A stretch of DNA of 64,000 bases from Thioalkalivibrio paradoxus ARh 1 (GTDB lineage: Bacteria > Pseudomonadota > Gammaproteobacteria > Ectothiorhodospirales > Ectothiorhodospiraceae), in assembly GCF_000227685.2 (NCBI RefSeq), contig NZ_CP007029.1:904501-968500 (forward strand), read 5' to 3'. Under the pieces are notes generated by a model. The model worked only from the letters and a program-made list of their open reading frames with translations, made no database searches and was not told where the DNA came from. Shown in pieces: positions 1-64,000 of this stretch (the stretch's first letter is position 1; every line of letters starts with the position of its first letter). The position numbers and the translations under genes are program-made.

Positions 1-1
1 G

Positions 2-403
2 TGGTCGCGGGCGCAGACGCAGATGGTTCGGCTCGAGTACCTGGATTTCACCCGCCTGCCCTTCTTCCGGGCCGCGCGACAGGCCGGTTTCCGCAAGGAG
101 ATGGACGCGGCCACGCTGCTTGCCCATCATCGCGATAGCCTCGCCCTGATGGAGCGATTCACCTTGGTCATCTTCCTGCTCGCGCTGGCCGACTGCCGGC
201 CGGGTTTGCTCGCACGGGTGCCCGACGATCTGCGGCTCAACGCTTGGGCGGTCGGGCTCGACCCCGGGCGCTGGGAAGTCGACGGGCTGCTCGCCCGGGA
301 CAATCCCCGGCACGACCTCGACGATATGCTGCGCCCGTTGCTCTCGATGATCCGGGCGCCGGTGCTGGATCGCTTCCTCGAGAGCGAAGTGGTGGGAGGC
401 TGA
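2..403 (+). CDS. Unrecognised protein, C-terminal part (gene starts before window)
   Basis: The reading frame is open from the first codon of the window to a TGA at 401-403, so the visible ~133 residues are probably the end of a longer protein; an internal ATG at 23 has no convincing ribosome binding site. The stretch is mostly helical with one hydrophobic segment (LVIFLLALADC) and an acidic-arginine C-terminus. I do not recognise the family. It stops 3 bases before the GTG of the adenylating ligase, so it is likely co-transcribed with the ligase and acyl carrier protein and may act in the same acyl-transfer pathway, which is inference from position only. Confidence 0.5.
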   Translation, partial: WSRAQTQMVRLEYLDFTRLPFFRAARQAGFRKEMDAATLLAHHRDSLALMERFTLVIFLLALADCRPGLLARVPDDLRLNAWAVGLDPGRWEVDGLLARDNPRHDLDDMLRPLLSMIRAPVLDRFLESEVVGG

Positions 404-406
404 ACA

Positions 407-1891
407 GTGCTGTTCCACTACATCGCGCACCGAGCCGGTGCCTGGCCTGACGCGACCGCGCTGGTATGCGGGGAGCAGCGGCTAAGCTACGCGGACCTGA
501 TTGCAGAAGTGCGAAGGGAAGCCGGACGCCTGCGGGGGGCCGGAGTCAGGGAAGGCGATGCGGTCGTGCTGCGGCTGCCGAACGGGCCGGATTTCGTGAT
601 CGGGTTTCTGGCGCTGTCGGCGCTCGGCGCGTTGGCGATGCCGATGGCCGCAGATGCGACGGCCGACGAGATCCTGCGGTTGGCGCAGGTGCGACCGGTC
701 AGGCTGGTGCTGACCGAGCACCCGCTTGATTTCGCAGGGTCACTGGTCGCAGACGGACCCCCCCGGTGCCTGGCTCCACACGAACTTCCGGTCGCGCCGC
801 CGCTGCGGACGGTCAGCGGATCCGACGGACCCTTGCTGTGTCAGCGGTCCTCGGGATCGAGTGGTGAACCGAAAAGCGTGACACGGACCCAGCGCCACTG
901 CGTCGAAGAATCCAAGATGCTGGCCGCGGCCGCTGGGGTCGGACCCGGCGACGCAACCCTCGCGGCGATTCCTCTGTGCCATGCTCATGGGCTGGGCAAC
1001 TGCCTGCTGCTGGCGCTGTGCAACGGGGCCCGGCTCGTCATTCTGCCGCCTCGGGTGATGCCGGGAAACAACCGGGAGGTACCTCTGCCTCTGCGTCGCA
1101 AGGAGCTGCTGAACCTGGTGCTTGGGGAACGTATCACCATCCTGCCAGGTGTACCGGCACTGTTCTCGCTCCTGTGCGATGCGGCAATGCGGGGTAGTCC
1201 GGAACACTCGCTGCGGCTTTGTTTTACCGCAGGCAGCCCGCTGGCGCGCGATATCCACGATCGTTTCGTCGCCGGTTTCGGCGTTGCGTTGCGGCAATTG
1301 TATGGTTCGACCGAGACCGGCGCGGTTGCGATCAACCTGGCGGTCGAGGCCGGAGACAACTGGGAGTCGGTGGGCCAGCCGTTGCCCGGTTGCGAAGTCC
1401 GCATCGGTGGGTGTACGGAAGGCGAGGCCGACGGCGAGATTGCGCTGCGCAGTCCGGCGATGGCCACGGGCTACGCCGACCACCCGGTGCTTACCCGCGA
1501 ACGCTTCGTCGACGGCTGGTTTCTACCCGGGGATATGGCGCGGCGCGATGCCCATGGCGACGTCCGCATCCTGGGGCGGCTGCGTCCGTTCATCGTCAGT
1601 GCGGGCCACAAGGTCGACCCTGCCGAGGTGGAGGCCGTGCTGTGCGAGCACGCCGCCATCGACGAGGCTGTCGTCGTCGGTACTCCCCATGCCAGTGCCG
1701 GTGAGCTTGTGCGGGCGTTCGTGGCGGGTGCTGTTCGCGTTCCCGAGCAGGAACTGGTCCGCCATTGTCGCGAGCGGCTCTCTCCGTATAAGGTGCCACG
1801 CCGGATCCATGTCCTGGACGCGCTACCCCGTACCGCTCTTGGTAAGGTTTCCACGGACATGTTGCTAAAAATGCAAGGGATGGATTTATGA
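407..1891 (+). CDS. AMP-dependent synthetase/ligase (acyl- or aryl-adenylating enzyme)
   Basis: A 494-residue member of the ANL superfamily, which activates a carboxylic acid as an acyl-AMP and passes it to CoA or a carrier protein. Visible motifs are the phosphate-binding loop SSGSSGEPKSV (about residues 148-158), the YGSTETG adenine-binding motif near 300, the GDM hinge region near 375, and a C-terminal PRTALGK with the conserved lysine. The GTG start lies 3 bases after the upstream stop. The stop overlaps the start of the next gene (ATGA), which encodes an acyl carrier protein, so the likely acceptor is that protein rather than CoA. The substrate cannot be read from the sequence; the upstream partner is unidentified. 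Confidence 0.88.
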   Translation: MLFHYIAHRAGAWPDATALVCGEQRLSYADLIAEVRREAGRLRGAGVREGDAVVLRLPNGPDFVIGFLALSALGALAMPMAADATADEILRLAQVRPVRLVLTEHPLDFAGSLVADGPPRCLAPHELPVAPPLRTVSGSDGPLLCQRSSGSSGEPKSVTRTQRHCVEESKMLAAAAGVGPGDATLAAIPLCHAHGLGNCLLLALCNGARLVILPPRVMPGNNREVPLPLRRKELLNLVLGERITILPGVPALFSLLCDAAMRGSPEHSLRLCFTAGSPLARDIHDRFVAGFGVALRQLYGSTETGAVAINLAVEAGDNWESVGQPLPGCEVRIGGCTEGEADGEIALRSPAMATGYADHPVLTRERFVDGWFLPGDMARRDAHGDVRILGRLRPFIVSAGHKVDPAEVEAVLCEHAAIDEAVVVGTPHASAGELVRAFVAGAVRVPEQELVRHCRERLSPYKVPRRIHVLDALPRTALGKVSTDMLLKMQGMDL

Positions 1892-2142
1892 CCCACGACA
1901 CGATTCGTGAAAAGGTCCGCTCGGCCGTGGCCAAGGTGATGGAGACCGGTGTGTCGGATCTCGACGACGCTGCTGATCTGTATATCGATTCCGTGGCGAC
2001 GATGATGCTGATCACCGAGCTTGAAGAAGCCTTCGGAATTGAACTCGGTGATGCGGATCTCGATTACGAGGCCTTTCGTACCATCGAGGGCATCACCGGG
2101 TTTCTGGGAAAGTTCGTTCCGGATCAGCGCTGCCAGGGATGA
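1888..2142 (+). CDS. Acyl carrier protein
   Basis: An 84-residue acidic four-helix carrier protein. The phosphopantetheine attachment site is Ser35 in the context IDSVATMML, where most fatty-acid ACPs have DSL; the Val after the serine suggests a dedicated ACP of a secondary pathway rather than AcpP. The ATG overlaps the ligase stop by 4 bases, so the two are translationally coupled and probably work together: the ligase loads the carrier. The convergent acyltransferase at 2169-3131 could be the enzyme that uses the loaded acyl group, which is inference. Confidence 0.85.
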   Translation: MTHDTIREKVRSAVAKVMETGVSDLDDAADLYIDSVATMMLITELEEAFGIELGDADLDYEAFRTIEGITGFLGKFVPDQRCQG

Positions 2143-2168
2143 TGACGTCCGGTGTGCCCTGCCGCGGA

Positions 2169-3131
2169 TTATTCCCGCCGAGTCGGCTCTGCGGCTCGTT
2201 GCGCACGTGGTCTTCGCGACTCTTGGTCTGCATCGCGTGAGACTGGGCTGAACGCGGCTAGGTACTGGCGGATCTGGTCCGCCGAGACCTGTCCCGGGTC
2301 TTGTTTCCAGCGGGCCTCCAGGCGTGCGCCATATTCCTTCACCATGGATTCTATGGCCTGTCGTCCAACCTCGTACGGAACTGGTTTGGCCAGCGGATGC
2401 TCGAAATCGACGTGGACTTGGCCGGTAGGTTCCAGAGTCGCAAACACCGGAATCACCTCGGCGTCCATCAGCAATGCCAAGTAGGCAAAGCCGATGCGCA
2501 GATCACGCTGGCCTTGCAGGAACGGGATGGAAATCGTGCTGCCTCCGCGAAAGCCATCGCCAGCCATCTGCAATACCTGCCCGCGATTGAGAGCCTCCCG
2601 GGCCTGGGCTAGTGCGCGCAGCTGGTGCGAGTCTGTGCCCAGTTCGATGAAGTGCAGGGTCTCTCCACTACCGGTCGTCGAGAGTCCGTACGTTGAGCGG
2701 AGTAGGTCGCGGGTCGTCAACGAAATATGGTCAAGTCCCATTCGAGCCAGCGCTACGTTGGCGACGTGTCCCTGTCCATAATGCGAGTTGAGCACGATCA
2801 GGCGCTTTCCCCTCTGTAGGACCTCGTTGACCCGCTCCACGCCGGAGAGCGTGACATACCGCTCCCAGACTGAACGCCGAGCCCGGGTCAGGGCGCAGTA
2901 GCGCCAGGAGCCCAGCACGGCAAGTCCCAGCTGGCGCCGGCGAGCCTCATCCCTGTCCAGCCCCGGCTGGACCATGTGGCGGAGCAGCGAATCAATCGCG
3001 CGGAGGCGCCGCCGAAACAGCTGTTCAGTAACCGGGAGTTTCAGGACCAGCCCGAGGGTGCGCGCCGCTGCAGGGTAGGGCAGCACGCGGCACAGCAGGC
3101 GCTTTACAGACTGCTTGTCGAAGCTCGCCAT
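2169..3131 (-). CDS. LpxL/HtrB-type lysophospholipid acyltransferase family protein
   Basis: A 320-residue protein of the lipid A/lysophospholipid acyltransferase superfamily. The body contains NSHYGQGHVANVA, in the place of the usual HxxxxD/E catalytic motif, and a later GDG segment (LQMAGDGFRGG) typical of these enzymes. Start chosen at MASFDKQ because the long frame upstream of it overlaps the neighbouring permease gene. The gene lies 5 bases downstream of the permease gene on the same strand and converges on the ACP gene. The substrate is unknown; the ligase-ACP neighbours suggest an acyl transfer to a lipid or an envelope product. NSHYG keeps a histidine but lacks a clear aspartate four residues on, so activity should not be assumed. 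Confidence 0.7.
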   Translation of the reverse strand: MASFDKQSVKRLLCRVLPYPAAARTLGLVLKLPVTEQLFRRRLRAIDSLLRHMVQPGLDRDEARRRQLGLAVLGSWRYCALTRARRSVWERYVTLSGVERVNEVLQRGKRLIVLNSHYGQGHVANVALARMGLDHISLTTRDLLRSTYGLSTTGSGETLHFIELGTDSHQLRALAQAREALNRGQVLQMAGDGFRGGSTISIPFLQGQRDLRIGFAYLALLMDAEVIPVFATLEPTGQVHVDFEHPLAKPVPYEVGRQAIESMVKEYGARLEARWKQDPGQVSADQIRQYLAAFSPVSRDADQESRRPRAQRAAEPTRRE

Positions 3132-3136
3132 CGGGT

Positions 3137-4192
3137 TCAGGAAAGGTGATCCGGGCGTTGTCGTTGTGCCGCCAGACGCGCTGAACCTCCCGCACCCATG
3201 GAACCCTGCAGGCGCCTGGCGCCCAACCAGGCCATCGAGCCGAAGAACAGCAGAGCCAGGGTGGTCATGGACAGACTGAAGGCAGCGAGGACGGGATTCA
3301 TCGGGATGACGATCAATGCCCAGAGGTACTGAATGGCAATCGAAATGTACAGGAAACGCGCGACGAATTCCCGCGACTTGTTGCGGATGAACAGTGCGCC
3401 CAAGGGTGCGCCGATTACGACGATCGGTACACAGACGTACCAGTAGGCCCAGGCGTCCGCTGCCATGCCGGGCCCGAACAGTTCTTTCCAGGCGAAGGCT
3501 ACCAGCGAATTGCTCGCCATCAGGATTACCGATGTCGGCGTGGCCACCTTCTCGCAGACACGGAAGGCGAGCACCAACAGCGAGAAGGTAATGATGTCCA
3601 GCCCGCTGCCCACCAGCCCGCTGATGCAGCCTCCGACGAATCCGAAAAGAAACAGCAGCAGCGAATCGCGCGATCCCGGGACTTGGATCCGCGCGTGGGT
3701 TTCCCGCTGGGGGATTCGATTGATCCAGAACAGCGCGGCGGCGAATCCGACCCAGGTGCTTACGAAGAACAGCTTGGTCTGTGCCGGCGGGAGCAGCGGT
3801 GAAAGGTACTCGAGGCTCAGGATTACGCCCAACGCCCCTCCCATCGCTGCGAAGATCACCGCCCGCCATTCCACCGGGATTCCCAGCCGGATGATCGTAT
3901 ACGACGCTGCAGTCATGCCCACCGACTGGATCATCAGGGAGAAGTCGCGCGCGGTCGCGGGCTCGATGTCGAAGACCAGCGTCATCACCGGGAACGCGAC
4001 TGCGCCGCCGCCTTCGCTGGTCGCTCCGGCGATGAACGAGCCCAGCGCCATCGTTACCGACATGAACCATCCTTCGGAAAACAGGTGCCAATGGTTGCCA
4101 TGCCACATCAGCAGCAGCCATGCCGCCCACACAACGAGCGCACCCTGAAGCATCGGGCCGATCGGGCCCGAAGCGGAGGTGATGCGACTCAT
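3137..4192 (-). CDS. TSUP/TauE-SafE family membrane permease
   Basis: A 351-residue polytopic membrane protein of the sulfite exporter TauE/SafE (DUF81) family, which moves small anions, often sulfur or C1/C2 organic anions, across the inner membrane. Two homologous halves of hydrophobic helices are visible, with the first-half signature GSFIAGATSEGGGAVAFPVM and the second-half GFVGGCISGLVGSGLDII. Start set at MSRITSASGP; the 58 residues that could be read upstream are a translated dispersed repeat (SPQPSPASARE), not protein. Substrate unknown. Confidence 0.83.
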   Translation of the reverse strand: MSRITSASGPIGPMLQGALVVWAAWLLLMWHGNHWHLFSEGWFMSVTMALGSFIAGATSEGGGAVAFPVMTLVFDIEPATARDFSLMIQSVGMTAASYTIIRLGIPVEWRAVIFAAMGGALGVILSLEYLSPLLPPAQTKLFFVSTWVGFAAALFWINRIPQRETHARIQVPGSRDSLLLFLFGFVGGCISGLVGSGLDIITFSLLVLAFRVCEKVATPTSVILMASNSLVAFAWKELFGPGMAADAWAYWYVCVPIVVIGAPLGALFIRNKSREFVARFLYISIAIQYLWALIVIPMNPVLAAFSLSMTTLALLFFGSMAWLGARRLQGSMGAGGSARLAAQRQRPDHLS

Positions 4193-4801
4193 CGGCTCGG
4201 CTCCGTATGGTGCATGTTCCCGGCGGGTTCGTCCGTCCAAGTGAAAATCGCGTGCACCTCTACCATGATCACGCTCTCTCGCACTTGCGGGGGAGGGCTG
4301 GGGAGAGGGAACGGGCACAGTCCTGCGTGACCGAGTCTCATTTTTCGGGCCGCCGCGAATCGTCATGATCGCTGGCGGATCCGTGCCACCTGGGACAATG
4401 CCCGAGCCAAGTCAGTAGCGTTCCCGGTCCGCCGGTAGCGCGGCCCATCTTACACGGTCCGAGGCGTCGTGGTCTTCCGGGGGGGGCTTCGACGGGTGTA
4501 CCTTTCTCGAGCAATCGACGCTGTAACGTCTTGGGTGCTGGAACTGCTGCGCTGAACATGACCGGGGTATGAAGCGATTCGTTCATGGGATCAGCAAGTT
4601 GCTGTCATCGGCTCGTGTAAAACCTTAAACGTCGACTTAGGGGGCCAAAAAACATATAGTTGCGAATTGTTTGTGATAATCGAATTGATGTTCCGTGGCG
4701 CTCAGGTGGGCTGCAGTACATCGTGCCGACCGGATTGTCGACTGGACAGGAATGTGCTTGGTGCAGTGCAATATGGCATTGCCTGTTACGGGAGGGCGGC
4801 T
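4193..4801. other. Intergenic region upstream of two divergent genes
   Basis: About 600 bases with no convincing gene. It holds the purine-rich dispersed repeat at 4276-4312, an AT-rich patch near 4655-4690 that may hold the patatin promoter, and the palindrome-like TGCAGTGCAATA at 4762-4773. That last motif resembles TGC/GCA-rich sites found before polyhydroxyalkanoate genes in proteobacteria, but this is a weak resemblance. Confidence 0.5.
4276..4312. repeat. Dispersed purine-rich repeat (reads PSPQPSPASARE in the reverse frame)
   Basis: The segment with gggggagggctggggagagg is a copy of a short repeat found scattered between genes of many proteobacteria, whose reverse frame is often misannotated as a proline-serine-rich N-terminus. 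Here it inflates the apparent N-terminus of the TSUP gene. Confidence 0.5.
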
Positions 4802-5878
4802 ATGGGTTCGGCATCCGGTTGCAAGACGGTCGACCTTGCACTGCAGGGGGGCGGGGCGCACGGGGCGTTGACCTGGGGGGTGCTGGATCGCCTGCTGGAG
4901 GACGCGCGCATTCGCATTGCCAGCGTCAGCGGAACCAGCGCGGGAGCGATGAACGCCGTGGTGATGGCCGATGGGCTGGACCGGGCCGGCCGCGAAGGTG
5001 CCCGCGAGGCGCTCGCGCATTTCTGGAAGGCCGTCAGCAACGCGGCGCTGTTCTCGCCGATCCAGCGCTCGCTCTGGGACCGGATGACCCAGCACTACAG
5101 CCTGGACCATTCCCCCGCCTACCTGTTCTTCGAGCAGCTGACGCGGCAGTTCTCGCCCTACGAGCTCAACCCGCTGAACATCAACCCGCTGCGCGATCTG
5201 GTCGCCGCAACGGTCGATTTCGAGCGCGTGAACCACTGCCCGGACCTGAAGGTGTTCGTGACCGCGACCAACGTGCGCACCGGCCGTGGCCGCAGTTTCA
5301 CCCAGCCGCAGCTTTCGGTGGAGACGGTGATGGCCTCCGCCTGCCTGCCGTTTCTGTTCCAGGCGGTGGAGATCGATGGCGAGGCCTATTGGGACGGTGG
5401 CTACATCGGCAACCCGGCGCTGTATCCGCTGGTCGAGGACACCGCCACGCGCGATCTGATCGTGGTCCAGATCAACCCGCTGGTGCGCGAGGAACTGCCC
5501 CGGACCGGCCGAGAGATCATCAACCGGATCAACGAGATCACCTTCAATGCCAGCCTGATCAAGGAACTGCGTGCGATCGAGTTGCTGCACCGGCTGATCG
5601 AGGCGGAGCGCCTCGAGTCCGAGCGGTACCGTGATCTCTACGTGCATTTGATCCATGCGCACGAGGAACTGAAGGATCTGGCGGCGTCGAGCAAGCTGAA
5701 CGCGGAATGGGGCTACCTGGTGCATTTGCGGGACCGCGGCCGTGCCTGGGCCGACCGCTTCCTGAAACGCCATTTCGACGACCTCGGGGTCCGGTCCACC
5801 TTCGACCTCTCCAGTCTGTTCACCGATAGCTTCCGGCCCCCGGCGCTCGACGATCCGGCGCCGGCCACCGAGGGTTGA
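4802..5878 (+). CDS. Patatin-like phospholipase family protein
   Basis: A 358-residue patatin-fold hydrolase. The oxyanion-hole GGGAHG is at residues 16-21, the nucleophile elbow GTSAG near 43-47, and the dyad aspartate in WDGGYIGNPAL near 197. The C-terminal ~120 residues look like the extension (DUF3734 type) of patatins found next to 3-hydroxybutyrate metabolism genes. ATG at 4802 follows a good GGGAGG site. A GntP-type permease starts 4 bases after the stop, so the two form an operon; in related bacteria this pair travels with 3-hydroxybutyrate dehydrogenase, which is absent here. A role in lipid or polyhydroxybutyrate turnover is inferred. Confidence 0.85.
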   Translation: MGSASGCKTVDLALQGGGAHGALTWGVLDRLLEDARIRIASVSGTSAGAMNAVVMADGLDRAGREGAREALAHFWKAVSNAALFSPIQRSLWDRMTQHYSLDHSPAYLFFEQLTRQFSPYELNPLNINPLRDLVAATVDFERVNHCPDLKVFVTATNVRTGRGRSFTQPQLSVETVMASACLPFLFQAVEIDGEAYWDGGYIGNPALYPLVEDTATRDLIVVQINPLVREELPRTGREIINRINEITFNASLIKELRAIELLHRLIEAERLESERYRDLYVHLIHAHEELKDLAASSKLNAEWGYLVHLRDRGRAWADRFLKRHFDDLGVRSTFDLSSLFTDSFRPPALDDPAPATEG

Positions 5879-5882
5879 TGCG

Positions 5883-7328
5883 ATGTTCGGCATCCTGGTG
5901 ATCCTGATCACGCTGGCCTTGCTGATCTACCTCGCCTACCGGGGCATCAGCCTGCTGATTCTGGCGCCCGCGCTGGCCACCTTTGCCGTGGTGGCGAGTC
6001 TCGAGGGCAGGGTGCTCGCGAGTTATACGCAGGTGTTCATGGGCAGCACCGCGGACTTCATCGCGCTGTATTTCCCGGTGTTCCTGCTCGGCGCGGTTTT
6101 CGGCAAGTTGATGGAGGACTCCGGCAGCGCCGAAGTGCTGGCCAACGCGATCATCGCGAAACTCGGTGCGACCCGGGCGATCCTGGCGGTGGTGCTGTCC
6201 TGCGCGGTCATGACCTACGGCGGGGTGTCGTTGTTCGTGGTTGCGTTCGCGGTATACCCGATCGCGGCCGCACTGTTCCGGCGGGCCGACATTCCCAAAC
6301 GGCTGATCCCGGCGACGATCGCGCTGGGTGCGTTCACCTTCACGATGACCGCGCTGCCGGGGACGCCGGCGATCCAGAACGCGATCCCGATGCCGTACTT
6401 CGGTACCTCGCCATTCGCGGCGCCGGGGCTGGGCATCGTCACCGCCGCGGTGATGTTCGGCCTGGGGATGCTGTGGTTGCAGTACCGCGCCCGCCGTCTC
6501 GCCGCCGAGGGTTATGGCGACCACGCCGATGCCGGGTTCGCGCCCGACAAGGAGCTGCGCGAGCGCGCCGCCGGCGAGGGCTTCGACCTGATGGAACTGC
6601 CGGTCGAGCAGCGCCCTGCCGGTCCGCCGCCCTTCGCGGTCGCGGTGTTGCCGCTGGTGCTGGTGATCGCGATCAACCTGGTGTTCACCTTCCTGGTGAT
6701 CCCGCGTATGGATACCGCGTACCTCGCGCTGCCGCTGTACGGCGAGACCAGCGTGGAGCAGGTCCGCGGCATCTGGTCGGTGGTGGCCGCGCTGGTGTTG
6801 TCGCTGCTGGTGCTGATCGCGCTGAACTGGCATCGGCTGCCGGCGCTGAAGCAGTCGGTCGACAACGGTGCCAACGCCTCACTGCTGCCGATCTTCAACA
6901 CCGCGAGCCTGGTCGGGTTCGGCGCGGTGATCGCCTCGCTCGGTGCGTTCCTGGCGATCCGCGATGGCGTGGTCGGCATCGGTGGCGATAACCCGCTGAT
7001 CTCGCTTGCGATCTCGGTGAACGTGCTCGCGGGCATGACCGGCTCGGCCTCCGGCGGCATGAGCATCGCGCTGTCGACCCTGGGCGAGACCTACCTGGAA
7101 ATGGCCCAGGCGCATGGCATCAGCCCGGAACTGCTGCATCGCGTGACCGCGGTCGCGACCGGTGGGCTCGACACCCTGCCGCACAACGGCGCGGTGATCA
7201 CCCTGCTCGCGATCACCGGTCTGACCCACCGCCAGGCCTACTTCGACCTTGCGATGACCGCGATGCTGGTGCCGTTCCTGTCGCTGATCGTGTTGATCAC
7301 CCTCGGCACATTGTTCGGCAGCTTCTGA
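5883..7328 (+). CDS. GntP family permease
   Basis: A 481-residue inner membrane permease of the gluconate:H+ symporter superfamily, with about 12 hydrophobic segments and the family glycine-rich stretch around GGDNPLISLAISVNVLAGMTG. Members carry gluconate, other hydroxy acids or 3-hydroxybutyrate. Being 4 bases downstream of a patatin of the type linked to 3-hydroxybutyrate metabolism favours uptake or export of a short hydroxy acid, but substrate cannot be settled from sequence. Confidence 0.85.
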   Translation: MFGILVILITLALLIYLAYRGISLLILAPALATFAVVASLEGRVLASYTQVFMGSTADFIALYFPVFLLGAVFGKLMEDSGSAEVLANAIIAKLGATRAILAVVLSCAVMTYGGVSLFVVAFAVYPIAAALFRRADIPKRLIPATIALGAFTFTMTALPGTPAIQNAIPMPYFGTSPFAAPGLGIVTAAVMFGLGMLWLQYRARRLAAEGYGDHADAGFAPDKELRERAAGEGFDLMELPVEQRPAGPPPFAVAVLPLVLVIAINLVFTFLVIPRMDTAYLALPLYGETSVEQVRGIWSVVAALVLSLLVLIALNWHRLPALKQSVDNGANASLLPIFNTASLVGFGAVIASLGAFLAIRDGVVGIGGDNPLISLAISVNVLAGMTGSASGGMSIALSTLGETYLEMAQAHGISPELLHRVTAVATGGLDTLPHNGAVITLLAITGLTHRQAYFDLAMTAMLVPFLSLIVLITLGTLFGSF

Positions 7329-7373
7329 GAGGGGCTGGCGGGTGCGAACGCTCGGCGCGCGAGCGCCGGCACG

Positions 7374-8837
7374 TCAAGACCGGCCGGCACCGGGCGTCGG
7401 CAATCGCCTGAAGGCTTCCAGGGCCGCTTGCCGGCTCTCCCGCAGGTCGACGATCGGGGGCGGATAGCCCAGCGCCAGCGCGGGGTCCGCCGCCCGTCCC
7501 CGGCCGCCGCGGGGGGTATGAATCGCGCTGGCCGGCACCCGTTCCAGTTCGGGAACGTAGCGGCGCACGTAGCGGCCGTCGGGGTCGAACCGTTCGCCCT
7601 GCAGCACCGGGTTGAAGATCCGGAAGTAGGGTGCGGCGTCGGCACCGCTACCGGCGGTCCACTGCCAGCCCAGCGTGTTCGAGGCGAGATCCGCATCGAC
7701 CAGCGTGTCCCAGAACCAGCGTGCGCCGTGCAGCCAGTGCATGCGCAGATTCTTCGTGAGCAGCGAAGCAACGATCATCCGGCTGCGGTTATGCATCCAG
7801 CCGGTCTGCCACAGTTCGCGCATGCTGGCGTCGACGATCGGGATCCCGGTCCGGCCCTGCTGCCAGGCCCGCAGATCCCGCTCCGATTCGCGCCAGGGAA
7901 ACGCCTCGAAACGCGGGTTCAGCGGCGCTTCCGTGGTGTGCGGGAAGTGGAACAGCAGGTGATGCGCGAACTCGCGCCAGCCGATCTCGCGCAGGAACGG
8001 CTCAGCACTGCCCGAATCCGGGTCGAGCCCCGCGTCGCGCAGCGCGCGCACGATCTGGCGCGGCGAGATCTCGCCGAAGTGCAGGTGCGGCGACAGCCGC
8101 GACGTGCCCGGCTGCCCGGGCAGATCGCGCAGCCTGTGGTACCGCTCCGCCGAGTTTTCGAGAAAGTCGTGCAGGCGGCGGTGCGCTCCGGCTTCCCCGG
8201 GTGTCCAGGTCCGGTCGAGGCCGGCGTCCCAGCGCAGCTCGGGCAGCAGGCCGAGCGCGTCGAGCGACTCCGACCCGGGCCAGGGTGCGGCACCGGGGCG
8301 TGCTGCCGCCGTGGGAGGTGCCGGGAGGGCCTCGGGTTCCGGCAGCGGCGTGCCGTCGATGCCCGCCTGCCGGCAGGATTTCCAGAACGGCGAGAACACC
8401 CGGTAGGGGTCGCCGCTGCCGGACCGGATGCACCAGGGTTCGTGCAGCAGCGCGGCATTGAAGCTCTCGACCCGCAGACCCGATTCCCGCAGGCGGCGCT
8501 TGATCTGCCGGTCGCGCCGGATCACCGCGGGCTCGTAGAGGCGGTTCCAGAACACCGCGTCGGCCCCGGTTTCCTGCACCAGCTCGCGCAGCGTCTCCAG
8601 AGTGGGGCCGCGGCGCAGGATCAGCCGGCTGCCGCGGCGCTCCAGCGCTTCGGACAGGCGCGCAAGACTGTGATGCAGCCACCAGTTCGACGCGGCACCG
8701 GGCTGCCAGGGGGCTTCTTCCTCCGGGGCGTGAACGAACACCGGAACCACCGGTGCCCCGCGTTCCACGGCCGCGAGCAGCGCCGGCTGGTCCGCCAGGC
8801 GCAGATCACGGCGCAGCCAGACCAGCGTCGCGGTCAT
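7374..8837 (-). CDS. phrB: Deoxyribodipyrimidine photolyase
   Basis: A 487-residue cryptochrome/photolyase family enzyme that repairs UV-induced cyclobutane pyrimidine dimers in blue light. The N-terminal antenna-binding Rossmann domain begins TATLVWLRRDLRL, and the C-terminal FAD domain contains LREIGWREFAHHLLFHFP, GRTGIPIVDASMREL, TGWMHNRSRMIVASLLTKNL and WQWTAGSGADAAPYFRIFNP, all hallmark FAD and DNA contacts. The start is set at MTATL (8837) by family comparison; a GTG 9 bases upstream is possible. It lies 69 bases downstream of a LitR/CarH-like MerR gene on the same strand, which suggests light-dependent control. Confidence 0.95.
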   Translation of the reverse strand: MTATLVWLRRDLRLADQPALLAAVERGAPVVPVFVHAPEEEAPWQPGAASNWWLHHSLARLSEALERRGSRLILRRGPTLETLRELVQETGADAVFWNRLYEPAVIRRDRQIKRRLRESGLRVESFNAALLHEPWCIRSGSGDPYRVFSPFWKSCRQAGIDGTPLPEPEALPAPPTAAARPGAAPWPGSESLDALGLLPELRWDAGLDRTWTPGEAGAHRRLHDFLENSAERYHRLRDLPGQPGTSRLSPHLHFGEISPRQIVRALRDAGLDPDSGSAEPFLREIGWREFAHHLLFHFPHTTEAPLNPRFEAFPWRESERDLRAWQQGRTGIPIVDASMRELWQTGWMHNRSRMIVASLLTKNLRMHWLHGARWFWDTLVDADLASNTLGWQWTAGSGADAAPYFRIFNPVLQGERFDPDGRYVRRYVPELERVPASAIHTPRGGRGRAADPALALGYPPPIVDLRESRQAALEAFRRLPTPGAGRS

Positions 8838-8906
8838 CGGCGCCACCCGGACCGGAGGCCTGTCCGGTTCCGCGGCGCGACCGACTGCGGTCCCTGACCG
8901 CGGCCG

Positions 8907-9899
8907 TCAGGCGCGTGTCGGGCCCAGAAGCGCGCGGGTAAGCACATCGGCTGCCTCCAACGGGGATTCAGGCAACACGGAAAGCCGTCGGTCGGTCTGG
9001 AGCGGCGACAGCTCGCGGGCCCCCGGACCGGCCGCGAAGCAGGGGACGCCGTCCTGGCCCAGAAGTTGGCGGACCCGGTCCCGCTCGATGCCCTGAGCGG
9101 AGAGGGACGGGAGATAGACCGAGATGGCCGGTGCCGCGACCCTGTCGGTTAGCTGCTGCAGCGCCTGTGGCGACACGACGTCGAGCAGCGGCAGCACCCG
9201 CAGGCCCTGGCGCGCACTGGCGAGCAGGAACAACATCCCGGCAAGCCGCCGGTGGCCGTTGCCCGGGGTCAGGGCGGGGCAGGTCGGGCCTTCGCAGAGC
9301 AGCAGGGCGGCACGCAGCTGCTCGGCGAACGAGGCGGTGGCCCAGGTCGCAAACACCGCCAGCCGCGCTTCCGCGGCAGGATCGCGTCGCGCCTCCTCGC
9401 GCAGCGCGTCGTAGGCCTCCAGAAAGGCGTGTTCGTGCACGCCTTCCCAACCATGACGCATCACCAGGCGTGCGTAACTGCGTTCGAGCCGTACCGTGCT
9501 CAGTTCCGCGCTTGCTTCGACCAGGACGCTGGCGACCGGATCCTGCAGCGGTATCGCCGCGCCCTTGTTCGGCGCTGTGCCAGCAGCCTCCCCGCTGCCG
9601 ATTCGCGGGCCGGCGTGAGGCGGTGCCGCTGGGGCGGGCCGCGGTTCGCGTTCGAGCACGCGGCTCACCTGCGACACCGCCACTCCTTCGTCGAGCAGCG
9701 CGAGTATGCGCTTGATGCGCACAATGTCCTCGGTGCTGTATAGCCGGTGGCCCTTGGGGGTGCGCAGCGGCCGGATCAGCCCGTATCGACGCTCCCAGGC
9801 GCGCAGGGTCACCGGGTTCACACCGGTTTCCGCGCACACATGGCGGATCGGGAAAAGGCCATCGCTCGGCGGCAGGTCGGGATCGGATGGTCGGGACAT
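8907..9899 (-). CDS. MerR family regulator, LitR/CarH-like
   Basis: A 330-residue regulator. Residues ~15-85 are a MerR winged helix (FPIRHVCAETGVNPVTLRAWERRYGL and RTPKGHRLYSTEDIVRIKRI), followed by a linker, a helical domain and a Rossmann-like C-terminus as in B12-binding CarH/LitR/MlrA regulators. The lower cobalamin ligand motif [DE]xHxxG reads NGHRRL: the histidine is kept but the acidic residue and glycine are lost. The helical-domain Glu-His pair appears as Glu-Gln. It may therefore sense light poorly or use another cue. It precedes the photolyase gene, and a palindromic operator lies directly before its start. Confidence 0.85.
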   Translation of the reverse strand: MSRPSDPDLPPSDGLFPIRHVCAETGVNPVTLRAWERRYGLIRPLRTPKGHRLYSTEDIVRIKRILALLDEGVAVSQVSRVLEREPRPAPAAPPHAGPRIGSGEAAGTAPNKGAAIPLQDPVASVLVEASAELSTVRLERSYARLVMRHGWEGVHEHAFLEAYDALREEARRDPAAEARLAVFATWATASFAEQLRAALLLCEGPTCPALTPGNGHRRLAGMLFLLASARQGLRVLPLLDVVSPQALQQLTDRVAAPAISVYLPSLSAQGIERDRVRQLLGQDGVPCFAAGPGARELSPLQTDRRLSVLPESPLEAADVLTRALLGPTRA

Positions 9900-9906
9900 G
9901 TGCACC

Positions 9907-9927
9907 AGTGTATAACATTTGTACACT
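9907..9927. promoter_or_regulatory. Palindromic operator before the MerR gene
   Basis: AGTGTA and TACACT form a perfect inverted repeat separated by 9 bases, 8 bases upstream of the regulator start. The spacing and TGTA/TACA cores match operators of MerR-type LitR/CarH proteins, so it is probably an autoregulatory site and may also affect the divergent DUF255 gene. Confidence 0.6.
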
Positions 9928-10061
9928 ATTTCCATCCGCGTGCCGGAGCGGCCCGAGCGCCGGTGCAGCCGTCGGACTGGGATTCCCGGCGGCATCCGCC
10001 GAAACGGAATTTTTCGGGATCGCGGAGAATCCATACCAGCAAGCCTTCGAGGAGCGCCCGC

Positions 10062-11945
10062 ATGACCGAGATCCGTACCCTTCCGGCATCGACGGGCAGC
10101 TACCTGCCCGCAGGCCGGACCCTGCTGGCGCTGCTGATCGTGCTGGCGCTGGGAGGACCGGTGGCCGTTCTGGCCGAAGCCCGGTCACCGCTGGCTGAGA
10201 GCCTCTCGCCTTACCTGCGCCTCCACGCGGATGACCCGGTACGCTGGCGCGACTGGAGTCCGGAGCTGCTCGACGAGGCGCGGGCCACCGGCCGTCCGCT
10301 GCTGATTTCCAGCGGCTACTATGCCTGCCACTGGTGCCATGTGATGCACGAGGAGAGTTTCAAGGACACGGGTATCGCCGATCGGCTGAACCGGGACTTC
10401 ATCCCGGTGAAGATCGACCGCGAGTTGCACGGAGCGCTCGACCATTACCTGCTCGAGTTTCTGCGGGCGACCCGAGGCAGCGCCGGTTGGCCGCTGAACG
10501 TCGTGGTGTTGCCGACCGGCGATGCGCTGACCGGCGTGGTGTACGCGCCCCGTGACGACTTCGCGGCATTCCTGGACCGAATCAGTGCGCGCGTGAGCGC
10601 CGAGCGCGAGGCACTGACCGCGCTCGCACGGGAGGGACGCGTGGAACTGATCGCGCGGATGCGCGCGGGCGAAGAGCCGCTGTCGGCCTCCCGGGCGGCG
10701 CGGTTGCCGCAGGCGCTCTGGGCCGCGATGGAGCGCGACGCGGATCTGCTCGGCGGTGGTTTCGGGACGCAGTCGAAGTTTCCCCGTGCACCTGCCCTGG
10801 CGGCGCTGCTGCAGGCCCGCGACCAGGGCAACGCGCCACCGTGGGCCGACGAGTTTCTCGCGGTGACACTCGACGAGATGGCGCGGGCCGGCCTGCGCGA
10901 TGTGATCGGCGGCGGTTTCTTCCGCTACTCGGAAACGCCGGATTGGGGCCGGCCGCACTTCGAGATCATGCTCGACGATCAGGCCCAACTGGCGCGTCTC
11001 TATCTGCGCGCCGGTCTTTCCTTCGATCGGCCGGACTGGATCCGTGTCGGTCGCGAGACACTGCAGTTCGTGTTGCGCGAGATGGCGTTGGATGCACCGG
11101 CGGCCTACGCATCCGGGCTCTCGGCGCTGGATGGTGACGGGCGCGAGGGCGGGGTGTATTTGTGGACCCCGGAACAGGTCGAAGCGGCACTCGCCGGACA
11201 TCCCGAACCAGCGCTGGTCACGATTTACTTCGGGCTGGAGGGGGTTCCGACCTTCGACCATGGCCACCTGCCGATGCGCCAGGTAACGGTGGCGGAACTG
11301 GCCGGGCGCTTCGACCTGACCGCGGCCGAGGCCGCTGAGCAGCTCGAGCAGGGGCGTGCCCAGTTGCTCGAGGCTCGCGGCACCCGCGGCCGTCCGCGTG
11401 ACGACAAGCAGGTGACCGGGTTGCACGGGCTGTTGTTGTCGGCGCTGGCCGAGGAGGCGGGGGAGCCTGCGTTCGCTGGCGCGGGCAGCGCGCTTGCGCA
11501 GCGCCTGCGCGAGCAGGCACGGCCCCCGCAGGACCTTTCCCGGCTTCTGGATGCCCCGGCCGATGTTGCCGGCGCGGCCGAACTCGCGGACTACGCCTGG
11601 CTTGCGCAGGGGCTGCACGACTGGGCGCGTGCCACTGGAGAGGAAGGCGTCGAAAAGGTCGTGATCCCGTTGCTGGAGACGGCCTGGGAAACCTTCGCCG
11701 ACCCGCACGGCTGGCGTGCCGCGCGCGATCAACCGCTGCCCGGGATGGTGTCCCGGCGTTTCCATCCCGGCGTGCACGAGCCATCGCCCACCACGACGCT
11801 GCTGGCGCTGACGCGCAGCTACCGCGAGCAAAGCGAAACGCTGAACGAGCGGCTGGCGGCGTTCGACCCGCGGCCCGGTCGCGAGATCGAGGCCGAACCG
11901 ATGCCGCATGCGGGCCTGATCCTGCTCGTCGCCAGCGACGACTGA
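10062..11945 (+). CDS. Thioredoxin-fold DUF255 protein (YyaL/SPATA20 family), secreted form
   Basis: A 627-residue protein. It opens with a hydrophobic signal-like segment (about residues 20-38), then the DUF255 domain with SPYLRLHADDPVRW, YYACHWCHVMHEESF (CxxC at CHWC) and the SAGWPLNVVVLP cis-proline region. The rest is an alpha-barrel like N-acylglucosamine epimerase/cellulase folds (GGGFFRYSETPDWGRPHFEIMLDDQAQL). Most homologues are cytoplasmic; the signal here suggests periplasmic location. The reaction is unknown. It is transcribed divergently from the MerR gene. Confidence 0.85.
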   Translation: MTEIRTLPASTGSYLPAGRTLLALLIVLALGGPVAVLAEARSPLAESLSPYLRLHADDPVRWRDWSPELLDEARATGRPLLISSGYYACHWCHVMHEESFKDTGIADRLNRDFIPVKIDRELHGALDHYLLEFLRATRGSAGWPLNVVVLPTGDALTGVVYAPRDDFAAFLDRISARVSAEREALTALAREGRVELIARMRAGEEPLSASRAARLPQALWAAMERDADLLGGGFGTQSKFPRAPALAALLQARDQGNAPPWADEFLAVTLDEMARAGLRDVIGGGFFRYSETPDWGRPHFEIMLDDQAQLARLYLRAGLSFDRPDWIRVGRETLQFVLREMALDAPAAYASGLSALDGDGREGGVYLWTPEQVEAALAGHPEPALVTIYFGLEGVPTFDHGHLPMRQVTVAELAGRFDLTAAEAAEQLEQGRAQLLEARGTRGRPRDDKQVTGLHGLLLSALAEEAGEPAFAGAGSALAQRLREQARPPQDLSRLLDAPADVAGAAELADYAWLAQGLHDWARATGEEGVEKVVIPLLETAWETFADPHGWRAARDQPLPGMVSRRFHPGVHEPSPTTTLLALTRSYREQSETLNERLAAFDPRPGREIEAEPMPHAGLILLVASDD

Positions 11946-12092
11946 GCCGACGATGGGGTCGCAGCGTTTGCCGGGGCTCGCGCATCCGGTGCCGCGTCCC
12001 GCTGCGGGAAGCGGCTGGTGCGCGGCGGGGACGTGCACCGGCGCCGGGGCTGCGGGATAATCGCGGCCGATTTCAAAGAAGGACAGAACGGC

Positions 12093-12548
12093 ATGACGAC
12101 CTCCGTCGAGGCCGGGATCGGCGACGAATTCCTGGAACGATTCAACGGCGGCTTCACCGGCATTCTGCACTGGCATCAGCTGGACGCCCTGTGGGAGCGC
12201 TTGCGGGCGCAGCTGGACGGCACCTGGCACGTCTACGCGATTGGCGAGCCACCGCCGGTCCGGCCGGTCAGCGCCGCGGAACTCGACCGTTTCATCCACG
12301 AGGTGGACACCCTGCTGCGCGCGGAACACGAAGAGGACTACTGCGGTGTGGTCTACGTCGATTCCACCGACGCGCCACGTCTGGTGAAGATCTTCGATCC
12401 CAACAATCTCGGCTCGAGCTGCGGCTCCTCCGGGCTGCGGGTGTTGCCGGGCTGGGTGCTGTCGCGCGACACTCCGGTCGACCTGGAAGCCGCGATGCCG
12501 CCCACCCGCAGCCGCCGCCGCTGGTGGCAGGCCTTGTTCCCCGCGTGA
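12093..12548 (+). CDS. Conserved-looking hypothetical protein
   Basis: A 151-residue soluble protein with an AAGGACAG ribosome site before the ATG. The middle part (EDYCGVVYVDSTDAPRLVKIFDPNNLGSSCGSSG) has a cysteine- and glycine-rich stretch, and the C-terminus is basic and tryptophan-rich. No family recognised. It converges on the DUF1841 gene with a 7-base gap. Confidence 0.6.
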   Translation: MTTSVEAGIGDEFLERFNGGFTGILHWHQLDALWERLRAQLDGTWHVYAIGEPPPVRPVSAAELDRFIHEVDTLLRAEHEEDYCGVVYVDSTDAPRLVKIFDPNNLGSSCGSSGLRVLPGWVLSRDTPVDLEAAMPPTRSRRRWWQALFPA

Positions 12549-12555
12549 GCCGCGT

Positions 12556-12978
12556 TCAGCCCTCGATCCGGCGCAGGCACTCCAGGTAGGCGTTTTCGTC
12601 CGGCATCGAACCGGCCCGCTGCGCTTCCCAGAGCGCCTGCCCCAGGCATTCGAGCATCCGGTGCTCCGCCTCCATCACGCCGAGGTGCCGGCCCAGGCGC
12701 CGGTGGATCTCGCGGATGCCCGCGGGGCGGTCGGTTGCCGCCTGTTCGCGGATGCTCAGGTGCATGGCCAGATGCAGGAACGGGTTGCTCTGCCCTGCCT
12801 CGGGGGGGAACTCGGCCTGCAGTGCCTGCTCGGGATCCGCGAGCAGGTCGTGGTACTCGGGGTGCTCGCGGATGATCTGTGCGAGCTGCGCGTCGAGGCC
12901 ATCCAGCGGCCGACCGTCGCGGGCCTTCGCCCAGGCTTCGATGAACTGCCGGCGGAGCTGGTCCCGGTTGCCGAACAT
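12556..12978 (-). CDS. DUF1841 family protein
   Basis: A 140-residue all-helical protein opening MFGNRDQLRRQFIEAWAK and containing HPEYHDLL and NPFLHLAMHLSIREQ, the hallmarks of DUF1841, a family of unknown function in beta- and gammaproteobacteria. It is the last gene of the rsx-nth block on this strand, 39 bases after nth. Confidence 0.85.
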   Translation of the reverse strand: MFGNRDQLRRQFIEAWAKARDGRPLDGLDAQLAQIIREHPEYHDLLADPEQALQAEFPPEAGQSNPFLHLAMHLSIREQAATDRPAGIREIHRRLGRHLGVMEAEHRMLECLGQALWEAQRAGSMPDENAYLECLRRIEG

Positions 12979-13017
12979 GTTGCCTCCTGATCGTGCAGGC
13001 GTAGGGTGCCGGCTGGC

Positions 13018-13668
13018 CTAGGCGGCAGGCGCCTCGGCCGGCGTCTTGTCCCGGAATTCGCAGAGATCGACGATCACGCAACGGCCGCAGAGCGGGCGCC
13101 GGGCCCGGCAGGTGTAGCGGCCGTGCAGGATCAGCCAGTGATGTGCATCCTTGCGGAACTCGGCCGGCGTGAACCGCAACAGCTTGCGCTCGACTTCGAG
13201 CGGTGTCTTGCCCGGTGCCAGGCCGGTCCGGTTCGCGACCCGGAAGATGTGGGTGTCCACCGCGATCGTGGGTTCGCCGAACGCGGTGTTCAACACCACG
13301 TTCGCGGTCTTGCGGCCTACCCCGGGAAGGGCCTCCAGCGCCGCGCGGTCCCGTGGCACTTCGCCGCCATGATCGCGCAGCAGGATCTCCGCGGTTTTCA
13401 GGATGTTCTCGGCCTTGCTGTTGTACAGCCCGATCGTGCGGATATGCGACTTCAGCCCGTCGAGCCCCAGGCGCAGCAATGCCTCGGGGGTGTTCGCGAC
13501 GGCGAACAGCCCGCGCGTTGCGCGATTCACGCCGACGTCGGTCGCCTGCGCCGACAGGATCACCGCCACCAGCAGCTCGAACGGGCTGCGGTACTCGAGT
13601 TCCGTCGTGGGTGCCGGGTTGTGTTCGCGCAGGCGCTCGTAGATCGCGCGCCGCTTTGCGGCGTTCAT
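13018..13668 (-). CDS. nth: Endonuclease III
   Basis: A 216-residue base-excision-repair DNA glycosylase/AP lyase that removes oxidised pyrimidines. The helix-hairpin-helix LPGVGRKTANVVL carries the catalytic lysine, the catalytic aspartate is in VDTHIFRVANR, and the C-terminal [4Fe-4S] cluster ligands follow the C-x6-C-x2-C-x5-C pattern (CRARRPLCGRCVIVDLC). Start at MNAAKRR matches the family length. It follows rsxE in the conserved gammaproteobacterial rsx-nth order. Confidence 0.96.
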   Translation of the reverse strand: MNAAKRRAIYERLREHNPAPTTELEYRSPFELLVAVILSAQATDVGVNRATRGLFAVANTPEALLRLGLDGLKSHIRTIGLYNSKAENILKTAEILLRDHGGEVPRDRAALEALPGVGRKTANVVLNTAFGEPTIAVDTHIFRVANRTGLAPGKTPLEVERKLLRFTPAEFRKDAHHWLILHGRYTCRARRPLCGRCVIVDLCEFRDKTPAEAPAA

Positions 13669-13748
13669 GGCTCCCTCGGCGCGGCGCCGGAACAGGGGAA
13701 ACATCCTGACATGCCATTCTCCTGCGTTCGGACTTGCGTCCGTGTCGC

Positions 13749-14441
13749 TCAGGTCGCGGATTCCGCAGGCCGGGGTTCCGGTGCCGGCGATCCCGCCGGT
13801 TTCTGCTCCAGACGCGAATCGATCAGGTTCTTCAGCGCGATCAGCAGGCCCATCGCGAGAAATGCGCCGGGCGGCAGCAACGCGAGCAGAAACCCGTGTT
13901 CCTCGGGGAAGATTTCGATGCGCAGTCCGCGCCCCCATTCCCCGAACAGCAGATGGGCGTTGGCGAGCAGGCTGCCCTGGCCGACGACCTCGCGCAATGC
14001 CCCGATCGCAACCAGCACGCCGGTGAAGCCGACGCCCATCGCGAGCCCGTCCAGCGCCGCGCGTGGCACCGAGTTGCGCGAGGCGAAGGCTTCTGCGCGG
14101 CCGATGATCGCGCAGTTGGTCACGATCAGCGGGATGAAGATGCCGAGCACCAGGAACAGGCCATGGAAGTAGGCGTTCATCACCAGCTCGATTGCGGTGA
14201 CCACCGATGCGATGATCAACACGTAGACCGGGATCCGGATTTCCGGGCGCACGTATTCGCGCAGCAGCGAGACCAGCGAATTCGACAGCACCAACGTGGC
14301 GATGGTCGCGATGCCGAGCCCGAGTGCGTTGACCACCGTGCCGGAGATCGCCAGCAATGGGCACAGTCCCAGAAGCTGCACCAGTCCCGGGTTGTTGGTC
14401 CAAAGTCCTTCGCGGAGGATATCGGTATAGCGCTCGTTCAT
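13749..14441 (-). CDS. rsxE: Electron transport complex subunit RsxE/RnfE
   Basis: A 230-residue membrane subunit of the Rsx/Rnf ferredoxin:NAD+ oxidoreductase complex, related to NqrD. Six hydrophobic helices are visible, with [15 protein letters not shown] near the N-terminus and [19 protein letters not shown] in the centre; both cysteines are the conserved ones thought to bind an intramembrane Fe centre. ATG overlaps the rsxG stop by 4 bases. Confidence 0.95.
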
Positions 14442-15187
14442 GGCGGGGTCGTCTCGATCGGGTGCTGAACGGGAGCCGCGCCCGGCGGCTCGGCGGCGCC
14501 TGCCGGCGTCATCGGATCGGTTCCGTTCCCCGGTTCGAGCGGCTGCGGCTCGGCGGGACGCTCCGGAGGCGGGGTCGCCAGCAATGCGTCGCCGTGCTCC
14601 TGGAAATATAGCAGGGCGTCGCGCACGGCGGTCACGACCGCACGCGGGGTGATGGTGGCGCCGGTGAACTGGTCGAAGATGCCGCCGTCGCGACGCACCC
14701 GCCAAAGGTCCAGCGGCGGGTTCTCCACCGACCGACCCCGGAAACCCAGGATCCAGTCCGAACGGTCGGCCTCGATGTCGTCGCCGAGGCCCGGGGTTTC
14801 GCGGTGCTGCGTGACCCGGACCCCCAGCACGTTGCCGCCGGTATCCAGACCGACCAGCAGATGGATGTTGCCGCTGTAGCCCTGCGCGCTGACTGCCGAC
14901 AGCACCAGGCCCACCACCTCGTCGCCCCGGCGTGCGAACCAGACCGGAAGATCCTTGCCGCCGAGGAGAGGATGGCTCACCGTCGCGTGGTCGCCGACCG
15001 GATCGTTGTCGTAGTCGAGGCTCTCCAGCACGTCGGCGATGCGCATGCGCGTGACCGCGATCCGGTTCTCGGCAATCCGGGCCTCGGTGCCCGAATGGAC
15101 CCAGGCCACCAGACCCGTGCCGGCAGCGGCGAACAGGCCCAGCAGCACGGTGGTGATGATCACGTCCCGGGCAACGATCCTAGCCAT
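14438..15187 (-). CDS. rsxG: Electron transport complex subunit RsxG/RnfG
   Basis: A 249-residue periplasm-facing flavoprotein subunit with one N-terminal transmembrane helix. The covalent FMN attachment motif reads [12 protein letters not shown], with the threonine after GATI as the attachment residue. The tail beyond residue ~195 is a ~50-residue proline/alanine/glutamate-rich extension not typical of RsxG; it overlaps no other gene until the 4-base overlap with rsxE. The start overlaps the end of rsxD by 8 bases. Confidence 0.94.
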
Positions 15188-16223
15188 GCCGGTCCCGCGA
15201 GTGCCCGAAGATTCGGGGGCGCGTGTAATGATCGAGCGTGGGCGCGACCATGTTCATCAGCAGCACCGCGAACGCGACCGCGTCGGGGTACCCGCCCCAG
15301 GTTCGGATCACATAGGTCAGCAGGCCGATCCCGGCACCGTACAGGATCCGTCCGAGCGGGGTGGTCGCGGCCGACACCGGGTCGGTGGCGATGAAAAACG
15401 CGCCGATGATCGCCGCGCCGCTGAATACGTGGAAGGTCGGCGACGCGAACTGATCGGGATCGATGACCCAGAAGATTCCCGCCGTGGTCGCCAGCGTCAG
15501 CAGCATCGCGACCGGAATGTGCCAGGTGATCACGCGCCGGTACAGCAGCCAGAGCCCGCCCAGCAGGAACAGGTTCCCGGTCCATTCCCAGCCGGTTTCG
15601 GAAAAGGACCCGAACACCGGGCTGCGGGTCACCTCGCTCACGGTCTGGCCGGACACCAGGCCGTCGCGCATCAGGTCCAGCGGCGACGCCCGGGTAATCG
15701 CATCCCACTCCATGCCGTCCGGCAGGCGGCCGGTCAGCGAGGTCTGCAGCGTCTGCAGCAGCGTCATCGACCCGTGCAGCAGGCCTTCGGGTGCGGGCCA
15801 GAGCGAGATCTCGCGAGGGAACGAAACCAGCACCACGACGTATCCGACCATCGCCGGGTTGAACGGGTTGTAGCCGAGTCCCCCGTAGAGGTGCTTCGCG
15901 ACCACGATCGCGAACGCGGTGCCGGTGAGCAGCACCCAGAATGGCGCCAGCGGCGGAATCGCGAGTGCGAACAGCCACCCGGCAAGAATGGCGCTGGAAT
16001 CCGCCAGCGTTGCTCCGACCGGGCGCCGGCGCAGCGCCACCATCAACGCCTCGAAGCCGACCGCAAACAGCACGCTCAGCATCACGTTGACCAATACCCC
16101 CCAGCCGAAGAACCAGGTCATCGCCAGCGTGCCGGGGATCAGCGCGTAGAGCACCTGGCGCATCACGCCGCCCACGCTGTGGCCGGGAATCAGGTGCGGG
16201 GACGTGCGGGTATCGAAGCGCAT
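15180..16223 (-). CDS. rsxD: Electron transport complex subunit RsxD/RnfD
   Basis: A 347-residue membrane subunit related to NqrB, with about 9-10 hydrophobic helices and the family motif GYNPFNPAMVGYVVVLVSFP. The covalent flavin site, usually a threonine before PL in this family, reads AITRASPLD, with serine in the expected place; whether flavin is attached there is open. The start overlaps the rsxC stop by one base. Confidence 0.94.
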   Translation of the reverse strand: MRFDTRTSPHLIPGHSVGGVMRQVLYALIPGTLAMTWFFGWGVLVNVMLSVLFAVGFEALMVALRRRPVGATLADSSAILAGWLFALAIPPLAPFWVLLTGTAFAIVVAKHLYGGLGYNPFNPAMVGYVVVLVSFPREISLWPAPEGLLHGSMTLLQTLQTSLTGRLPDGMEWDAITRASPLDLMRDGLVSGQTVSEVTRSPVFGSFSETGWEWTGNLFLLGGLWLLYRRVITWHIPVAMLLTLATTAGIFWVIDPDQFASPTFHVFSGAAIIGAFFIATDPVSAATTPLGRILYGAGIGLLTYVIRTWGGYPDAVAFAVLLMNMVAPTLDHYTRPRIFGHSRDRHG

Positions 16224-17797
16224 CAGCTGTCGGGCCTTCCGTTGTCCGCCGGATTCTCACCGGTCTGGGCGGCCTTCTTCGCGCGCGCCCGTTCCAGCGC
16301 GGCATCGATCGCTGCCTTCTTCTCGCCTTTGGGGGCCTGTTTCGCGACCGCGGCTTTCTTGCGCGCGAGCCGTTCGGCCTTCTCCTGTTCCTCGCGCTGC
16401 TGGCGCAGCTGCCGGAATTCGAAGCGCTCGCGGGCGAGGTCGGCTTTCTGGCGCTCCTTCTCGCGCGCCCAGATTTCGTTCTTTGCGAAGCGATAATACT
16501 GCACCAGCGGAATGTTGCTGGGGCAGACCTGCGCGCAGCAGCCGCACTCGATGCAGTCGAACAGGCCGTATTCCTGGATCGCGTCGAAGTTCTTGCACTT
16601 CGCGAACCAGTACATCTGTTGCGGCAGCAGGTTGGCCGGACAGACCTGGGTACACTCGCCGCAGCGGATGCAGGGCATCAGCGGTCCCGGCTCCGGCGTA
16701 TCCTGGGGTCGCGTCACCAGCAGGCAGTTGGTGCCCTTGATCACCGGCACTGCGTCGTCGCCGACCGCGAAGCCCATCATCGGGCCGCCCATCACCAGCC
16801 GGTTCACCTCGGGTGCATAGCCGCCGGCTGCGGCAACCAGGTCGGCGAACGGGGTTCCGATCAGCGCCTCGACGTTGCGCGGTTCGCGCACGCCGGGGCC
16901 GGTCACGGTCACGATCCGCGAAATCAGCGGTCGGCCGTCCAACACCGCGTCCGCCACGGCCTTCAGCGTGCCGGGGTTGTGGCAGACGATGCCCAGGTCC
17001 GCCGGCAGGCCGGCGCTGGGCACCTCGCGCCCGGTCAGCACCCGGATCAGCTGGCGTTCGCCGCCGGTAGGGTAGATGCTCGGAATCGCCACCACTTGAA
17101 TCCGGCTGCGATCGTCGCTGGAGAGGGCGTCGCGCAAGGCGCGCAGGGCGTCGGGCTTGTTGTCCTCGACCGCGAACAGCACCTGCTCCACGCCGAGCAG
17201 GTGCGCGACGATGCGTACGCCGGCCAGCACGGCCTCGGTGCGCTCGCGCATCAGGGTGTCGTCGCAACTGATGTAGGGCTCGCACTCGGCGCCGTTGACC
17301 ACCAGCGTGTGGATGGTTTTTCCGGGCCGCGGGTTCAGCTTCACTGCGGTCGGGAAGGCGGCGCCGCCGAGCCCCACGATGCCGGCATCACGGATGCGTT
17401 CGCGCAGGCTGCGGGCATCGTGTTCCTGCCAGTCCGGCCAGGCCGGCAGCCGGTCGTCGTGCCAGCGATCTTCGCCGTCGGTTTCGATCACGATGCAGGG
17501 CGCGGAGAGACCGGACGGGTGCGGCACTGGATGGTCCGCGATCTCGCGCACCCGGCCCGATGTCGGCGCATGCAGGTGGGCGGCAATGTAGTCGCTGGCC
17601 TGCCCGATTCGCTGGCCCTTCAGCACCGTATCGCCGGGACCGACCACGGGCTCGGCAGGTTCGCCGATATGCTGGGTCAGCGGCAGGTACAGGACCGGCG
17701 GAATGTCCAGCGTCAGCAGGCGGCGGGTGGTGCTTTCGGTCTTGTGGTCCGGCAGCGTGAGGCCGCCGTGAAAACGGTGCAGGTGCATGGATCGCAT
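16223..17797 (-). CDS. rsxC: Electron transport complex subunit RsxC/RnfC
   Basis: A 524-residue NADH- and FMN-binding subunit of the Rsx/Rnf complex. It opens with the FHGGLTLPDHK motif, has a GLGGAAFPTAVKL glycine-rich FMN/NADH site near residue 135, and two [4Fe-4S] motifs, CIRCGECTQVCP (~375) and CIECGCCAQVCP (~413). The C-terminal tail is rich in Lys, Arg, Glu and Ala, as in enterobacterial RsxC but short. Two start codons are possible, 17797 and 17788; neither has a strong ribosome site. Confidence 0.95.
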   Translation of the reverse strand: MRSMHLHRFHGGLTLPDHKTESTTRRLLTLDIPPVLYLPLTQHIGEPAEPVVGPGDTVLKGQRIGQASDYIAAHLHAPTSGRVREIADHPVPHPSGLSAPCIVIETDGEDRWHDDRLPAWPDWQEHDARSLRERIRDAGIVGLGGAAFPTAVKLNPRPGKTIHTLVVNGAECEPYISCDDTLMRERTEAVLAGVRIVAHLLGVEQVLFAVEDNKPDALRALRDALSSDDRSRIQVVAIPSIYPTGGERQLIRVLTGREVPSAGLPADLGIVCHNPGTLKAVADAVLDGRPLISRIVTVTGPGVREPRNVEALIGTPFADLVAAAGGYAPEVNRLVMGGPMMGFAVGDDAVPVIKGTNCLLVTRPQDTPEPGPLMPCIRCGECTQVCPANLLPQQMYWFAKCKNFDAIQEYGLFDCIECGCCAQVCPSNIPLVQYYRFAKNEIWAREKERQKADLARERFEFRQLRQQREEQEKAERLARKKAAVAKQAPKGEKKAAIDAALERARAKKAAQTGENPADNGRPDS

Positions 17798-17840
17798 TCT
17801 AGCAGCCCAAGTCCGACAGGCTGCTAGGGGAATCGCGCCG

Positions 17841-18425
17841 TCAGGCGGATTCCCTCCCGGCCTCGGCGGACCTGCGCGAGGGCCGCGGCGCCTCGATCGG
17901 CGAGGGGGACGGCTGCGCCCAGCGCCAGTCCCGGATGTCGCGGTGCAGCGGGACCATCTCGATGCAGTCCACCGGGCAGGGTTCCAGGCACAACTCGCAG
18001 CCGGTGCATTCGCTCTCGATCACGGTATGCATCTGCTTCGCCGCGCCGACGATCGCGTCCACCGGGCAGGCCTGGATGCACAGCGTGCAGCCGATGCAGG
18101 TGTTCTCGTCGATAACCGCGACGGCCTTTTCGCGCGCCTCGGCCTCCAGCGGCTTCGGGTCGCGGCCGAGCAGGTCGGCCAGCGCCAACACCGTGGCCTC
18201 GCCGCCCGGCGGACAGTGGTTGATGTCCGCCTGGTTCCCGGCGATGGCCTCGGCGTACGGCCGGCAGCCGGGATAGCCGCACTGCCCGCACTGGGTCTGC
18301 GGCAGCAGCGCGTCGACCTGGTCCGCGATCGGATCCCCTTCGACGCGGAAGCGCTGCGCGGAATAGCCCAGGATCAACCCGAAGGCGGTGGCGAGGCCGG
18401 CGATGGTCAGGATGGCGGCGAGCAT
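17841..18425 (-). CDS. rsxB: Electron transport complex subunit RsxB/RnfB
   Basis: A 194-residue iron-sulfur subunit with an N-terminal membrane anchor, a CGQCGYPGC-containing four-iron cluster domain, and two ferredoxin-type clusters ([12 protein letters not shown] and [12 protein letters not shown]). It takes electrons from ferredoxin, or delivers them to it, depending on the direction. It lies 2 bases after rsxA. Confidence 0.96.
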
Positions 18426-18427
18426 CG

Positions 18428-19006
18428 CTAGAGGCGCACCAGCCCGTAGAAGCCCATGAACCCGAGTGACATCAGGCCGGCAGTGATCATCGCGATGGCG
18501 CTGCCGCGGAACGGAGCGGGAACGTCGGCGGCGGCGATGCGCTCGCGGATCGCGGAGAACAGGATCAGCACGATGGAAAAGCCCACCGCAGCGCCGAAAC
18601 CGTACAGAGCCGATTCGACGAACCCGTGCGCTTCCTGCACGTTCAACAGCGCGACGCCGAGCACTGCGCAGTTAGTGGTGATCAGCGGCAGAAAGATGCC
18701 CAGCACGTTATAGAGCAGCGGGCTGGTCTTGTGCACGACCATTTCGGTGAACTGGACCACCGCAGCGATCACCAGGATGAAGGCGATCGTGCGCAGGTAT
18801 TCGAGCCCCAGCGGGATCAGCAGGTATTCGTTGATCAGGTAGCTGCTCACCGCCGACAGCGTCAGCACGAAGGTGGTAGCCAGGCCCATTCCGGTCGCCG
18901 TCTCCACTTTCCGGGACACGCCCATGAACGGGCACAGGCCCAGAAACTTCACGAGCACGAAGTTGTTGACCAGGATCGTGCTGATGAGGATCAGGGCATA
19001 TTCCAC
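18428..19006 (-). CDS. rsxA: Electron transport complex subunit RsxA/RnfA
   Basis: A 192-residue six-helix membrane subunit related to NqrE, with [18 protein letters not shown] and [14 protein letters not shown]; both cysteines are conserved. The GTG at 19006 gives the family length and has GGAATT upstream; a TTG at 19033 would add nine residues and is less likely. First gene of the operon rsxA-B-C-D-G-E-nth. The complex couples ferredoxin/NADH electron transfer to ion movement and in E. coli keeps SoxR reduced. Confidence 0.95.
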
Positions 19007-19179
19007 GGCAATTCCGAGTGGGTAGCTCAACAATAGTATCGGCCAGCCCGCAGGCCGGGCTCAACCCGGCGTCCTGCGTGCCTATTCCGGGATTGCCCCG
19101 GGAGTCCAAGGGGATGGCCACCCTGGCCCCGCACCGGTAGGTGCTGCCCGGGGTCTCGCTCCGGGCGCTACCCGTGATT

Positions 19180-19872
19180 CTAATGCATCGGGTCGGCGCG
19201 GAGGTCCAGTTCCGTGAAGTCGGCGGCGGTTCGATGGTTCCCGACCGGCCCGTGCATGCCCTCGCGCAGCACGGCAGCCGTTGCCATGCGAACCTGTGCC
19301 GCAGCATCCAATTCCTCGGGGAGGTCCGACAGGAACAGAATCCGCTCCGGCAGAAGGTCGATCTCGGCAGCAATGCGGCGGTAGCTGTCGGCGTCGCGCT
19401 TGCCCCCGATTCGGGTGTCGAAGTGCCCGGAGAACAGCGGGGTCAGGTCGCCTGCCGCGGTGTGTGCAAACAGCAGCTTCTGGGCGTGGACCGACCCCGA
19501 CGAGAACGCGTACAGGCGAATCCCGGCCTGTGCCCAGCGCTGCAGGCTTTCGGGAACATCGGGATAAACGTGTCCGTGGAAGTGGCCCTGGCGATAGCCG
19601 TTTTCCCAGATCAGGCCCTGCAGGCTCTTCAGCGGCGTGATTTTCTGATCGGCCACGATCCATGCCCGCATCCGCTCGACCAGCGCGTCGTCGTCCAGGT
19701 CGCCACCGGCATAGGCGCGCGCATCTGCCAGCAGCCGGGCGACCTCGGGCACGTTCCGGTGCCTGCGCACGTAGTCCCCGAGGTGCTCGGCCGCATACGG
19801 AAACAGCGTGTCGTGGACAAACGAGAGGCTGGTCGTGGTGCCCTCGATGTCCAGCAGCACCGCACGAATCAC
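19180..19872 (-). CDS. mtnC: Enolase-phosphatase E1 (acireductone synthase)
   Basis: A 230-residue HAD-superfamily enzyme of methionine salvage that enolises and dephosphorylates diketo-methylthiopentyl phosphate to acireductone. The nucleophile motif is LLDIEGTTTSLSFVHDTLFPYA; the motif II serine lies in YAFSSGS and motif III in KRDADSY and LFLSDLPEE. A GTG start at 19872 overlaps the stop of the preceding 39-codon frame (GTGA). Its product is normally the substrate of MtnD, whose gene is nearly absent here. Confidence 0.94.
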   Translation of the reverse strand: MIRAVLLDIEGTTTSLSFVHDTLFPYAAEHLGDYVRRHRNVPEVARLLADARAYAGGDLDDDALVERMRAWIVADQKITPLKSLQGLIWENGYRQGHFHGHVYPDVPESLQRWAQAGIRLYAFSSGSVHAQKLLFAHTAAGDLTPLFSGHFDTRIGGKRDADSYRRIAAEIDLLPERILFLSDLPEELDAAAQVRMATAAVLREGMHGPVGNHRTAADFTELDLRADPMH

Positions 19873-19988
19873 GACATCGGTCCGGGGGGCTGGCCCCGTG
19901 TCGGAAAGCGCCGGATGATGCCGGCCGGGTCGGCAACGCGGGCGCACGGGTGCGGGTCGGTGTCCGGGTATGCGTGGAGCGTGGTCAT
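19869..19988 (-). pseudogene. mtnD: Remnant of acireductone dioxygenase gene (mtnD)
   Basis: A 39-codon frame whose ATG overlaps the mtnB stop (ATGA) and whose TGA overlaps the mtnC start (GTGA). It opens MTTLHAYPDTDP, resembling the start of MtnD proteins (M-S-x-L-x-x-Y), followed by a segment ending GIIRRFPTRGQ that can be aligned with the start of MtnD around the EDI-x6-G region. The ~145 residues carrying the metal-binding histidines and glutamate are missing. The order mtnB-mtnD-mtnC is common, so this looks like a gene reduced by an internal or 3' deletion that kept both translational overlaps. Assignment rests on position and a short match. Confidence 0.55.
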
Positions 19989-20608
19989 GGGCTCAGCCTC
20001 CTGGAGAGGATCTCGCACTCGAACAGGAACTCGAAGGCCTCGACGTGCTGCACTGCCGCTTCCACCGAGCGCCCCCAGGTGTAGAGCCCGTGGCCGCTGA
20101 CCAGGTAGCCGGAGACGCCGGGGTGCCGGTTCATGTGGTCGTCCACCTGGGCGGCCAGCTGTGGCACGTCGTGGGTATTGGGGAACACCGGGACATGCAG
20201 CGAGGTCTCGTCGGACGTGATTGCGGGAAACGCTTTGAGCACCACGTAGTCGCTCAGCGTGAGGCCGTAGGGGAGCAGCCGGGACAGCACCGTCGCGTTT
20301 GCCGAGTGGGTATGCAACACCGCCCCGATGCTCGGGTCGCGCCGGTACATGATGATATGCAGGAAGGTTTCGGCGGACGGCGTCTTTCCGGGCGACAGGA
20401 TGTTGCCCTCGAGATCGACCACCATGAACCCGCTGTCGTCCAGATGCCCCTTGTGGCGCCCGGAGACGGTGATCACGATCTGCTCCTCGTTCAGGCGCGC
20501 GGAGAAGTTTCCGGCGGTTGCGGGCACCCATCCGCGCTGCGCAAACAGCCGGCCGGCGTCGGCGAGAAGCCGCACCTGCGCCTTGTATTCCAGGGAATCT
20601 TCAATCAT
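19985..20608 (-). CDS. mtnB: Methylthioribulose-1-phosphate dehydratase
   Basis: A 207-residue class II aldolase-fold zinc enzyme that dehydrates methylthioribulose-1-phosphate in methionine salvage. Zinc ligands are the HTH of LHTHSANAT and the histidine in GYLVSGHGLYTWG; TAGNFSARL and SGRHKGHL are family substrate-loop motifs. The ATG at 20608 gives normal length. It is the first of the three overlapping mtn frames. Confidence 0.94.
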   Translation of the reverse strand: MIEDSLEYKAQVRLLADAGRLFAQRGWVPATAGNFSARLNEEQIVITVSGRHKGHLDDSGFMVVDLEGNILSPGKTPSAETFLHIIMYRRDPSIGAVLHTHSANATVLSRLLPYGLTLSDYVVLKAFPAITSDETSLHVPVFPNTHDVPQLAAQVDDHMNRHPGVSGYLVSGHGLYTWGRSVEAAVQHVEAFEFLFECEILSRRLSP

Positions 20609-20778
20609 GCATATGCCGGAAAAAGGCAGAAGCTTACGCGAGCCCGGGACGTAAGAAAACACTCACCCGCAGCCGGCCAACCCCGCAGCGGCGCGGAAAC
20701 GCCGCAAATCGCAGCGCGGCCCGGCGTTGCCCATACCGATTTCCGCATCCGGGTCGTCACACGGCTCGATTCGGAACC

Positions 20779-22830
20779 CTACTTCACGCGCATGCCGGGT
20801 TGGGCACCCTCGTCGGGGGCGAGCAGGAACAGATCCCCGCCGCCCGGGCCGGCTGCGAGCACCATCCCCTCGGAAACGCCGAAGCGCATCTTCCGCGGTG
20901 CCAGGTTCGCGACCATCACCGTCAGCCGGCCCTCGAGATCCTCGGGCCGGTACGCCGAGCGGATGCCGGCGAACACCTGGCGACGCTCCGTGCCCAGGTC
21001 CAGCGTCAGGCGCAGCAACTTGTCCGCGCCTTCGACGTATTCGGCGGCTGCGATGCGGGCGATCCGCAGGTCGACCCTGGCGAAGGTTTCGAAATCGATG
21101 GTGTCGGCAATCGGGTCCATGGCGGAAGCCTCTTCGGCGCGGGGTGGGGATGTGGGTGCCGTCGGTGCCAGACTGGAACTCGAGGCCGCCAGCAGTCCCT
21201 CGACCGCAGCCGGCTCGATCCGGGTCATCAGGGGTTGATAGGGCTGGATGCGGCCGCCGGTCAGCGGCTGTGTGCGCGACGCCCAGTCGAGTTCGGCGCG
21301 GTTCAGGAACGTGCCGGCGCGGGTCGCCAGCCGCGGCAGTACCGGTGCCAGATAGATCACCAGGATCCGGAACAGGTCCAGCCCCTGGGTGCAGATCGCC
21401 TGCACCTCGTCGGCGCGCTCGGGGTCCTTTGCCAGCACCCAGGGCCGGGCCTCGTCGATGTACTGGTTGGCCTGGTCGGCCAGCGCCATGATCTGGCGCA
21501 TCGCCTGGGCGTATTCGCGGGCTTCGTAGAGTGCCGCAATCTCGTCGCCTGCCGCCGCGAACTGCGCGTGCAGGTCGGGGCGGGGCAGGGTGTCGGCGAG
21601 CTTCCCGTCGAAGCGCTTGGTCAGGAATCCCGCGCAGCGGCTGGCGATGTTCACCACCTTGCCGACCAGGTCGGCGTTCACGCGCTGCACGAAGTCGTCC
21701 AGATTCAGGTCGATGTCGTCGACGCCGGCCCCGAGCTTGGCCGCGAAGTAGTAGCGCAGCGCCTCGGGGTTCAGGTGGTCGAGGTAGTCGCGGGCGCGGA
21801 TGAAGGTGCCGCGGGACTTGGACATCTTCTGGCCGTTCACGGTCAGGAAGCCGTGGCAGAACACCGCGGTCGGTGTGCGGAAGCCCGCGCCGTGCAGCAT
21901 CGCCGGCCAGAACAGCGTGTGGAAGTAGGCGATGTCCTTGCCGATGAAGTGGTACAGCTCGGTGTCTGAATCCGGGCCCCACCAGGCGTCGAAATCGAGG
22001 CCCTTCAGTTGCGCGTAGGCCTGGAAGCTGGCCATATAGCCGATCGGCGCGTCGAGCCAGACATAGAAGAACTTGCCCGGCGCGTCGGGGATCTCGAAAC
22101 CGAAGTAGGGCGCGTCGCGCGAGATGTCCCAGTCCGCGAGGCCGGCCTCGAACCACTCGTTCAGCTTGTTGCGGATCGCGCTCTGCAGGCGCCCGGAGCC
22201 GGTCCAGTCGCGCAGGTAGTCCTCGAAGTCGGCGAGGCGGAAGAAGTAATGCTCGGAATCGCGCGCGACCGGCCGGGCCCCGCTGATCGCCGAGACCGGG
22301 TCGATCAGGTCCGTCGGGCTGTAGGTCGCGCCGCAGACTTCGCAGGAATCCCCGTACTGGTCGGCTGCGCCGCAGCGCGGGCAGCTGCCCTTGATGAAAC
22401 GGTCGGGCAGGAACATCCCCGCCTCGGGGTCGTAGGCCTGTTGAATCGTGCGCACCGAGATGTGGCCGCCAGCCTTCAGGCCCTCGTAGATCCGGGTTGC
22501 GCAGGAGCGGTTCTCTTCCGAGTGCGTGCTGTGGTAGTGATCGAAGCCGACCAGGAACTCGGCGAAATCGGCCTCGTGCTCGGTGCGGACCCGCGCGATC
22601 AGTTCCTCAGGCTCGATACCTTCGGCGCGGGCCTTCAGCATGATCGGCGTGCCGTGGGCGTCGTCGGCGCAGACGTAGATCGCCTCGTGGCCGCGGGCGC
22701 GCTGGAAGCGGGCCCAGATGTCGGTCTGGATGTACTCGACCAGGTGTCCCAGGTGGATCGGGCCGTTCGCGTACGGCAGCGCACTGGTGATCAGGATCCG
22801 GCGCGGGGTTGGGGGATCTACGGGCGTCAT
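20779..22830 (-). CDS. metG: Methionyl-tRNA synthetase
   Basis: A 683-residue class I aminoacyl-tRNA synthetase. HIGH motif reads PIHLGH (residues ~24-29), KMSKS is present in [12 protein letters not shown], and a single zinc knuckle CPRCG...CEVCG lies near residue 145. A flexible Ser/Ala/Pro linker near residue 560 leads to a C-terminal tRNA-binding domain ([11 protein letters not shown]...). Start chosen at MTPVDPP, in front of [14 protein letters not shown]. It is divergent from apbC. Confidence 0.97.
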
Positions 22831-23055
22831 CGCGGGGGGCTGATCCTTAGGTGGAAGCGGGCGGGCGCTGAGCGCAGCCCGATATTTTCGGGGCTGCGTG
22901 CCGTCTTGTCGAGGCGTGGGTTTGCGGTGCCCCGTTCCGGCCTGGGGTTGTGCCCGTCGGACCCCGATTTTGCCCCGGCCTGTGCGTGATTTGGCGGCGC
23001 CCTTGACGCCCGGTACTATGCGCGTCCTAAACAAAAATCAGGAAACCACGCAACC

Positions 23056-24147
23056 ATGTCCGAGCTATCGCGTCTGCAGATCGAAACGGCCCTGAAAACG
23101 GTGCAGGAGAAGTACATCGAGAAGGATCTGATGGCCGCCGGCGCGGTCAAGGATATCCAGATCGACGGCGCCCGCGCGACGGTCGTGATCGAGCTGGGCT
23201 ATCCGGCTGCCGGATATTTCGACGAGTTGCGTGCCGAGGTCGACCGGGCTTTGCAGACCGTGCGCGGACTCGAAGGCGCGGAGGTGCAGATCTCCAGCCG
23301 CGTCGTTTCGCATGCGGTGCAGAAGAGCCTGAAGCCGATGCCCGGAATCAAGAACATCATCGCGGTCGCCTCCGGCAAGGGCGGCGTCGGCAAGTCGACC
23401 ACCGCGGTGAACCTGGCGCTGGCGCTGGCCGCCGAGGGTGGCCGGGTCGGGGTGCTGGATGCCGACATCTACGGTCCGAGCCAGCCGCGGATGCTTGGCA
23501 TCTCGGGCCAGCCCGAGTCGCAGGACGGCAAGACCATGGAGCCCCTGCAGAAATATGACCTGCAGGCGATGTCGATCGGGTTCCTGATCGAGGAGGACAC
23601 GCCGATGATCTGGCGTGGCCCGATGGTGACCCAGGCGCTCGAGCAGCTGCTCCGCGACACCAACTGGCACGACCTGGATTACCTGGTCGTGGACCTGCCG
23701 CCGGGTACCGGTGACGTGCAGCTGACCCTGTCGCAGAAGATCCCGGTCAGCGGTGCGCTGATCGTGACCACGCCGCAGGACATCGCGCTGCTGGATGCGC
23801 GCAAGGGTCTGAAGATGTTCGAAAAGGTGGACGTGCCCGTGCTCGGGATCGTCGAGAACATGAGCATCCACATCTGTTCGAAGTGCGGTCACGAGGAGCA
23901 CATCTTCGGTCACGGTGGCGGCGAGCAGATGGCGAAGGACTTCGGAGTCGACCTGCTCGGCGCGCTGCCGCTCGATATCCAGATCCGCGAGCAGGCCGAC
24001 GGCGGCGAGCCGACGGTGGTGCGCGAACCGCAGAGCCGGATCGCCGAGATCTACCGGGAGATCGCGCGCCGCACCGGCGCGAAGCTGGCCGAGCAAAGCA
24101 AGGACTACAGCGGCAAGTTCCCCAACATCGTGATCAAGAACACCTGA
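23056..24147 (+). CDS. apbC: Mrp/NBP35-type iron-sulfur cluster carrier protein
   Basis: A 363-residue P-loop ATPase that carries or inserts [4Fe-4S] clusters into apoproteins. Residues 1-90 are an MIP18-like (DUF59) domain, then the deviant Walker A GKGGVGKSTTAVNLA, YLVVDLPPGTGD, and the cluster-binding CSKC in HICSKCGHEEHIFG. It ends 3 bases before dcd, the common apbC-dcd pairing. Confidence 0.94.
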   Translation: MSELSRLQIETALKTVQEKYIEKDLMAAGAVKDIQIDGARATVVIELGYPAAGYFDELRAEVDRALQTVRGLEGAEVQISSRVVSHAVQKSLKPMPGIKNIIAVASGKGGVGKSTTAVNLALALAAEGGRVGVLDADIYGPSQPRMLGISGQPESQDGKTMEPLQKYDLQAMSIGFLIEEDTPMIWRGPMVTQALEQLLRDTNWHDLDYLVVDLPPGTGDVQLTLSQKIPVSGALIVTTPQDIALLDARKGLKMFEKVDVPVLGIVENMSIHICSKCGHEEHIFGHGGGEQMAKDFGVDLLGALPLDIQIREQADGGEPTVVREPQSRIAEIYREIARRTGAKLAEQSKDYSGKFPNIVIKNT

Positions 24148-24150
24148 TCG

Positions 24151-24717
24151 ATGCCGATCAAGTCGGACCGGTGGATCCGGCGCATGGCCGAATCCACCGG
24201 CATGATCGAGCCGTTCGAGCCGGGGCAGGTGCGGTTCCGCGAGGATCACCGCATCGTGTCTTACGGCACCTCGAGCTATGGCTACGACGTGCGCTGCGCC
24301 GACGAATTCAAGATTTTCACCAACATCAACAGCTCGGTCGTCGATCCCAAGTCGTTCGACGAGCGCAGCTTCGTGGACGTGAAGGCCGACGTCTGCATCA
24401 TCCCGCCGAACTCGTTCGCGCTGGCGCGCACCGTCGAGTACTTCCGCATTCCGCGCAATGTGCTGACGATCTGCCTGGGCAAATCGACCTATGCGCGCTG
24501 CGGCATCATCGTGAACGTGACCCCGCTGGAGCCCGAGTGGGAGGGACACGTGACGCTGGAGTTCTCGAACACCACGCCGCTTCCGGCCAAGATCTACGCC
24601 AACGAGGGAATTGCGCAGATGCTGTTCCTGGAGTCCGACGAGGTCTGCGAGACTTCGTACCGCGACCGTGGGGGAAAGTACCAGGGGCAGCGGGGTGTGA
24701 CGCTTCCCAAGACCTGA
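24151..24717 (+). CDS. dcd: dCTP deaminase
   Basis: A 188-residue trimeric enzyme that deaminates dCTP to dUTP for thymidylate synthesis. Conserved motifs include [47 protein letters not shown] (with the catalytic glutamate), and [11 protein letters not shown] at the C-terminus. Probably co-transcribed with apbC. Confidence 0.96.
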
Positions 24718-24852
24718 ACGCGCAGAGCGCCTGCGGTAGCCACAGGCGGGCCCGTGGGGCGAACGCAGCGCTCCATCCCGGCGCGCCGCGTCCGCGATTT
24801 CCCCAGCGACCGCGAGCAGCCGGTTCTCGGGCCGCGGTCTCCGGCGGCGGGT

Positions 24853-25365
24853 TCAGAAATTCTCGGTCGAGGTGAACAGGCCTACGCGCAGATCCTTGGC
24901 GACGTAGATCTCGCGGTCGTCCACCCGCACCGACCCGTCGCCGATTCCCAGTACCAGCTTGCGCGTGATCACCCGTTTCATTTCCACGTGGTAGGTGACC
25001 TTCTTCGCGCTGGGCAGGACCTGACCGGTGAACTTCACCTCGCCGACGCCCAGCGCACGCCCGCGCCCCGGGTTGCCCAGCCAGGCCAGGTAGAACCCGA
25101 CCAGCTGCCACATCGCGTCCAGGCCCAGGCATCCCGGCATCACCGGATCGCCGGGAAAATGGCATGCGAAGAACCAGAGGTCGGGGTGGATGTCGAGTTC
25201 CGCGACCATCTCGCCCTTGCCGTACTGCCCGCCGTCGCTGTTGATCTTCAGCACCCGGTCCATCATCAGCATGTTCGGAACGGGCAGCTGGGCGTTGCCC
25301 GGTCCGAACATGTTGCCGTAGCCGCAAGCCAGCAGCTCGTCGCGGTCGTATTGGTCCTTTTGCAT
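24853..25365 (-). CDS. fabA: 3-hydroxydecanoyl-ACP dehydratase/isomerase
   Basis: A 170-residue hot-dog enzyme that dehydrates 3-hydroxydecanoyl-ACP and isomerises trans-2 to cis-3-decenoyl-ACP, the branch point of anaerobic-type unsaturated fatty acid synthesis. The catalytic histidine is in [14 protein letters not shown] and the aspartate in GLDAMWQL. The usual partner fabB is not adjacent. ATG at 25365 opens [15 protein letters not shown]. It converges with dcd. Confidence 0.96.
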
Positions 25366-25622
25366 GGCTGATCCTGGCGGAAACCGGATATTGGACCGAA
25401 ACCGGGCAGCAAAAGCAATGCGGGCATCCGCGATTACCTGATCGACTGCGCATTCGCAGTGGCCGACCGACGTTCGTGGCCCGTGTCGAACTCGGCAATC
25501 CCAGGGGGTGTCCGGGGCGGCCGGGTGCATCGCCGGCTGCGGCGCCGGAGGGTCTGCATCGGGATCGCGGATCGGCCATACTTCCGCGTTCGGGGGATCG
25601 CCAGGGTGAGGGAGGAGGTCGC

Positions 25623-26993
25623 GTGACGGTAACGATGCTGATCTGGGCTGCGGTGATCGTGGCCGCGATCGTGTTGCTGGACCTGGCGCGCCACCCGATG
25701 CGGCGTTTCCTGATCGCGACTGCAACGCTGCTCGCCCGAATCACCTGTGGCCTGCGGACCCAGCTCGTGCGCTTGCGCGACCGCGTCGGGCGCTGGCATG
25801 GCGCCCACCTCGCGCGTCTGGAGGCGGCTCAGCTGGCGGACGCGATCGACGCGCTCGAGCGCGATTACGCACGCCTGATTGGCCACGACCTCGCCCAGTT
25901 GCCGGCATTGCGGCAGGACACCCACCAAGTAGTCAGAGAGTTGGAGGCAGCCTACGCCCGCGAGGAAACGGGGCTTACCGACGAGCCCCCGTGGGTGCAG
26001 CGGCTCGAGGTGCTGGCCCGGACGCCCGCCGGCGACCAGCCCCAAAGCCAGCGGCTTGCCCGGGACATGCAGGAGACCGTGTTGCGCATCGCGCGCCTGG
26101 CACTGGAGGAGCATCGCCAGCACGCGCGGGAACTCGTCAACACGCGGCGACGGCTGCAGGAGCCGCTGGCAGAACTGGTGTCGCGTCTGGCGTCGCTGCA
26201 GGAACGGTTGGTTCAGCTGCAACGGCAGGCGCAGAGCCTGGATGGCACGCTGCAGCGCTTCGAACGCCACCGGGGGCGTCGCTCCCTGCGCCTTCCGGTC
26301 TATGCCCACTCCGGTGGTCAGTGGGTGCTGAGTGCGGCAGGACTCGCGCTCGCCGGGCTGGCCGTGTATGTGTACCAGCAGGTGTTTGCAGGCTCGTTCG
26401 ACCTGCTGTTCCAGGGTCCTCGCGATCCCGAAGGGAGGACCGCCGATCTCGCGATCTGGGCCCTGTTGGGCACCGCCGGCCTGAGCGGCTGGATCCTGGC
26501 TGAGACGCGCGCCGCAACGCCGTCCGGGCTCACCCCGATCGGGCGCCTGGCGGCACTGCCGCGCACGGTGGTCGGTGTACTGGCCGGAGGGGTATTGCTG
26601 GCCACGGTAATCGTATCGATGGTAAACGGCTATCTGCGCGAGTGGCTGATCTACCGCGCGGAGTTGTTCGACGTGCTGATGGCGGGCAACGACGCCCCGC
26701 CGATCCCCGATGTGAACTGGGTGGCGCAACTGCTCGGCGGGCTGCTGGGGCTGGTGCTGCCGCTGGTGGTCGCGCTCGCGCCGCTTTGGCTGGTCGGGCT
26801 GATGGCGGCGACCCGCGTGCTGTTCGGTGCCGCCCTCTGGTTCCTGCTCGCGCTGCTGGCCGGTCTGTTGCGATGGCTGGCGGGCGTCTCCTGCCACCTG
26901 CGCCGCTGGTTGCCGGCAGGCTTCGACCTGCTGATCTTCCTGCCCGAGTCCGTCCGGCGCTGGCGCTCCCGGGAGGCGGGCGCTCGTGCCTGA
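25623..26993 (+). CDS. Membrane protein with N-terminal coiled coil, function unknown
   Basis: A 456-residue protein: one N-terminal transmembrane helix ([16 protein letters not shown]), a long helical, probably coiled-coil region (residues ~40-225, rich in Leu, Arg, Gln, Glu), then four to six hydrophobic helices, ending in a basic tail. The GTG start is preceded by an excellent GGGAGGAGGT site, which decides it over the ATG 12 bases later. I do not recognise the family; topology resembles envelope scaffolds or channels with a large soluble collar. It precedes the TIGR04211 gene by 88 bases on the same strand. Confidence 0.65.
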
Positions 26994-27081
26994 CCGGCGC
27001 GGGCCGCGCGCGAGCGCGATGGCTGGTAAACTGGCGCGCGATTGACTGGATACGGCAGGCAACAGCCGGGAGAGGGGTACC

Positions 27082-27759
27082 ATGGGTTTCAGGTTCGCCG
27101 TCGTCGCGATCGTCGCAGGGCTTGTCGTGGCGTTTTCCACGCAGGCAGCGGCGCAGGACACCACGCGCTATGTCAGCGAGGAACTCGAGGTCGGTGTGCG
27201 TTCGGGCAAGACGCTGCAGCACCGAATCATCCGCAGCGTGCGCAGCGGCGAGCAGGTGACGGTGCTGCAACAGGATCAGGACGGACACTCGCAGATCCGG
27301 CTTGCCAATGGCACCGAGGGCTGGATTCTGACCCGATATTTGCAGGACGAGCCCCACTCGCGCGAGCGGCTCGCCGCGGTCCAGGCCGAACTCGACGAGA
27401 TCCGGTCGGGTTCCGATGACCAGGCCGGACGCATCGCCCAGCTACTGGAGACGCGGCGTGAGTTGGAGGCGGAACGCGAGTCGCTGCAGGGCCACGTCGC
27501 GGGTCTGGAAAACGAGCTTGAGGAATTGCGCGACGTTGCGGCACGGCCGCAGGAGATCCGCGCGCAAAATGCGCAGCTGCGCAGTGCGCTGCTGGAAGCG
27601 CAGGACTCGGCCGAGGATTATCGCCGGCAAGTCGAGGTGCTGCGGGCGGACAACCATCGCAAGTGGTTCATGACCGGTGCGCTGGTGACGGTCGGCTCGC
27701 TGATCCTGGGCATCCTGGTCACGCGGATTCCCCGGCGGCGCCGCAGCAGCGAGTGGTGA
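27082..27759 (+). CDS. TIGR04211 family SH3 domain protein (YgiM-like)
   Basis: A 225-residue envelope protein: a signal peptide ending AAAQD, a bacterial SH3 domain (residues ~28-90, YVSEELEVGVRSG... GWILTRYL), a coiled coil (~95-195) and a C-terminal transmembrane helix with a basic cytoplasmic tail (RIPRRRRSSEW). This matches the YgiM/TIGR04211 architecture. Members may bind peptidoglycan; the precise role is unknown. Confidence 0.88.
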   Translation: MGFRFAVVAIVAGLVVAFSTQAAAQDTTRYVSEELEVGVRSGKTLQHRIIRSVRSGEQVTVLQQDQDGHSQIRLANGTEGWILTRYLQDEPHSRERLAAVQAELDEIRSGSDDQAGRIAQLLETRRELEAERESLQGHVAGLENELEELRDVAARPQEIRAQNAQLRSALLEAQDSAEDYRRQVEVLRADNHRKWFMTGALVTVGSLILGILVTRIPRRRRSSEW

Positions 27760-27927
27760 GCCGGTCGGACCCAGCTGCCGCAGGGTGGCTTGCGCGGGCG
27801 CGGATCCACCGCTAGCCTTCGCGGGGTTCTGGCGGGGCCGGTCGTGTCCCCCTGCGCTGCCGCCGGGGTAGCGTTTGCCGCTGCTGCCGGATGAGGCCCG
27901 GGTCCATCACCAAGGAATCCTGACTGG

Positions 27928-30279
27928 ATGCTCTACGCGATACTGTCGACCTTCCTGCTGGCTGCACTCGCGCCCTGGGTGCACCGGCTGACCGGGCGCT
28001 ACAGCGGCTGGGTGCTCGCGCTGCTTCCGGCGTCGCTGTTCGTTTATTTCCTGAGCTTTCTGCCCGAGGTGGCCGCCGGCGGTACGGTGGTGCTGGGTCC
28101 GTCGGCCGGAGGATGGGCGCCGGCATGGCTGGACGCGGCGCTGGGTCGGATGCTCTGGATGCCGGGTCTCGAGATTCAGCTGTCGTTCCTGGTCGACGGC
28201 CTGTCGCTGCTGTTCGCGCTGCTGATTTCGGGGATCGGCTTTTTCATCGTCAGCTACGCCGGGCGCTATCTGGAAAAGAGCCGCGACCTCGGCCGCTTCT
28301 ATGTCGTGATCCTCGCGTTCATGGGCTCGATGCTCGGGCTGGTGCTCGCCGACAACCTGATCGCGATGTTCATCTTCTGGGAGCTGACCAGCGTCACCTC
28401 CTATCTGCTGATCGGCTACAACCACGAGGACGCGAAGGCGCGCAAGGCCGCGCTGCAGGGCCTGATCGTGACCGTTGCCGGCGGGCTGGCGCTGCTGGCC
28501 GGGATCGTGATGCTGGCGATTGCGAGCGGCAGCTACGAGCTCTCCGAGATCCTGAATTCCGGCGATGTGGTCCGTGAGCACGCGCTGTACCTGCCGCTGC
28601 TGCTGCTGATCCTGCTCGGAGCGTTCACCAAGTCGGCGCAGGTGCCGTTCCATTTCTGGCTGCCCAACGCGATGGCCGCGCCGACGCCAGTCTCCGCGTA
28701 TCTGCATTCCGCGACGATGGTGAAGGCGGGCGTGTACCTGCTGGCGCGCCTGAATCCGTCGCTGGGGGGCACCGAGGTCTGGTTCACGCTGCTCGCGCTG
28801 TTCGGTGCGGTGACGATGTTCGTCGGGGTGTTCCTGTCGTTCCGCAGCACCGGCATCAAGAGCGTGCTGGCGTATTCGACGGTGATGGCGCTGGGCACGC
28901 TGACGATGCTGATCGGCATCGGCACCGATACCGCATTGCTCGCGGCGATGGCGTTCCTGCTCGCGCATTCGCTGTACAAGGGCGCGTTGTTCCTGGTCGC
29001 GGGCATTCTCGACCACAAGGCGGGCGCGAAGGACTTCCTGCAAACCGGCGGGTTACGAGCGGCGCTGCCGATCACATCGGCATTCGCGATTCTCGCGGCA
29101 TTGTCGATGGCCGGTGTATTGCCGTTGTTCGGCTTCGTCGCGAAAGAGCTGATGCTCGAGTCGGTGCTCGATGCGCCGGGGCTGGTTCCGCTGCTGGCGC
29201 TGCTCGCGATCGCCTCGGCGATCCTCGGTGTCGGCGTCGCGGCGATTGTCGGCATTCGGCCGTGGTTCGGTCCGCGCGTGGACACGCCGAAGACACCGCA
29301 GGAGGCGCCGCTCGCGCTGATCGCGGGTCCCGCGGTGCTGGCGAGCCTCGGTCTCGTGTTCGGTCTCGGCACGGGCCTGGCCGAGGACGGCATCCTCGCC
29401 GCCGCGGCGCAGGCGGTCAACGGTGGCGTGCCGGTGGATGCGTACCTGGCGCTCTGGCACGGGCTCAACTGGCCGCTTGCGATCAGCGTGCTCGCGCTGG
29501 TGGGCGGGCTGTTCCTGTACAGCCGCTGGGACCGCGTGCGCGAGCAGCTGGCCTGGGTCGATACCGCGTCGCGCTACGGTCCCGAGCGCGGCTACGACAA
29601 GATGATGGACGGTATCGTCGGCGTCTCGGACTGGCAGACGCGGGTGCTGCAAAGCGGCTATCTGCGTTTCTACATCATGTTCGTGATCGTCTCCACCGCG
29701 CTGATGGTCGGCGTGACTGCGCAGATCTTTGGCGTTTCGGTCGACCCCCTGGCGATCGCCGATCTGCGCCTCTATGAGATGGCGATCGTCGCGATCATGG
29801 CCCTGTCCGCGCTGTACGCGATTCTTACCCGCTCGCGTCTGGGCGCGGTCGCGGCGCTCGGTTCGTTCGGTTTCACCGTCGCACTGGTGTTCGTGCTGTA
29901 CAGCGCGCTGGATGTGGGCATCACCCAGATCCTGGTCGAGACGCTGACGGTGATCCTGCTGGTGCTGGTGCTGTTCCGCCTGCCCGGCTTCCTCGGGCTG
30001 TCGCCGTGGTGGGTCAGGCTGCGGGATGCGACGATCGCGCTTGCGGCCGGCGGTATGGTGACGCTCCTCATCCTCAGCACGCACAGCGCGCGCGAGTTCG
30101 AACCGATTGCGTGGGAACTGATCGAGTGGTCGGTGCCCGAGGGCTATGGCCGCAACGTGGTGAACGTGATCCTGGTCGACTTCCGGACGCTCGATACATT
30201 GGGTGAGATCTTCGTGCTGGCGCTGGCGGCCGTGGGCGTTTACGCGATGATCCGCTTCCGCGCGGAGGACCGTCGATGA
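27928..30279 (+). CDS. mrpA: Na+/H+ antiporter subunit A
   Basis: A 783-residue, ~20-helix subunit related to complex I NuoL. It contains the proton-channel core ([65 protein letters not shown]) and C-terminal MbhD/MbhE-like domains (from about residue 620). Length is as in other MrpA proteins. First gene of a complete mrpABCDEFG operon with nearly all junctions overlapping. The Mrp complex exports Na+ in exchange for protons and supports growth at high pH or salt. Confidence 0.95.
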
Positions 30280-30701
30280 ACATGTATTCGCTGATCCTGC
30301 GCACCGCGGGGAATTTCCTGCTGCCGTTGCTGCTGCTGTTCTCGGTGTTCCTGCTGCTGCGCGGCCACGACGAGCCGGGTGGTGGATTCATCGCCGGGCT
30401 GGTCGCCGCCGGTGCGATCGTGCTGTACGTCTTTTCGATGGACATCGCGTCCGCGCGCCGGCTGCTGCGCGTCGATCCGCGCGACCTGCTCGGCGCGGGG
30501 ATGGTGATCGCGGTGCTGAGCGGCGCGCCCGCGGCGTTTCTGGGTCAGCCGTACTTCACCGCGCAGTGGTGGGAGTTCGCTTTGCCCGGTGGTGGTGAGC
30601 TGAAGCTGAGCACGGTGCTGATCTTCGACATCGGCGTATATCTGGTGGTCGTCGGCGCGGTGCTGACGATCATTCTCAACCTGGCCGAGGCGGAGGACTG
30701 A
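30276..30701 (+). CDS. mrpB: Na+/H+ antiporter subunit B
   Basis: A 141-residue, four-helix membrane subunit of the Mrp complex with the family segment [24 protein letters not shown]. The ATG overlaps the mrpA stop by 4 bases. Confidence 0.95.
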
Positions 30702-30703
30702 CG

Positions 30704-31051
30704 ATGGAAATCGTGATGGCCGTCACCGTCGGCTTTCTTTACGCGGCGGCGCTGTACATGATGCTGCGCCGTTCAATCGTCAAGCTCGTGATCGGCCTGG
30801 TGCTGCTGTCGAACGCGGCGAACCTGCTGATCTTCACGGCTGCCGGCATGGTGCGCGGCGCGCCCCCGCTGATCTACCCGGGAGAACTCCTGCCGCCCGG
30901 CGTCAGCGCCGACCCGCTCGCGCAGGCGCTGATCCTGACCGCGATCGTGATCGGGTTCGGGGTGCTGGCGTTCGCGGTGGTGCTGATTCACCGCGCCTAC
31001 GAAGTGGTCGGTGCTGATGACATGGATCAGATGAAGGATACCGATACATGA
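30704..31051 (+). CDS. mrpC: Na+/H+ antiporter subunit C
   Basis: A 115-residue NuoK-like subunit with three transmembrane helices; [21 protein letters not shown] and [17 protein letters not shown] are characteristic. It begins 2 bases after mrpB and overlaps mrpD by 4. Confidence 0.95.
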
Positions 31052-32592
31052 GCGCGTACATGGACGCGCTGGTTGCGCTTCCCGTCATCCTCCCGCTGCT
31101 GATCGGGGCACTGTCGCTGGCGCTCTGGCGCTCGCATGCCGCGCAGAAGCTGCTCGGTGTGTTCGGCACGCTGGCATTGCTGGCGGTGTCGGTGCACCTG
31201 CTGTTCGAGACCTGGGAGCATGACCATCTGGTGATGCACATGGGAAGCTGGCAGGCGCCGTTCGGCATCGTGCTGGTTTCCGACATGCTCTCCGCGATCA
31301 TGGTCGTGCTGACCGGGATCATCGGTCTTGCGACCGCGATCTATTCGCTGTCCGACATCGGCAGCCGGCACGAGCGCTTCGGTTACTACCCGCTGTTCCA
31401 CCTGCTGCTCGCGGGCGTGAACGGCGCGTTCCTGACCGGCGACATTTTCAACCTCTATGTGTGGTTCGAGGTGATGCTGGTCGCGTCGTTCGCGTTGCTG
31501 ATCCTCGGCGGCGAACGCGCGCAGATGGAAGGCGCGATCAAGTACGTGACGCTGAACCTCGTCTCGTCGATGCTGTTCCTGACCGCGATCGGTCTGCTCT
31601 ATGGCCTGACCGGCACATTGAACATGGCCGACATCGCGGTGCGACTGGCCGAGGTGGAAGACACCGGCCTGGTGACCGTGATCGCGATGCTGTTCATGGT
31701 GTCGTTCGGGATCAAGGCCGCGGCGTTCCCGTTCTTCTTCTGGCTGCCGGCGTCGTATCACACGCCGAAGGTCGCGGTCTCGGCGCTGTTCGCGGGCATG
31801 CTGACCAAGGTCGGCGTGTACGCGCTGTTCCGGGTGTTCACGCTGATCTTCAACCAGGACGTCAACTACACGCACGAAATCCTGCTGTGGATCGCGATGC
31901 TGACCATGCTCACCGGCGTGCTCGGCGCAGCGGCGCAGTTCGAGTTCCGGCGGATCCTGTCGTTCCACATCATCAGCCAGATCGGCTACATGATTCTCGG
32001 CCTCGCGCTGTTCACGCCGCTTGCGATCGTCGGCGGGGTGTTCTACATCATGCACCACATCATCGTGAAGGCGAATCTGTTCCTGATCAGTGGGCTGACG
32101 TATCAACTGAAGGGATCGCACGAACTCAAGGAACTCGGCGGGCTGTACCGTTCGCATCCGATGCTCGGCGTGCTGTTCATGGTGCCCGCGCTGTCGCTCG
32201 CAGGTCTGCCGCCGTTATCCGGATTCTTCGCGAAGTTCATCATCATCCGCGCCGGCATCGAGGTCGAAGCCTGGCTGGCGGTCACGGTGGCGCTGGTCGT
32301 CGGTCTGCTGACGCTGTATTCGATGGTCAAGATCTGGAACGAGGTGTTCTGGAAGGCGCAGCCCGAGCCTGCCGGCCGTGCCGCCGGCAGCGGTGCGCCG
32401 GCCGGGTCGCTGTTCTGGATGTGGCCGCCGATCGTCGGCCTCGCGCTGATGACGGTGATGATCGGGCTCTATGGCCAGCCGATCTTCGAAATGGCCGAGC
32501 TGTCCGCCGAGCAACTGCTGGATACCTCGCGCTATATCGACGCGGTGCTCGGTGCCGACTACGTCGAGTCCCTGCAGGAGATGCGGCGATGA
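31048..32592 (+). CDS. mrpD: Na+/H+ antiporter subunit D
   Basis: A 514-residue NuoM/N-like antiporter subunit with ~14 helices. The conserved glutamate helix is in [17 protein letters not shown] and the lysine helix in [45 protein letters not shown] follows. ATGA overlaps at both ends show tight coupling. Confidence 0.95.
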
Positions 32593-33062
32593 TTGCGCTG
32601 ATCTGGAACATCGCTCTGGCGCTGATCTGGATGGCGCTTACCGGCTCCTTCACCGGCGCGAATCTCCTCCTTGGTTTCGTCCTGGGCTATCTCGTGCTCG
32701 CGCTGACGCTGGGGCGCAAGCCTGACGTTCGCAAATACCTGTTGAAGGTGCCGCGGTTTTTCGGGTTCGTCGGCTATTTCTTCTGGGAACTGCTGCTGTC
32801 GAATCTCCGGGTCGCCTACGACGTGCTGACGCCGACGCATCACATGAGCCCCGGCGTGATCGCGATGCCGCTGGACGCCAAGACCGACGGCGAGATCACC
32901 ATCGTCGCGAACCTGATCTCGTTGACGCCCGGGACACTGAGCCTGGACGTGTCCAGCGACAAGAAGGTGCTCTATATCCACGTGATGTACCTGGACGACC
33001 GCGACGCGGTGATCCGGAGCATCAAGGTCCTGGAGGCCCGCGCGCTCCAGGTGTTGCGCTGA
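32589..33062 (+). CDS. mrpE: Na+/H+ antiporter subunit E
   Basis: A 157-residue subunit with two N-terminal transmembrane helices and a soluble ferredoxin-like C-terminal domain containing [18 protein letters not shown] and YIHVMYLDD, both diagnostic of MrpE. ATG overlaps the mrpD stop. Confidence 0.95.
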
Positions 33063-33071
33063 GGGACCGGT

Positions 33072-33347
33072 ATGTTCGATTACGCGATCTTTCTCGCCTA
33101 CGCGCTCCTCAGTCTGGCACTGGTGTTGAGTTTCATACGCCTCGTCCTCGGGCCGACGCTACCCGATCGCGTCGTGGCGCTCGAACTTCTCGCGTCGCTG
33201 ACCGTCGGTTTCATCGGCGTTGCGGTCGTGGCCACGGGTCGATCCGCGTACTTGGACGTGGCACTGGTGCTGGCGCTGACCGCATTCCTCGCAGCGATCG
33301 CGTTCGCACGCTATCTCGAGAAGGGAGGGCACCGCGTCGATGATTGA
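33072..33347 (+). CDS. mrpF: Na+/H+ antiporter subunit F
   Basis: A 91-residue three-helix subunit with the family signature RLVLGPTLPDRVVALELL. It starts 9 bases after mrpE and overlaps mrpG by 8. Confidence 0.94.
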   Translation: MFDYAIFLAYALLSLALVLSFIRLVLGPTLPDRVVALELLASLTVGFIGVAVVATGRSAYLDVALVLALTAFLAAIAFARYLEKGGHRVDD

Positions 33348-33765
33348 ATTCTCGATGATTGAGTTACTGACTGCGGTGTTTCTAGTCTCTGGAGCCGGCT
33401 TCATGCTGATTGCCGCACTCGGGTTGTTGCGCATGCCGGATCTGCTCACGCGCATGCACGCGACGACCAAGGCGGGCGTGCTCGGTGCCGGGCTGATCAT
33501 GGTGGGTGCCGCGATCTACATCGGCCAATTGACGGTGGTGGTGAAGGCGGTTGCGGTGGTCGCATTCCTGATTCTCACCGCTCCGGTGGCCGCACATGCC
33601 ATCGGCCGCGCCGGCTACTTCGTCGGAGTGCCGCTCTGGTCGAAGACGCACACCGATGAGTTGAAAGGCCGCTACGATCAGGAAACCCACACCCTGGCCT
33701 CGTCGGGCGAGAAGGGGTCTGCCCAGCGGGACCAGGGGGCGAGTGGGAAGCGTTCGGAATCGTGA
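33340..33765 (+). CDS. mrpG: Na+/H+ antiporter subunit G
   Basis: A 141-residue subunit with three helices and the signature GLLRMPDLLTRMHATTKAGVLGAGL, followed by a hydrophilic tail of ~45 residues. Last gene of the operon, ahead of a strong hairpin. Confidence 0.94.
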   Translation: MIEFSMIELLTAVFLVSGAGFMLIAALGLLRMPDLLTRMHATTKAGVLGAGLIMVGAAIYIGQLTVVVKAVAVVAFLILTAPVAAHAIGRAGYFVGVPLWSKTHTDELKGRYDQETHTLASSGEKGSAQRDQGASGKRSES

Positions 33766-33776
33766 GTGTCACGGGG

Positions 33777-33800
33777 CAGGGGCGGCAGTTGCCGCCCCTG
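33777..33800. terminator. Hairpin between convergent mrpG and the monooxygenase-like gene
   Basis: A perfect 11-base stem (caggggcggca / tgccgcccctg) with a 2-base centre, in a position to end both converging transcripts. There is no T-run on either side, so it may need Rho or act as an mRNA 3' stabiliser. Confidence 0.55.
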
Positions 33801-33816
33801 CGATCGTGGGCGATGG

Positions 33817-34266
33817 TCAGGCCGCGTAGCGGGCCTTGGCCTCCCGGGCCGCCTCGGCCTCCTCGGCCGAATAGGCCTTGCCGGACCAGAGCATTTCGTA
33901 CGCGATTTCCTCGTTGCCGTTCTCACACAGTTCGAGCACTTCGCGGAACAGCGGCTGGAACGTCTCGCTCCGGTGCGAGGCCTCGTGGTCCTCGAAGGAT
34001 TTCCAGAACGTGATGATCAGCGCCTCGCGGTCCTTCAGCGGGCTGTCCACCGCCTGGCCGACGGTCGAGCCCTCGTTCGATACGGCGCCCGAATTCAGCG
34101 CGACGAAGCCGCCGATGAACCCGGTGTCCGAGTGGTAGGTCTTCACGTTCTCGCACAGTACCGCGACCCGCTCCTGCAGATCGTCGACCGTGTATTCCGG
34201 CTTGAGAATCACGCGGTTGAGGGTCACGACACCATCGGTAGGAAAGTTGCTGATGAGCTGACTCAT
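33817..34266 (-). CDS. Small protein, antibiotic-biosynthesis-monooxygenase-like fold
   Basis: A 149-residue soluble protein. The first ~110 residues alternate beta and alpha segments (GVVTLNRVILKPE..., REALIITFWKSFEDHEASHRSETFQPLF) in the pattern of the dimeric alpha-beta barrel ABM family, followed by a helical, Ala/Glu-rich tail. The start at 34266 has a strong GAGGAGG site. Upstream is an excellent match to an IscR type 1 operator overlapping the promoter, so it is probably regulated by Fe-S status or oxidative stress. Fold assignment is moderate; no catalytic residues are definable. Confidence 0.65.
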   Translation of the reverse strand: MSQLISNFPTDGVVTLNRVILKPEYTVDDLQERVAVLCENVKTYHSDTGFIGGFVALNSGAVSNEGSTVGQAVDSPLKDREALIITFWKSFEDHEASHRSETFQPLFREVLELCENGNEEIAYEMLWSGKAYSAEEAEAAREAKARYAA

Positions 34267-34334
34267 GACTGCCTCCTCGGCTTGATACCGCCCCGGGACG
34301 GGGCGATTCAGTACATTGCTGAACACTAATCTAA

Positions 34335-34359
34335 ATACCCGAGTAAATTAGTCAAGAAT
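34335..34359 (-). promoter_or_regulatory. IscR-like (Rrf2) type 1 operator overlapping a promoter
   Basis: Half-sites ATACCCGAGT and AGTCAAGAAT with 5 bases between them match the E. coli IscR type 1 consensus half-sites (ATASYYGACT and AGTCRRSTAT) at 18 of 20 positions, with a fully A/T-pyrimidine centre as expected. On the reverse strand the site contains a TTGACT -35 and, 16 bases on, TAGATT as a -10, placed 60-90 bases before the start codon at 34266. Binding would block the promoter. Confidence 0.7.
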
Positions 34360-34482
34360 AGCCCCGCGAGTCGTGGGCCCTTGCGCGCCCCGTGGTCGGT
34401 AGACCGAAGCGCGAGCCCGAAGCCAGTGCCTGCCGGGCGCCCCGATTCCTTTCTCACCAGGGGGCGTGCGGCGCCATGGAAG

Positions 34483-34662
34483 TCAACGGTGACCCCGGAA
34501 TCCCCGGATCACCCCGGCGATGCCGACGAGCATGCCGCCGAACGTGGCGGCGAACGCGAGCAGCGATAGCGCCAGGCTGGGGTCGAGCGCGCGGGTTGCC
34601 TGTGCGAGCAGCAGGGTGAGCCCGGCGAACGCCAGGGCCATTCCGCCGATCAGCAGCCGCAT
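34483..34662 (-). CDS. Small two-helix membrane protein
   Basis: A 59-residue frame beginning one base after the stop of the ABC ATPase gene (TGA-A-ATG). It has two hydrophobic helices (about residues 3-20 and 29-52, the second glycine-rich) and a basic C-terminus (GVIRGFRGHR). No family recognised. Coupling to the oligopeptide transporter operon suggests an accessory role, which is inference. Confidence 0.5.
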   Translation of the reverse strand: MRLLIGGMALAFAGLTLLLAQATRALDPSLALSLLAFAATFGGMLVGIAGVIRGFRGHR

Positions 34663-34663
34663 T

Positions 34664-35674
34664 TCAGCGATGCAGCCAGCAGGCGGTACGGTGCCCGGGG
34701 CGTGGTTCGAAGTCGGGCGGATCGTCGCGGTCGCAGGTACCCTGGATCCTCTGCGCGCAGCGCGGGTGGAACCGGCAGCCGGCGGGCGGGTTCAGCAGGC
34801 TGGGCGCTTCGCCCGGCGGGACTGCGCGCTCCGTCTCCGCGTTGCCCGGGTCGGGATCGGCGATCGCGGCGAGCAGCGCCTGTGTGTACGGATGCTGCGG
34901 GTGGTTCAGCAGATCGTCGACCGCTGCCTGCTCGACGATCCGCCCGGCGTACATCACGAAGATCCGTTCCGCGAAATGGCGTACCGTGGAGAGGTCGTGG
35001 GTGATGAACGCCAGAGTCAGGCCGTATTCCTGCTGGATCTGGCGCAGCAGCTGCAGGATTTCGACGCGCACCGACGCGTCGAGCATCGACACCGGTTCGT
35101 CGGCGATGATCACCTGCGGGCGCAGGATCAGCGCCCGTGCGATCACCACGCGCTGCTGCTGGCCGCCGCTCAGCATGTGCGGGAACTTCGCCAGGAAGTC
35201 CTCCGGCGGTGTCAGGCGCACCTCCTCGAGCACTTCCAACGCGCGCCGGTCGCGTTCGCTGCGGTCACGCACGCCATGCACGATCAGCGGCTCGTGCAGG
35301 ATGCGGCGGACGTCCATGAACGGCGGCAGTGCGCCGTACGGATCCTGCTGAACGTAGCCGACGCGCGCGAGATAATCGTTGCGTTCCGAGGGGCGCATGG
35401 CCTGCAGCGGGCGGCCCTCGAACACCACCTCGCCGCGGGTCGGCGGGTGCAGGCCCAGCAATGTCCGGGCGAGCGAACTCTTGCCGCAGCCGCTCTCGCC
35501 GACGAAGGCCACCGACTCGCTGCGGCCGAGTTCGAAGCTGACTCCGTCGACCGCGCGCACCGAACCCACGCGCAGGAATCCCCACTGGCGCAGGTCGAAC
35601 CAGGTGTGCAGATCGTGCACGGCCAGCACGGGGCCGGACGGTGGCGGCGGCATCGTGGACGGTTCGGCGCTCAT
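34664..35674 (-). CDS. Oligopeptide ABC transporter ATP-binding protein (OppF/DppF-like)
   Basis: A 336-residue ABC ATPase: Walker A GESGCGKSSLA, Q-loop QQDPYGA, signature LSGGQQQR, Walker B VIIADEPVSMLD, H-loop ITHD. The C-terminal oligopeptide-type extension has the GCRFHPRC...C cysteine motif that binds an Fe-S cluster or metal in some homologues. ATG overlaps the stop of the partner ATPase by 4 bases. Confidence 0.92.
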   Translation of the reverse strand: MSAEPSTMPPPPSGPVLAVHDLHTWFDLRQWGFLRVGSVRAVDGVSFELGRSESVAFVGESGCGKSSLARTLLGLHPPTRGEVVFEGRPLQAMRPSERNDYLARVGYVQQDPYGALPPFMDVRRILHEPLIVHGVRDRSERDRRALEVLEEVRLTPPEDFLAKFPHMLSGGQQQRVVIARALILRPQVIIADEPVSMLDASVRVEILQLLRQIQQEYGLTLAFITHDLSTVRHFAERIFVMYAGRIVEQAAVDDLLNHPQHPYTQALLAAIADPDPGNAETERAVPPGEAPSLLNPPAGCRFHPRCAQRIQGTCDRDDPPDFEPRPGHRTACWLHR

Positions 35675-36645
35675 CGTCGTGTCCCCGCGGCATGGAGCCA
35701 GCAGCGCACCCGGTGCCGGTCGCCGACAGCGATCGGCACCGGGTCGAGGCCGCAGCGTTCGAAGCGGGAGGGGCAGCGCTCGGCGAACCGGCAGCCCTCC
35801 GGCGGATTCAGCAGGCTTGGCGGCTGTCCCGGAATGTGCTCGGGCCGCTGGCGCTGGTGCAGGCGCGGGACGCTTGCCATCAGCAACTGCGAATAGGGGT
35901 GTGCCGGTTCCCGGAAGAAGTCCCGCGCATCGGCGAACTCGACGATCTGGCCCGCGTACATCAGCGCGACCCGCTCGGCGATCTCGCTGGACGTGGCCAC
36001 GTCGTGGGTGATCAGCAGGAAGCTGGTGCCGAGCTCGCGCTTGATGCGCTTCAGCGCATTCATGATCCCCGCCTGCGTCAGTACGTCGAGCGCCGAGGTC
36101 GGCTCGTCCATGATCACGAGATCCGGCTCGGTCACCAGCGCCATTGCCAGTACCGCGCGCTGGCGCATCCCGCCCGAGAGTTCGAACGGGTAGCGCTGCA
36201 GGAAGTCCGGCGAGATGCCGACCAGGCCGAAGACCTCGGCTGCGCGGGCCAGCGCCCGTTTGCGCGGCCAACCCCGGTGTACTCGGAGCGGCTCGGCGAC
36301 CTGTTCGCCGACCCGCACGACCGGGTTCAGCGCGTTCATCGCCGCCTGCATCACCAGCGACAGCCGCACCCAGCGCACCTCGCGCCGGAACCGCTCCTCC
36401 GAGTAGCCCATGGTTTCGGTGCCGTCGACCTTTACGCTGCCGCTGAACTTTTGCACGTTGCGCGGCAGCACGCGCGTCAGCGCCTTCGCCAGCGAACTCT
36501 TGCCGCAGCCCGACTCGCCGAGCACCACCAACGCCTCGTTGCGCCGCAGGTCGAAGCTGACGCCGTCGACCGCGCGCACCACGCCGCGCCCGCTGCGGTA
36601 ATGCAGCCGGAGATCCTCGACCTGCAGCAGGGGTTCGCCGGCCAT
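35671..36645 (-). CDS. Oligopeptide ABC transporter ATP-binding protein (OppD/DppD-like)
   Basis: A 324-residue ABC ATPase: Walker A GESGCGKSSLA, signature LSGGMRQRAVLAMAL, Walker B DLVIMDEPTSALD, H-loop ITHD, and the C-terminal GCRFAERC oligopeptide motif. It starts 3 bases after the permease gene. With the next gene it forms the heterodimeric motor of the importer. Confidence 0.92.
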   Translation of the reverse strand: MAGEPLLQVEDLRLHYRSGRGVVRAVDGVSFDLRRNEALVVLGESGCGKSSLAKALTRVLPRNVQKFSGSVKVDGTETMGYSEERFRREVRWVRLSLVMQAAMNALNPVVRVGEQVAEPLRVHRGWPRKRALARAAEVFGLVGISPDFLQRYPFELSGGMRQRAVLAMALVTEPDLVIMDEPTSALDVLTQAGIMNALKRIKRELGTSFLLITHDVATSSEIAERVALMYAGQIVEFADARDFFREPAHPYSQLLMASVPRLHQRQRPEHIPGQPPSLLNPPEGCRFAERCPSRFERCGLDPVPIAVGDRHRVRCWLHAAGTRR

Positions 36646-36648
36646 TGT

Positions 36649-37980
36649 CTACATCGCCCTCAGCCGTGGGTTGAAGACCCGGTCCAGCGCGAAGCCGAGC
36701 ATCGCGAAGCCGAGACCGGTCAGCATCAGCAGTGCCGCCGGCGACAACACCCAGTAGTAGAAACCGTGGTACAGCGCACTCTGGGTCTGGGCGTCGTTCA
36801 TCACCTTGCCCCAGGTGGGCAGAACCGGGTCGCCAAGGCCGAGCAGCGCGAGCGACGCCTCGAGGAACACGAACGAAGGGATCAGCGTGACGAACGTCGG
36901 GATCAGCACCGGCAGGATGCGCGGGATCATGTAGCGCAGCACGATGCGCGCGTTGCCGGCGCCGTAGGCGCGGGCGGCCTCGATGTACGGTGCCTCGCGG
37001 ATCGGCAGCAGCATCGCGCGGTACATCTTGATCCCGGCGCTGAAGATGCCGAGCGCGATCACCACGCCGAGCATCACCCAGATGCTGGTCGAGTACAGCG
37101 TGCCGACCATCACCAGCACCGGCAGCAGCGGCAGGATGATGTTCACCTCGGTGAGCCGCTGGATCACCGCGTCGACCCAGCCGCCGTACCAGACCCCGGC
37201 GGCGGCGATCACCAGCGTCGTCACCGTGGTGCCCACGGCCGCGAGCAGGCCGAACGCCAGTGCGACCGGAATCCCCCAGAGCAGTGCCACCATCAGGTCG
37301 CGGCGCTGATGGTCGGTACCGGCGAGGCCGTGCACCCGCCCGTAGACGACCAGGTCGGCGTCGATCGTGGCCTGTTCCTCGAACACGATCGCGTCCAGCA
37401 CCAGCCGGTAGCGTCCGGGCAGCGCTTCCGGAACATCCTCGGCCCCGGGTTCGGCAAACAGGCCCACGTGTGGAACCCGGCCGAGGCGCCGCTCGAGGCC
37501 CCAGTCCTGCGAGATCGAAATGCGCTCGTCGCGTGCGAGCCGGCGCCCGCCGAGAATGAACTCGCGCCCGTCGGGGGTCTCCCAGGTCAGGCGCACGAAC
37601 GGCTCGCGTTCGGCGAATTCCGAGGTCAGGAACAGGTTGAGTTCGCTCGGGAAGCCCTTGTGGGCGTAGTCGAACTCCAGCGGAATGCGCACACGGCTGC
37701 CGCCCTCGAAGGGTTCGTGGTCGATGGCCGCGTCGCGGCTCGAGATGACCTGGGTGCGCGGCAGGTCGCCGCCCGCGATCCGGTCCACCCAGACCGGCCG
37801 GGCGTTCACCGGGTGCATGCGCCAGACCTCGCCGCCGCGCCAGAGCTCCAGTGCCTGCCCGTACGGAATCGTGACCACGGTGAACACCGCAGTCCCGACC
37901 AGCGCCGCGATGATCAGAAGCCCCACCAGCGCCGACGGATAGCGCGCAAGCTGGCGCAGGCCTTCCAGGATCGGCCTCAT
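36649..37980 (-). CDS. Oligopeptide ABC transporter permease (OppC/DppC-like) with long periplasmic insert
   Basis: A 443-residue permease, about 140 residues longer than usual OppC. After the first helix (ALVGLLIIAALVGTAVFTVV) comes a soluble beta-rich insert (residues ~45-190, predicted periplasmic), then the canonical five-helix permease domain with EAARAYGAGNARIVLRYMIPRILP as the coupling-helix motif. The start is MRPILEG at 37980. Confidence 0.88.
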   Translation of the reverse strand: MRPILEGLRQLARYPSALVGLLIIAALVGTAVFTVVTIPYGQALELWRGGEVWRMHPVNARPVWVDRIAGGDLPRTQVISSRDAAIDHEPFEGGSRVRIPLEFDYAHKGFPSELNLFLTSEFAEREPFVRLTWETPDGREFILGGRRLARDERISISQDWGLERRLGRVPHVGLFAEPGAEDVPEALPGRYRLVLDAIVFEEQATIDADLVVYGRVHGLAGTDHQRRDLMVALLWGIPVALAFGLLAAVGTTVTTLVIAAAGVWYGGWVDAVIQRLTEVNIILPLLPVLVMVGTLYSTSIWVMLGVVIALGIFSAGIKMYRAMLLPIREAPYIEAARAYGAGNARIVLRYMIPRILPVLIPTFVTLIPSFVFLEASLALLGLGDPVLPTWGKVMNDAQTQSALYHGFYYWVLSPAALLMLTGLGFAMLGFALDRVFNPRLRAM

Positions 37981-38011
37981 GCTGCCACCTCCGCCATGGT
38001 GCCGGCGCGGC

Positions 38012-39118
38012 TCATCGTCCCGCTCCCACGCGCACACGCGGATCGAGCATTGCGTAGAGGATGTCGAGCAGGAAGACGGTGATCGCGAGCAGGTAGGCGA
38101 AGATCACGACCGTGCCGATGATCACCGGCGTGTCCCGGTGTCCGATCGCCTGGAACAGCAGCGTGCCGAGCCCCGGCCAGTTGAAGACCTGCTCGAGGAT
38201 GATCGCGCCGCTCCACAGCCCAATCAGCATCAGCGCGAAGCTGGTGATGATCGGCGACAGCGTCGGCCGCAGGATGTACCGCTGCTCGATCAGCCGCGAA
38301 GGCAGCCCCTTGGCCCGGGCCATCTCCACGTAGTCCTCGCTCGAGTGGATCAGGAAAAACGTGCGCCACGAATAGATCGAGATGAAGATCGTCGAGATGA
38401 ACATGGCCGCGAGTGGCAACAGCATGTGCCGCAGCAGGCTCGCGGCGTACTCCAGCGTACCCTCCGGAGGCGGCACGTCGACCATGCCGCCCGCGGGCAG
38501 CACCGGGATCAGGAACGCGAAGATCAGGATCAGGAAGATTCCGTAGAACCAGCCCGGGGCCGCGGACGTCGGGGCCAGCGCGATCACGCTGCGGTCGAGT
38601 GCGCTGCCGTAGCGTCGCGACAGCCCGAGTGCGATGAACACCGAGGTGAAGAACACCAGCAGGTTCGCGGTGCCGAACAGCAGCAGCGTCGCCGGCAGCC
38701 GCTCGACGATGATCCAGTACACCTCGCGGGCGCCGCGGTCGCTGTGCATGTGTTCGGCGCGGCCGAGATCGAGGCGGATCGCCTGCTGCAAGTAGTCGAC
38801 GCTGCGCACGATGAACGGCTGGTCCAGGCGCAGCCGTTCCACTTCGAACTGCGCCTGGCGTTCGATCAGCTCGTTGCGCTCCTGCAGGCTCATGTCGAAG
38901 AACGCCGGGTCCGCGCGCACCTGCTCCGCGACCGTGCTCTGGATCTGCACCAGCCGCAGCTCGTCGACCTGCCCGCCCATGTTCGCGATCAGGATCGTCA
39001 GGTACACCCCGACCAGCACGGTCAGGAACAGCGCGATCAGCCGCTTGGAGGTGAACAGCACCAGCTGGCGGATATCGCGCAGCAGGCCCCGTGCCGGTGC
39101 CGCCGCGGGGCCGGTCAT
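38012..39118 (-). CDS. Oligopeptide ABC transporter permease (OppB/DppB-like)
   Basis: A 368-residue permease. The first helix is followed by a helical periplasmic loop of ~90 residues (QIQSTVAEQVRADPAFFDM...), then the BPD_transp_1 domain with the coupling motif EDYVEMARAKGLPSRLIEQRYILRPTL. The ATG overlaps the stop of the binding-protein gene by 4 bases; the stop lies 31 bases before the next permease. Confidence 0.9.
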   Translation of the reverse strand: MTGPAAAPARGLLRDIRQLVLFTSKRLIALFLTVLVGVYLTILIANMGGQVDELRLVQIQSTVAEQVRADPAFFDMSLQERNELIERQAQFEVERLRLDQPFIVRSVDYLQQAIRLDLGRAEHMHSDRGAREVYWIIVERLPATLLLFGTANLLVFFTSVFIALGLSRRYGSALDRSVIALAPTSAAPGWFYGIFLILIFAFLIPVLPAGGMVDVPPPEGTLEYAASLLRHMLLPLAAMFISTIFISIYSWRTFFLIHSSEDYVEMARAKGLPSRLIEQRYILRPTLSPIITSFALMLIGLWSGAIILEQVFNWPGLGTLLFQAIGHRDTPVIIGTVVIFAYLLAITVFLLDILYAMLDPRVRVGAGR

Positions 39119-41646
39119 CGCGAGCCTCCGTTGCGCGCGGCCGACGGTGCCGGCAATGTCGCGAACACCTGCGACGCGAACGAGGGCAGGGCCACGCGCC
39201 GGGAAATCACCGCGAACTCGAGGCTGTTCGCGCCGGTGCCCAGCGCGGCGATGGTGTCCGGCTCCAGGCGCAGGCGCCAGCTGCCCGGCCCGTCCGCCTC
39301 CGGCGACCCGCGCCGGACCAGCGAGCCGCCGCCGTCGAACAGCAGGTACTGCACGTTTTCGATGTCGTCCAGTGGGTACGGCTCGCCGTCGAAGGTCGCG
39401 TGCAGCGTGAATTCGGCCGCCGCGCCGGCTTCCACGACCATCGGCCCGTCGAGTTCGAGTTCCGGGATCGCCGGTCGGGTGAAGCGCAGCCACTTGTCGG
39501 AGCGGTCGGGGAAGTCCTCGAAGCGCCGCAGCACCAGCGTGCGCTCGAGCGCATGCACCGAGTGCAGGTAGAACGGACCGTCGCCCACCCAGAAGTGACC
39601 GCGGGCTTCCCGCCAGTCGGCGAGCGCCCGGAACCGCGCGCCGGCCTCGTCCGCGCCGACGAAATCGGCCAGCGTCTCGGGGAATGGCATGAAGCCGTCG
39701 TGCAGCGCCGCGTCGAGGTGCCGGTCGAGGATCGCGAGGCTCGGGCCGGCCACCAGGCTCATCCAGGTCAGGCGTTCCCGGTCGGCCTTCAGCGAGGAGA
39801 ACGCGAGATCGCCGGCCGCCTCGGCACGGATGCCGAGCGCCAGCGTGTGCCACGGCGAGGTCGAAGGCGTGCGCGCCGCGACGATGGTCTCCGCGTCGGG
39901 ATAGATCTGGTCACTGTAGATCTCGATCACCAGCGGATCCTGCGAGACGATGCGCCAGCCCCGAAAATGGCGCTGGAAGACCTCGAAGGTTGGTACATGG
40001 CTGGGGTCGAACAGTGCGCTGTTCTCATCGGCCCGCTCGAAGCTCAGGATCCACGGCAGCACCATGTCGGCGAGCGAGACCGGCGAACCGTCGTGCCACT
40101 GCCGGTCCAGGTATCCCGGCTCGTAGTGTACGCGGGTGCGGGTGCGGGCGGTCACGCCTTCGGGATGACGTTCGGCGACGGTGACGAAACGCCCGGCGGC
40201 GCTGTCCCAGTCGATCCAGGTGTCTTCGGGCACCTCGATGCGCTCGGCGGTTTCGAGACTCAGCCAGTCATGGCTGCGCACCACCGGAACGCCCTCCTGG
40301 ACGGTCAGTTCGGCGCGCTCGATTCGCTGCGGCCAGTACAGCCCGGTGAACGGATCGGGGATCAGCTCGATGTCGCCCAGCGCGCGCATGATCATCGTAT
40401 CGAAGATCCAGTTGCTGCCCGCAACCGGGTTCCAGGGCTCGGTCAACAGGTTCGGTACCGCGAACACCACGCGACCGCCGACGCGGTCGCGGAACCGGAT
40501 CGTGTAGGGCCACAGGCGCGATCCGGAGATGCCGCCGGCAAGATCCACCGCGAGTTCGACTTCCCGGGCATGCGGCAGCACGTTCAGCTGATCGGCGACC
40601 CAGACCCGCACCGAGTCCTGCATCGCCAGCTCCAGCGCGCGCGTCATCAGCGTCTCGCGTTCGTCCCAGCTTGCGTAGTCGCGGCGCTGCAGCCGGTCAG
40701 CGGCCTCGTCGAACTCGGGATCGGGCGTGTAGACCTGCCAGAGCGGGTCCGGGCGCCCGCGCGGCGTGTAGTAATAGCTGAAGTTCTCGGCCAGATCGCG
40801 GTTGATCACGGTCGAGATCCAGCCACCGGTGTACAGGTGCCAGCGCCCGGCGTGCGGATCGCCGGCGATCCAGATACGCGACGCTTCCTCCGCGGTGCGG
40901 TACAGGCGCTCCACCCGAAATCCGAGATCCTCCATCAGGTTCGCCACGTAATCGCCGACGCGCTTGCGCGCGTCCTCGGTGCGGATCAGCACGCTCACCC
41001 GGACCGGCTGCCCCTGGTAGAGCCAGCGGCCGTCCTCGCGCGTGGCCCCGAGCCGTTCCATCTCGCGCTGGATCACGCGCTCGGCGCGCAGCGGGTCGTG
41101 CTGGTAGCGCAGTTCCAGCGCGCGCGCCGCCTCGGCAAGCCGCGCATAGTCCGGGAATACCGTGTTCAGCGGCAGGTAACGCGGCACGGCCAGCCCGCCG
41201 TAGAGCTCCTCGGCAACGTAGCGGCGGTTGATCAGCCAGTTCAGCGCCTCGCGGACCTCGCGCACGTGGAAGGGGTTGAGTTCGCCACTGGCGAAATGCG
41301 GCCCCGCGGGGTTCACGGTCAGTTCCATCGACGAGCCGAACGCGAGATCGTAGGCCGCGCGCTCGGAGTCGCGCAGGCGCTGGAACACGGTGGTGCTGGT
41401 GACGCCCTGCCCGAACACGTGGTGCGTGCCGGCCTCGATCAGCCCGGTCACCTTGCCGACATCGGATTCCTGCGTGAACACGATCTGATCGACCAGTGCC
41501 CCGGTGCGCTGCGCCGGGTCGCCGGGCGCCCCGTGGTCCGCGCCACGGGCCGCCGGCGCACCGGGATCGGGCGCCGGGCGCAGGAACAGCATGGCCGTGA
41601 TACCCGCAAGAAGCAGCACGGCCGCGGCGAGCAAGAATCGGTTCAT
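39115..41646 (-). CDS. Family 5 extracellular solute-binding protein, unusually long
   Basis: An 843-residue periplasmic solute-binding protein (SBP_bac_5) preceded by an N-terminal hydrophobic segment without a lipobox cysteine, so it is probably anchored by an uncleaved helix or secreted. Common family members are ~500-600 residues. Motifs such as NPFHVREVREALNWLINRRYVAEELYGG and GGWISTVINRDLAENFSYYY are family-like; the C-terminal ~120 residues resemble an added beta-sandwich. First gene of the five-gene operon. Ligand unknown, likely a peptide or opine. Confidence 0.85.
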   Translation of the reverse strand: MNRFLLAAAVLLLAGITAMLFLRPAPDPGAPAARGADHGAPGDPAQRTGALVDQIVFTQESDVGKVTGLIEAGTHHVFGQGVTSTTVFQRLRDSERAAYDLAFGSSMELTVNPAGPHFASGELNPFHVREVREALNWLINRRYVAEELYGGLAVPRYLPLNTVFPDYARLAEAARALELRYQHDPLRAERVIQREMERLGATREDGRWLYQGQPVRVSVLIRTEDARKRVGDYVANLMEDLGFRVERLYRTAEEASRIWIAGDPHAGRWHLYTGGWISTVINRDLAENFSYYYTPRGRPDPLWQVYTPDPEFDEAADRLQRRDYASWDERETLMTRALELAMQDSVRVWVADQLNVLPHAREVELAVDLAGGISGSRLWPYTIRFRDRVGGRVVFAVPNLLTEPWNPVAGSNWIFDTMIMRALGDIELIPDPFTGLYWPQRIERAELTVQEGVPVVRSHDWLSLETAERIEVPEDTWIDWDSAAGRFVTVAERHPEGVTARTRTRVHYEPGYLDRQWHDGSPVSLADMVLPWILSFERADENSALFDPSHVPTFEVFQRHFRGWRIVSQDPLVIEIYSDQIYPDAETIVAARTPSTSPWHTLALGIRAEAAGDLAFSSLKADRERLTWMSLVAGPSLAILDRHLDAALHDGFMPFPETLADFVGADEAGARFRALADWREARGHFWVGDGPFYLHSVHALERTLVLRRFEDFPDRSDKWLRFTRPAIPELELDGPMVVEAGAAAEFTLHATFDGEPYPLDDIENVQYLLFDGGGSLVRRGSPEADGPGSWRLRLEPDTIAALGTGANSLEFAVISRRVALPSFASQVFATLPAPSAARNGGSR

Positions 41647-41767
41647 CGTGACTGGGCGAGGGCCCCTGTGGTCCGAAAGCTGCCGACACGATAGTCAACG
41701 CGTCCGGGCGCGACAAGAGCGGAGACGGCCGGGGTGGGAGGAGGGCGGTTCGGGGAGCAAGCCGGCC

Positions 41768-42022
41768 TCAGTGGCGAAAATGGACGAACAGACGCCCGTG
41801 ATTCCGGGAGTCCTTATCAACGCGGTGGTACCGCGCGCGGATGTCGGGCCGTTGCAGAAACCGCAGAACGCGCTTCTTCAACTGGCCGCTGCCCTTGCCG
41901 TGAATGATTTCAACCGTCGCGATGCGCTTCGCGCAGGCATCGTCGATCGCCCCCTCGAGCGCCGCGTCGATCTTCCGTCCGTCGCGAAAGCATTGATGCA
42001 GATCGATCGAAATGCGAGCCAT
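41768..42022 (-). CDS. Smr domain protein
   Basis: An 84-residue stand-alone Smr (small MutS-related) domain: DLHQ near the N-terminus and the HGKGSGQLKKRVLRFL loop are the two signature motifs. Smr domains nick or cleave nucleic acids in several contexts, including ribosome rescue. Start MARISIDLHQ gives a complete domain. The gene stands alone. Confidence 0.85.
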   Translation of the reverse strand: MARISIDLHQCFRDGRKIDAALEGAIDDACAKRIATVEIIHGKGSGQLKKRVLRFLQRPDIRARYHRVDKDSRNHGRLFVHFRH

Positions 42023-42096
42023 GACGTCCGGGATGGTACCGAAAACGAGACACCGTCGCCGGCTGCGCGTTCGCAGCCGGCTCCTGTGTTTATCAA

Positions 42097-43509
42097 TCAG
42101 GAAATGGGCGGTGGCGGCGGATCCTCGTTTTCCCCGTTCTTCTCGCGCTCGGCGCGTTCGCGCATTTCCTTGAGGTAGGAGACCTTCTCCTTCGCAAGCA
42201 CGCCGGCGAGCAGGATCAGTGCGAGCAGGTTGGGCGCCGCCATCAGCCCGTTCAATGTGTCGGCGACGTCCCAGATCGTGGTCAGCCCGCCGATCGCGCC
42301 GAGGAACAGGAAGCCGATGAAGATGATCCGGTACGGGGTCACCACGCGCGATCCGAACGCATACTCCCAGCTCTTCTCGCCGTAGAAGTTCCAGGTGAGC
42401 ATGGTGCTGTAGGAGAACAGCACGATCGAAATCAGCACGATCCAGCCGCCGAGGCCGGGCAGCCCGGTACTGAACGCGCTGGCGGTCAGCTCGGCGCCGG
42501 TCTGGCCGGTCTGGATCACGCCGGTGACGAGGATCACCAGCGCGGTCAGCGTGCAGACGACCAGCGTGTCGATGAACACCTCCCACATGCCCCAGAGACC
42601 CTGGTTGTAGGGTTTGGACTTGGCCTGGGCATGCACGATCGACGCGGAGCCGAGGCCGGCCTCGTTCGAGAAGATGCCGCGCGCGAAACCGTAGCGGATT
42701 GCCATCGCGACGGTCGCGCCGGCGAAGCCGCCGATCGCCGAGGTCGTGGTAAACGCACCGGCGAAGATCATGCCGAATGCGGCCGGAATCTGGTCGTAGA
42801 AGCTGATCAGGACGCCGATCGCGCCGATCACGTAAATGATCGCCATCGTCGGCACGATGCGCTCGGCGGTGACCGCGATGCGCTTGATGCCGCCCAGTGT
42901 CACGACGCCGACCAGCACCATGATCACCAGGCCCGTGACCCAGTTCGGGATGCCGACACCGGTTTCCAGCACATGGGCCATCGTGTTGGCCTGCACCATG
43001 TTGCCGATGCCGAACGCCGCGAGCCCGGCGAGGAAGGCGTAGAGCAGCGCGAGCCACTTCCAGCGTTTCCCGAGGCCGTATTCGATGTAATAGAACACGC
43101 CGCCGGACACCTTGCCGTCGGCGTCGATCTGCCGGTACTTCAGGCCCAGCGTGGCCTCGCCGAGCTTGGTCGCCATGCCGACCAGCGCGACCACCCACAT
43201 CCAGAACACCGCGCCCGGCCCGCCCAGCGCGATCGCGGTCGCGACCCCGGCGATGTTCCCGACGCCGATGGTCGCCGCCATCGCCGAGGTGACCGCCTGG
43301 AATCCGGTAATCGCGCCGACTTCGTGGTGCACGGTGCGCCGTAGCAGGCGGCCGAAGGTATGCCGCCAGGCAAAGCGCATGTGGGTGAACTGGAAGAACC
43401 CGAGCCGGATGGTCAGGTACAGGCCCGTGCCCACCAGCAGGATCATGAAAGGCGGGCCCCAGACGATGCTGTTGAGCCAGTCGTTGAACAGCACGAGCGA
43501 ATGGATCAT
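42097..43509 (-). CDS. Alanine/glycine:cation symporter family protein
   Basis: A 470-residue sodium:amino acid symporter (AGCS family) with ~11 helices. Family motifs are GVGNIAGVATAIALGGPGAVFWMWVVALVGMATKLGEATLG and FSNEAGLGSASIVHAQAKS. It imports alanine or glycine with Na+, which fits an organism with a Mrp Na+ pump. The C-terminus ends in a charged, proline-rich tail. Confidence 0.92.
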   Translation of the reverse strand: MIHSLVLFNDWLNSIVWGPPFMILLVGTGLYLTIRLGFFQFTHMRFAWRHTFGRLLRRTVHHEVGAITGFQAVTSAMAATIGVGNIAGVATAIALGGPGAVFWMWVVALVGMATKLGEATLGLKYRQIDADGKVSGGVFYYIEYGLGKRWKWLALLYAFLAGLAAFGIGNMVQANTMAHVLETGVGIPNWVTGLVIMVLVGVVTLGGIKRIAVTAERIVPTMAIIYVIGAIGVLISFYDQIPAAFGMIFAGAFTTTSAIGGFAGATVAMAIRYGFARGIFSNEAGLGSASIVHAQAKSKPYNQGLWGMWEVFIDTLVVCTLTALVILVTGVIQTGQTGAELTASAFSTGLPGLGGWIVLISIVLFSYSTMLTWNFYGEKSWEYAFGSRVVTPYRIIFIGFLFLGAIGGLTTIWDVADTLNGLMAAPNLLALILLAGVLAKEKVSYLKEMRERAEREKNGENEDPPPPPIS

Positions 43510-43848
43510 CGGTTTGGTGTCCCCCTGTTGGTTGATCCAGCCTGTGTTCTGTCAGCCGGCAGGTCGTTGCGGCGGCCCGCTGCGTGCCTTGGGATAGTAG
43601 CCCGTGGCGGGGCCCGCGGGAAGCGTCGTTCAGGATTGGCTGCGTCTTGTCAAGACCGCGCGGCGCCCGCCACCGGCAGCGTAGTCGGTGCCCGGTGTTG
43701 TCTCTCCTGCTTGGGTCGACACCGCCCATCGGGGCCTGACGCGTGCGTGGCCGCCGCAAGGGAATGAAACCTCGGTCGCAGCGGGGGTTTAACCCCAGTC
43801 CATTGCTCAAGAATTCCCCTCTGCAGCTTTGCGGATTACACTGGCGCG

Positions 43849-44655
43849 ATGGATATCCACGACCCTGATCCGATTCGCCGTTTGCGCGCGATCATGGCTC
43901 GCCTCCGGGATCCGGAGGGCGGCTGCCCCTGGGATCGTGCACAGACGCCGGAGACGATCGTTCCCTACACCCTCGAAGAAGCGTACGAGCTGGCCGAGGC
44001 GATCGCCGGCGGCGAGACCGACCTGATCCGCGCCGAGCTGGGCGACCTGCTGTTCCAGGTGGTGTTCCAGGCCCGCCTCGGGGAAGAGGCCGGAAGCTTC
44101 GACCTCGACGACATCGCCTCGGCCATTGCAGACAAGCTGGTTCGGCGGCATCCGCATGTGTTTGGCGACACCGAATTCGCCCACGACGCCGAACGCGAAG
44201 CCGCGTGGGAGTCCGCGAAGGCGCACGAGCGCCGGGAACGGGAACGCCACGGCACGCTCGACGACATCCCGCTGGCGATGCCCGCGTTGGCACGCGCGTT
44301 GAAACTGCAGCGGCGCGCGGCCCGGGTCGGCTTCGACTGGGACGAGCCCGCCGCCGTCTTGCAGAAAATCCGCGAGGAGATCCGCGAGGTCCAGGTCGAG
44401 CAGGGTCGGGGGGCGCAGCCCGAGCGCCTGGCCGACGAGGTCGGCGACGTGTTGTTTGCCGTGGTCAACTGGGCGCGGCACCTGGGGGTAGACCCGGAGA
44501 CTGCCCTGCGCGGCAGCAACCGGAAGTTCGAGCGCCGGTTCCGCTCGATGGAAACGCTGGCCACGGAACGCGGCCAGCGCTTTGCCTCCTTGAGTTCGGT
44601 GCAGCTCGAGGCCCTGTGGTCCGAGATCAAGCGCTCGGAGTCCATCACCCACTGA
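43849..44655 (+). CDS. mazG: Nucleoside triphosphate pyrophosphohydrolase
   Basis: A 268-residue MazG with two tandem all-alpha NTP-PPase domains. The first carries EEAYELAEAI...ELGDLLFQVVFQ and the second EIREVQ...DEVGDVLFAVVNWARHLGVDPE, both with the EExxE/ExxD metal ligands. It hydrolyses dNTPs and NTPs to monophosphates, lowering ppGpp or removing damaged nucleotides. Confidence 0.95.
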   Translation: MDIHDPDPIRRLRAIMARLRDPEGGCPWDRAQTPETIVPYTLEEAYELAEAIAGGETDLIRAELGDLLFQVVFQARLGEEAGSFDLDDIASAIADKLVRRHPHVFGDTEFAHDAEREAAWESAKAHERRERERHGTLDDIPLAMPALARALKLQRRAARVGFDWDEPAAVLQKIREEIREVQVEQGRGAQPERLADEVGDVLFAVVNWARHLGVDPETALRGSNRKFERRFRSMETLATERGQRFASLSSVQLEALWSEIKRSESITH

Positions 44656-44738
44656 AGCTGGCGAACCGAAGCCGCTTCCAGCAACCCCGAAGACGCAGCG
44701 CAACGACGCAGCGCAAATTGGTGTCCCAAGGAACGTCC

Positions 44739-45467
44739 ATGCCGGATTTCGCGTCTGTGCCCGAGCATTTCATTCCCGCGCGCATCGAGCGGATCGACCA
44801 GGTGACTCCGCTGATCAAGGTCTTCCTTCTGCGGACCGACCCGCTACGTTTCCACTCCCGTGCCGGGCAATGGCTGGATCTCGCGATCCCGCAGCAGGGG
44901 AGAGAGCCCTGTGTCGGCGGCTACTCGGTCGTGTCCGCGCCAAGTGGCGACGGTCTTCTGCAACTCGCGATCAAATATGCCGATCACCATCCGGCCACCT
45001 ATCACCTGCACACGCGTGCGCGGCCGGGCGACGAAGTGTTCGTGACGGCGGGGCAAGGGCCGTTCTATTTCGAGCCCGGCATGGGCCGCGAGGTCGTGCT
45101 GCTCGGCGCCGGCATCGGGGTCACGCCGCTGGTGAGCATCCTGCGCCTGATTCATGCCGAGGCACCGGAGGTGCGGGCGCATCTGGTCTACAGCGTCGCG
45201 TCGCGCCGCGAGGTGTTGTTTCCGGAGGAACTCGCCGAGCTGTCGCACGCGCCGAACATCGACGTGACACTGACCGTGACCCGGGACGCCGAGGACTGGT
45301 TGGGGCACACCGGACGCATCAGCCACCGGCTGCTGGAGTCGCTGAACCTGCCCCGGGAGGCGCTCCACTACTACTGCGGCTCGCGCGAGTTCATCGAAGA
45401 CATGACCGAGTTGCTGCGTGAGTGGGGCATCCCCGAAGCCCAGCTCCACTACGAGAAGTGGTGGTAG
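44739..45467 (+). CDS. Ferredoxin-NADP reductase-like flavin oxidoreductase
   Basis: A 242-residue FAD/NAD(P)-binding oxidoreductase. The FAD domain has GQWLDLAI and GGYSVVSAPSG (an RxYS-like flavin motif), the NAD(P) domain GAGIGVTPLVSILR, and the C-terminal region HYYCGSREFIEDM. The C-terminus ends in aromatic YEKWW rather than a ferredoxin domain, so it is a stand-alone reductase. Electron partner unknown. Confidence 0.85.
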   Translation: MPDFASVPEHFIPARIERIDQVTPLIKVFLLRTDPLRFHSRAGQWLDLAIPQQGREPCVGGYSVVSAPSGDGLLQLAIKYADHHPATYHLHTRARPGDEVFVTAGQGPFYFEPGMGREVVLLGAGIGVTPLVSILRLIHAEAPEVRAHLVYSVASRREVLFPEELAELSHAPNIDVTLTVTRDAEDWLGHTGRISHRLLESLNLPREALHYYCGSREFIEDMTELLREWGIPEAQLHYEKWW

Positions 45468-45595
45468 CACCGCGCCCGCGAGGATTCCCGGGCGCGGCGC
45501 ACACGACGAGCGTATCCGTTCAGTCCCGCCCTCTGGGGGAGGGGGGGGCCGCGAGGATTGATGTGAAAGAACGTGGCGCGCGTCCCAGGTAACCC

Positions 45596-45706
45596 GTAGG
45601 GCGGAAAAGCGCAGCGTCATCCGCCACACGGCGTACGCGCCCCGGGCGCCTGCGGCCACCCTGGCGCCGGATGGCGGATGACGGCCTTCGGCCTCTTCCG
45701 CCCTAC
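45596..45706. repeat. Dispersed palindromic repeat, copy A
   Basis: An inverted repeat with ~30-base arms reading gtagggcggaaaagcg... and ...cctcttccgccctac, separated by a GC-rich loop of ~45 bases. Copy B at 51382-51495 is the same element inverted, including its loop. Such elements are widespread in GC-rich gammaproteobacteria and can fold into extended hairpins. Confidence 0.75.
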
Positions 45707-45749
45707 TTCTTTTCCATCACCTCCATCACCGGGGTGGGTGCCGGGCCGG

Positions 45750-46640
45750 TCAGACGAGGCGCAAGGAGAAGTCGATTGCGCGCAGGTTCTTGGTGAGCCC
45801 TCCGACGGAAATGTAGTCGACGCCCGTCGCGGCGATCTCCGGAAGGCTGTCGTCGGTCACGTTTCCGGAGGCCTCGGACACCGCACGCCCGCGGATTCGC
45901 CCGACGGCCTCGCGCAGATCCTCCAGCGCGAAATTGTCGAGCATCACCACGTCGGCTCCGGCGTCCAGCGCTTGGTCGACGTCGTCGAGGTTCTCCGTCT
46001 CGACCTCGATCCAGCGGCCCTTGCCCAGTGTCCGCGCGCGTTCCACTGCAACCTGGATCGAGCCACAGGCCAGGATGTGGTTCTCCTTGATCAGCACCGC
46101 GTCCCAGAGCCCGAGGCGATGGTTGTAGCCACCGCCGCAACGCACGGCGTATTTCTGCGCGGCACGCAGGCCGGGCAGCGTCTTGCGGGTGTCCAGCAGC
46201 CGCGAGTGGCCGCCGGCCAGCAAGGCCACCAGGCGGGCGGTTTCGGTCGCGGTTCCGGATAGGGTTTGCAACAGGTTCAACGCGCTGCGTTCGGCGGAAA
46301 GGATCGCGCGCACCGGCCCGCTGACCTCGGCCACCACGCCCGGGGCATCGACGCGTTCCCCTTCCGCCACCCGCCACTGAACGCGGACCCCGGGCGCCAG
46401 TGCGCGGAAGCAGGCACTGAACCAGGCCTGTCCGCAGACAACCGCGGGTTCGCGCAGGTGCAGCTCGCCCCGTGCCTTCTGCTCGGCCGGAACCAGCGTT
46501 GCGGTGAGATCCCCTGAGCCGAGATCCTCACGCAGTGCTGCCTGGACTGCGACATGGATCGTTTCCGGATCCGGGGGCTCGAGAGGTTCGCCGAACGGAT
46601 CCTTCACTCGGCTGGCGTTGCGCTGCGTGGTCCTGTTCAT
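45750..46640 (-). CDS. nadC: Nicotinate-nucleotide pyrophosphorylase (carboxylating)
   Basis: A 296-residue enzyme of NAD synthesis that converts quinolinate and PRPP to nicotinate mononucleotide. Conserved motifs are NLLQTLSGTATETARLV, DTRKTLPGLRAAQKYAVRCGGGYNHRLGLWDAVLIKENH, IEVETENLDD and the C-terminal DYISVGGLTKNLRAIDFSLRL. Length and start are normal. Confidence 0.96.
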   Translation of the reverse strand: MNRTTQRNASRVKDPFGEPLEPPDPETIHVAVQAALREDLGSGDLTATLVPAEQKARGELHLREPAVVCGQAWFSACFRALAPGVRVQWRVAEGERVDAPGVVAEVSGPVRAILSAERSALNLLQTLSGTATETARLVALLAGGHSRLLDTRKTLPGLRAAQKYAVRCGGGYNHRLGLWDAVLIKENHILACGSIQVAVERARTLGKGRWIEVETENLDDVDQALDAGADVVMLDNFALEDLREAVGRIRGRAVSEASGNVTDDSLPEIAATGVDYISVGGLTKNLRAIDFSLRLV

Positions 46641-47126
46641 GGCTGCAGGAGAGGGTCGGCGGCGGGACTGCTTGCCGGGCGGATCGCGCTACGCTCGCGC
46701 ACCCGTTCCGCCGGCGGGTGCGGCGCAACGTTGCTGCGGTGGCAGCCAACGGTCGAATCGAAAATCCCGTCGATCGGAGTTCGCATGTCCCAGGCCCCTG
46801 CCCGTAGTCGAGTGGGTTGAACCCAGTTCCGCCGGCGCCGATGGCCGTCGCTCGCGGACCCTGCATCACGGGGTTCAAGGCTCCCTGTATAGCGGATTCT
46901 CCGCGCTCTGAGAAGGTCCGCGGCGGCACTGCGCCGTTGATCGCGCAGAGGCGTGCTCCGGAACCGCGATGGCAAACCGGGCATCCGAGTGCTGACCTAC
47001 GGCGACCTTGATCGAACCCACGCGCATGCCGGCGGTACGGGGGCGTGAGCCGGTACGTGGCGGTCCACGCGGGTGGGACCCGGTAGACTCGTGTTCTCGA
47101 AACTCGACGTGCAGGGGGATGCAGCG
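46641..47126. other. Intergenic region, no gene seen
   Basis: About 490 bases between divergent nadC and the ZIP transporter gene. Open frames here lack ribosome sites or family features. I see no RNA gene, terminator or clear operator. Confidence 0.5.
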
Positions 47127-48032
47127 ATGAACGACGACCACCTGTCCCGCTCCGGCATGCTGAGCCTTGGCATGCTGGCAGCGCTGCTGGCGCTAGCCGT
47201 GTTCGTGGCCGCGACCGGTGCGATCTGGCCGGCGTTGCAGGTGTGGCTGGCAGACCTCAGCACGCTGCAATTGGGTATTCTCGCAAGCTTCGTCGCCGGC
47301 ATGTTCACCGCGGTGGGCGCGATCCCGATCTTCTTCATGCGCCGCCTGTCGCGCGAGGTCGAGGACTCGCTGATGGGGTTCGGGGCCGGGGTGATGCTGG
47401 CGGCCACGGCCTTCGAGCTGGTGCTGCCGGCCGCCGGGATCGCGGAATCGGATCTCGGCAGCCCCTGGCTCGCTGCGCTGCTCGTTGGCACTGGCATCGC
47501 GCTGGGGGGTGGGTTCCTGCTCGCGCTGCACCGGCTGGTGCCGCACGAGCACTTCGTGACCGGCCCGCAGAGCGGGGCCGACCCGAAAAAGATCCGCCGG
47601 GTCTGGCTGTTCGTATTCGCGATTGCGCTGCACAACCTGCCCGAGGGGCTGGCTGTGGGTGTCGGTTTCGGCGGCGACGAACTCAGCGACGGCGTCGCGC
47701 TTGCGATCGGGATCGGGCTGCAGAACATCCCCGAAGGGTTGGTGGTTGCGGTCGCGTTGCTCTCGCTCGGCTACAGCCGCTGGACCGCGTTCGGCGTCAC
47801 GCTGCTTACCGGGCTCGTGCAGCCGGTGGGTGGCCTGATCGGTGCCGGTGCGGTCACGGTGATGGAAATGCTGCTGCCGTGGGGCCTCGCGTTCGCCGCC
47901 GGCGCGATGCTGTTCGTGATCAGCCACGAGATCATCCCCGAGTCGCATCGCAAAGGCCACGAGGGCAAGGCCACCTTCGGCGTGCTGCTCGGCTTCATCG
48001 TGATGCTGACCATCGACATGGTGCTCGACTAG
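47127..48032 (+). CDS. ZIP family metal transporter
   Basis: A 301-residue, eight-helix inner-membrane transporter of divalent metals, probably zinc. The binuclear metal site motifs are HNLPEGLAVGV in helix 4 and QNIPEGLVVAV in helix 5, the second with a glutamine instead of the more usual histidine/asparagine. A hydrophilic loop (HEHFVTGPQSGADPKK) follows helix 3. ATG at 47127 chosen by spacing to a GGGGGA ribosome site. Confidence 0.9.
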   Translation: MNDDHLSRSGMLSLGMLAALLALAVFVAATGAIWPALQVWLADLSTLQLGILASFVAGMFTAVGAIPIFFMRRLSREVEDSLMGFGAGVMLAATAFELVLPAAGIAESDLGSPWLAALLVGTGIALGGGFLLALHRLVPHEHFVTGPQSGADPKKIRRVWLFVFAIALHNLPEGLAVGVGFGGDELSDGVALAIGIGLQNIPEGLVVAVALLSLGYSRWTAFGVTLLTGLVQPVGGLIGAGAVTVMEMLLPWGLAFAAGAMLFVISHEIIPESHRKGHEGKATFGVLLGFIVMLTIDMVLD

Positions 48033-48198
48033 CAGCCGGTCGGGTTGGCCCAGTGCGGATGGGCCAAAGCATCCCCATAAAAAAATATGATCGGCCGCAT
48101 CAGAAAAAAATGGGGCACTAGAACCCTCGGTTTTGTGCCCCGGCAGGCGGTGCGCCGGTGTCGAGCAGCGGCAAGGGCTGGCGCCATTCTCCCCCAGT

Positions 48199-48207
48199 TT
48201 TTCCACA
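48199..48207 (+). promoter_or_regulatory. DnaA-box-like site before nrdA
   Basis: TTTTCCACA matches the relaxed DnaA box TTWTNCACA in full. In E. coli DnaA controls nrdAB, so a site 112 bases before the nrdA start is plausible; a single box may also be chance. Confidence 0.4.
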
Positions 48208-48236
48208 GCTTGCCCAGCGCCTTTATACAGCCTAGG

Positions 48237-48250
48237 CACAATATCTTGTG
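48237..48250. promoter_or_regulatory. NrdR box before nrdA
   Basis: CACAATATCTTGTG matches the palindromic NrdR repressor box (core ACACWATATATWGTGT) with one central mismatch. NrdR boxes usually come in pairs about 31 bases apart; no second box of comparable quality is visible at that spacing. Confidence 0.6.
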
Positions 48251-48318
48251 CCTGGGAATAGTTCGAAACCCGTCCTATAGTAGTTTGCCGTAACCCCCGG
48301 TACAGCGTGAGGTCACTT

Positions 48319-51231
48319 ATGCACAGCGAAGCCCCGCCCGTTTCCCCGTCGGTCCCGACCGAAATCCGCCATGCCCCCGACGCCGGGACCCGTGCCGAGC
48401 TGCTCGCGACCTCGCCCGGGCAGCATCAGGTCATCCGCCGCAACGGCAAGGTCACCGGCTTCGACGCCGCGAAGATCAGTGTCGCGATCACCAAGGCGTT
48501 TCTGGCCGTGGAGGGCGGCGGCGCAGCCGCCAGCCGGCGCATCCACGAGATCGTGCAGGAGCTCACCGGCCAGGTGACCGAGAACCTGTTCCGGCGCGCG
48601 GGCAGCGGCGCGATCACCGTGCACATCGAGGACATCCAGGACCAGGTCGAGCTCGTGCTGATGCGCGGTGGCCACCACAAGGTCGCGCGCGCGTACGTGC
48701 TGTACCGCGAGAAGCAGGCCGAGAAGCGCGCCGCCGAGGCTGCGAAACAGAAGCCGGCCACAGCCGCCGCGGACGTGCTGCACGTAACCCGTGCCGATGG
48801 CACGCGGGCGCCACTCGACGAGGCGCGCATGGCCACGCTGGTCGACGAGGCCTGCCGCGGGCTCGACGAGGTCGACGGCGCGCGCGTGCTGGCCGAGGCC
48901 CGGCGCAACCTGTTCGACGGCGTCGCCGAGAAGGACGTCGGCACCGCGCTGGTGATGGCCGCGCGGCCGATGATCGAGCAGGAGCCGAACTACTCGCAGG
49001 TAACCGCGCGCCTGCTGATGGACAACCTGCGCCGCGAGGCATTGAGCTTCCTGGCCGGCATGCCGCAGGAGGCGACGCAGGCCGAGATGGCCGGGCGCTA
49101 CCCCGAGTACTTCCGCGCCTACGTGAAGCGCGCCGCTGAACTCGAACTGCTCGATTCGCAGCTCACCCGCTACGACCTCGACGCACTCGGCAAGGCGCTG
49201 AAGCCCGAACGCGACCTGCAGTTCACCTACCTCGGCCTGCAGACGCTGTGCGACCGCTACTTCATCCACTCAGGCGGCACCCGCTTCGAACTGCCGCAGG
49301 CGTTCTTCATGCGCGTCGCGATGGGGCTCGCGATCAACGAGATCGACCGCGAAGCGCGCGCGATCGAGTTCTACGAACTGCTGTCGAGCTTCGACTTCAT
49401 GAGCTCGACGCCGACGCTGTTCAACTCCGGCACCCTGCGCCCGCAGCTCTCGTCCTGCTACCTGACCACCGTGCCCGACGACCTCGACGGCATCTTCGAG
49501 GCGATCAAGGACAACGCGCTGCTGTCCAAATTCGCCGGCGGCCTCGGCAACGACTGGACCCGCGTGCGCGGCATGGGCTCGCACATCAAGGGCACCAACG
49601 GCAAGAGCCAGGGTGTGGTCCCGTTCCTGAAAGTCGCGAACGACACCGCCGTCGCGGTCAATCAAGGAGGTAAGAGGAAGGGCGCGGTCTGCGCCTACCT
49701 CGAGACCTGGCACATCGATGTCGAGGAGTTCATCGAGCTGCGCAAGAACACCGGCGACGACCGGCGGCGCACGCACGACATGAACACCGCGAACTGGATC
49801 CCGGACCTGTTCATGCAGCGGGTGGTGGAGGAGGGCGACTGGACGCTGTTCTCACCAAGCGAAACGCCCGACCTGCACGACCTCGTCGGCCCCGCGTTCG
49901 CCAAGCGCTACGCCGAATACGAGGAGAAGGCCGCGCGCGGCGAGATCAAGGTCTTCAAGAAGCTCAAGGCCGTCGACCTCTGGCGCAAGATGCTCGCAAT
50001 GCTGTTCGAGACCGGGCATCCCTGGATGACCTTCAAGGACCCCTGCAACCTGCGCAGCCCGCAGGGGCACGTCGGCGTGGTGCACAGCTCCAACTTGTGC
50101 ACCGAGATCACCCTGAACACCTCCGACGACGAGATCGCCGTCTGCAACCTCGGCTCGGTGAACCTCGCCGCGCATGTGACCGACGGCGCGCTGGATCTCG
50201 CCAAGCTCGAGCGCACCGTGAACACCGCGATGCGCATGCTCGACAACGTGATCGAATACAACTACTACAGCGTGCCCCAGGCGCGGCGCGCGAACCTGCG
50301 CCACCGCCCGGTTGGCCTCGGCATCATGGGCTTCCAGGATGCGCTCTATGCGATGCGCCTGCCGTATGCGAGCGAGGACGCGGTGGCCTTCGCCGACACC
50401 TCGATGGAGGCGGTTTCCTATTTTTCGATCCAGGCCTCGACGCGGCTCGCCGAGGAACGCGGCCGCTACACCAGCTTCGAGGGCTCGCTCTGGAGCCAGG
50501 GTGTGCTGCCGATCGACTCGATCGCGCGGCTGGCCGAGGCGCGCGGTCAGTACCTGCAGCAGGACACCAGCGCCACGCTCGACTGGGATGCACTGCGCGA
50601 GCGGGTGCAGACCGTCGGCATGCGCAACTCGAACACCATGGCGATCGCGCCCACCGCGACCATCTCCAACATCTGCGGCGTGTCGCAGAGCATCGAGCCG
50701 ACCTACCAGAACCTGTTCGTGAAATCGAACCTCTCGGGCGAGTTCACCGTGATCAACCCCTACCTGGTGCGCGACCTGAAAGAGCGCGGCCTGTGGGACG
50801 AGGTGATGGTGAACGACCTGAAGTACTACGACGGCTCGGTGCAGCCGCTCGACCGCGTGCCCGAGGACCTGAAAGCGCTGTACGCGACCGCGTTCGAGCT
50901 CGACACGCGCTGGCTGGTCGAGGCCGCGTCGCGCAGGCAGAAGTGGATCGACCAGGCGCAGAGCCTGAACCTGTACATGGCCGAGCCGTCGGGCAAGAAG
51001 CTCGACAACCTGTACAAGCTCGCCTGGGTGCGCGGCCTGAAGACGACGTACTACCTGCGCTCGATGGGCGCGACCCACGTCGAAAAGAGCACCGTCGCCG
51101 ACGCCAGCCGCGCGAACAAGCTCAACGCCGTGAACGGCAACGGCAAGGCCAACGGCAGCGCCCAGCCCGCGGAGCCCTCGGCCCCGAAAGCCTGCTCGAT
51201 CCTCGACCCCGACTGCGAGGCCTGCCAATGA
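48319..51231 (+). CDS. nrdA: Ribonucleoside-diphosphate reductase, alpha subunit
   Basis: A 970-residue class I catalytic subunit. Two N-terminal ATP-cone allosteric domains are visible (residues ~34-130, HQVIRRNGKVTGFDAAKIS..., and ~152-245), followed by the ten-stranded barrel with NSGTLRPQLSSCYL, SNLCTEI and the radical-transfer and redox C-terminal cysteines (CSILDPDCEACQ). The ATG at 48319 has GTGAGGT upstream; a GTG 12 bases earlier is possible. NrdR and DnaA sites precede it. Confidence 0.95.
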   Translation: MHSEAPPVSPSVPTEIRHAPDAGTRAELLATSPGQHQVIRRNGKVTGFDAAKISVAITKAFLAVEGGGAAASRRIHEIVQELTGQVTENLFRRAGSGAITVHIEDIQDQVELVLMRGGHHKVARAYVLYREKQAEKRAAEAAKQKPATAAADVLHVTRADGTRAPLDEARMATLVDEACRGLDEVDGARVLAEARRNLFDGVAEKDVGTALVMAARPMIEQEPNYSQVTARLLMDNLRREALSFLAGMPQEATQAEMAGRYPEYFRAYVKRAAELELLDSQLTRYDLDALGKALKPERDLQFTYLGLQTLCDRYFIHSGGTRFELPQAFFMRVAMGLAINEIDREARAIEFYELLSSFDFMSSTPTLFNSGTLRPQLSSCYLTTVPDDLDGIFEAIKDNALLSKFAGGLGNDWTRVRGMGSHIKGTNGKSQGVVPFLKVANDTAVAVNQGGKRKGAVCAYLETWHIDVEEFIELRKNTGDDRRRTHDMNTANWIPDLFMQRVVEEGDWTLFSPSETPDLHDLVGPAFAKRYAEYEEKAARGEIKVFKKLKAVDLWRKMLAMLFETGHPWMTFKDPCNLRSPQGHVGVVHSSNLCTEITLNTSDDEIAVCNLGSVNLAAHVTDGALDLAKLERTVNTAMRMLDNVIEYNYYSVPQARRANLRHRPVGLGIMGFQDALYAMRLPYASEDAVAFADTSMEAVSYFSIQASTRLAEERGRYTSFEGSLWSQGVLPIDSIARLAEARGQYLQQDTSATLDWDALRERVQTVGMRNSNTMAIAPTATISNICGVSQSIEPTYQNLFVKSNLSGEFTVINPYLVRDLKERGLWDEVMVNDLKYYDGSVQPLDRVPEDLKALYATAFELDTRWLVEAASRRQKWIDQAQSLNLYMAEPSGKKLDNLYKLAWVRGLKTTYYLRSMGATHVEKSTVADASRANKLNAVNGNGKANGSAQPAEPSAPKACSILDPDCEACQ

Positions 51232-51290
51232 CCGACTCGACCGATAGGGCGAACCTCGGCTGATGGCCACCTCCGTCATTGCGAGGGCCT

Positions 51291-51366
51291 GTCATTGCGA
51301 GGCCAAAGGCCGTGGCAATCCAGGCGGTGGTATGGATTGCCGCGCCCCTGCGGGGCTCGCAATGAC
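51291..51366. repeat. Dispersed palindromic repeat, gtcattgcgag type, copy 1
   Basis: Inverted repeat opening gtcattgcgaggcc and closing gggctcgcaatgac, with ggcaatcca and tggattgcc as inner arms. A partial copy (gtcattgcgaggg) sits just before it. A second full copy is at 53450-53539. Confidence 0.7.
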
Positions 51367-51381
51367 GGCTCGCCCACCCAC

Positions 51382-51495
51382 GTAGGGCGGAAAAGGCCGA
51401 AGGCCGTCATCCGCCGATGGGCGCCCGGGTTGGCCACGACCCCCGGGCTCAAAAAACGCGAAAACGGCGGATGACGCTTCGCTCTTCCGCCCTAC
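51382..51495. repeat. Dispersed palindromic repeat, copy B (inverted copy of A)
   Basis: Opens gtagggcggaaaaggccg and closes cgcttcgctcttccgccctac. Arms and loop match the reverse complement of 45596-45706. It lies in the nrdA-nrdB gap, so any hairpin forms in the shared mRNA. Confidence 0.75.
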
Positions 51496-51530
51496 GAACG
51501 ACGAACAAACGATTTTCGGAGGAACCGCCA

Positions 51531-52772
51531 ATGCTCAACTGGGACGACCCCATCGCCGCTGCCGCCACCAACAAGCAGCCCGCCGTGCGCCCCGGCATGG
51601 GCCTGCAGGAGAATGACGCGCTGATGCAGACCGCCGGCGCCGCCCCGAGCGTGAACCCGGACCCCGCCGCATTCCACGCCACCGAGGCCCCGGCAACCGC
51701 GGACGACCAGGCCCCCGCCGGCAACATCGGCCTCGAAGACCCGGAAATGGGCGCCGAGCGCATCCGCGTCGACGACAAGAAGATCATCAACTGCCGCGCC
51801 GACCTGAACCAGCTCGTACCCTTCAAGTACAAGTGGGCCTGGCAGAAATACCTCGACGGCTGCGCGAACCACTGGATGCCGCAGGAAATCAACATGAACG
51901 CGGACATCGCGTTGTGGAAGGACCCGAACGGCCTTACCGAGGACGAGCGCCAGATCGTCAAGCGCAACCTCGGCTTCTTCTCCACTGCCGACTCGCTGGT
52001 CGCGAACAACCTGGTGCTCGCCGTCTACCGCCACATCACCAACCCCGAGTGCCGCCAGTACCTGCTGCGCCAGGCCTTCGAGGAGGCACTGCACACCCAC
52101 GCCTACCAGTACTGTGTGGAGAGCCTCGGCCTCGACGAGGGCGAGATCTTCAACATGTACCGCGAAGTGCCGAGCGTCGCGCGCAAGGCCGAGTGGGCAC
52201 TGCCGTTCACCCGCCACCTCGCCGACCCGCACTTCCACACCGGCACGCCCGAGAACGACCAGAAGCTGCTGCGCGAGCTGATCGCGTTCTACGTGATCTT
52301 CGAGGGTATCTTCTTCTACGTCGGCTTCGTGCAGATCCTGTCGATGGGCCGGCGCAACAAGATGACCGGCGTCGCCGAACAGTTCCAGTACATCCTGCGC
52401 GACGAGTCGATGCACATGAACTTCGGCATCGACGTGATCAACCAGATCAAGATCGAGAACCCGCAGCTGTGGACGCCCGAGTTCAAGCAGGAAATGGCCG
52501 ACATGATCCGCGAGGCCGTCGAACTCGAAGCCCAGTACGCCCGCGACACCATGCCGCGCGGCGTCCTCGGCATGAACGCCGGCATGTTCGAGGAATACCT
52601 GCACTTCATCGCCAACCGCCGCTGCGCCCAGATCGGCCTGCCCGAACTCTACCCCGGCGCCGACAACCCCTTCCCGTGGATGAGCGAAGTCCTCGACCTG
52701 AAGAAGGAGAAGAACTTCTTCGAGACGCGGGTCACCGAGTATCAGACCGGTGGGGCGCTGAGCTGGGATTGA
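51531..52772 (+). CDS. nrdB: Ribonucleoside-diphosphate reductase, beta subunit
   Basis: A 413-residue diiron radical subunit with a long N-terminal extension of ~75 residues before the helical fold. The metal and radical motif [13 protein letters not shown] keeps E-x2-H-x3-Y, so the radical tyrosine is present; further ligands are in [10 protein letters not shown] and [10 protein letters not shown]. The C-terminus ([11 protein letters not shown]) is the peptide that docks on the alpha subunit. The ATG at 51531 follows GGAGGAACC. It is separated from nrdA by 299 bases of repeats. Confidence 0.95.
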
Positions 52773-52786
52773 GCCGGAACTGAGCC

Positions 52787-53034
52787 ATGCCGACGGCGCT
52801 CAGGGAAGGGCCCTACCGTTTCTACTGGTACAGCCACGAGCCGGGGGAGCCGCCACATGTCTACGTGGACCATGGCGATTACTCGGCCCCGAGTTCTGGT
52901 TGCGCCCCGTGGCGCTGGCGCGGAACATAGGCTATTCAGCTCAGGACCTGCGGCGTATCCGCCGGATCGTCGAGGCTCGGCAGCAAGACCTCCTGGAGGC
53001 ATGGCATGGGTACTTTGGCAGCGAACGCCGATGA
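52787..53034 (+). pseudogene. DUF4160 family gene with a frameshift
   Basis: The first frame opens MPTALREGPYRFYWYSHEPGEPPHVYVDHGDYSA and then runs into an early TAG at 52931-52933. From about 52888 the reading frame one base earlier continues the family pattern (PEFWLRPVALARNIGYSAQDLRRIRRIVE... LLEAWHGYFG) to a TGA at 53032. A single C missing from the run at 52887-52890 would restore one ~83-residue DUF4160 protein. It is either a recent pseudogene or a sequencing error. Confidence 0.75.
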
Positions 53035-53269
53035 GCGTGTCGCCTCGGTGGAATTCACGGAAGACTCTCTGGTCGTCGGCTTGATGGACGGGCGGCGGAT
53101 CTCCGTTCCACTTGAATGGTACCCGCGCCTGGCGCACGCCACTCCGGACCAACTCGCCGTCTGGGAGATCTGCGGCGGCGGCTATGGGATTCATTGGCCC
53201 GAGCTGGATGAAGATCTGAGCACCGAGGGCCTATTGCGCGGGGCGCCGGCACCGGCGGTCGGGGCGTAG
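53006..53269 (+). CDS. DUF2442 family protein
   Basis: An 87-residue protein with the DUF2442 pattern (VEFTEDSLVVGLMDGRRISVPLEWYPRLAHATPDQL... GGGYGIHWPELDEDLSTEGLL). DUF4160-DUF2442 pairs behave like toxin-antitoxin or defence-associated modules in many bacteria. The start lies inside the end of the DUF4160 frame, typical of this pair. Confidence 0.88.
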   Translation: MGTLAANADERVASVEFTEDSLVVGLMDGRRISVPLEWYPRLAHATPDQLAVWEICGGGYGIHWPELDEDLSTEGLLRGAPAPAVGA

Positions 53270-53781
53270 TCGGGGGCGGCGTGGCAGGGTTCATTTGCCA
53301 TGTTTGCAAGACCGGGCAGGCGGCTCCTGGCAACGCTACCGTGACACTCCAGCGCGGTGAGGGGATACCGGGGGCAGACCTTGCGTTGTGTATCCGTTCA
53401 GTCCCCCCTCCCAAATCCGAGTGCGAGGGTTAGGAAAGCGCCTGTCATTGTCATTGCGAGCGAAGCGCGGCAATCCAAACGACGCAAAATGAATCACCGC
53501 CTTATGGATCGCCACGTCGCTTCGCTCCTCGCGATGACGCATTTTCCTGGGCAGGGGGGCGACGAGGATGCGGACGGGGGCTGAACGCATTCTGCGTTTT
53601 GCCTCGAGTCGAACCCTGTTTCTGATCGTGGGGGCGTCGGGCGGCTTGCCGGCCCTCCAGGGTCATCCGCAGGGTGGCCGTGAGCCGCGCGAACCGGATC
53701 CGGCGCGCACTTACGGTGATGATTCAGGCACTCGCGGTGGGCCGCCGGGGCGGGTCCCAACACGCGGTTCGGCGTTCGGCA
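53270..53781. other. Gene-free stretch with repeats
   Basis: About 510 bases between DUF2442 and vapC. It contains the palindromic repeat at 53450-53539 and a 16-base segment gtatccgttcagtccc (near 53390) that also occurs near 45510 beside palindrome copy A. No supportable gene. Confidence 0.6.
53450..53539. repeat. Dispersed palindromic repeat, gtcattgcgag type, copy 2
   Basis: Arms read gtcattgcgagcgaagcg...ggcaatcca and tggatcgcc...cgcttcgctcctcgcgatgac. Same family as 51291-51366. Confidence 0.7.
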
Positions 53782-54177
53782 TCAGCGCGCAACGAGCGAT
53801 CTGGTGATTGCGGGAAACGCCTTCAGAAGCTTGGCGTCCGTCGTTACCAGGGTGGCTCCAAGCGCTTGTGCAACTGCCGCGAACTCACAGTCGTATGCTG
53901 AGCAATCGCTGGCCCTCACGAGTTCCAGTACCTGCATCGAGTCGACCTCGTGCTCACCCCCATTCAGCAGCTCCTCGGCCTCTCGCTGTATCGCGCATGC
54001 CCGGTCGAAGCTCAGGACGCCTCGACGCAGGTACCCGGCCAATATGTTCCGGAACTCACTTCGCCAGAGAATCGGGACGTGCCAGTCCGAATCTGCCTCC
54101 AGTAAGCGCTCCGCTTCGTCGGTGAACTCGCCTGGAAGGTGGAGATAGGCCAATACGTCCGAATCCACGACGATCAT
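53782..54177 (-). CDS. PIN domain toxin (VapC family)
   Basis: A 131-residue PIN-fold ribonuclease. The acidic active-site residues are in VDSDVLAYL, WRSEFRNIL, DCSAYDCEFAAVA and TTDAKLLKAFP. The start overlaps the antitoxin stop by 4 bases (ATGA), the standard antitoxin-first order. It should cleave tRNA or mRNA when freed from its antitoxin. Confidence 0.9.
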   Translation of the reverse strand: MIVVDSDVLAYLHLPGEFTDEAERLLEADSDWHVPILWRSEFRNILAGYLRRGVLSFDRACAIQREAEELLNGGEHEVDSMQVLELVRASDCSAYDCEFAAVAQALGATLVTTDAKLLKAFPAITRSLVAR

Positions 54178-54419
54178 GGACGACCCTGCCGTTTGAACGC
54201 CTCCGTGTCGTGTGCCCGAAACTCGCCAGCCTTCAGTTCCGCCCGGAGCGCGCGTGCTCGGGCAAGCCGCTCGCCCGGTGTCCGCTTGCTGGGCACAAGC
54301 ATCGCCTCAAGGCACACGATCGCTTCGTTGTTCAGACTGCGCCGGTGTGCTTCAGCGGACGCCTTCAGGCGCCGGTACACGTCGTCGGGAATATTCTTCA
54401 GAGTCAGGGACGTGGGCAT
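54174..54419 (-). CDS. VapB-type antitoxin (FitA/Arc-like ribbon-helix-helix)
   Basis: An 81-residue protein with an N-terminal Arc-type DNA-binding fold (TSLTLKNIPDDVYRRLKASAEAHRRSLNNEAIVCLE) and a disordered C-terminal neutralising tail. The ATG at 54419 has GAGGAGGTG upstream, which decides against the GTG 9 bases earlier. It represses its own operon in known members. Confidence 0.88.
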   Translation of the reverse strand: MPTSLTLKNIPDDVYRRLKASAEAHRRSLNNEAIVCLEAMLVPSKRTPGERLARARALRAELKAGEFRAHDTEAFKRQGRP

Positions 54420-54455
54420 GATCGGCACCTCCTCGAAACCATTTTGGTGCCGTTA

Positions 54456-54626
54456 CGGTTATCCGTCAATCGCGTCCTCGGCCGACTATGGGCTCAACCG
54501 GACCGCGAAGACGTTTTCATGCATTCCGGTTCCGAACTGGCGGTCACGATCCCCTTCAAACGTCCGATCAAACCGATTTACATCACCCAGTTTCTTGCTC
54601 TGCTGGATGACATTGGAGCTGAATGA
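54456..54626 (+). pseudogene. Possible toxin remnant before hicB
   Basis: A frame ending 4 bases into hicB (ATGATG overlap). Its last ~40 residues (HSGSELAVTIPFKRPIKPIYITQFLALLDDIGAE) resemble the last strands and helix of a HicA-like double-stranded-RNA-binding toxin, but no start codon with a ribosome site precedes them and the N-terminal half does not match. If real, it is a truncated toxin paired with the HicB gene. Weak call. Confidence 0.3.
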
Positions 54627-54988
54627 TGGCACCGAATTTTGACTATCCCTTCGAACTGCGACCCCTCGAGAAGGAGGATGGCGGAGGCTGGTTAATCGTC
54701 TTCCCGGATTTGCCGGGTTGTATGTCGGACGGAGAAACTCCCGAAGAAGCTATTGTCAACGGTCGTGACGCGGTTGCCGCCTGGATGGCGGCCGCCAAGG
54801 AAGCGGGCCGAGAGATTCCCCGCCCAGGAGAATTGCCCAGTGGCAAGTTCATTGCCCGCATTCCGCGCAGCTTGCACGCGCGACTGACTGCCCGTGCAAA
54901 GCAAGAGGGGGTCAGCATGAACGCTTTGGTCTCTGCCTTCCTCTCTGAGAGTCTCGGCCGAAGGGAAGGCGCGGAGAAAGCCCTTTAA
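54623..54988 (+). CDS. HicB family antitoxin
   Basis: A 121-residue protein with the HicB partial RNase H-like domain (GGGWLIVFPDLPGCMSDGETPEEAIVNGRDAVAAWM) and a C-terminal ribbon-helix-helix segment (SGKFIARIPRSLHARLTARAKQEGVSMNALVSAFLSESL). An intact HicA toxin gene is not visible, so the antitoxin may be orphaned. Confidence 0.87.
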   Translation: MMAPNFDYPFELRPLEKEDGGGWLIVFPDLPGCMSDGETPEEAIVNGRDAVAAWMAAAKEAGREIPRPGELPSGKFIARIPRSLHARLTARAKQEGVSMNALVSAFLSESLGRREGAEKAL

Positions 54989-55011
54989 CGAGGTGTCTGA
55001 GGAGCCCCCCC

Positions 55012-55326
55012 ATGACCCGAATCAATATCGACCAGCTGACCGAGGCGGAACTGATCGACCTGAACCGCAGAGTCGTCGAACGGCTGAAATTCCTGCAGCA
55101 CATGCGCGCGCACAGCGCGATGATGAGGTTCAGCATCGGGCAACGGGTCGTGTTCGACGCGCCCGGGCAGCCGCAAGTGACGGGCGTGCTCGTCAAGTAC
55201 AACAAGAAGACGGTCAGCGTGGTGACCGACGAAGGGGTGCAGTGGAACGTGTCGCCCGGTCTGCTCCGCCATGCGGAACCCAAGGACATCACCCCCGGGG
55301 CGGGCAACGTGGTGAAGCTCAAGTAA
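55012..55326 (+). CDS. Small conserved-type protein with SH3-like C-terminus, function unknown
   Basis: A 104-residue protein with an N-terminal helix pair (LTEAELIDLNRRVVERLKFLQHMRAHSAM) and a beta-rich C-terminal half (FSIGQRVVFDAPGQPQVTGVLVKYNKKTVSVVTDEGVQWNVSPGLLR) with the look of a KOW/SH3-like barrel. It starts 23 bases after hicB with GAGGAGC upstream. Found, in my recollection, near mobile regions in other bacteria; no function known. Confidence 0.65.
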   Translation: MTRINIDQLTEAELIDLNRRVVERLKFLQHMRAHSAMMRFSIGQRVVFDAPGQPQVTGVLVKYNKKTVSVVTDEGVQWNVSPGLLRHAEPKDITPGAGNVVKLK

Positions 55327-55401
55327 GCACGGGTCAGACCCAGTTGCGAGCAAGCCGACTGATTCGCCTATCCGGCGACGGACGCTTTCATGTTGTAACC
55401 T

Positions 55402-55565
55402 CGTGACGCTATAGTGCTTTTTGTCGCACGATTCGGCTTTTCGGGCAAGAGCGCTACCGAATCCGACAGGGTGTGTACCGAATCCTGTACGAGGTAACCG
55501 CCGAGCTTCTGACCGTGACGGTCGTGAAGGTGGGCGACCGAAAAGCTGTTTACAAGACCAGTTGA
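55402..55565 (+). pseudogene. RelE/ParE toxin fragment, C-terminal half
   Basis: An open frame without a start codon encodes GQERYRIRQGVYRILYEV and then LLTVTVVKVGDRKAVYKTS, the last strands of a RelE-superfamily toxin including the catalytic-region RYRIRQG motif. The N-terminal ~40 residues and any antitoxin gene are missing. Decayed toxin-antitoxin module. Confidence 0.7.
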
Positions 55566-55696
55566 TTTCCGGGGACAGCAGTACCCCCGTTTCTCTACGG
55601 GGCCCGCGGGCGGTATCATCTACCGGAATCGCAAGGAGATGAGCGATGGCTGGAATGACTGGATTTCCTTCCGGGGCACCCGCATCATGTGCCGCA

Positions 55697-55740
55697 GCGC
55701 GGCCATCGCCGGCAGTCAGCGGTATCGAGGTACTGTCCCC
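55697..55740 (+). repeat. Short imperfect repeat, copy 1
   Basis: Reads gcgcggccatcgccggcag, then tcagcggtatcg...tgtcccc. A related segment in the same orientation is at 56435-56483. The 34-codon frame that starts at 55639 with a good AAGGAG site runs into this repeat and stops, so a gene may have been cut here. Confidence 0.5.
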
Positions 55741-55764
55741 TGAAACGAGATCGAGGACCAAGAA

Positions 55765-56226
55765 ATGGCACTGCCAGTTTCGATCCAGGATGTCGTGGAT
55801 GCCATGCAGCTTCCGAACGATGATTGGTGTTCATACCTTAACGTCGACACGGGTGAGATCGTGACCGTGACCGATGAGGATCAACGTCTGATCGAAGGCG
55901 ATGTCGATCTGGACGACGTGCCAGCCTGGCAGCGCGAAGCGCTGCCCAAGGCTCGCGAGGCCCTGGAGTCGGACCGTTTCCTCCCACTTCCCGGACCGTT
56001 CGATATTCACGAATGGTCGATCATGGAAGAATTCGCCGACGGCCTCAGCGATGAGGATTCACGCGCGGAGGTTCTGGACGCATTACGGGGTCGGGGTGCA
56101 TTTCGCCATTTCCGGTCCACGATCGAGCGTCTGGGGATCGAAAGCGACTGGTACCGATACCGGGACTCGGCGTTCGAGCGGATCGCGAAGGAGTGGCTGG
56201 ACGCCAACAACGTGCCGTATCGCTAG
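55765..56226 (+). CDS. UPF0158 family protein
   Basis: A 153-residue acidic protein opening LPVSIQDVVDAMQLPNDDWCSYLNVDTGEIVTV, with LPGPFDIHEWSIMEEFADGL and FRHFRSTIERLGIESDWYRYRDSAFERIAKEWLDANNVPY, all typical of UPF0158. Function unknown; often near toxin-antitoxin genes. Confidence 0.87.
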   Translation: MALPVSIQDVVDAMQLPNDDWCSYLNVDTGEIVTVTDEDQRLIEGDVDLDDVPAWQREALPKAREALESDRFLPLPGPFDIHEWSIMEEFADGLSDEDSRAEVLDALRGRGAFRHFRSTIERLGIESDWYRYRDSAFERIAKEWLDANNVPYR

Positions 56227-56388
56227 TGGGTGTGTTCAAACGGCGAGTGGAGTGCGCCGGGTGGCCGGCGCTTGTCGCCCAAGGCGGTGCGTGTAGGCAT
56301 TGGTCTTCTTTTGGGGAACAGTGCAGCGGTTTCTCGGCGGCCCGCCACGCTGGCATGATCTGACGGACTCACAGAAAGGGTAGAAATA

Positions 56389-56733
56389 TCAGAATGCCTC
56401 GTGTGCATTCCGCGGTAGCCAGCTCACGCTCCGGCGCGCGGCAATCGCCGGCAGGCAGCGATACATGGAGGGGCAATGTCCCCGTATACCGCTGACTATA
56501 CGCCGGAACTGCCACGGCTGCAGAGCGGTGTTCGCCCCCGCACGCCTGAGGTAATCGTCCACCTCCTGGCGAGAAAGCTCGGCCAACCGGCGCACCGAAA
56601 GCGATTGAATGAACTGCTCTGCACGGAGTACGTACCAGCGCACGGCAGTGGGTTCAACGCCTTGCTTCAGAAGCAGATTCCGGTAGCGCTCCCAGAAACG
56701 ACGCTCCGCGTCGCCGCGACTTCCTGTCGCCAT
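56389..56733 (-). pseudogene. intI: Truncated integron-type tyrosine recombinase (intI N-terminus)
   Basis: The start at 56733 has AGGAGG upstream. About 70 residues (FWERYRNLLLKQGVEPTAVRWYVLRAEQFIQSL... YLRRAGANTALQPWQFRRIV) match the N-terminal extension of the long integron integrases found in environmental gammaproteobacteria. The frame then enters unrelated sequence at the short repeat (56435-56483), so the whole catalytic domain (R-H-R-Y) is gone. An attI-like site lies 134 bases upstream, in the orientation expected for intI. Family call rests on the N-terminus only. Confidence 0.6.
56435..56483 (+). repeat. Short imperfect repeat, copy 2
   Basis: Reads gcgcgcggcaatcgccggcag, then gcagcgatac...tgtcccc, the same unit as 55697-55740. 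It marks the point where the integrase reading frame loses homology. Confidence 0.5.
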
Positions 56734-56866
56734 GAGCCAACCTCCTGTAAGCCGATGGACGAAGTGCCGCCCAATCCTGCCGCACGGAGCGCGCAAGACG
56801 CAAGCGCCGCATCATGCTATACAGAATCTGTCTACCTCCGATATTCCAGTTTCTTCTGATTATACT

Positions 56867-56873
56867 GTTAGGC
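56867..56873 (+). other. attI-like core site
   Basis: GTTAGGC fits the integron crossover consensus GTTRRRY, between the divergent intI remnant and the first cassette gene. On the reverse strand a TATAAT (56859-56864) could be the -10 of the intI promoter, overlapping attI as in known integrons. Confidence 0.55.
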
Positions 56874-56890
56874 AAAGGAGTACGGTAGGG

Positions 56891-57451
56891 GTGAGCACGC
56901 AGGTTACAGTAAAGTGGAGATGGCTAGATTGGGAGCCGGGCTACACATGGTCAAAGGACATCGTCTCCCAGCTCGTCGAGCTGAACCTTAGGGAGGGACA
57001 ACTCGATCGCTGCGTTTACGTCATTCGAGTAAACGGATTGTTTGCCATTCAGTATCCGCTCGGGATCTCGCCGACTCTATACATTGGAGAGGGCAACTTC
57101 AAAAGTAGGATAATCCAGCATAAGAACTGGCTGGGTGAGTTGGCTGATCTCGTTAGAGACTTCTCGTTTCAGGTTGGCATATGCATCCCAAGAGTCAGAA
57201 ATAACCGTCGTGCATATCAAGATCTAGAGGCCTACCTCCTTCAGGAGTTTAAAGAAATATACGGTTGCGCTCCTTTAAAAAATGTTCAGATGGAGCGTCG
57301 TCGGGCTAGCTATGAGTATGTTCCGAAGGATGAGCTTCGGGCAGCGCTGATGATAGGCCGCGGGGTTCGCTACCATTGGGCGGTGGCTCCAATGAAGAGT
57401 TCGCCCTACCATGAGAAGTACTGGAAGACCTACGATGAAGAATTGGCATAA
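56891..57451 (+). CDS. GIY-YIG-fold nuclease-like protein (first cassette)
   Basis: A 186-residue protein, lower in GC than the backbone. The core resembles GIY-YIG nucleases: CVYVIRVN replaces GIY, then LYIGEGNFKSRIIQH with the YIG tyrosine, arginine and histidine, and DLEAYLLQEFKEIYGCAPLKN with the metal-binding glutamate. It starts with GTG 17 bases after the attI core, with AAGGAG close by, as cassette genes do. Target unknown; a phage-defence or restriction role is a guess. Confidence 0.7.
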   Translation: MSTQVTVKWRWLDWEPGYTWSKDIVSQLVELNLREGQLDRCVYVIRVNGLFAIQYPLGISPTLYIGEGNFKSRIIQHKNWLGELADLVRDFSFQVGICIPRVRNNRRAYQDLEAYLLQEFKEIYGCAPLKNVQMERRRASYEYVPKDELRAALMIGRGVRYHWAVAPMKSSPYHEKYWKTYDEELA

Positions 57452-57568
57452 GGTCAACATGAACAGTAGCCTAATCGGGTAAGGGCGGGTCTTTAACCCG
57501 CCCTCCCCACACCACCCGGCATGCGGGTCCGCACCGGGCGGTTCATGAGAAAGGAGCACACGGGGAGA

Positions 57569-58249
57569 TCAAGCGTAGCCATGGGCCTTCATCCACAGAT
57601 CGCGGACGCTGATCAGCCCTTGGCGTTGCAGCCACTCATTCGTCATTCCGCTCTGTGTCGCCAGCGTCCGCGACAAGCGCCAATAGCTCTTGCTGCTGAG
57701 CGCCGTCAGGATCGCCTGGCGTTTGAACGTCCCCAAGGCGAGCAGGTTGCGGACCTTGGTGCGCACATGGCGCCACTGTTTCCAGTAGCACATGCGCACC
57801 CGGCGGCGCAGCCAGTGGTCGAGCTCGGGGATCGGACGGTAGTAGTCCGAGATGCCGAAATAGCCCATCCAACCACGAACGTACTGGGCGAGCTTCATGA
57901 ACCGGTATTGCATCGAGACGCCCCAAGATCGTCCGGTCAATCGCCGAACGTTGTGCTTGAAGTCCTCGAAGGCGCGGTCAGACCAGCGCAGTTTCGTTCC
58001 CCGGAAGGTGAATCCGAGAAACTGACAGTCGTTGGTTTTGACCACCCGGGTCTTTTGCTCGTTGACCAGCAGCGCCAGCTTGCGGGCAAGAAAGCGAGTC
58101 ACGCTCGCCTTCACCCGGTCCCCGGCGCGGAGCGTCTTGACGAGGATCACGAGATCATCCGCATAGCGGGTGAATCGTTGTCCTCGCCGTTCCAGCTCAC
58201 GATCGAGATCGTCCAGCAGAATGTTGGCGAGCAATGGGGAGAGTTCTCC
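57569..58249 (-). pseudogene. Group II intron reverse transcriptase/maturase, C-terminal part (class C-like)
   Basis: About 226 residues from the conserved GELSPLLAN motif through the active site TRYADDLVILV, thumb (CQFLGFTFRG) and maturase domain (YVRGWMGYFGIS... WKQWRHVRTKVRNLLALG... GMTNEWLQRQGLISVRDLW). The N-terminal RT blocks are absent, so no splicing-competent protein is made. The frame appears to run a few codons into the neighbouring intron. Confidence 0.85.
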
Positions 58250-58895
58250 GATTCTGGCCAACGTGTACCGGCACTATGCGCTGGATCTCTGGTTCGAGCG
58301 GGTGGTGCGGCCGCGTTGTCGCGGCCAGGCGCTACTCATCCGCTATGCGGATGATTACGTCTGCGCGTTCCAGTATCGCGAGGAAGCCGAGGGGTTCTAC
58401 CGGGTTCTGCCGAAACGGCTGGCGAAGTTCGGCCTGCCCGTGGCACCGGAGAAGACCCGCATCCTGCGCTTCAGCCGATTTCATCCCGGGCTGCCTCGGG
58501 GGTTTGCGTTTCTCGGCTTCGAGCTGTATTCGAGTCGGGATCGCCGCGGAGACCTGCGGGTGATGAAGCGCACGGCGCGCAAGCGTCTGCAACGCGCCAA
58601 GCAGCGGATCAAGGAGTGGATCAAGGGCCATCGGCACTTGCCGGGGCGCCGGTTCATCCGGGAGTTGAACCGGAGACTGGTGGGGCACTACAACTACTAC
58701 GGGCTGCGCAGCAACGAACAGGCGCTGCACAGCTTCCACCAATGGGCGATCGGCTGTGCCTTCAAGTGGCTGAATCGTCGCGGTGGCAAGCGGAGCAGCT
58801 TCACTTGGGCCCAGTTCAACCGGGCGCTGAAGCGGTTGGGTGTCGCCTTCCCCCGAACCACGGAGAGACAGCGCGCGCATGTGGCCTTTACGTAA
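58236..58895 (+). pseudogene. Group II intron reverse transcriptase, C-terminal part (different class)
   Basis: About 219 residues from GESSPILANVY through the active site IRYADDYVCAF, thumb and a maturase domain (LVGHYNYYGLRSNEQALHSFHQWAIGCAFKWLNRRGGKRSSFTWAQFNRAL). Sequence and tail differ clearly from the class C-like fragment opposite. The N-terminal blocks are absent; the frame upstream of the junction belongs to the other intron read backwards. Confidence 0.85.
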
Positions 58896-58996
58896 GGGAA
58901 CGTCCGTTGCGAAAGCGAGTACAACCGAGGAACCGGATGCGGGAAAACCGCACGTTCGGGACTGTGCCGGGGGCGCCGGGTAACCGGCGTCCCTAC

Positions 58997-59020
58997 GGCG
59001 GATGCAAAACGGAGTTAGCC
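58997..59020 (+). other. Remnant attC 3' half after the intron
   Basis: Between the intron 3' end and the HNH gene; ends in GTTAGCC (59014-59020), one base from the GTTRRRY consensus. The left flank of the composite has GCCTAAT (57468-57474), the near-complementary R'' partner. Together they look like one attC split by the introns. Confidence 0.4.
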
Positions 59021-59022
59021 CT

Positions 59023-60168
59023 GTGAGCGGTAATGTGGAAAAAAGATGTTTGCTGTGTGAAGAATTAATTTCCGCAGAAACTGACTCGCGTGAACATTTA
59101 ATACCCAACTCTATCGGAGGGAGAAAAAAAGTCTCAGGATTCCTGTGTGTGCCATGCAATTCAAAATCCGGTGATAGCTGGGATTCTGCGCTTGCGCACC
59201 AAATGAACCCGTTGAGTCTGTTTTTCCGGATAAACAGAGAACGTGGTGATGCGCCTTCTCAGAAGTTTAAAACCACCAGTGGTCGTGAGTTGGTTCTCAA
59301 TGCAGATGGATCAATGGACTTGCCAAAGCCTGTCTTCAAAGAACAGCAGAATGACACACGAGTAGAAATAAAAATTTCTGCTAGAGATATGACTGAGGCA
59401 AAAAAGATGCTGAGAGGTGTCGCCCGAAAATACCCGCGACTTAACGTTGATGAATTGCTTGAGGAAACCAAGATGCAATCCACCTATTCTCAAGAACCGA
59501 TTCATTTCAACTTATCCTTCGGCGGGTTAGATGCGGGTCGCTCATTTGTCAAAACAGCGCTAGCATTGCTCTCTACTATTGGAGTAAGCGCGAGAGACTG
59601 TGAGCATGCTATTCAGTTTCTAAAAGAAGAAGAATCTGAGCCATGCTTTGGCTACTACTACGAGAAAGACTTGGTGGGTGGAAGACCCGCCGGAACTCCA
59701 GTTCACTGTGTCCATGTCAATGGTGACCCGGATAGCAAACTCATACGTGGGTATGTCGAATACTTCGGCGTAATGCGAGTTGTCATGTGCTTGTCTAGTA
59801 ACTATTCAGGAAATGCATTCTCGGCAACGTATGCAATTGATCCAACTAAAGGCGAGGAGCTGAACCTATCTGTTGGCCTTGATCTGGATTTGGTGGATAT
59901 ACGGAAAGCATACAACTATGAGAAATGGGATGGTAAAGCCGTTCAGCAGGCCATGGGTGCAGTTATAGGTCCAACACTGGAAAAACAGCATAAAGAAGAA
60001 AGAGGCAGGGTCTTAGATGAGGCGGTTCGGTACGCATTCTCAAACTGCGGTTCGAAAGAGGGAGAAGTGATAGCCGAAGAGCAACACAACCGTCTAATGG
60101 GGCTTCTAAGGGAAAAGCTAGAGCCATGGGTTTTGAACCAGATCATTAGTATGAGAAAGCATGATTAG
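59023..60168 (+). CDS. HNH endonuclease domain protein (cassette gene)
   Basis: A 381-residue protein, AT-rich relative to the backbone. The N-terminus is a zinc-ribbon HNH: CLLCEELISAETDSREHLIPNSIGGRKKVSGFLCVPCNSKSG, with two CxxC pairs and the H of REHLIP and N of CNSKSG. The rest is a domain I do not recognise (beta-rich centre, helical C-terminus). GTG at 59023 lies 2 bases after the attC-like core; an ATG at 59002 would sit in that core. Nucleases of this form are frequent in defence loci; the role here is unknown. Confidence 0.75.
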   Translation: MSGNVEKRCLLCEELISAETDSREHLIPNSIGGRKKVSGFLCVPCNSKSGDSWDSALAHQMNPLSLFFRINRERGDAPSQKFKTTSGRELVLNADGSMDLPKPVFKEQQNDTRVEIKISARDMTEAKKMLRGVARKYPRLNVDELLEETKMQSTYSQEPIHFNLSFGGLDAGRSFVKTALALLSTIGVSARDCEHAIQFLKEEESEPCFGYYYEKDLVGGRPAGTPVHCVHVNGDPDSKLIRGYVEYFGVMRVVMCLSSNYSGNAFSATYAIDPTKGEELNLSVGLDLDLVDIRKAYNYEKWDGKAVQQAMGAVIGPTLEKQHKEERGRVLDEAVRYAFSNCGSKEGEVIAEEQHNRLMGLLREKLEPWVLNQIISMRKHD

Positions 60169-60216
60169 GCATAACAATGCATTTCACCGGACAAGCCGGT
60201 GAATGCGGCGTTATGT
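60169..60216 (+). other. attC site of the HNH cassette
   Basis: R'' GCATAAC and R' GTTATGT flank a hairpin: gcatttcaccgg pairs with gccggtgaatgc with one extrahelical T, unpaired spacers AA and GGC, and a 4-base loop. This is the fold recognised by integron integrases. At 48 bases it is shorter than the usual 57-141. Confidence 0.75.
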
Positions 60217-60231
60217 GTAAGGGGAGCATGG

Positions 60232-60597
60232 ATGGGATTTCAAGCTATTCCAATCATCCGAATTTTCGATGAATCAAAAGCCAAGGAGTTCTATCTGGAA
60301 TTTCTTGGTATGTCGTTGGATTGGGAGCACCGCTTTGAGCCGGGCTTTCCTATCTACATGCAGGTTTCCAAGGGTGGTCTGGTCTTTCACCTCAGTGAGC
60401 ACTATGGAGATTGTTCTCCCGGTGCTAAAACGTTTGTGAATACTGACGAGTTTGAGGCCCTGTACGGTGAAATTACCTCGCGAGGTTACAGATACTCTCG
60501 GCCAGAACTTACGACTGCACCTTGGGGTGATAGGGTATTTGAGGTGATAGATCCGTTTTCAAACAGAATTTTGTTTAATGAATGCATAAACACATAA
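60232..60597 (+). CDS. VOC/glyoxalase superfamily protein (cassette gene)
   Basis: A 121-residue protein with the glyoxalase/bleomycin-resistance fold: AIPIIRIFDESKAKEFYLEFLGMSLDWEHRFEPGFPIYMQV, LVFHLSEHYGD and WGDRVFEVIDPFSNRILFNE. Related proteins bind bleomycin-type antibiotics or isomerise thiol adducts. It starts 15 bases after one attC with an AGGGGAG site, and its TAA lies in the next attC. It is a complete mobile cassette. Confidence 0.87.
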   Translation: MGFQAIPIIRIFDESKAKEFYLEFLGMSLDWEHRFEPGFPIYMQVSKGGLVFHLSEHYGDCSPGAKTFVNTDEFEALYGEITSRGYRYSRPELTTAPWGDRVFEVIDPFSNRILFNECINT

Positions 60598-60675
60598 CCA
60601 GGTCAAGCACGGGGACAGCTTTTTCGTTGCGGCTTTGCCTCCACTACAAAGCTGCCCGTGTTGGCAGCGTTAGGT
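60592..60675 (+). other. attC site of the VOC cassette
   Basis: R'' ACATAAC overlaps the VOC stop codon and R' GTTAGGT ends the 84-base site. The arms gtcaagcacggggacagcttt and aaagctgcccgtgttggc are complementary apart from extrahelical bases. Best attC in the window. Confidence 0.82.
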
Positions 60676-60807
60676 GCGCTTGAAACCCGAGGCGTTACAG
60701 GTTACACTCAGAGTATGATCCGAAGCTTCAAGCACAAGGGTTTGGCCAGCTTTTTCAGGTCCGATAGCACCGCAGGGTAAGCGTCCGGGGAACCCCGGGT
60801 TCTCCGC

Positions 60808-62484
60808 TTACAGTTCCGGCGCCGGGATTTTCAGATCCTCGGGCGTGAGCCGATGCGGCAGCAGGGCCGCGATGCCGCCCGGGGTGGTCACCGCCGGCAG
60901 GGTCTCGAACAGGTAATGCAGGTAGGCGCGCGGCTCCAGGCCGTTGGCCTTCGCCGTCTCCACCAGGGTGTAGAGCATCGCACTGGCCTCGGCACCGCGC
61001 GGGCTGCCGCTGAACAGCCACGCCTTGCGCCCCAGGGCGAATGGCCGGATCGCGTTCTCGGCCAGATTGTTGTCGATCTCGAGGTGACCGTCCTGCAGGA
61101 ACGTGATCAGGATCGGCCACTGCCTGCGGGCATACTGGATCGCCTCGCCCAGCAGGCCCTTGGGCAGCACCTTCTGCGCCTTGTCGTCGAGCCAGGCCTG
61201 GATCTCATCCAGGATCGGCTGCGACTGTTCCCGCCGCACCGCGTGGCGGTGTTCCGGGGCCGTGCCGCGGATCCGGCGCTCGACCTCGTAGAGCTTGCCG
61301 ATCAAGGCCACGAAGGCATGCGCGGCCCCGGTCTTGGTTCGACTGTTGGCCGCCTCGACGGCCTTGCGCCGGACGTGGGCCCAGCACCCCATGTGGCCCC
61401 GGATGCCCTCTTTCTCTGCCAGCGCGTGATAGCCCGCATAGCCATCCGTCTGCAGATAGAACCGGAGTTCCGGAGGCCGGCCGTCTCCTTCCGGGAACAG
61501 GAAGTCGATCGGCACCTCGCCGCTGCGGCTCGGGGCGTACTGGAACCAGATCACTGGTCTTCCAGACGGCCCACCGCGGTAGACCCACATATAGGACTTG
61601 GTGGTGTTGGCCCGGCCCGGTTCATCGAGCACCTGCACCGGGGTCTCGTCGATCTGCAGCACCGGGCCTTGGGTCAGGTGCTGCTTCAAAGCGGCCAGCA
61701 CCGGGGCGAGCGGGGTGGCCAGTTGTACGATCCAGCCGGACAGGGTCTGGCGGGAGAGCTCGATGCCCTCGCGGGCGAAGACCTTCTCCTGGCGGTACAG
61801 CGGCAGGCCATCGACGAACTTGCCCGTAACCACCTCCGCGAGCAGCGAACTGTGCGCGATGGCTTTCGGCAGGATCTGCGCCGGGCGGGGTGCGATCCGC
61901 AGCCCCGCCTCGGCGCCGGGTACGTCGGCGTGGATCGGCGCGTACTTGGCGCGCTTGATCTTGATCACGTAGTACTGCTTGGGCAGCACCCCCAGCTGCT
62001 CGGACTCGTCGAAGCCGATCCGCACGTGGGTCTCGGCGAGCGCCGCCTGTTCCGCCTCGGACAGGTCCAGGATGCGCTCCACCCGCGGCAGGTGCGCCGG
62101 CAGCGGCTTGCGCTTCGGGGTCTGCTTCTTGGGTTCGGTACGTTCCGAGCGTGGCGGCGCCTTGGCTTCGGCGATCTGGGCGTCCAGTTCCTCGATCAGG
62201 ACGTTCAGCTCGGCTTCGTCAAAGAGCGCGAGCTGCTCCCGCGCGACGCGATCCGCCTTCGGTCCGAAGCGCTGGTGGCGCAGCAGATCCAGGCGCTCCA
62301 GGAGGAGCTCGATCTTGCGGTCGAGCTTATCGATGGTCTCGTTCCGCACCCGAAGTTCTGCATCGCGTGCCTGCAACTCGGCCTCGAAGCGCTGTTCCCG
62401 CGCGACCTTCTCGGCCGCCATCCGGGCGATGATCGCGTGCAGCTCCGCGGGGTCCTTGGGGAGCTTCTGAGCGGCTTCGGGCAT
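60808..62484 (-). CDS. tnpC: IS66 family transposase TnpC
   Basis: A 558-residue transposase. A leucine-rich coiled-coil N-terminus (residues ~15-80) is followed by an IS66 zinc-finger-like region and the DDE domain: QIDETPVQVLDE, LQTDGYAGYHAL, and the glutamate in NNLAENAIRPFALGRKAWLFSGS. Complete by length and motifs. Confidence 0.94.
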   Translation of the reverse strand: MPEAAQKLPKDPAELHAIIARMAAEKVAREQRFEAELQARDAELRVRNETIDKLDRKIELLLERLDLLRHQRFGPKADRVAREQLALFDEAELNVLIEELDAQIAEAKAPPRSERTEPKKQTPKRKPLPAHLPRVERILDLSEAEQAALAETHVRIGFDESEQLGVLPKQYYVIKIKRAKYAPIHADVPGAEAGLRIAPRPAQILPKAIAHSSLLAEVVTGKFVDGLPLYRQEKVFAREGIELSRQTLSGWIVQLATPLAPVLAALKQHLTQGPVLQIDETPVQVLDEPGRANTTKSYMWVYRGGPSGRPVIWFQYAPSRSGEVPIDFLFPEGDGRPPELRFYLQTDGYAGYHALAEKEGIRGHMGCWAHVRRKAVEAANSRTKTGAAHAFVALIGKLYEVERRIRGTAPEHRHAVRREQSQPILDEIQAWLDDKAQKVLPKGLLGEAIQYARRQWPILITFLQDGHLEIDNNLAENAIRPFALGRKAWLFSGSPRGAEASAMLYTLVETAKANGLEPRAYLHYLFETLPAVTTPGGIAALLPHRLTPEDLKIPAPEL

Positions 62485-62532
62485 ACCCGGAAGTTTACCA
62501 AAACCCAGCCAATAACGCTGCAGAATCAGCGA

Positions 62533-62886
62533 CTAAAGCAGAGAAAAAGACGCCTTGAGATGGCCCTGCACGGCGGTCGGATCCAGGCCCTCCAGCAACC
62601 ACTGCAGTTCGCGCACCGACAGTTCAACCGAACTCTGCTCGGTGCCCGCCGGCCACCAGAAGCGCTGCTTCTCCAGGCGCCGGTACCACAGCCAGAAGCC
62701 GTTCCGGTACCACACCAGCACCTTGATCTTGTCCCGCGCCCGGTTGCAGAACACGAACAGGTGCGAGGAAAACGGATCCGCCTGCAGCACGTCCTCGACC
62801 CGCGCCGCGAGACCGTCGATCTGGCAGCGCATGTCGGTGTGGCCGCGCGCCAGATACACCTTGGTGTGCGCGTCCAAGGCGATCAT
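62533..62886 (-). CDS. tnpB: IS66 family accessory protein TnpB
   Basis: A 117-residue IS66 Orf2 protein: ARGHTDMRCQIDGLAARVEDVL, HLFVFCNRARDKIKVLVWYRNGFWLWYRRLEKQRFWWP, and the C-terminal LLEGLD. Start at 62886 overlaps the tnpA stop by 4 bases. Required with TnpA for transposition in the family. Confidence 0.93.
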   Translation of the reverse strand: MIALDAHTKVYLARGHTDMRCQIDGLAARVEDVLQADPFSSHLFVFCNRARDKIKVLVWYRNGFWLWYRRLEKQRFWWPAGTEQSSVELSVRELQWLLEGLDPTAVQGHLKASFSLL

Positions 62887-63221
62887 GCGCGCTCCCGCAG
62901 CACACCCAGCACCCGCTGCAGCGTCTCGGCCGAACACCCCGGCCCGATCTCCAGACGCAGACCACCGGCCAGCACCAGCGTCAGATCGGCAGCCCGCGTC
63001 CCGGGCGCGTCATCGACCAGGGTGACCGGCACGAACTCCGGCACCGGGGCCGCCACCGGCGACTCGGTCCGGGGCTCCGGCGCCAGCAGTCGCCGCCAGC
63101 GCTGCAGGCTGGCCACCGAAATCCCGCGCCGCTCACAGTACGCCTGCTGCGACAGACCGCTGCGCTCCCAGCCCCGCACCAGCCGCTCCCACTCCTGCCG
63201 ACTGCGCCGCACGCCCCACAT
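62883..63221 (-). CDS. tnpA: IS66 family accessory protein TnpA
   Basis: A 112-residue protein with an N-terminal helix-turn-helix (WERLVRGWERSGLSQQAYCERRGISVASLQRWRR) and a divergent C-terminus, as in IS66 Orf1. First gene of the element, starting 87 bases inside the right end. Confidence 0.92.
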   Translation of the reverse strand: MWGVRRSRQEWERLVRGWERSGLSQQAYCERRGISVASLQRWRRLLAPEPRTESPVAAPVPEFVPVTLVDDAPGTRAADLTLVLAGGLRLEIGPGCSAETLQRVLGVLRERA

Positions 63222-63543
63222 GATCCCGCCCTCCGGTTATCCTGGACTGGCGGCTATCATCCGGAGGCCGCCGGGGCGGCGGAAGAACGTATTTCGCAGG
63301 ACGCTTACACCGCAGGGATACAGGCTGCTCATGCGAAGAGGCTTCGATTGATTCTCGGCAGGCTAAATGCAGCGTCAGAAATCAAAGACATGGACTTGGC
63401 AGGCCTTCGGCTGCACAAGCTCTCTGGGGGTCGCGCCGGGACTTGGTCGGTAACAGTTAGCGGTAACTGGCGAGTGACCTTCCGGTTCGAGGACGGAGAC
63501 GCCGAGATAGTGAACTATGAAGATTACCACTGAGGTGCCGTCG

Positions 63544-63831
63544 ATGTTGATGCACAATCCCCCCCATCCTGGTGAAGTGTTGCGTGAGCTTTGTCTGGAG
63601 CCCATGGGTCTCTCTGTAACGGCCGCTGCAGAAGCGCTGGGAGTAAGTCGAAAAACCCTGAGTTCCGTATTGAACGGTAAGGCCGGCATTAGTCCAGAGA
63701 TGGCCATTCGACTATCCATTGCGTTTGATACTTCGGCAGAGAGTTGGCTGAACCAGCAGTCCCAGTATGAGCTCTGGCATGCTGAGCAGCACCGTAAAGA
63801 GCTCAAGGTTAAAAAGCTTGTCACCGCCTGA
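63544..63831 (+). CDS. higA: HigA family antitoxin
   Basis: A 95-residue HTH_XRE protein: [74 protein letters not shown]. The start at 63544 has GAGGTG at good spacing; an ATG at 63517 inside higB is an alternative. It neutralises HigB and represses the operon. Now cut off from the operon promoter by the IS, so it is either silent or read from the IS or an internal promoter. Confidence 0.93.
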
Positions 63832-63837
63832 AGAAGC

Positions 63838-63900
63838 ACATAACGGATAAGGCTAGATCGTGTGAGCGAAGCGAGCGACGATCTGAGCCGTTTGTTGGAC
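63838..63900 (+). other. attC site of the higBA cassette
   Basis: R'' ACATAAC starts 6 bases after the higA stop and R' GTTGGAC ends the 63-base site. Inner arms ggctagatcgt and acgatctgagcc pair with one extrahelical base, and the loop gtgagcgaagcgagcg holds a further stem. Confidence 0.75.
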
Positions 63901-63904
63901 AAGC

Positions 63905-64000
63905 GTGGTTCAAAGGGAAGTGGCGGGGGTTCTGAAAACAGCTTTTCGGCAGGCGGGTGTCGCTGCCGATGGTCAACGTGTCATGGGCGCGCTCGAGGGT
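63905..64000 (+). CDS. Start of a further cassette gene (cut by window edge)
   Basis: A frame from GTG at 63905, 5 bases after the attC end, stays open to the window edge (VVQREVAGVLKTAFRQAGVAADGQRV...). The position fits a cassette gene, but the frame is too short to identify and there is no clear ribosome site. Confidence 0.35.
   Translation, partial: MVQREVAGVLKTAFRQAGVAADGQRVMGALEG

Follow-up and report, generated by a model that had tools for sequence, protein, structure and literature searches.

The methionine salvage gene mtnD of Thioalkalivibrio paradoxus ARh 1T has been destroyed by a single in-frame internal deletion of 441 nt, and the 39-codon frame that now lies between mtnB and mtnC is its scar. 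The scar is real and well supported, and it is part of a wider pattern of loss. Comparison of genomes suggests repeated loss of the mtnD step within the family, often with the neighbouring genes left in place. The best explanation, to which we assign a probability of about one half, is that salvage in these bacteria is no longer closed through acireductone, that methylthioribulose-1-phosphate is instead cleaved by an aldolase (MtnB and/or a FucA-like enzyme), and that the 39-residue frame is left as a scar.

T. paradoxus is a sulfur bacterium of soda lakes. The window, a stretch of 64,000 nucleotides, belongs to a T. paradoxus genome (G000) of 3,756,729 bases in a single contig. On its minus strand metG is followed by mtnB, the 39-codon frame (read as MTTLHAYPDTDPHPCARVADPAGIIRRFPTRGQPPGPMS and a stop codon), mtnC, and a cluster of genes that we take to be rnf-like, the first of them presumably rnfA-like (Table 1). 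The initial annotation, made from the letters of the window, had described the frame as a stub of mtnD overlapping both neighbours; this observation is confirmed, and the full-length mtnD of five relatives bears out that the gene is really lost. The stub matches no Pfam or NCBIfam model at E<=1. It fails the MtnD family model, PF03079, and the metal-ligand cupin core is absent from it; the EHTHSEDEVR stretch of the relatives' MtnD, in which we take the metal ligands to lie, falls within the missing codons. A profile search of the whole T. paradoxus genome with PF03079, a check that the initial annotation had proposed, found no MtnD.

Table 1. Features of the mtnB-mtnC locus, in window positions.
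Feature	Position	Strand	Basis or remark
mtnD deletion scar (39 codons + stop)	19869..19988	-	position and both ends compared with relatives
Scar part from 5' end of mtnD	19911..19988	-	junction uncertain within about 13 nt
Scar part from 3' end of mtnD	19869..19910	-	comparison with relatives' mtnD
ATGA overlap mtnB/scar	19985..19988	-	4 bases shared
GTGA overlap scar/mtnC	19869..19872	-	4 bases shared
mtnB, methylthioribulose-1-phosphate dehydratase family	19985..20608, ATG at 20608	-	TIGR03328 and alignment to 2irp and human APIP 4m6r
MtnB codon 122, GTG = Val	20243..20245	-	Glu in 32/37 MtnB rows
mtnC, enolase-phosphatase, HAD motifs intact	19180..19872, GTG at 19872	-	TIGR01691 and residue census
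metG, upstream neighbour, basis of species tree	20779..22830	-	source of the MetG tree
rnfA-like gene (name presumed), downstream neighbour	18428..19033	-	counterpart directly after metG in G016

MtnD (PF03079) was found in six of the 30 genomes of the genus. For five of these (G003, G017, G019, G023 and G025) a single retrieved locus holds both mtnB and mtnC, and the 553 nt that separate the two are occupied by a 186-codon mtnD overlapping each neighbour by 4 bases, so that the look at this position in sister genomes proposed by the initial annotation turned out in its favor; the contig of the sixth, G022, begins inside mtnD. The mtnB-mtnC distance is 112 nt in T. paradoxus and in genome G002, leaving 441 nt, or 147 codons, missing. 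The stub corresponds approximately to the first 26 codons of mtnD joined in frame to the last 13. Its C-terminal end, which the earlier reading had not traced, is also derived from MtnD (GIIRRFPTRGQPPGPMS, compared with GIARRFPMLDELPGPAS in G003), and because both ends match, the event was an internal deletion rather than a truncation; position and both ends together establish descent from mtnD. An assembly error, which had been named as a possible refutation, is ruled out, since the same 441-nt deletion occurs in G002, a second genome in one contig (4,002,350 bases), whose stub is identical to that of T. paradoxus at 36 of 39 residues. Excerpts of PMC4653848 name T. nitratireducens as a close relative of T. 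paradoxus. A MAG labelled Thioalkalivibrio paradoxus (L122, JAABSC010000003.1) has an intact mtnD; its species label is doubtful because its MtnC is only 77% identical.

The best junction falls after stub nucleotide 78 for three of the five relatives and at nucleotides 65-67 for G003, with a tie between 65 and 78 for G023. When 12 nt from one deletion end are set against 12 nt from the other, G017 shows 10 matching positions; 6 of 8720 compared pairs match that well, and a deletion between short imperfect direct repeats is therefore plausible; agreement is only 6 to 9 of 12 in the other four intact relatives.

The order as sampled comprises 47 genomes of one family. MtnD was found in 12 of them and MtnC, above its NCBIfam cut-off, in 23, and 12 of the 23 have no MtnD: T. 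paradoxus, G002, nine of the ten members of the Ectothiorhodospira group (g2), and Thiorhodospira (G046). The tenth member of that group, G036, has neither protein. As a control, we took the best 80 of 124 confirmed named MtnC loci, 16 of them from the family, with flanks of up to 3 kb. An mtnD lies within the flank in 72 of these 80; among those outside the family, it lies within 3 kb in 63 of 64. The eight exceptions are six Ectothiorhodospira loci, Thiorhodospira sibirica and one MAG (CP070641.1). In Thiorhodospira the 3-kb flanks of mtnC showed no mtnB either.

A midpoint-rooted MetG tree was built from 41 of the 47 genomes, MetG being missing or fragmentary in G017, G020, G021, G022, G026 and G027. 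It places about five losses of mtnD, at the scar pair, the G016/G018 group, a 15-genome clade of Thioalkalivibrio, the Ectothiorhodospira group and Thiorhodospira. The count depends on a single gene tree in which a node next to the scar clade has weak support (0.31), and four losses are possible. Within the 30 genomes of the genus, six have mtnD and mtnC (five with mtnB in the locus), two have mtnB, scar and mtnC, and 15 have mtnB with an mtnC whose product lacks catalytic residues, while G018 has mtnB without mtnC and in G016 metG stands directly before the rnfA-like gene. These states are a comparison among living lineages, not a single line of descent. Five genomes were left unclassed, namely G020 (58% complete), G021 (66%), G024, G026 and G027; the last three had been considered as complete-loss genomes and were dropped, metG beside the locus being cut off (G024) or unassembled. 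Literature searches on methionine salvage in Thioalkalivibrio and Ectothiorhodospira, and on enolase-phosphatase pseudoenzymes, showed none of these losses in titles or abstract openings.

The two genes that flank the scar pass their family models. T. paradoxus MtnB scores 216 bits against TIGR03328 (cut-off 137). Its zinc-binding histidines, H99, H101 and H173 in the window protein, are kept in 37/37 aligned MtnB rows; Glu80, kept in 35/37, aligns with an Asp of AraD and is presumably the equivalent of FucA Glu73 and DrdA Glu76. Residue 122 aligns with a Glu of human APIP (4m6r), which we take to be the catalytic Glu139, and is Val only in T. paradoxus and G002. The statement of the initial annotation that MtnC makes acireductone here is consequently not supported in that form, because Val122 in MtnB may keep the substrate from arising. 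In two other loci, L108 and L109 (G035 and G034), MtnB has Glu80 replaced by Gly and Glu122 by Asp, with the zinc histidines retained; the start of MtnC in G035 is identical to that of Ectothiorhodospira mobilis (L194).

The window MtnC scores 250 bits against TIGR01691 (cut-off 128.1) and keeps the HAD residues D8, E10, the SSGS motif, K158 and D183. Between T. paradoxus and G002, dN/dS is 0.10 for MtnB and 0.17 for MtnC. Both genomes also encode a second mtnC (L031 and L032, 1501-2178 on the minus strand; G000:C1:2682262-2682921), 51% identical to the first, with intact catalytic residues and a dN/dS of 0.09 between the two; neither mtnB nor mtnD was noticed among its neighbours in T. paradoxus.

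The MtnC of the 15-genome Thioalkalivibrio clade (L015-L029) is different. Its gene follows mtnB at -4 to +47 nt, and the protein shows 36-42% identity to MtnC and scores 91.7-106.1 bits, below the cut-off in 15/15. D8A, S124G, S127P and K158R are present in all 15, D183 is changed in all 15 as well, and E10 is kept in all 15; among the other 25 MtnC rows, which include the two second copies and leave out a G027 fragment, D8, S124, S127 and K158 are kept in 25/25 and D183 in 24/25. Every frame of this dead mtnC and of its mtnB is nevertheless intact. For both MtnB (0.016-0.377, median 0.255) and the dead MtnC (0.072-0.71, median 0.25), dN/dS stays under 1 in 105/105 pairs, with values of 0.03-0.14 and 0.085-0.33, respectively, in nine close pairs. 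The medians among intact members of the genus are 0.076 for MtnB (10/10 pairs) and 0.159 for MtnC (7/10 pairs, three lying outside the dS limits), and those of Ectothiorhodospira are 0.277 and 0.338 (36/36 pairs each); pairs in all such sets are non-independent, and the ratio may be pushed up by deep pairs. Selection on mtnB and mtnC looks weaker, but not absent, where mtnD is missing. The dead MtnC of G006 is predicted by AlphaFold2 with a mean pLDDT of 95, its nearest solved fold being human enolase-phosphatase E1 (TM-score 0.84 by query length). As judged from these sequences, the MtnC of the 15-genome clade behaves like a retained non-catalytic protein.

Our preferred reading concerns the fate of methylthioadenosine (MTA). 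MtnP and MtnA would convert it to methylthioribulose-1-phosphate, which a class II aldolase activity would split into DHAP and a methylthio-aldehyde, with 5-deoxyribulose-1-phosphate cleaved likewise. Two candidates for this activity, alone or together, are MtnB, a dehydratase that belongs to the aldolase family, and a FucA-like enzyme present in most of the genus. MtnC would be a leftover or have a secondary role, becoming a non-catalytic protein beside MtnB in one clade. The reading is favored by the presence of MtnP, MtnA and the FucA-like enzyme, by the retained zinc histidines and Glu80 of MtnB together with its Val122, by the catalytic residues lost from MtnC in the 15-genome clade, and by literature on side activities of MtnB-type proteins. 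MtnA matches occur in 29 and MtnP matches in 28 of the 30 genomes of the genus, each in 23/23 of the near-complete ones, T. paradoxus included; the FucA-like aldolase (E<=1e-30) occurs in 27 of 30, being missing from G019 (99% complete) and G023 (79%), both of which have the full mtnBDC, and from G020. In plants, DEP1, a fusion of MtnB and MtnC types, has aldolase activity on 5-deoxyribulose-1-phosphate (excerpts of PMC6079011), MtnB can be a promiscuous aldolase (excerpts of PMC8102628), and MtnP-MtnA-Ald2 functions aerobically in R. palustris (excerpts of PMC5893883). As to other outlets, the T. paradoxus genome has no FucI, so that no fucose route is seen, and a single match to RuBisCO-large (PF00016), a model that does give a hit in B. 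subtilis, and thus no MtnW-like protein for the MtnW route or the MTA-isoprenoid shunt.

Several observations weigh against the aldolase outlet. MtnC of the scar genomes keeps its catalytic residues and its low dN/dS, and a second intact-looking MtnC would be needless for a pure aldolase outlet. The FucA-like protein lies under curated cut-offs (245.9 of 400.25 bits for TIGR01086, 263 of 264 for PRK08087), no model named Ald2 is among the matches listed for it (25 of 29), and it is only a candidate for the role of Ald2. G003, G017 and G025 have both this aldolase and the full mtnBDC. The higher median dN/dS of the D-less groups (0.25-0.34, against 0.08-0.16 in intact ones) also fits slow decay. 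The idea that an Ald2-like outlet underlies every loss was rejected: in the Ectothiorhodospira group and Thiorhodospira the FucA-like aldolase was found in 0/11 genomes, and therefore cannot explain their losses.

The main rival, which we regard as possible yet well short of probable, is that MtnB and MtnC still yield acireductone, and that spontaneous oxidation by O2 replaces MtnD, forming the methionine precursor slowly. Acireductone, as the initial annotation also says, oxidises without an enzyme. The intact catalytic residues of MtnC in both scar genomes, their second MtnC, and the dN/dS values for MtnB and MtnC in this pair all speak for it, as does the life of T. paradoxus as an obligate aerobe at pH 8.5-10.5 (excerpts of PMC4653848); excerpts of PMC3698126, PMC6302742 and PMC8102628 contain no statement on enzyme-free oxidation of acireductone. 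Against it, Val122 of MtnB may stop the supply of substrate, a related D-less clade has an MtnC without catalytic residues, and D-less mtnBC also occurs in Ectothiorhodospira. Members of that genus are mostly anaerobic phototrophs.

Mere decay of the locus, with mtnD lost first and functionless mtnB and mtnC following, would account for the raised median dN/dS of the D-less groups and for the graded states found in one genus, from full mtnBDC through scar with Val122, dead MtnC, and mtnB only, to nothing. We consider it unlikely, since in the 15-genome clade the frames of mtnB and the dead mtnC are intact with every pairwise dN/dS below 1, and the dead MtnC of G006 is confidently predicted to fold. 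It is more improbable still that some protein unrelated to MtnD oxidises acireductone; this would account for mtnBC persisting without mtnD in several lineages, but no such gene lies between mtnB and mtnC, which are at most 47 nt apart in the 24 D-less pairs that carry no scar.

The least credible reading gives the 39-residue frame a working role as a small protein or leader. In its favor is the low divergence of the frame between T. paradoxus and G002 (4 substitutions in the 117 nt of its 39 codons, below the silent-site divergence of 15% in mtnB and 28% in mtnC). Against it, the substitutions comprise 3 amino-acid changes and 1 silent change, the low divergence extends over about 400 nt, silent sites of mtnC codons 1-57 included, as a recombination tract would, and the frame is seen in two genomes only with no family match. 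Divergence is 0-4% per 100 nt over about window positions 19701-20100 (from the last part of mtnB through the scar into mtnC), compared with 5-22% over much of the other sequence scanned, and mtnC differs at 1 codon among codons 1-57 versus 44 among codons 116-205. This stretch resembles a recombination tract or the effect of a constraint on the DNA, and offers no support for a peptide; other 100-nt segments that likewise drop to 0-3%, such as 18001-18100, 18401-18600 and 20301-20500, argue against the tract. The few substitutions in the stub were dropped as proof of selection because the low-divergence stretch surrounds it. Given this stretch, recombination may have carried the scar from one of the two species to the other, and the selection recorded on mtnB and mtnC in this pair therefore need not all postdate the deletion. 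A comparison of the stub with plasmids gave no match.

The initial annotation had further proposed that the overlaps were kept to preserve translation of mtnC. This found no support: the same 4-base overlaps occur in the five intact relatives and are ancestral, and an internal deletion preserves them anyway, so that their retention is no sign of purpose. Only the in-frame character of the deletion, expected by chance in 1 of 3 cases, could reflect selection. Spacing between mtnB and mtnC in other D-less lineages is -4 to +2 nt in 17 of 24 pairs (with start codons chosen by script), and given this tightness, selection for coupling of the two genes is possible.

Compared with canonical aerobic salvage (MtnP-A-B-C-D-E), T. 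paradoxus likewise has mtnP, mtnA, mtnB and mtnC, and the order mtnB-mtnD-mtnC is likely the ancestral state; it differs in that MtnD is a scar with no PF03079 protein elsewhere, and in the Val that its MtnB carries where most rows show Glu. With the DHAP shunt (MtnP/MtnA/Ald2) of R. rubrum, R. palustris and some E. coli it shares mtnP, mtnA and a FucA-type class II aldolase, but its aldolase gene is distant from mtnA and mtnP. The family may, more tentatively, have repeatedly rebuilt salvage as an oxygen-independent outlet, in which MtnB would act as the aldolase that cleaves methylthioribulose- and 5-deoxyribulose-1-phosphate, MtnC would in one clade have become its non-catalytic partner, and the T. 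paradoxus scar would be an early step. A second job of MtnB as aldolase and the role of the dead MtnC are both testable. One genus thus displays living states of a linear pathway coming apart, in which the oxygen-using step is gone, the next enzyme is disarmed but kept, only mtnB is left, or nothing remains. Excerpts of a review (PMC6302742) call MtnD ubiquitous among organisms that live in the presence of oxygen, and the obligate aerobe T. paradoxus, without MtnD, stands against that statement. The presence of mtnB and mtnC in a genome does not prove methionine salvage.

Plant DEP1 resembles the locus in combining MtnB-type and MtnC-type proteins; here the two are separate, and in one clade the MtnC partner is without catalytic residues. 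Human enolase-phosphatase E1 (1yns/1zs9), the best fold match of the G006 protein, differs from that dead form, which is without D8, the SSGS motif, K158 and D183 (window MtnC numbering). The G027 fragment (L240, 6357-6740) has an MtnC-like start that runs into unrelated sequence near a contig end.
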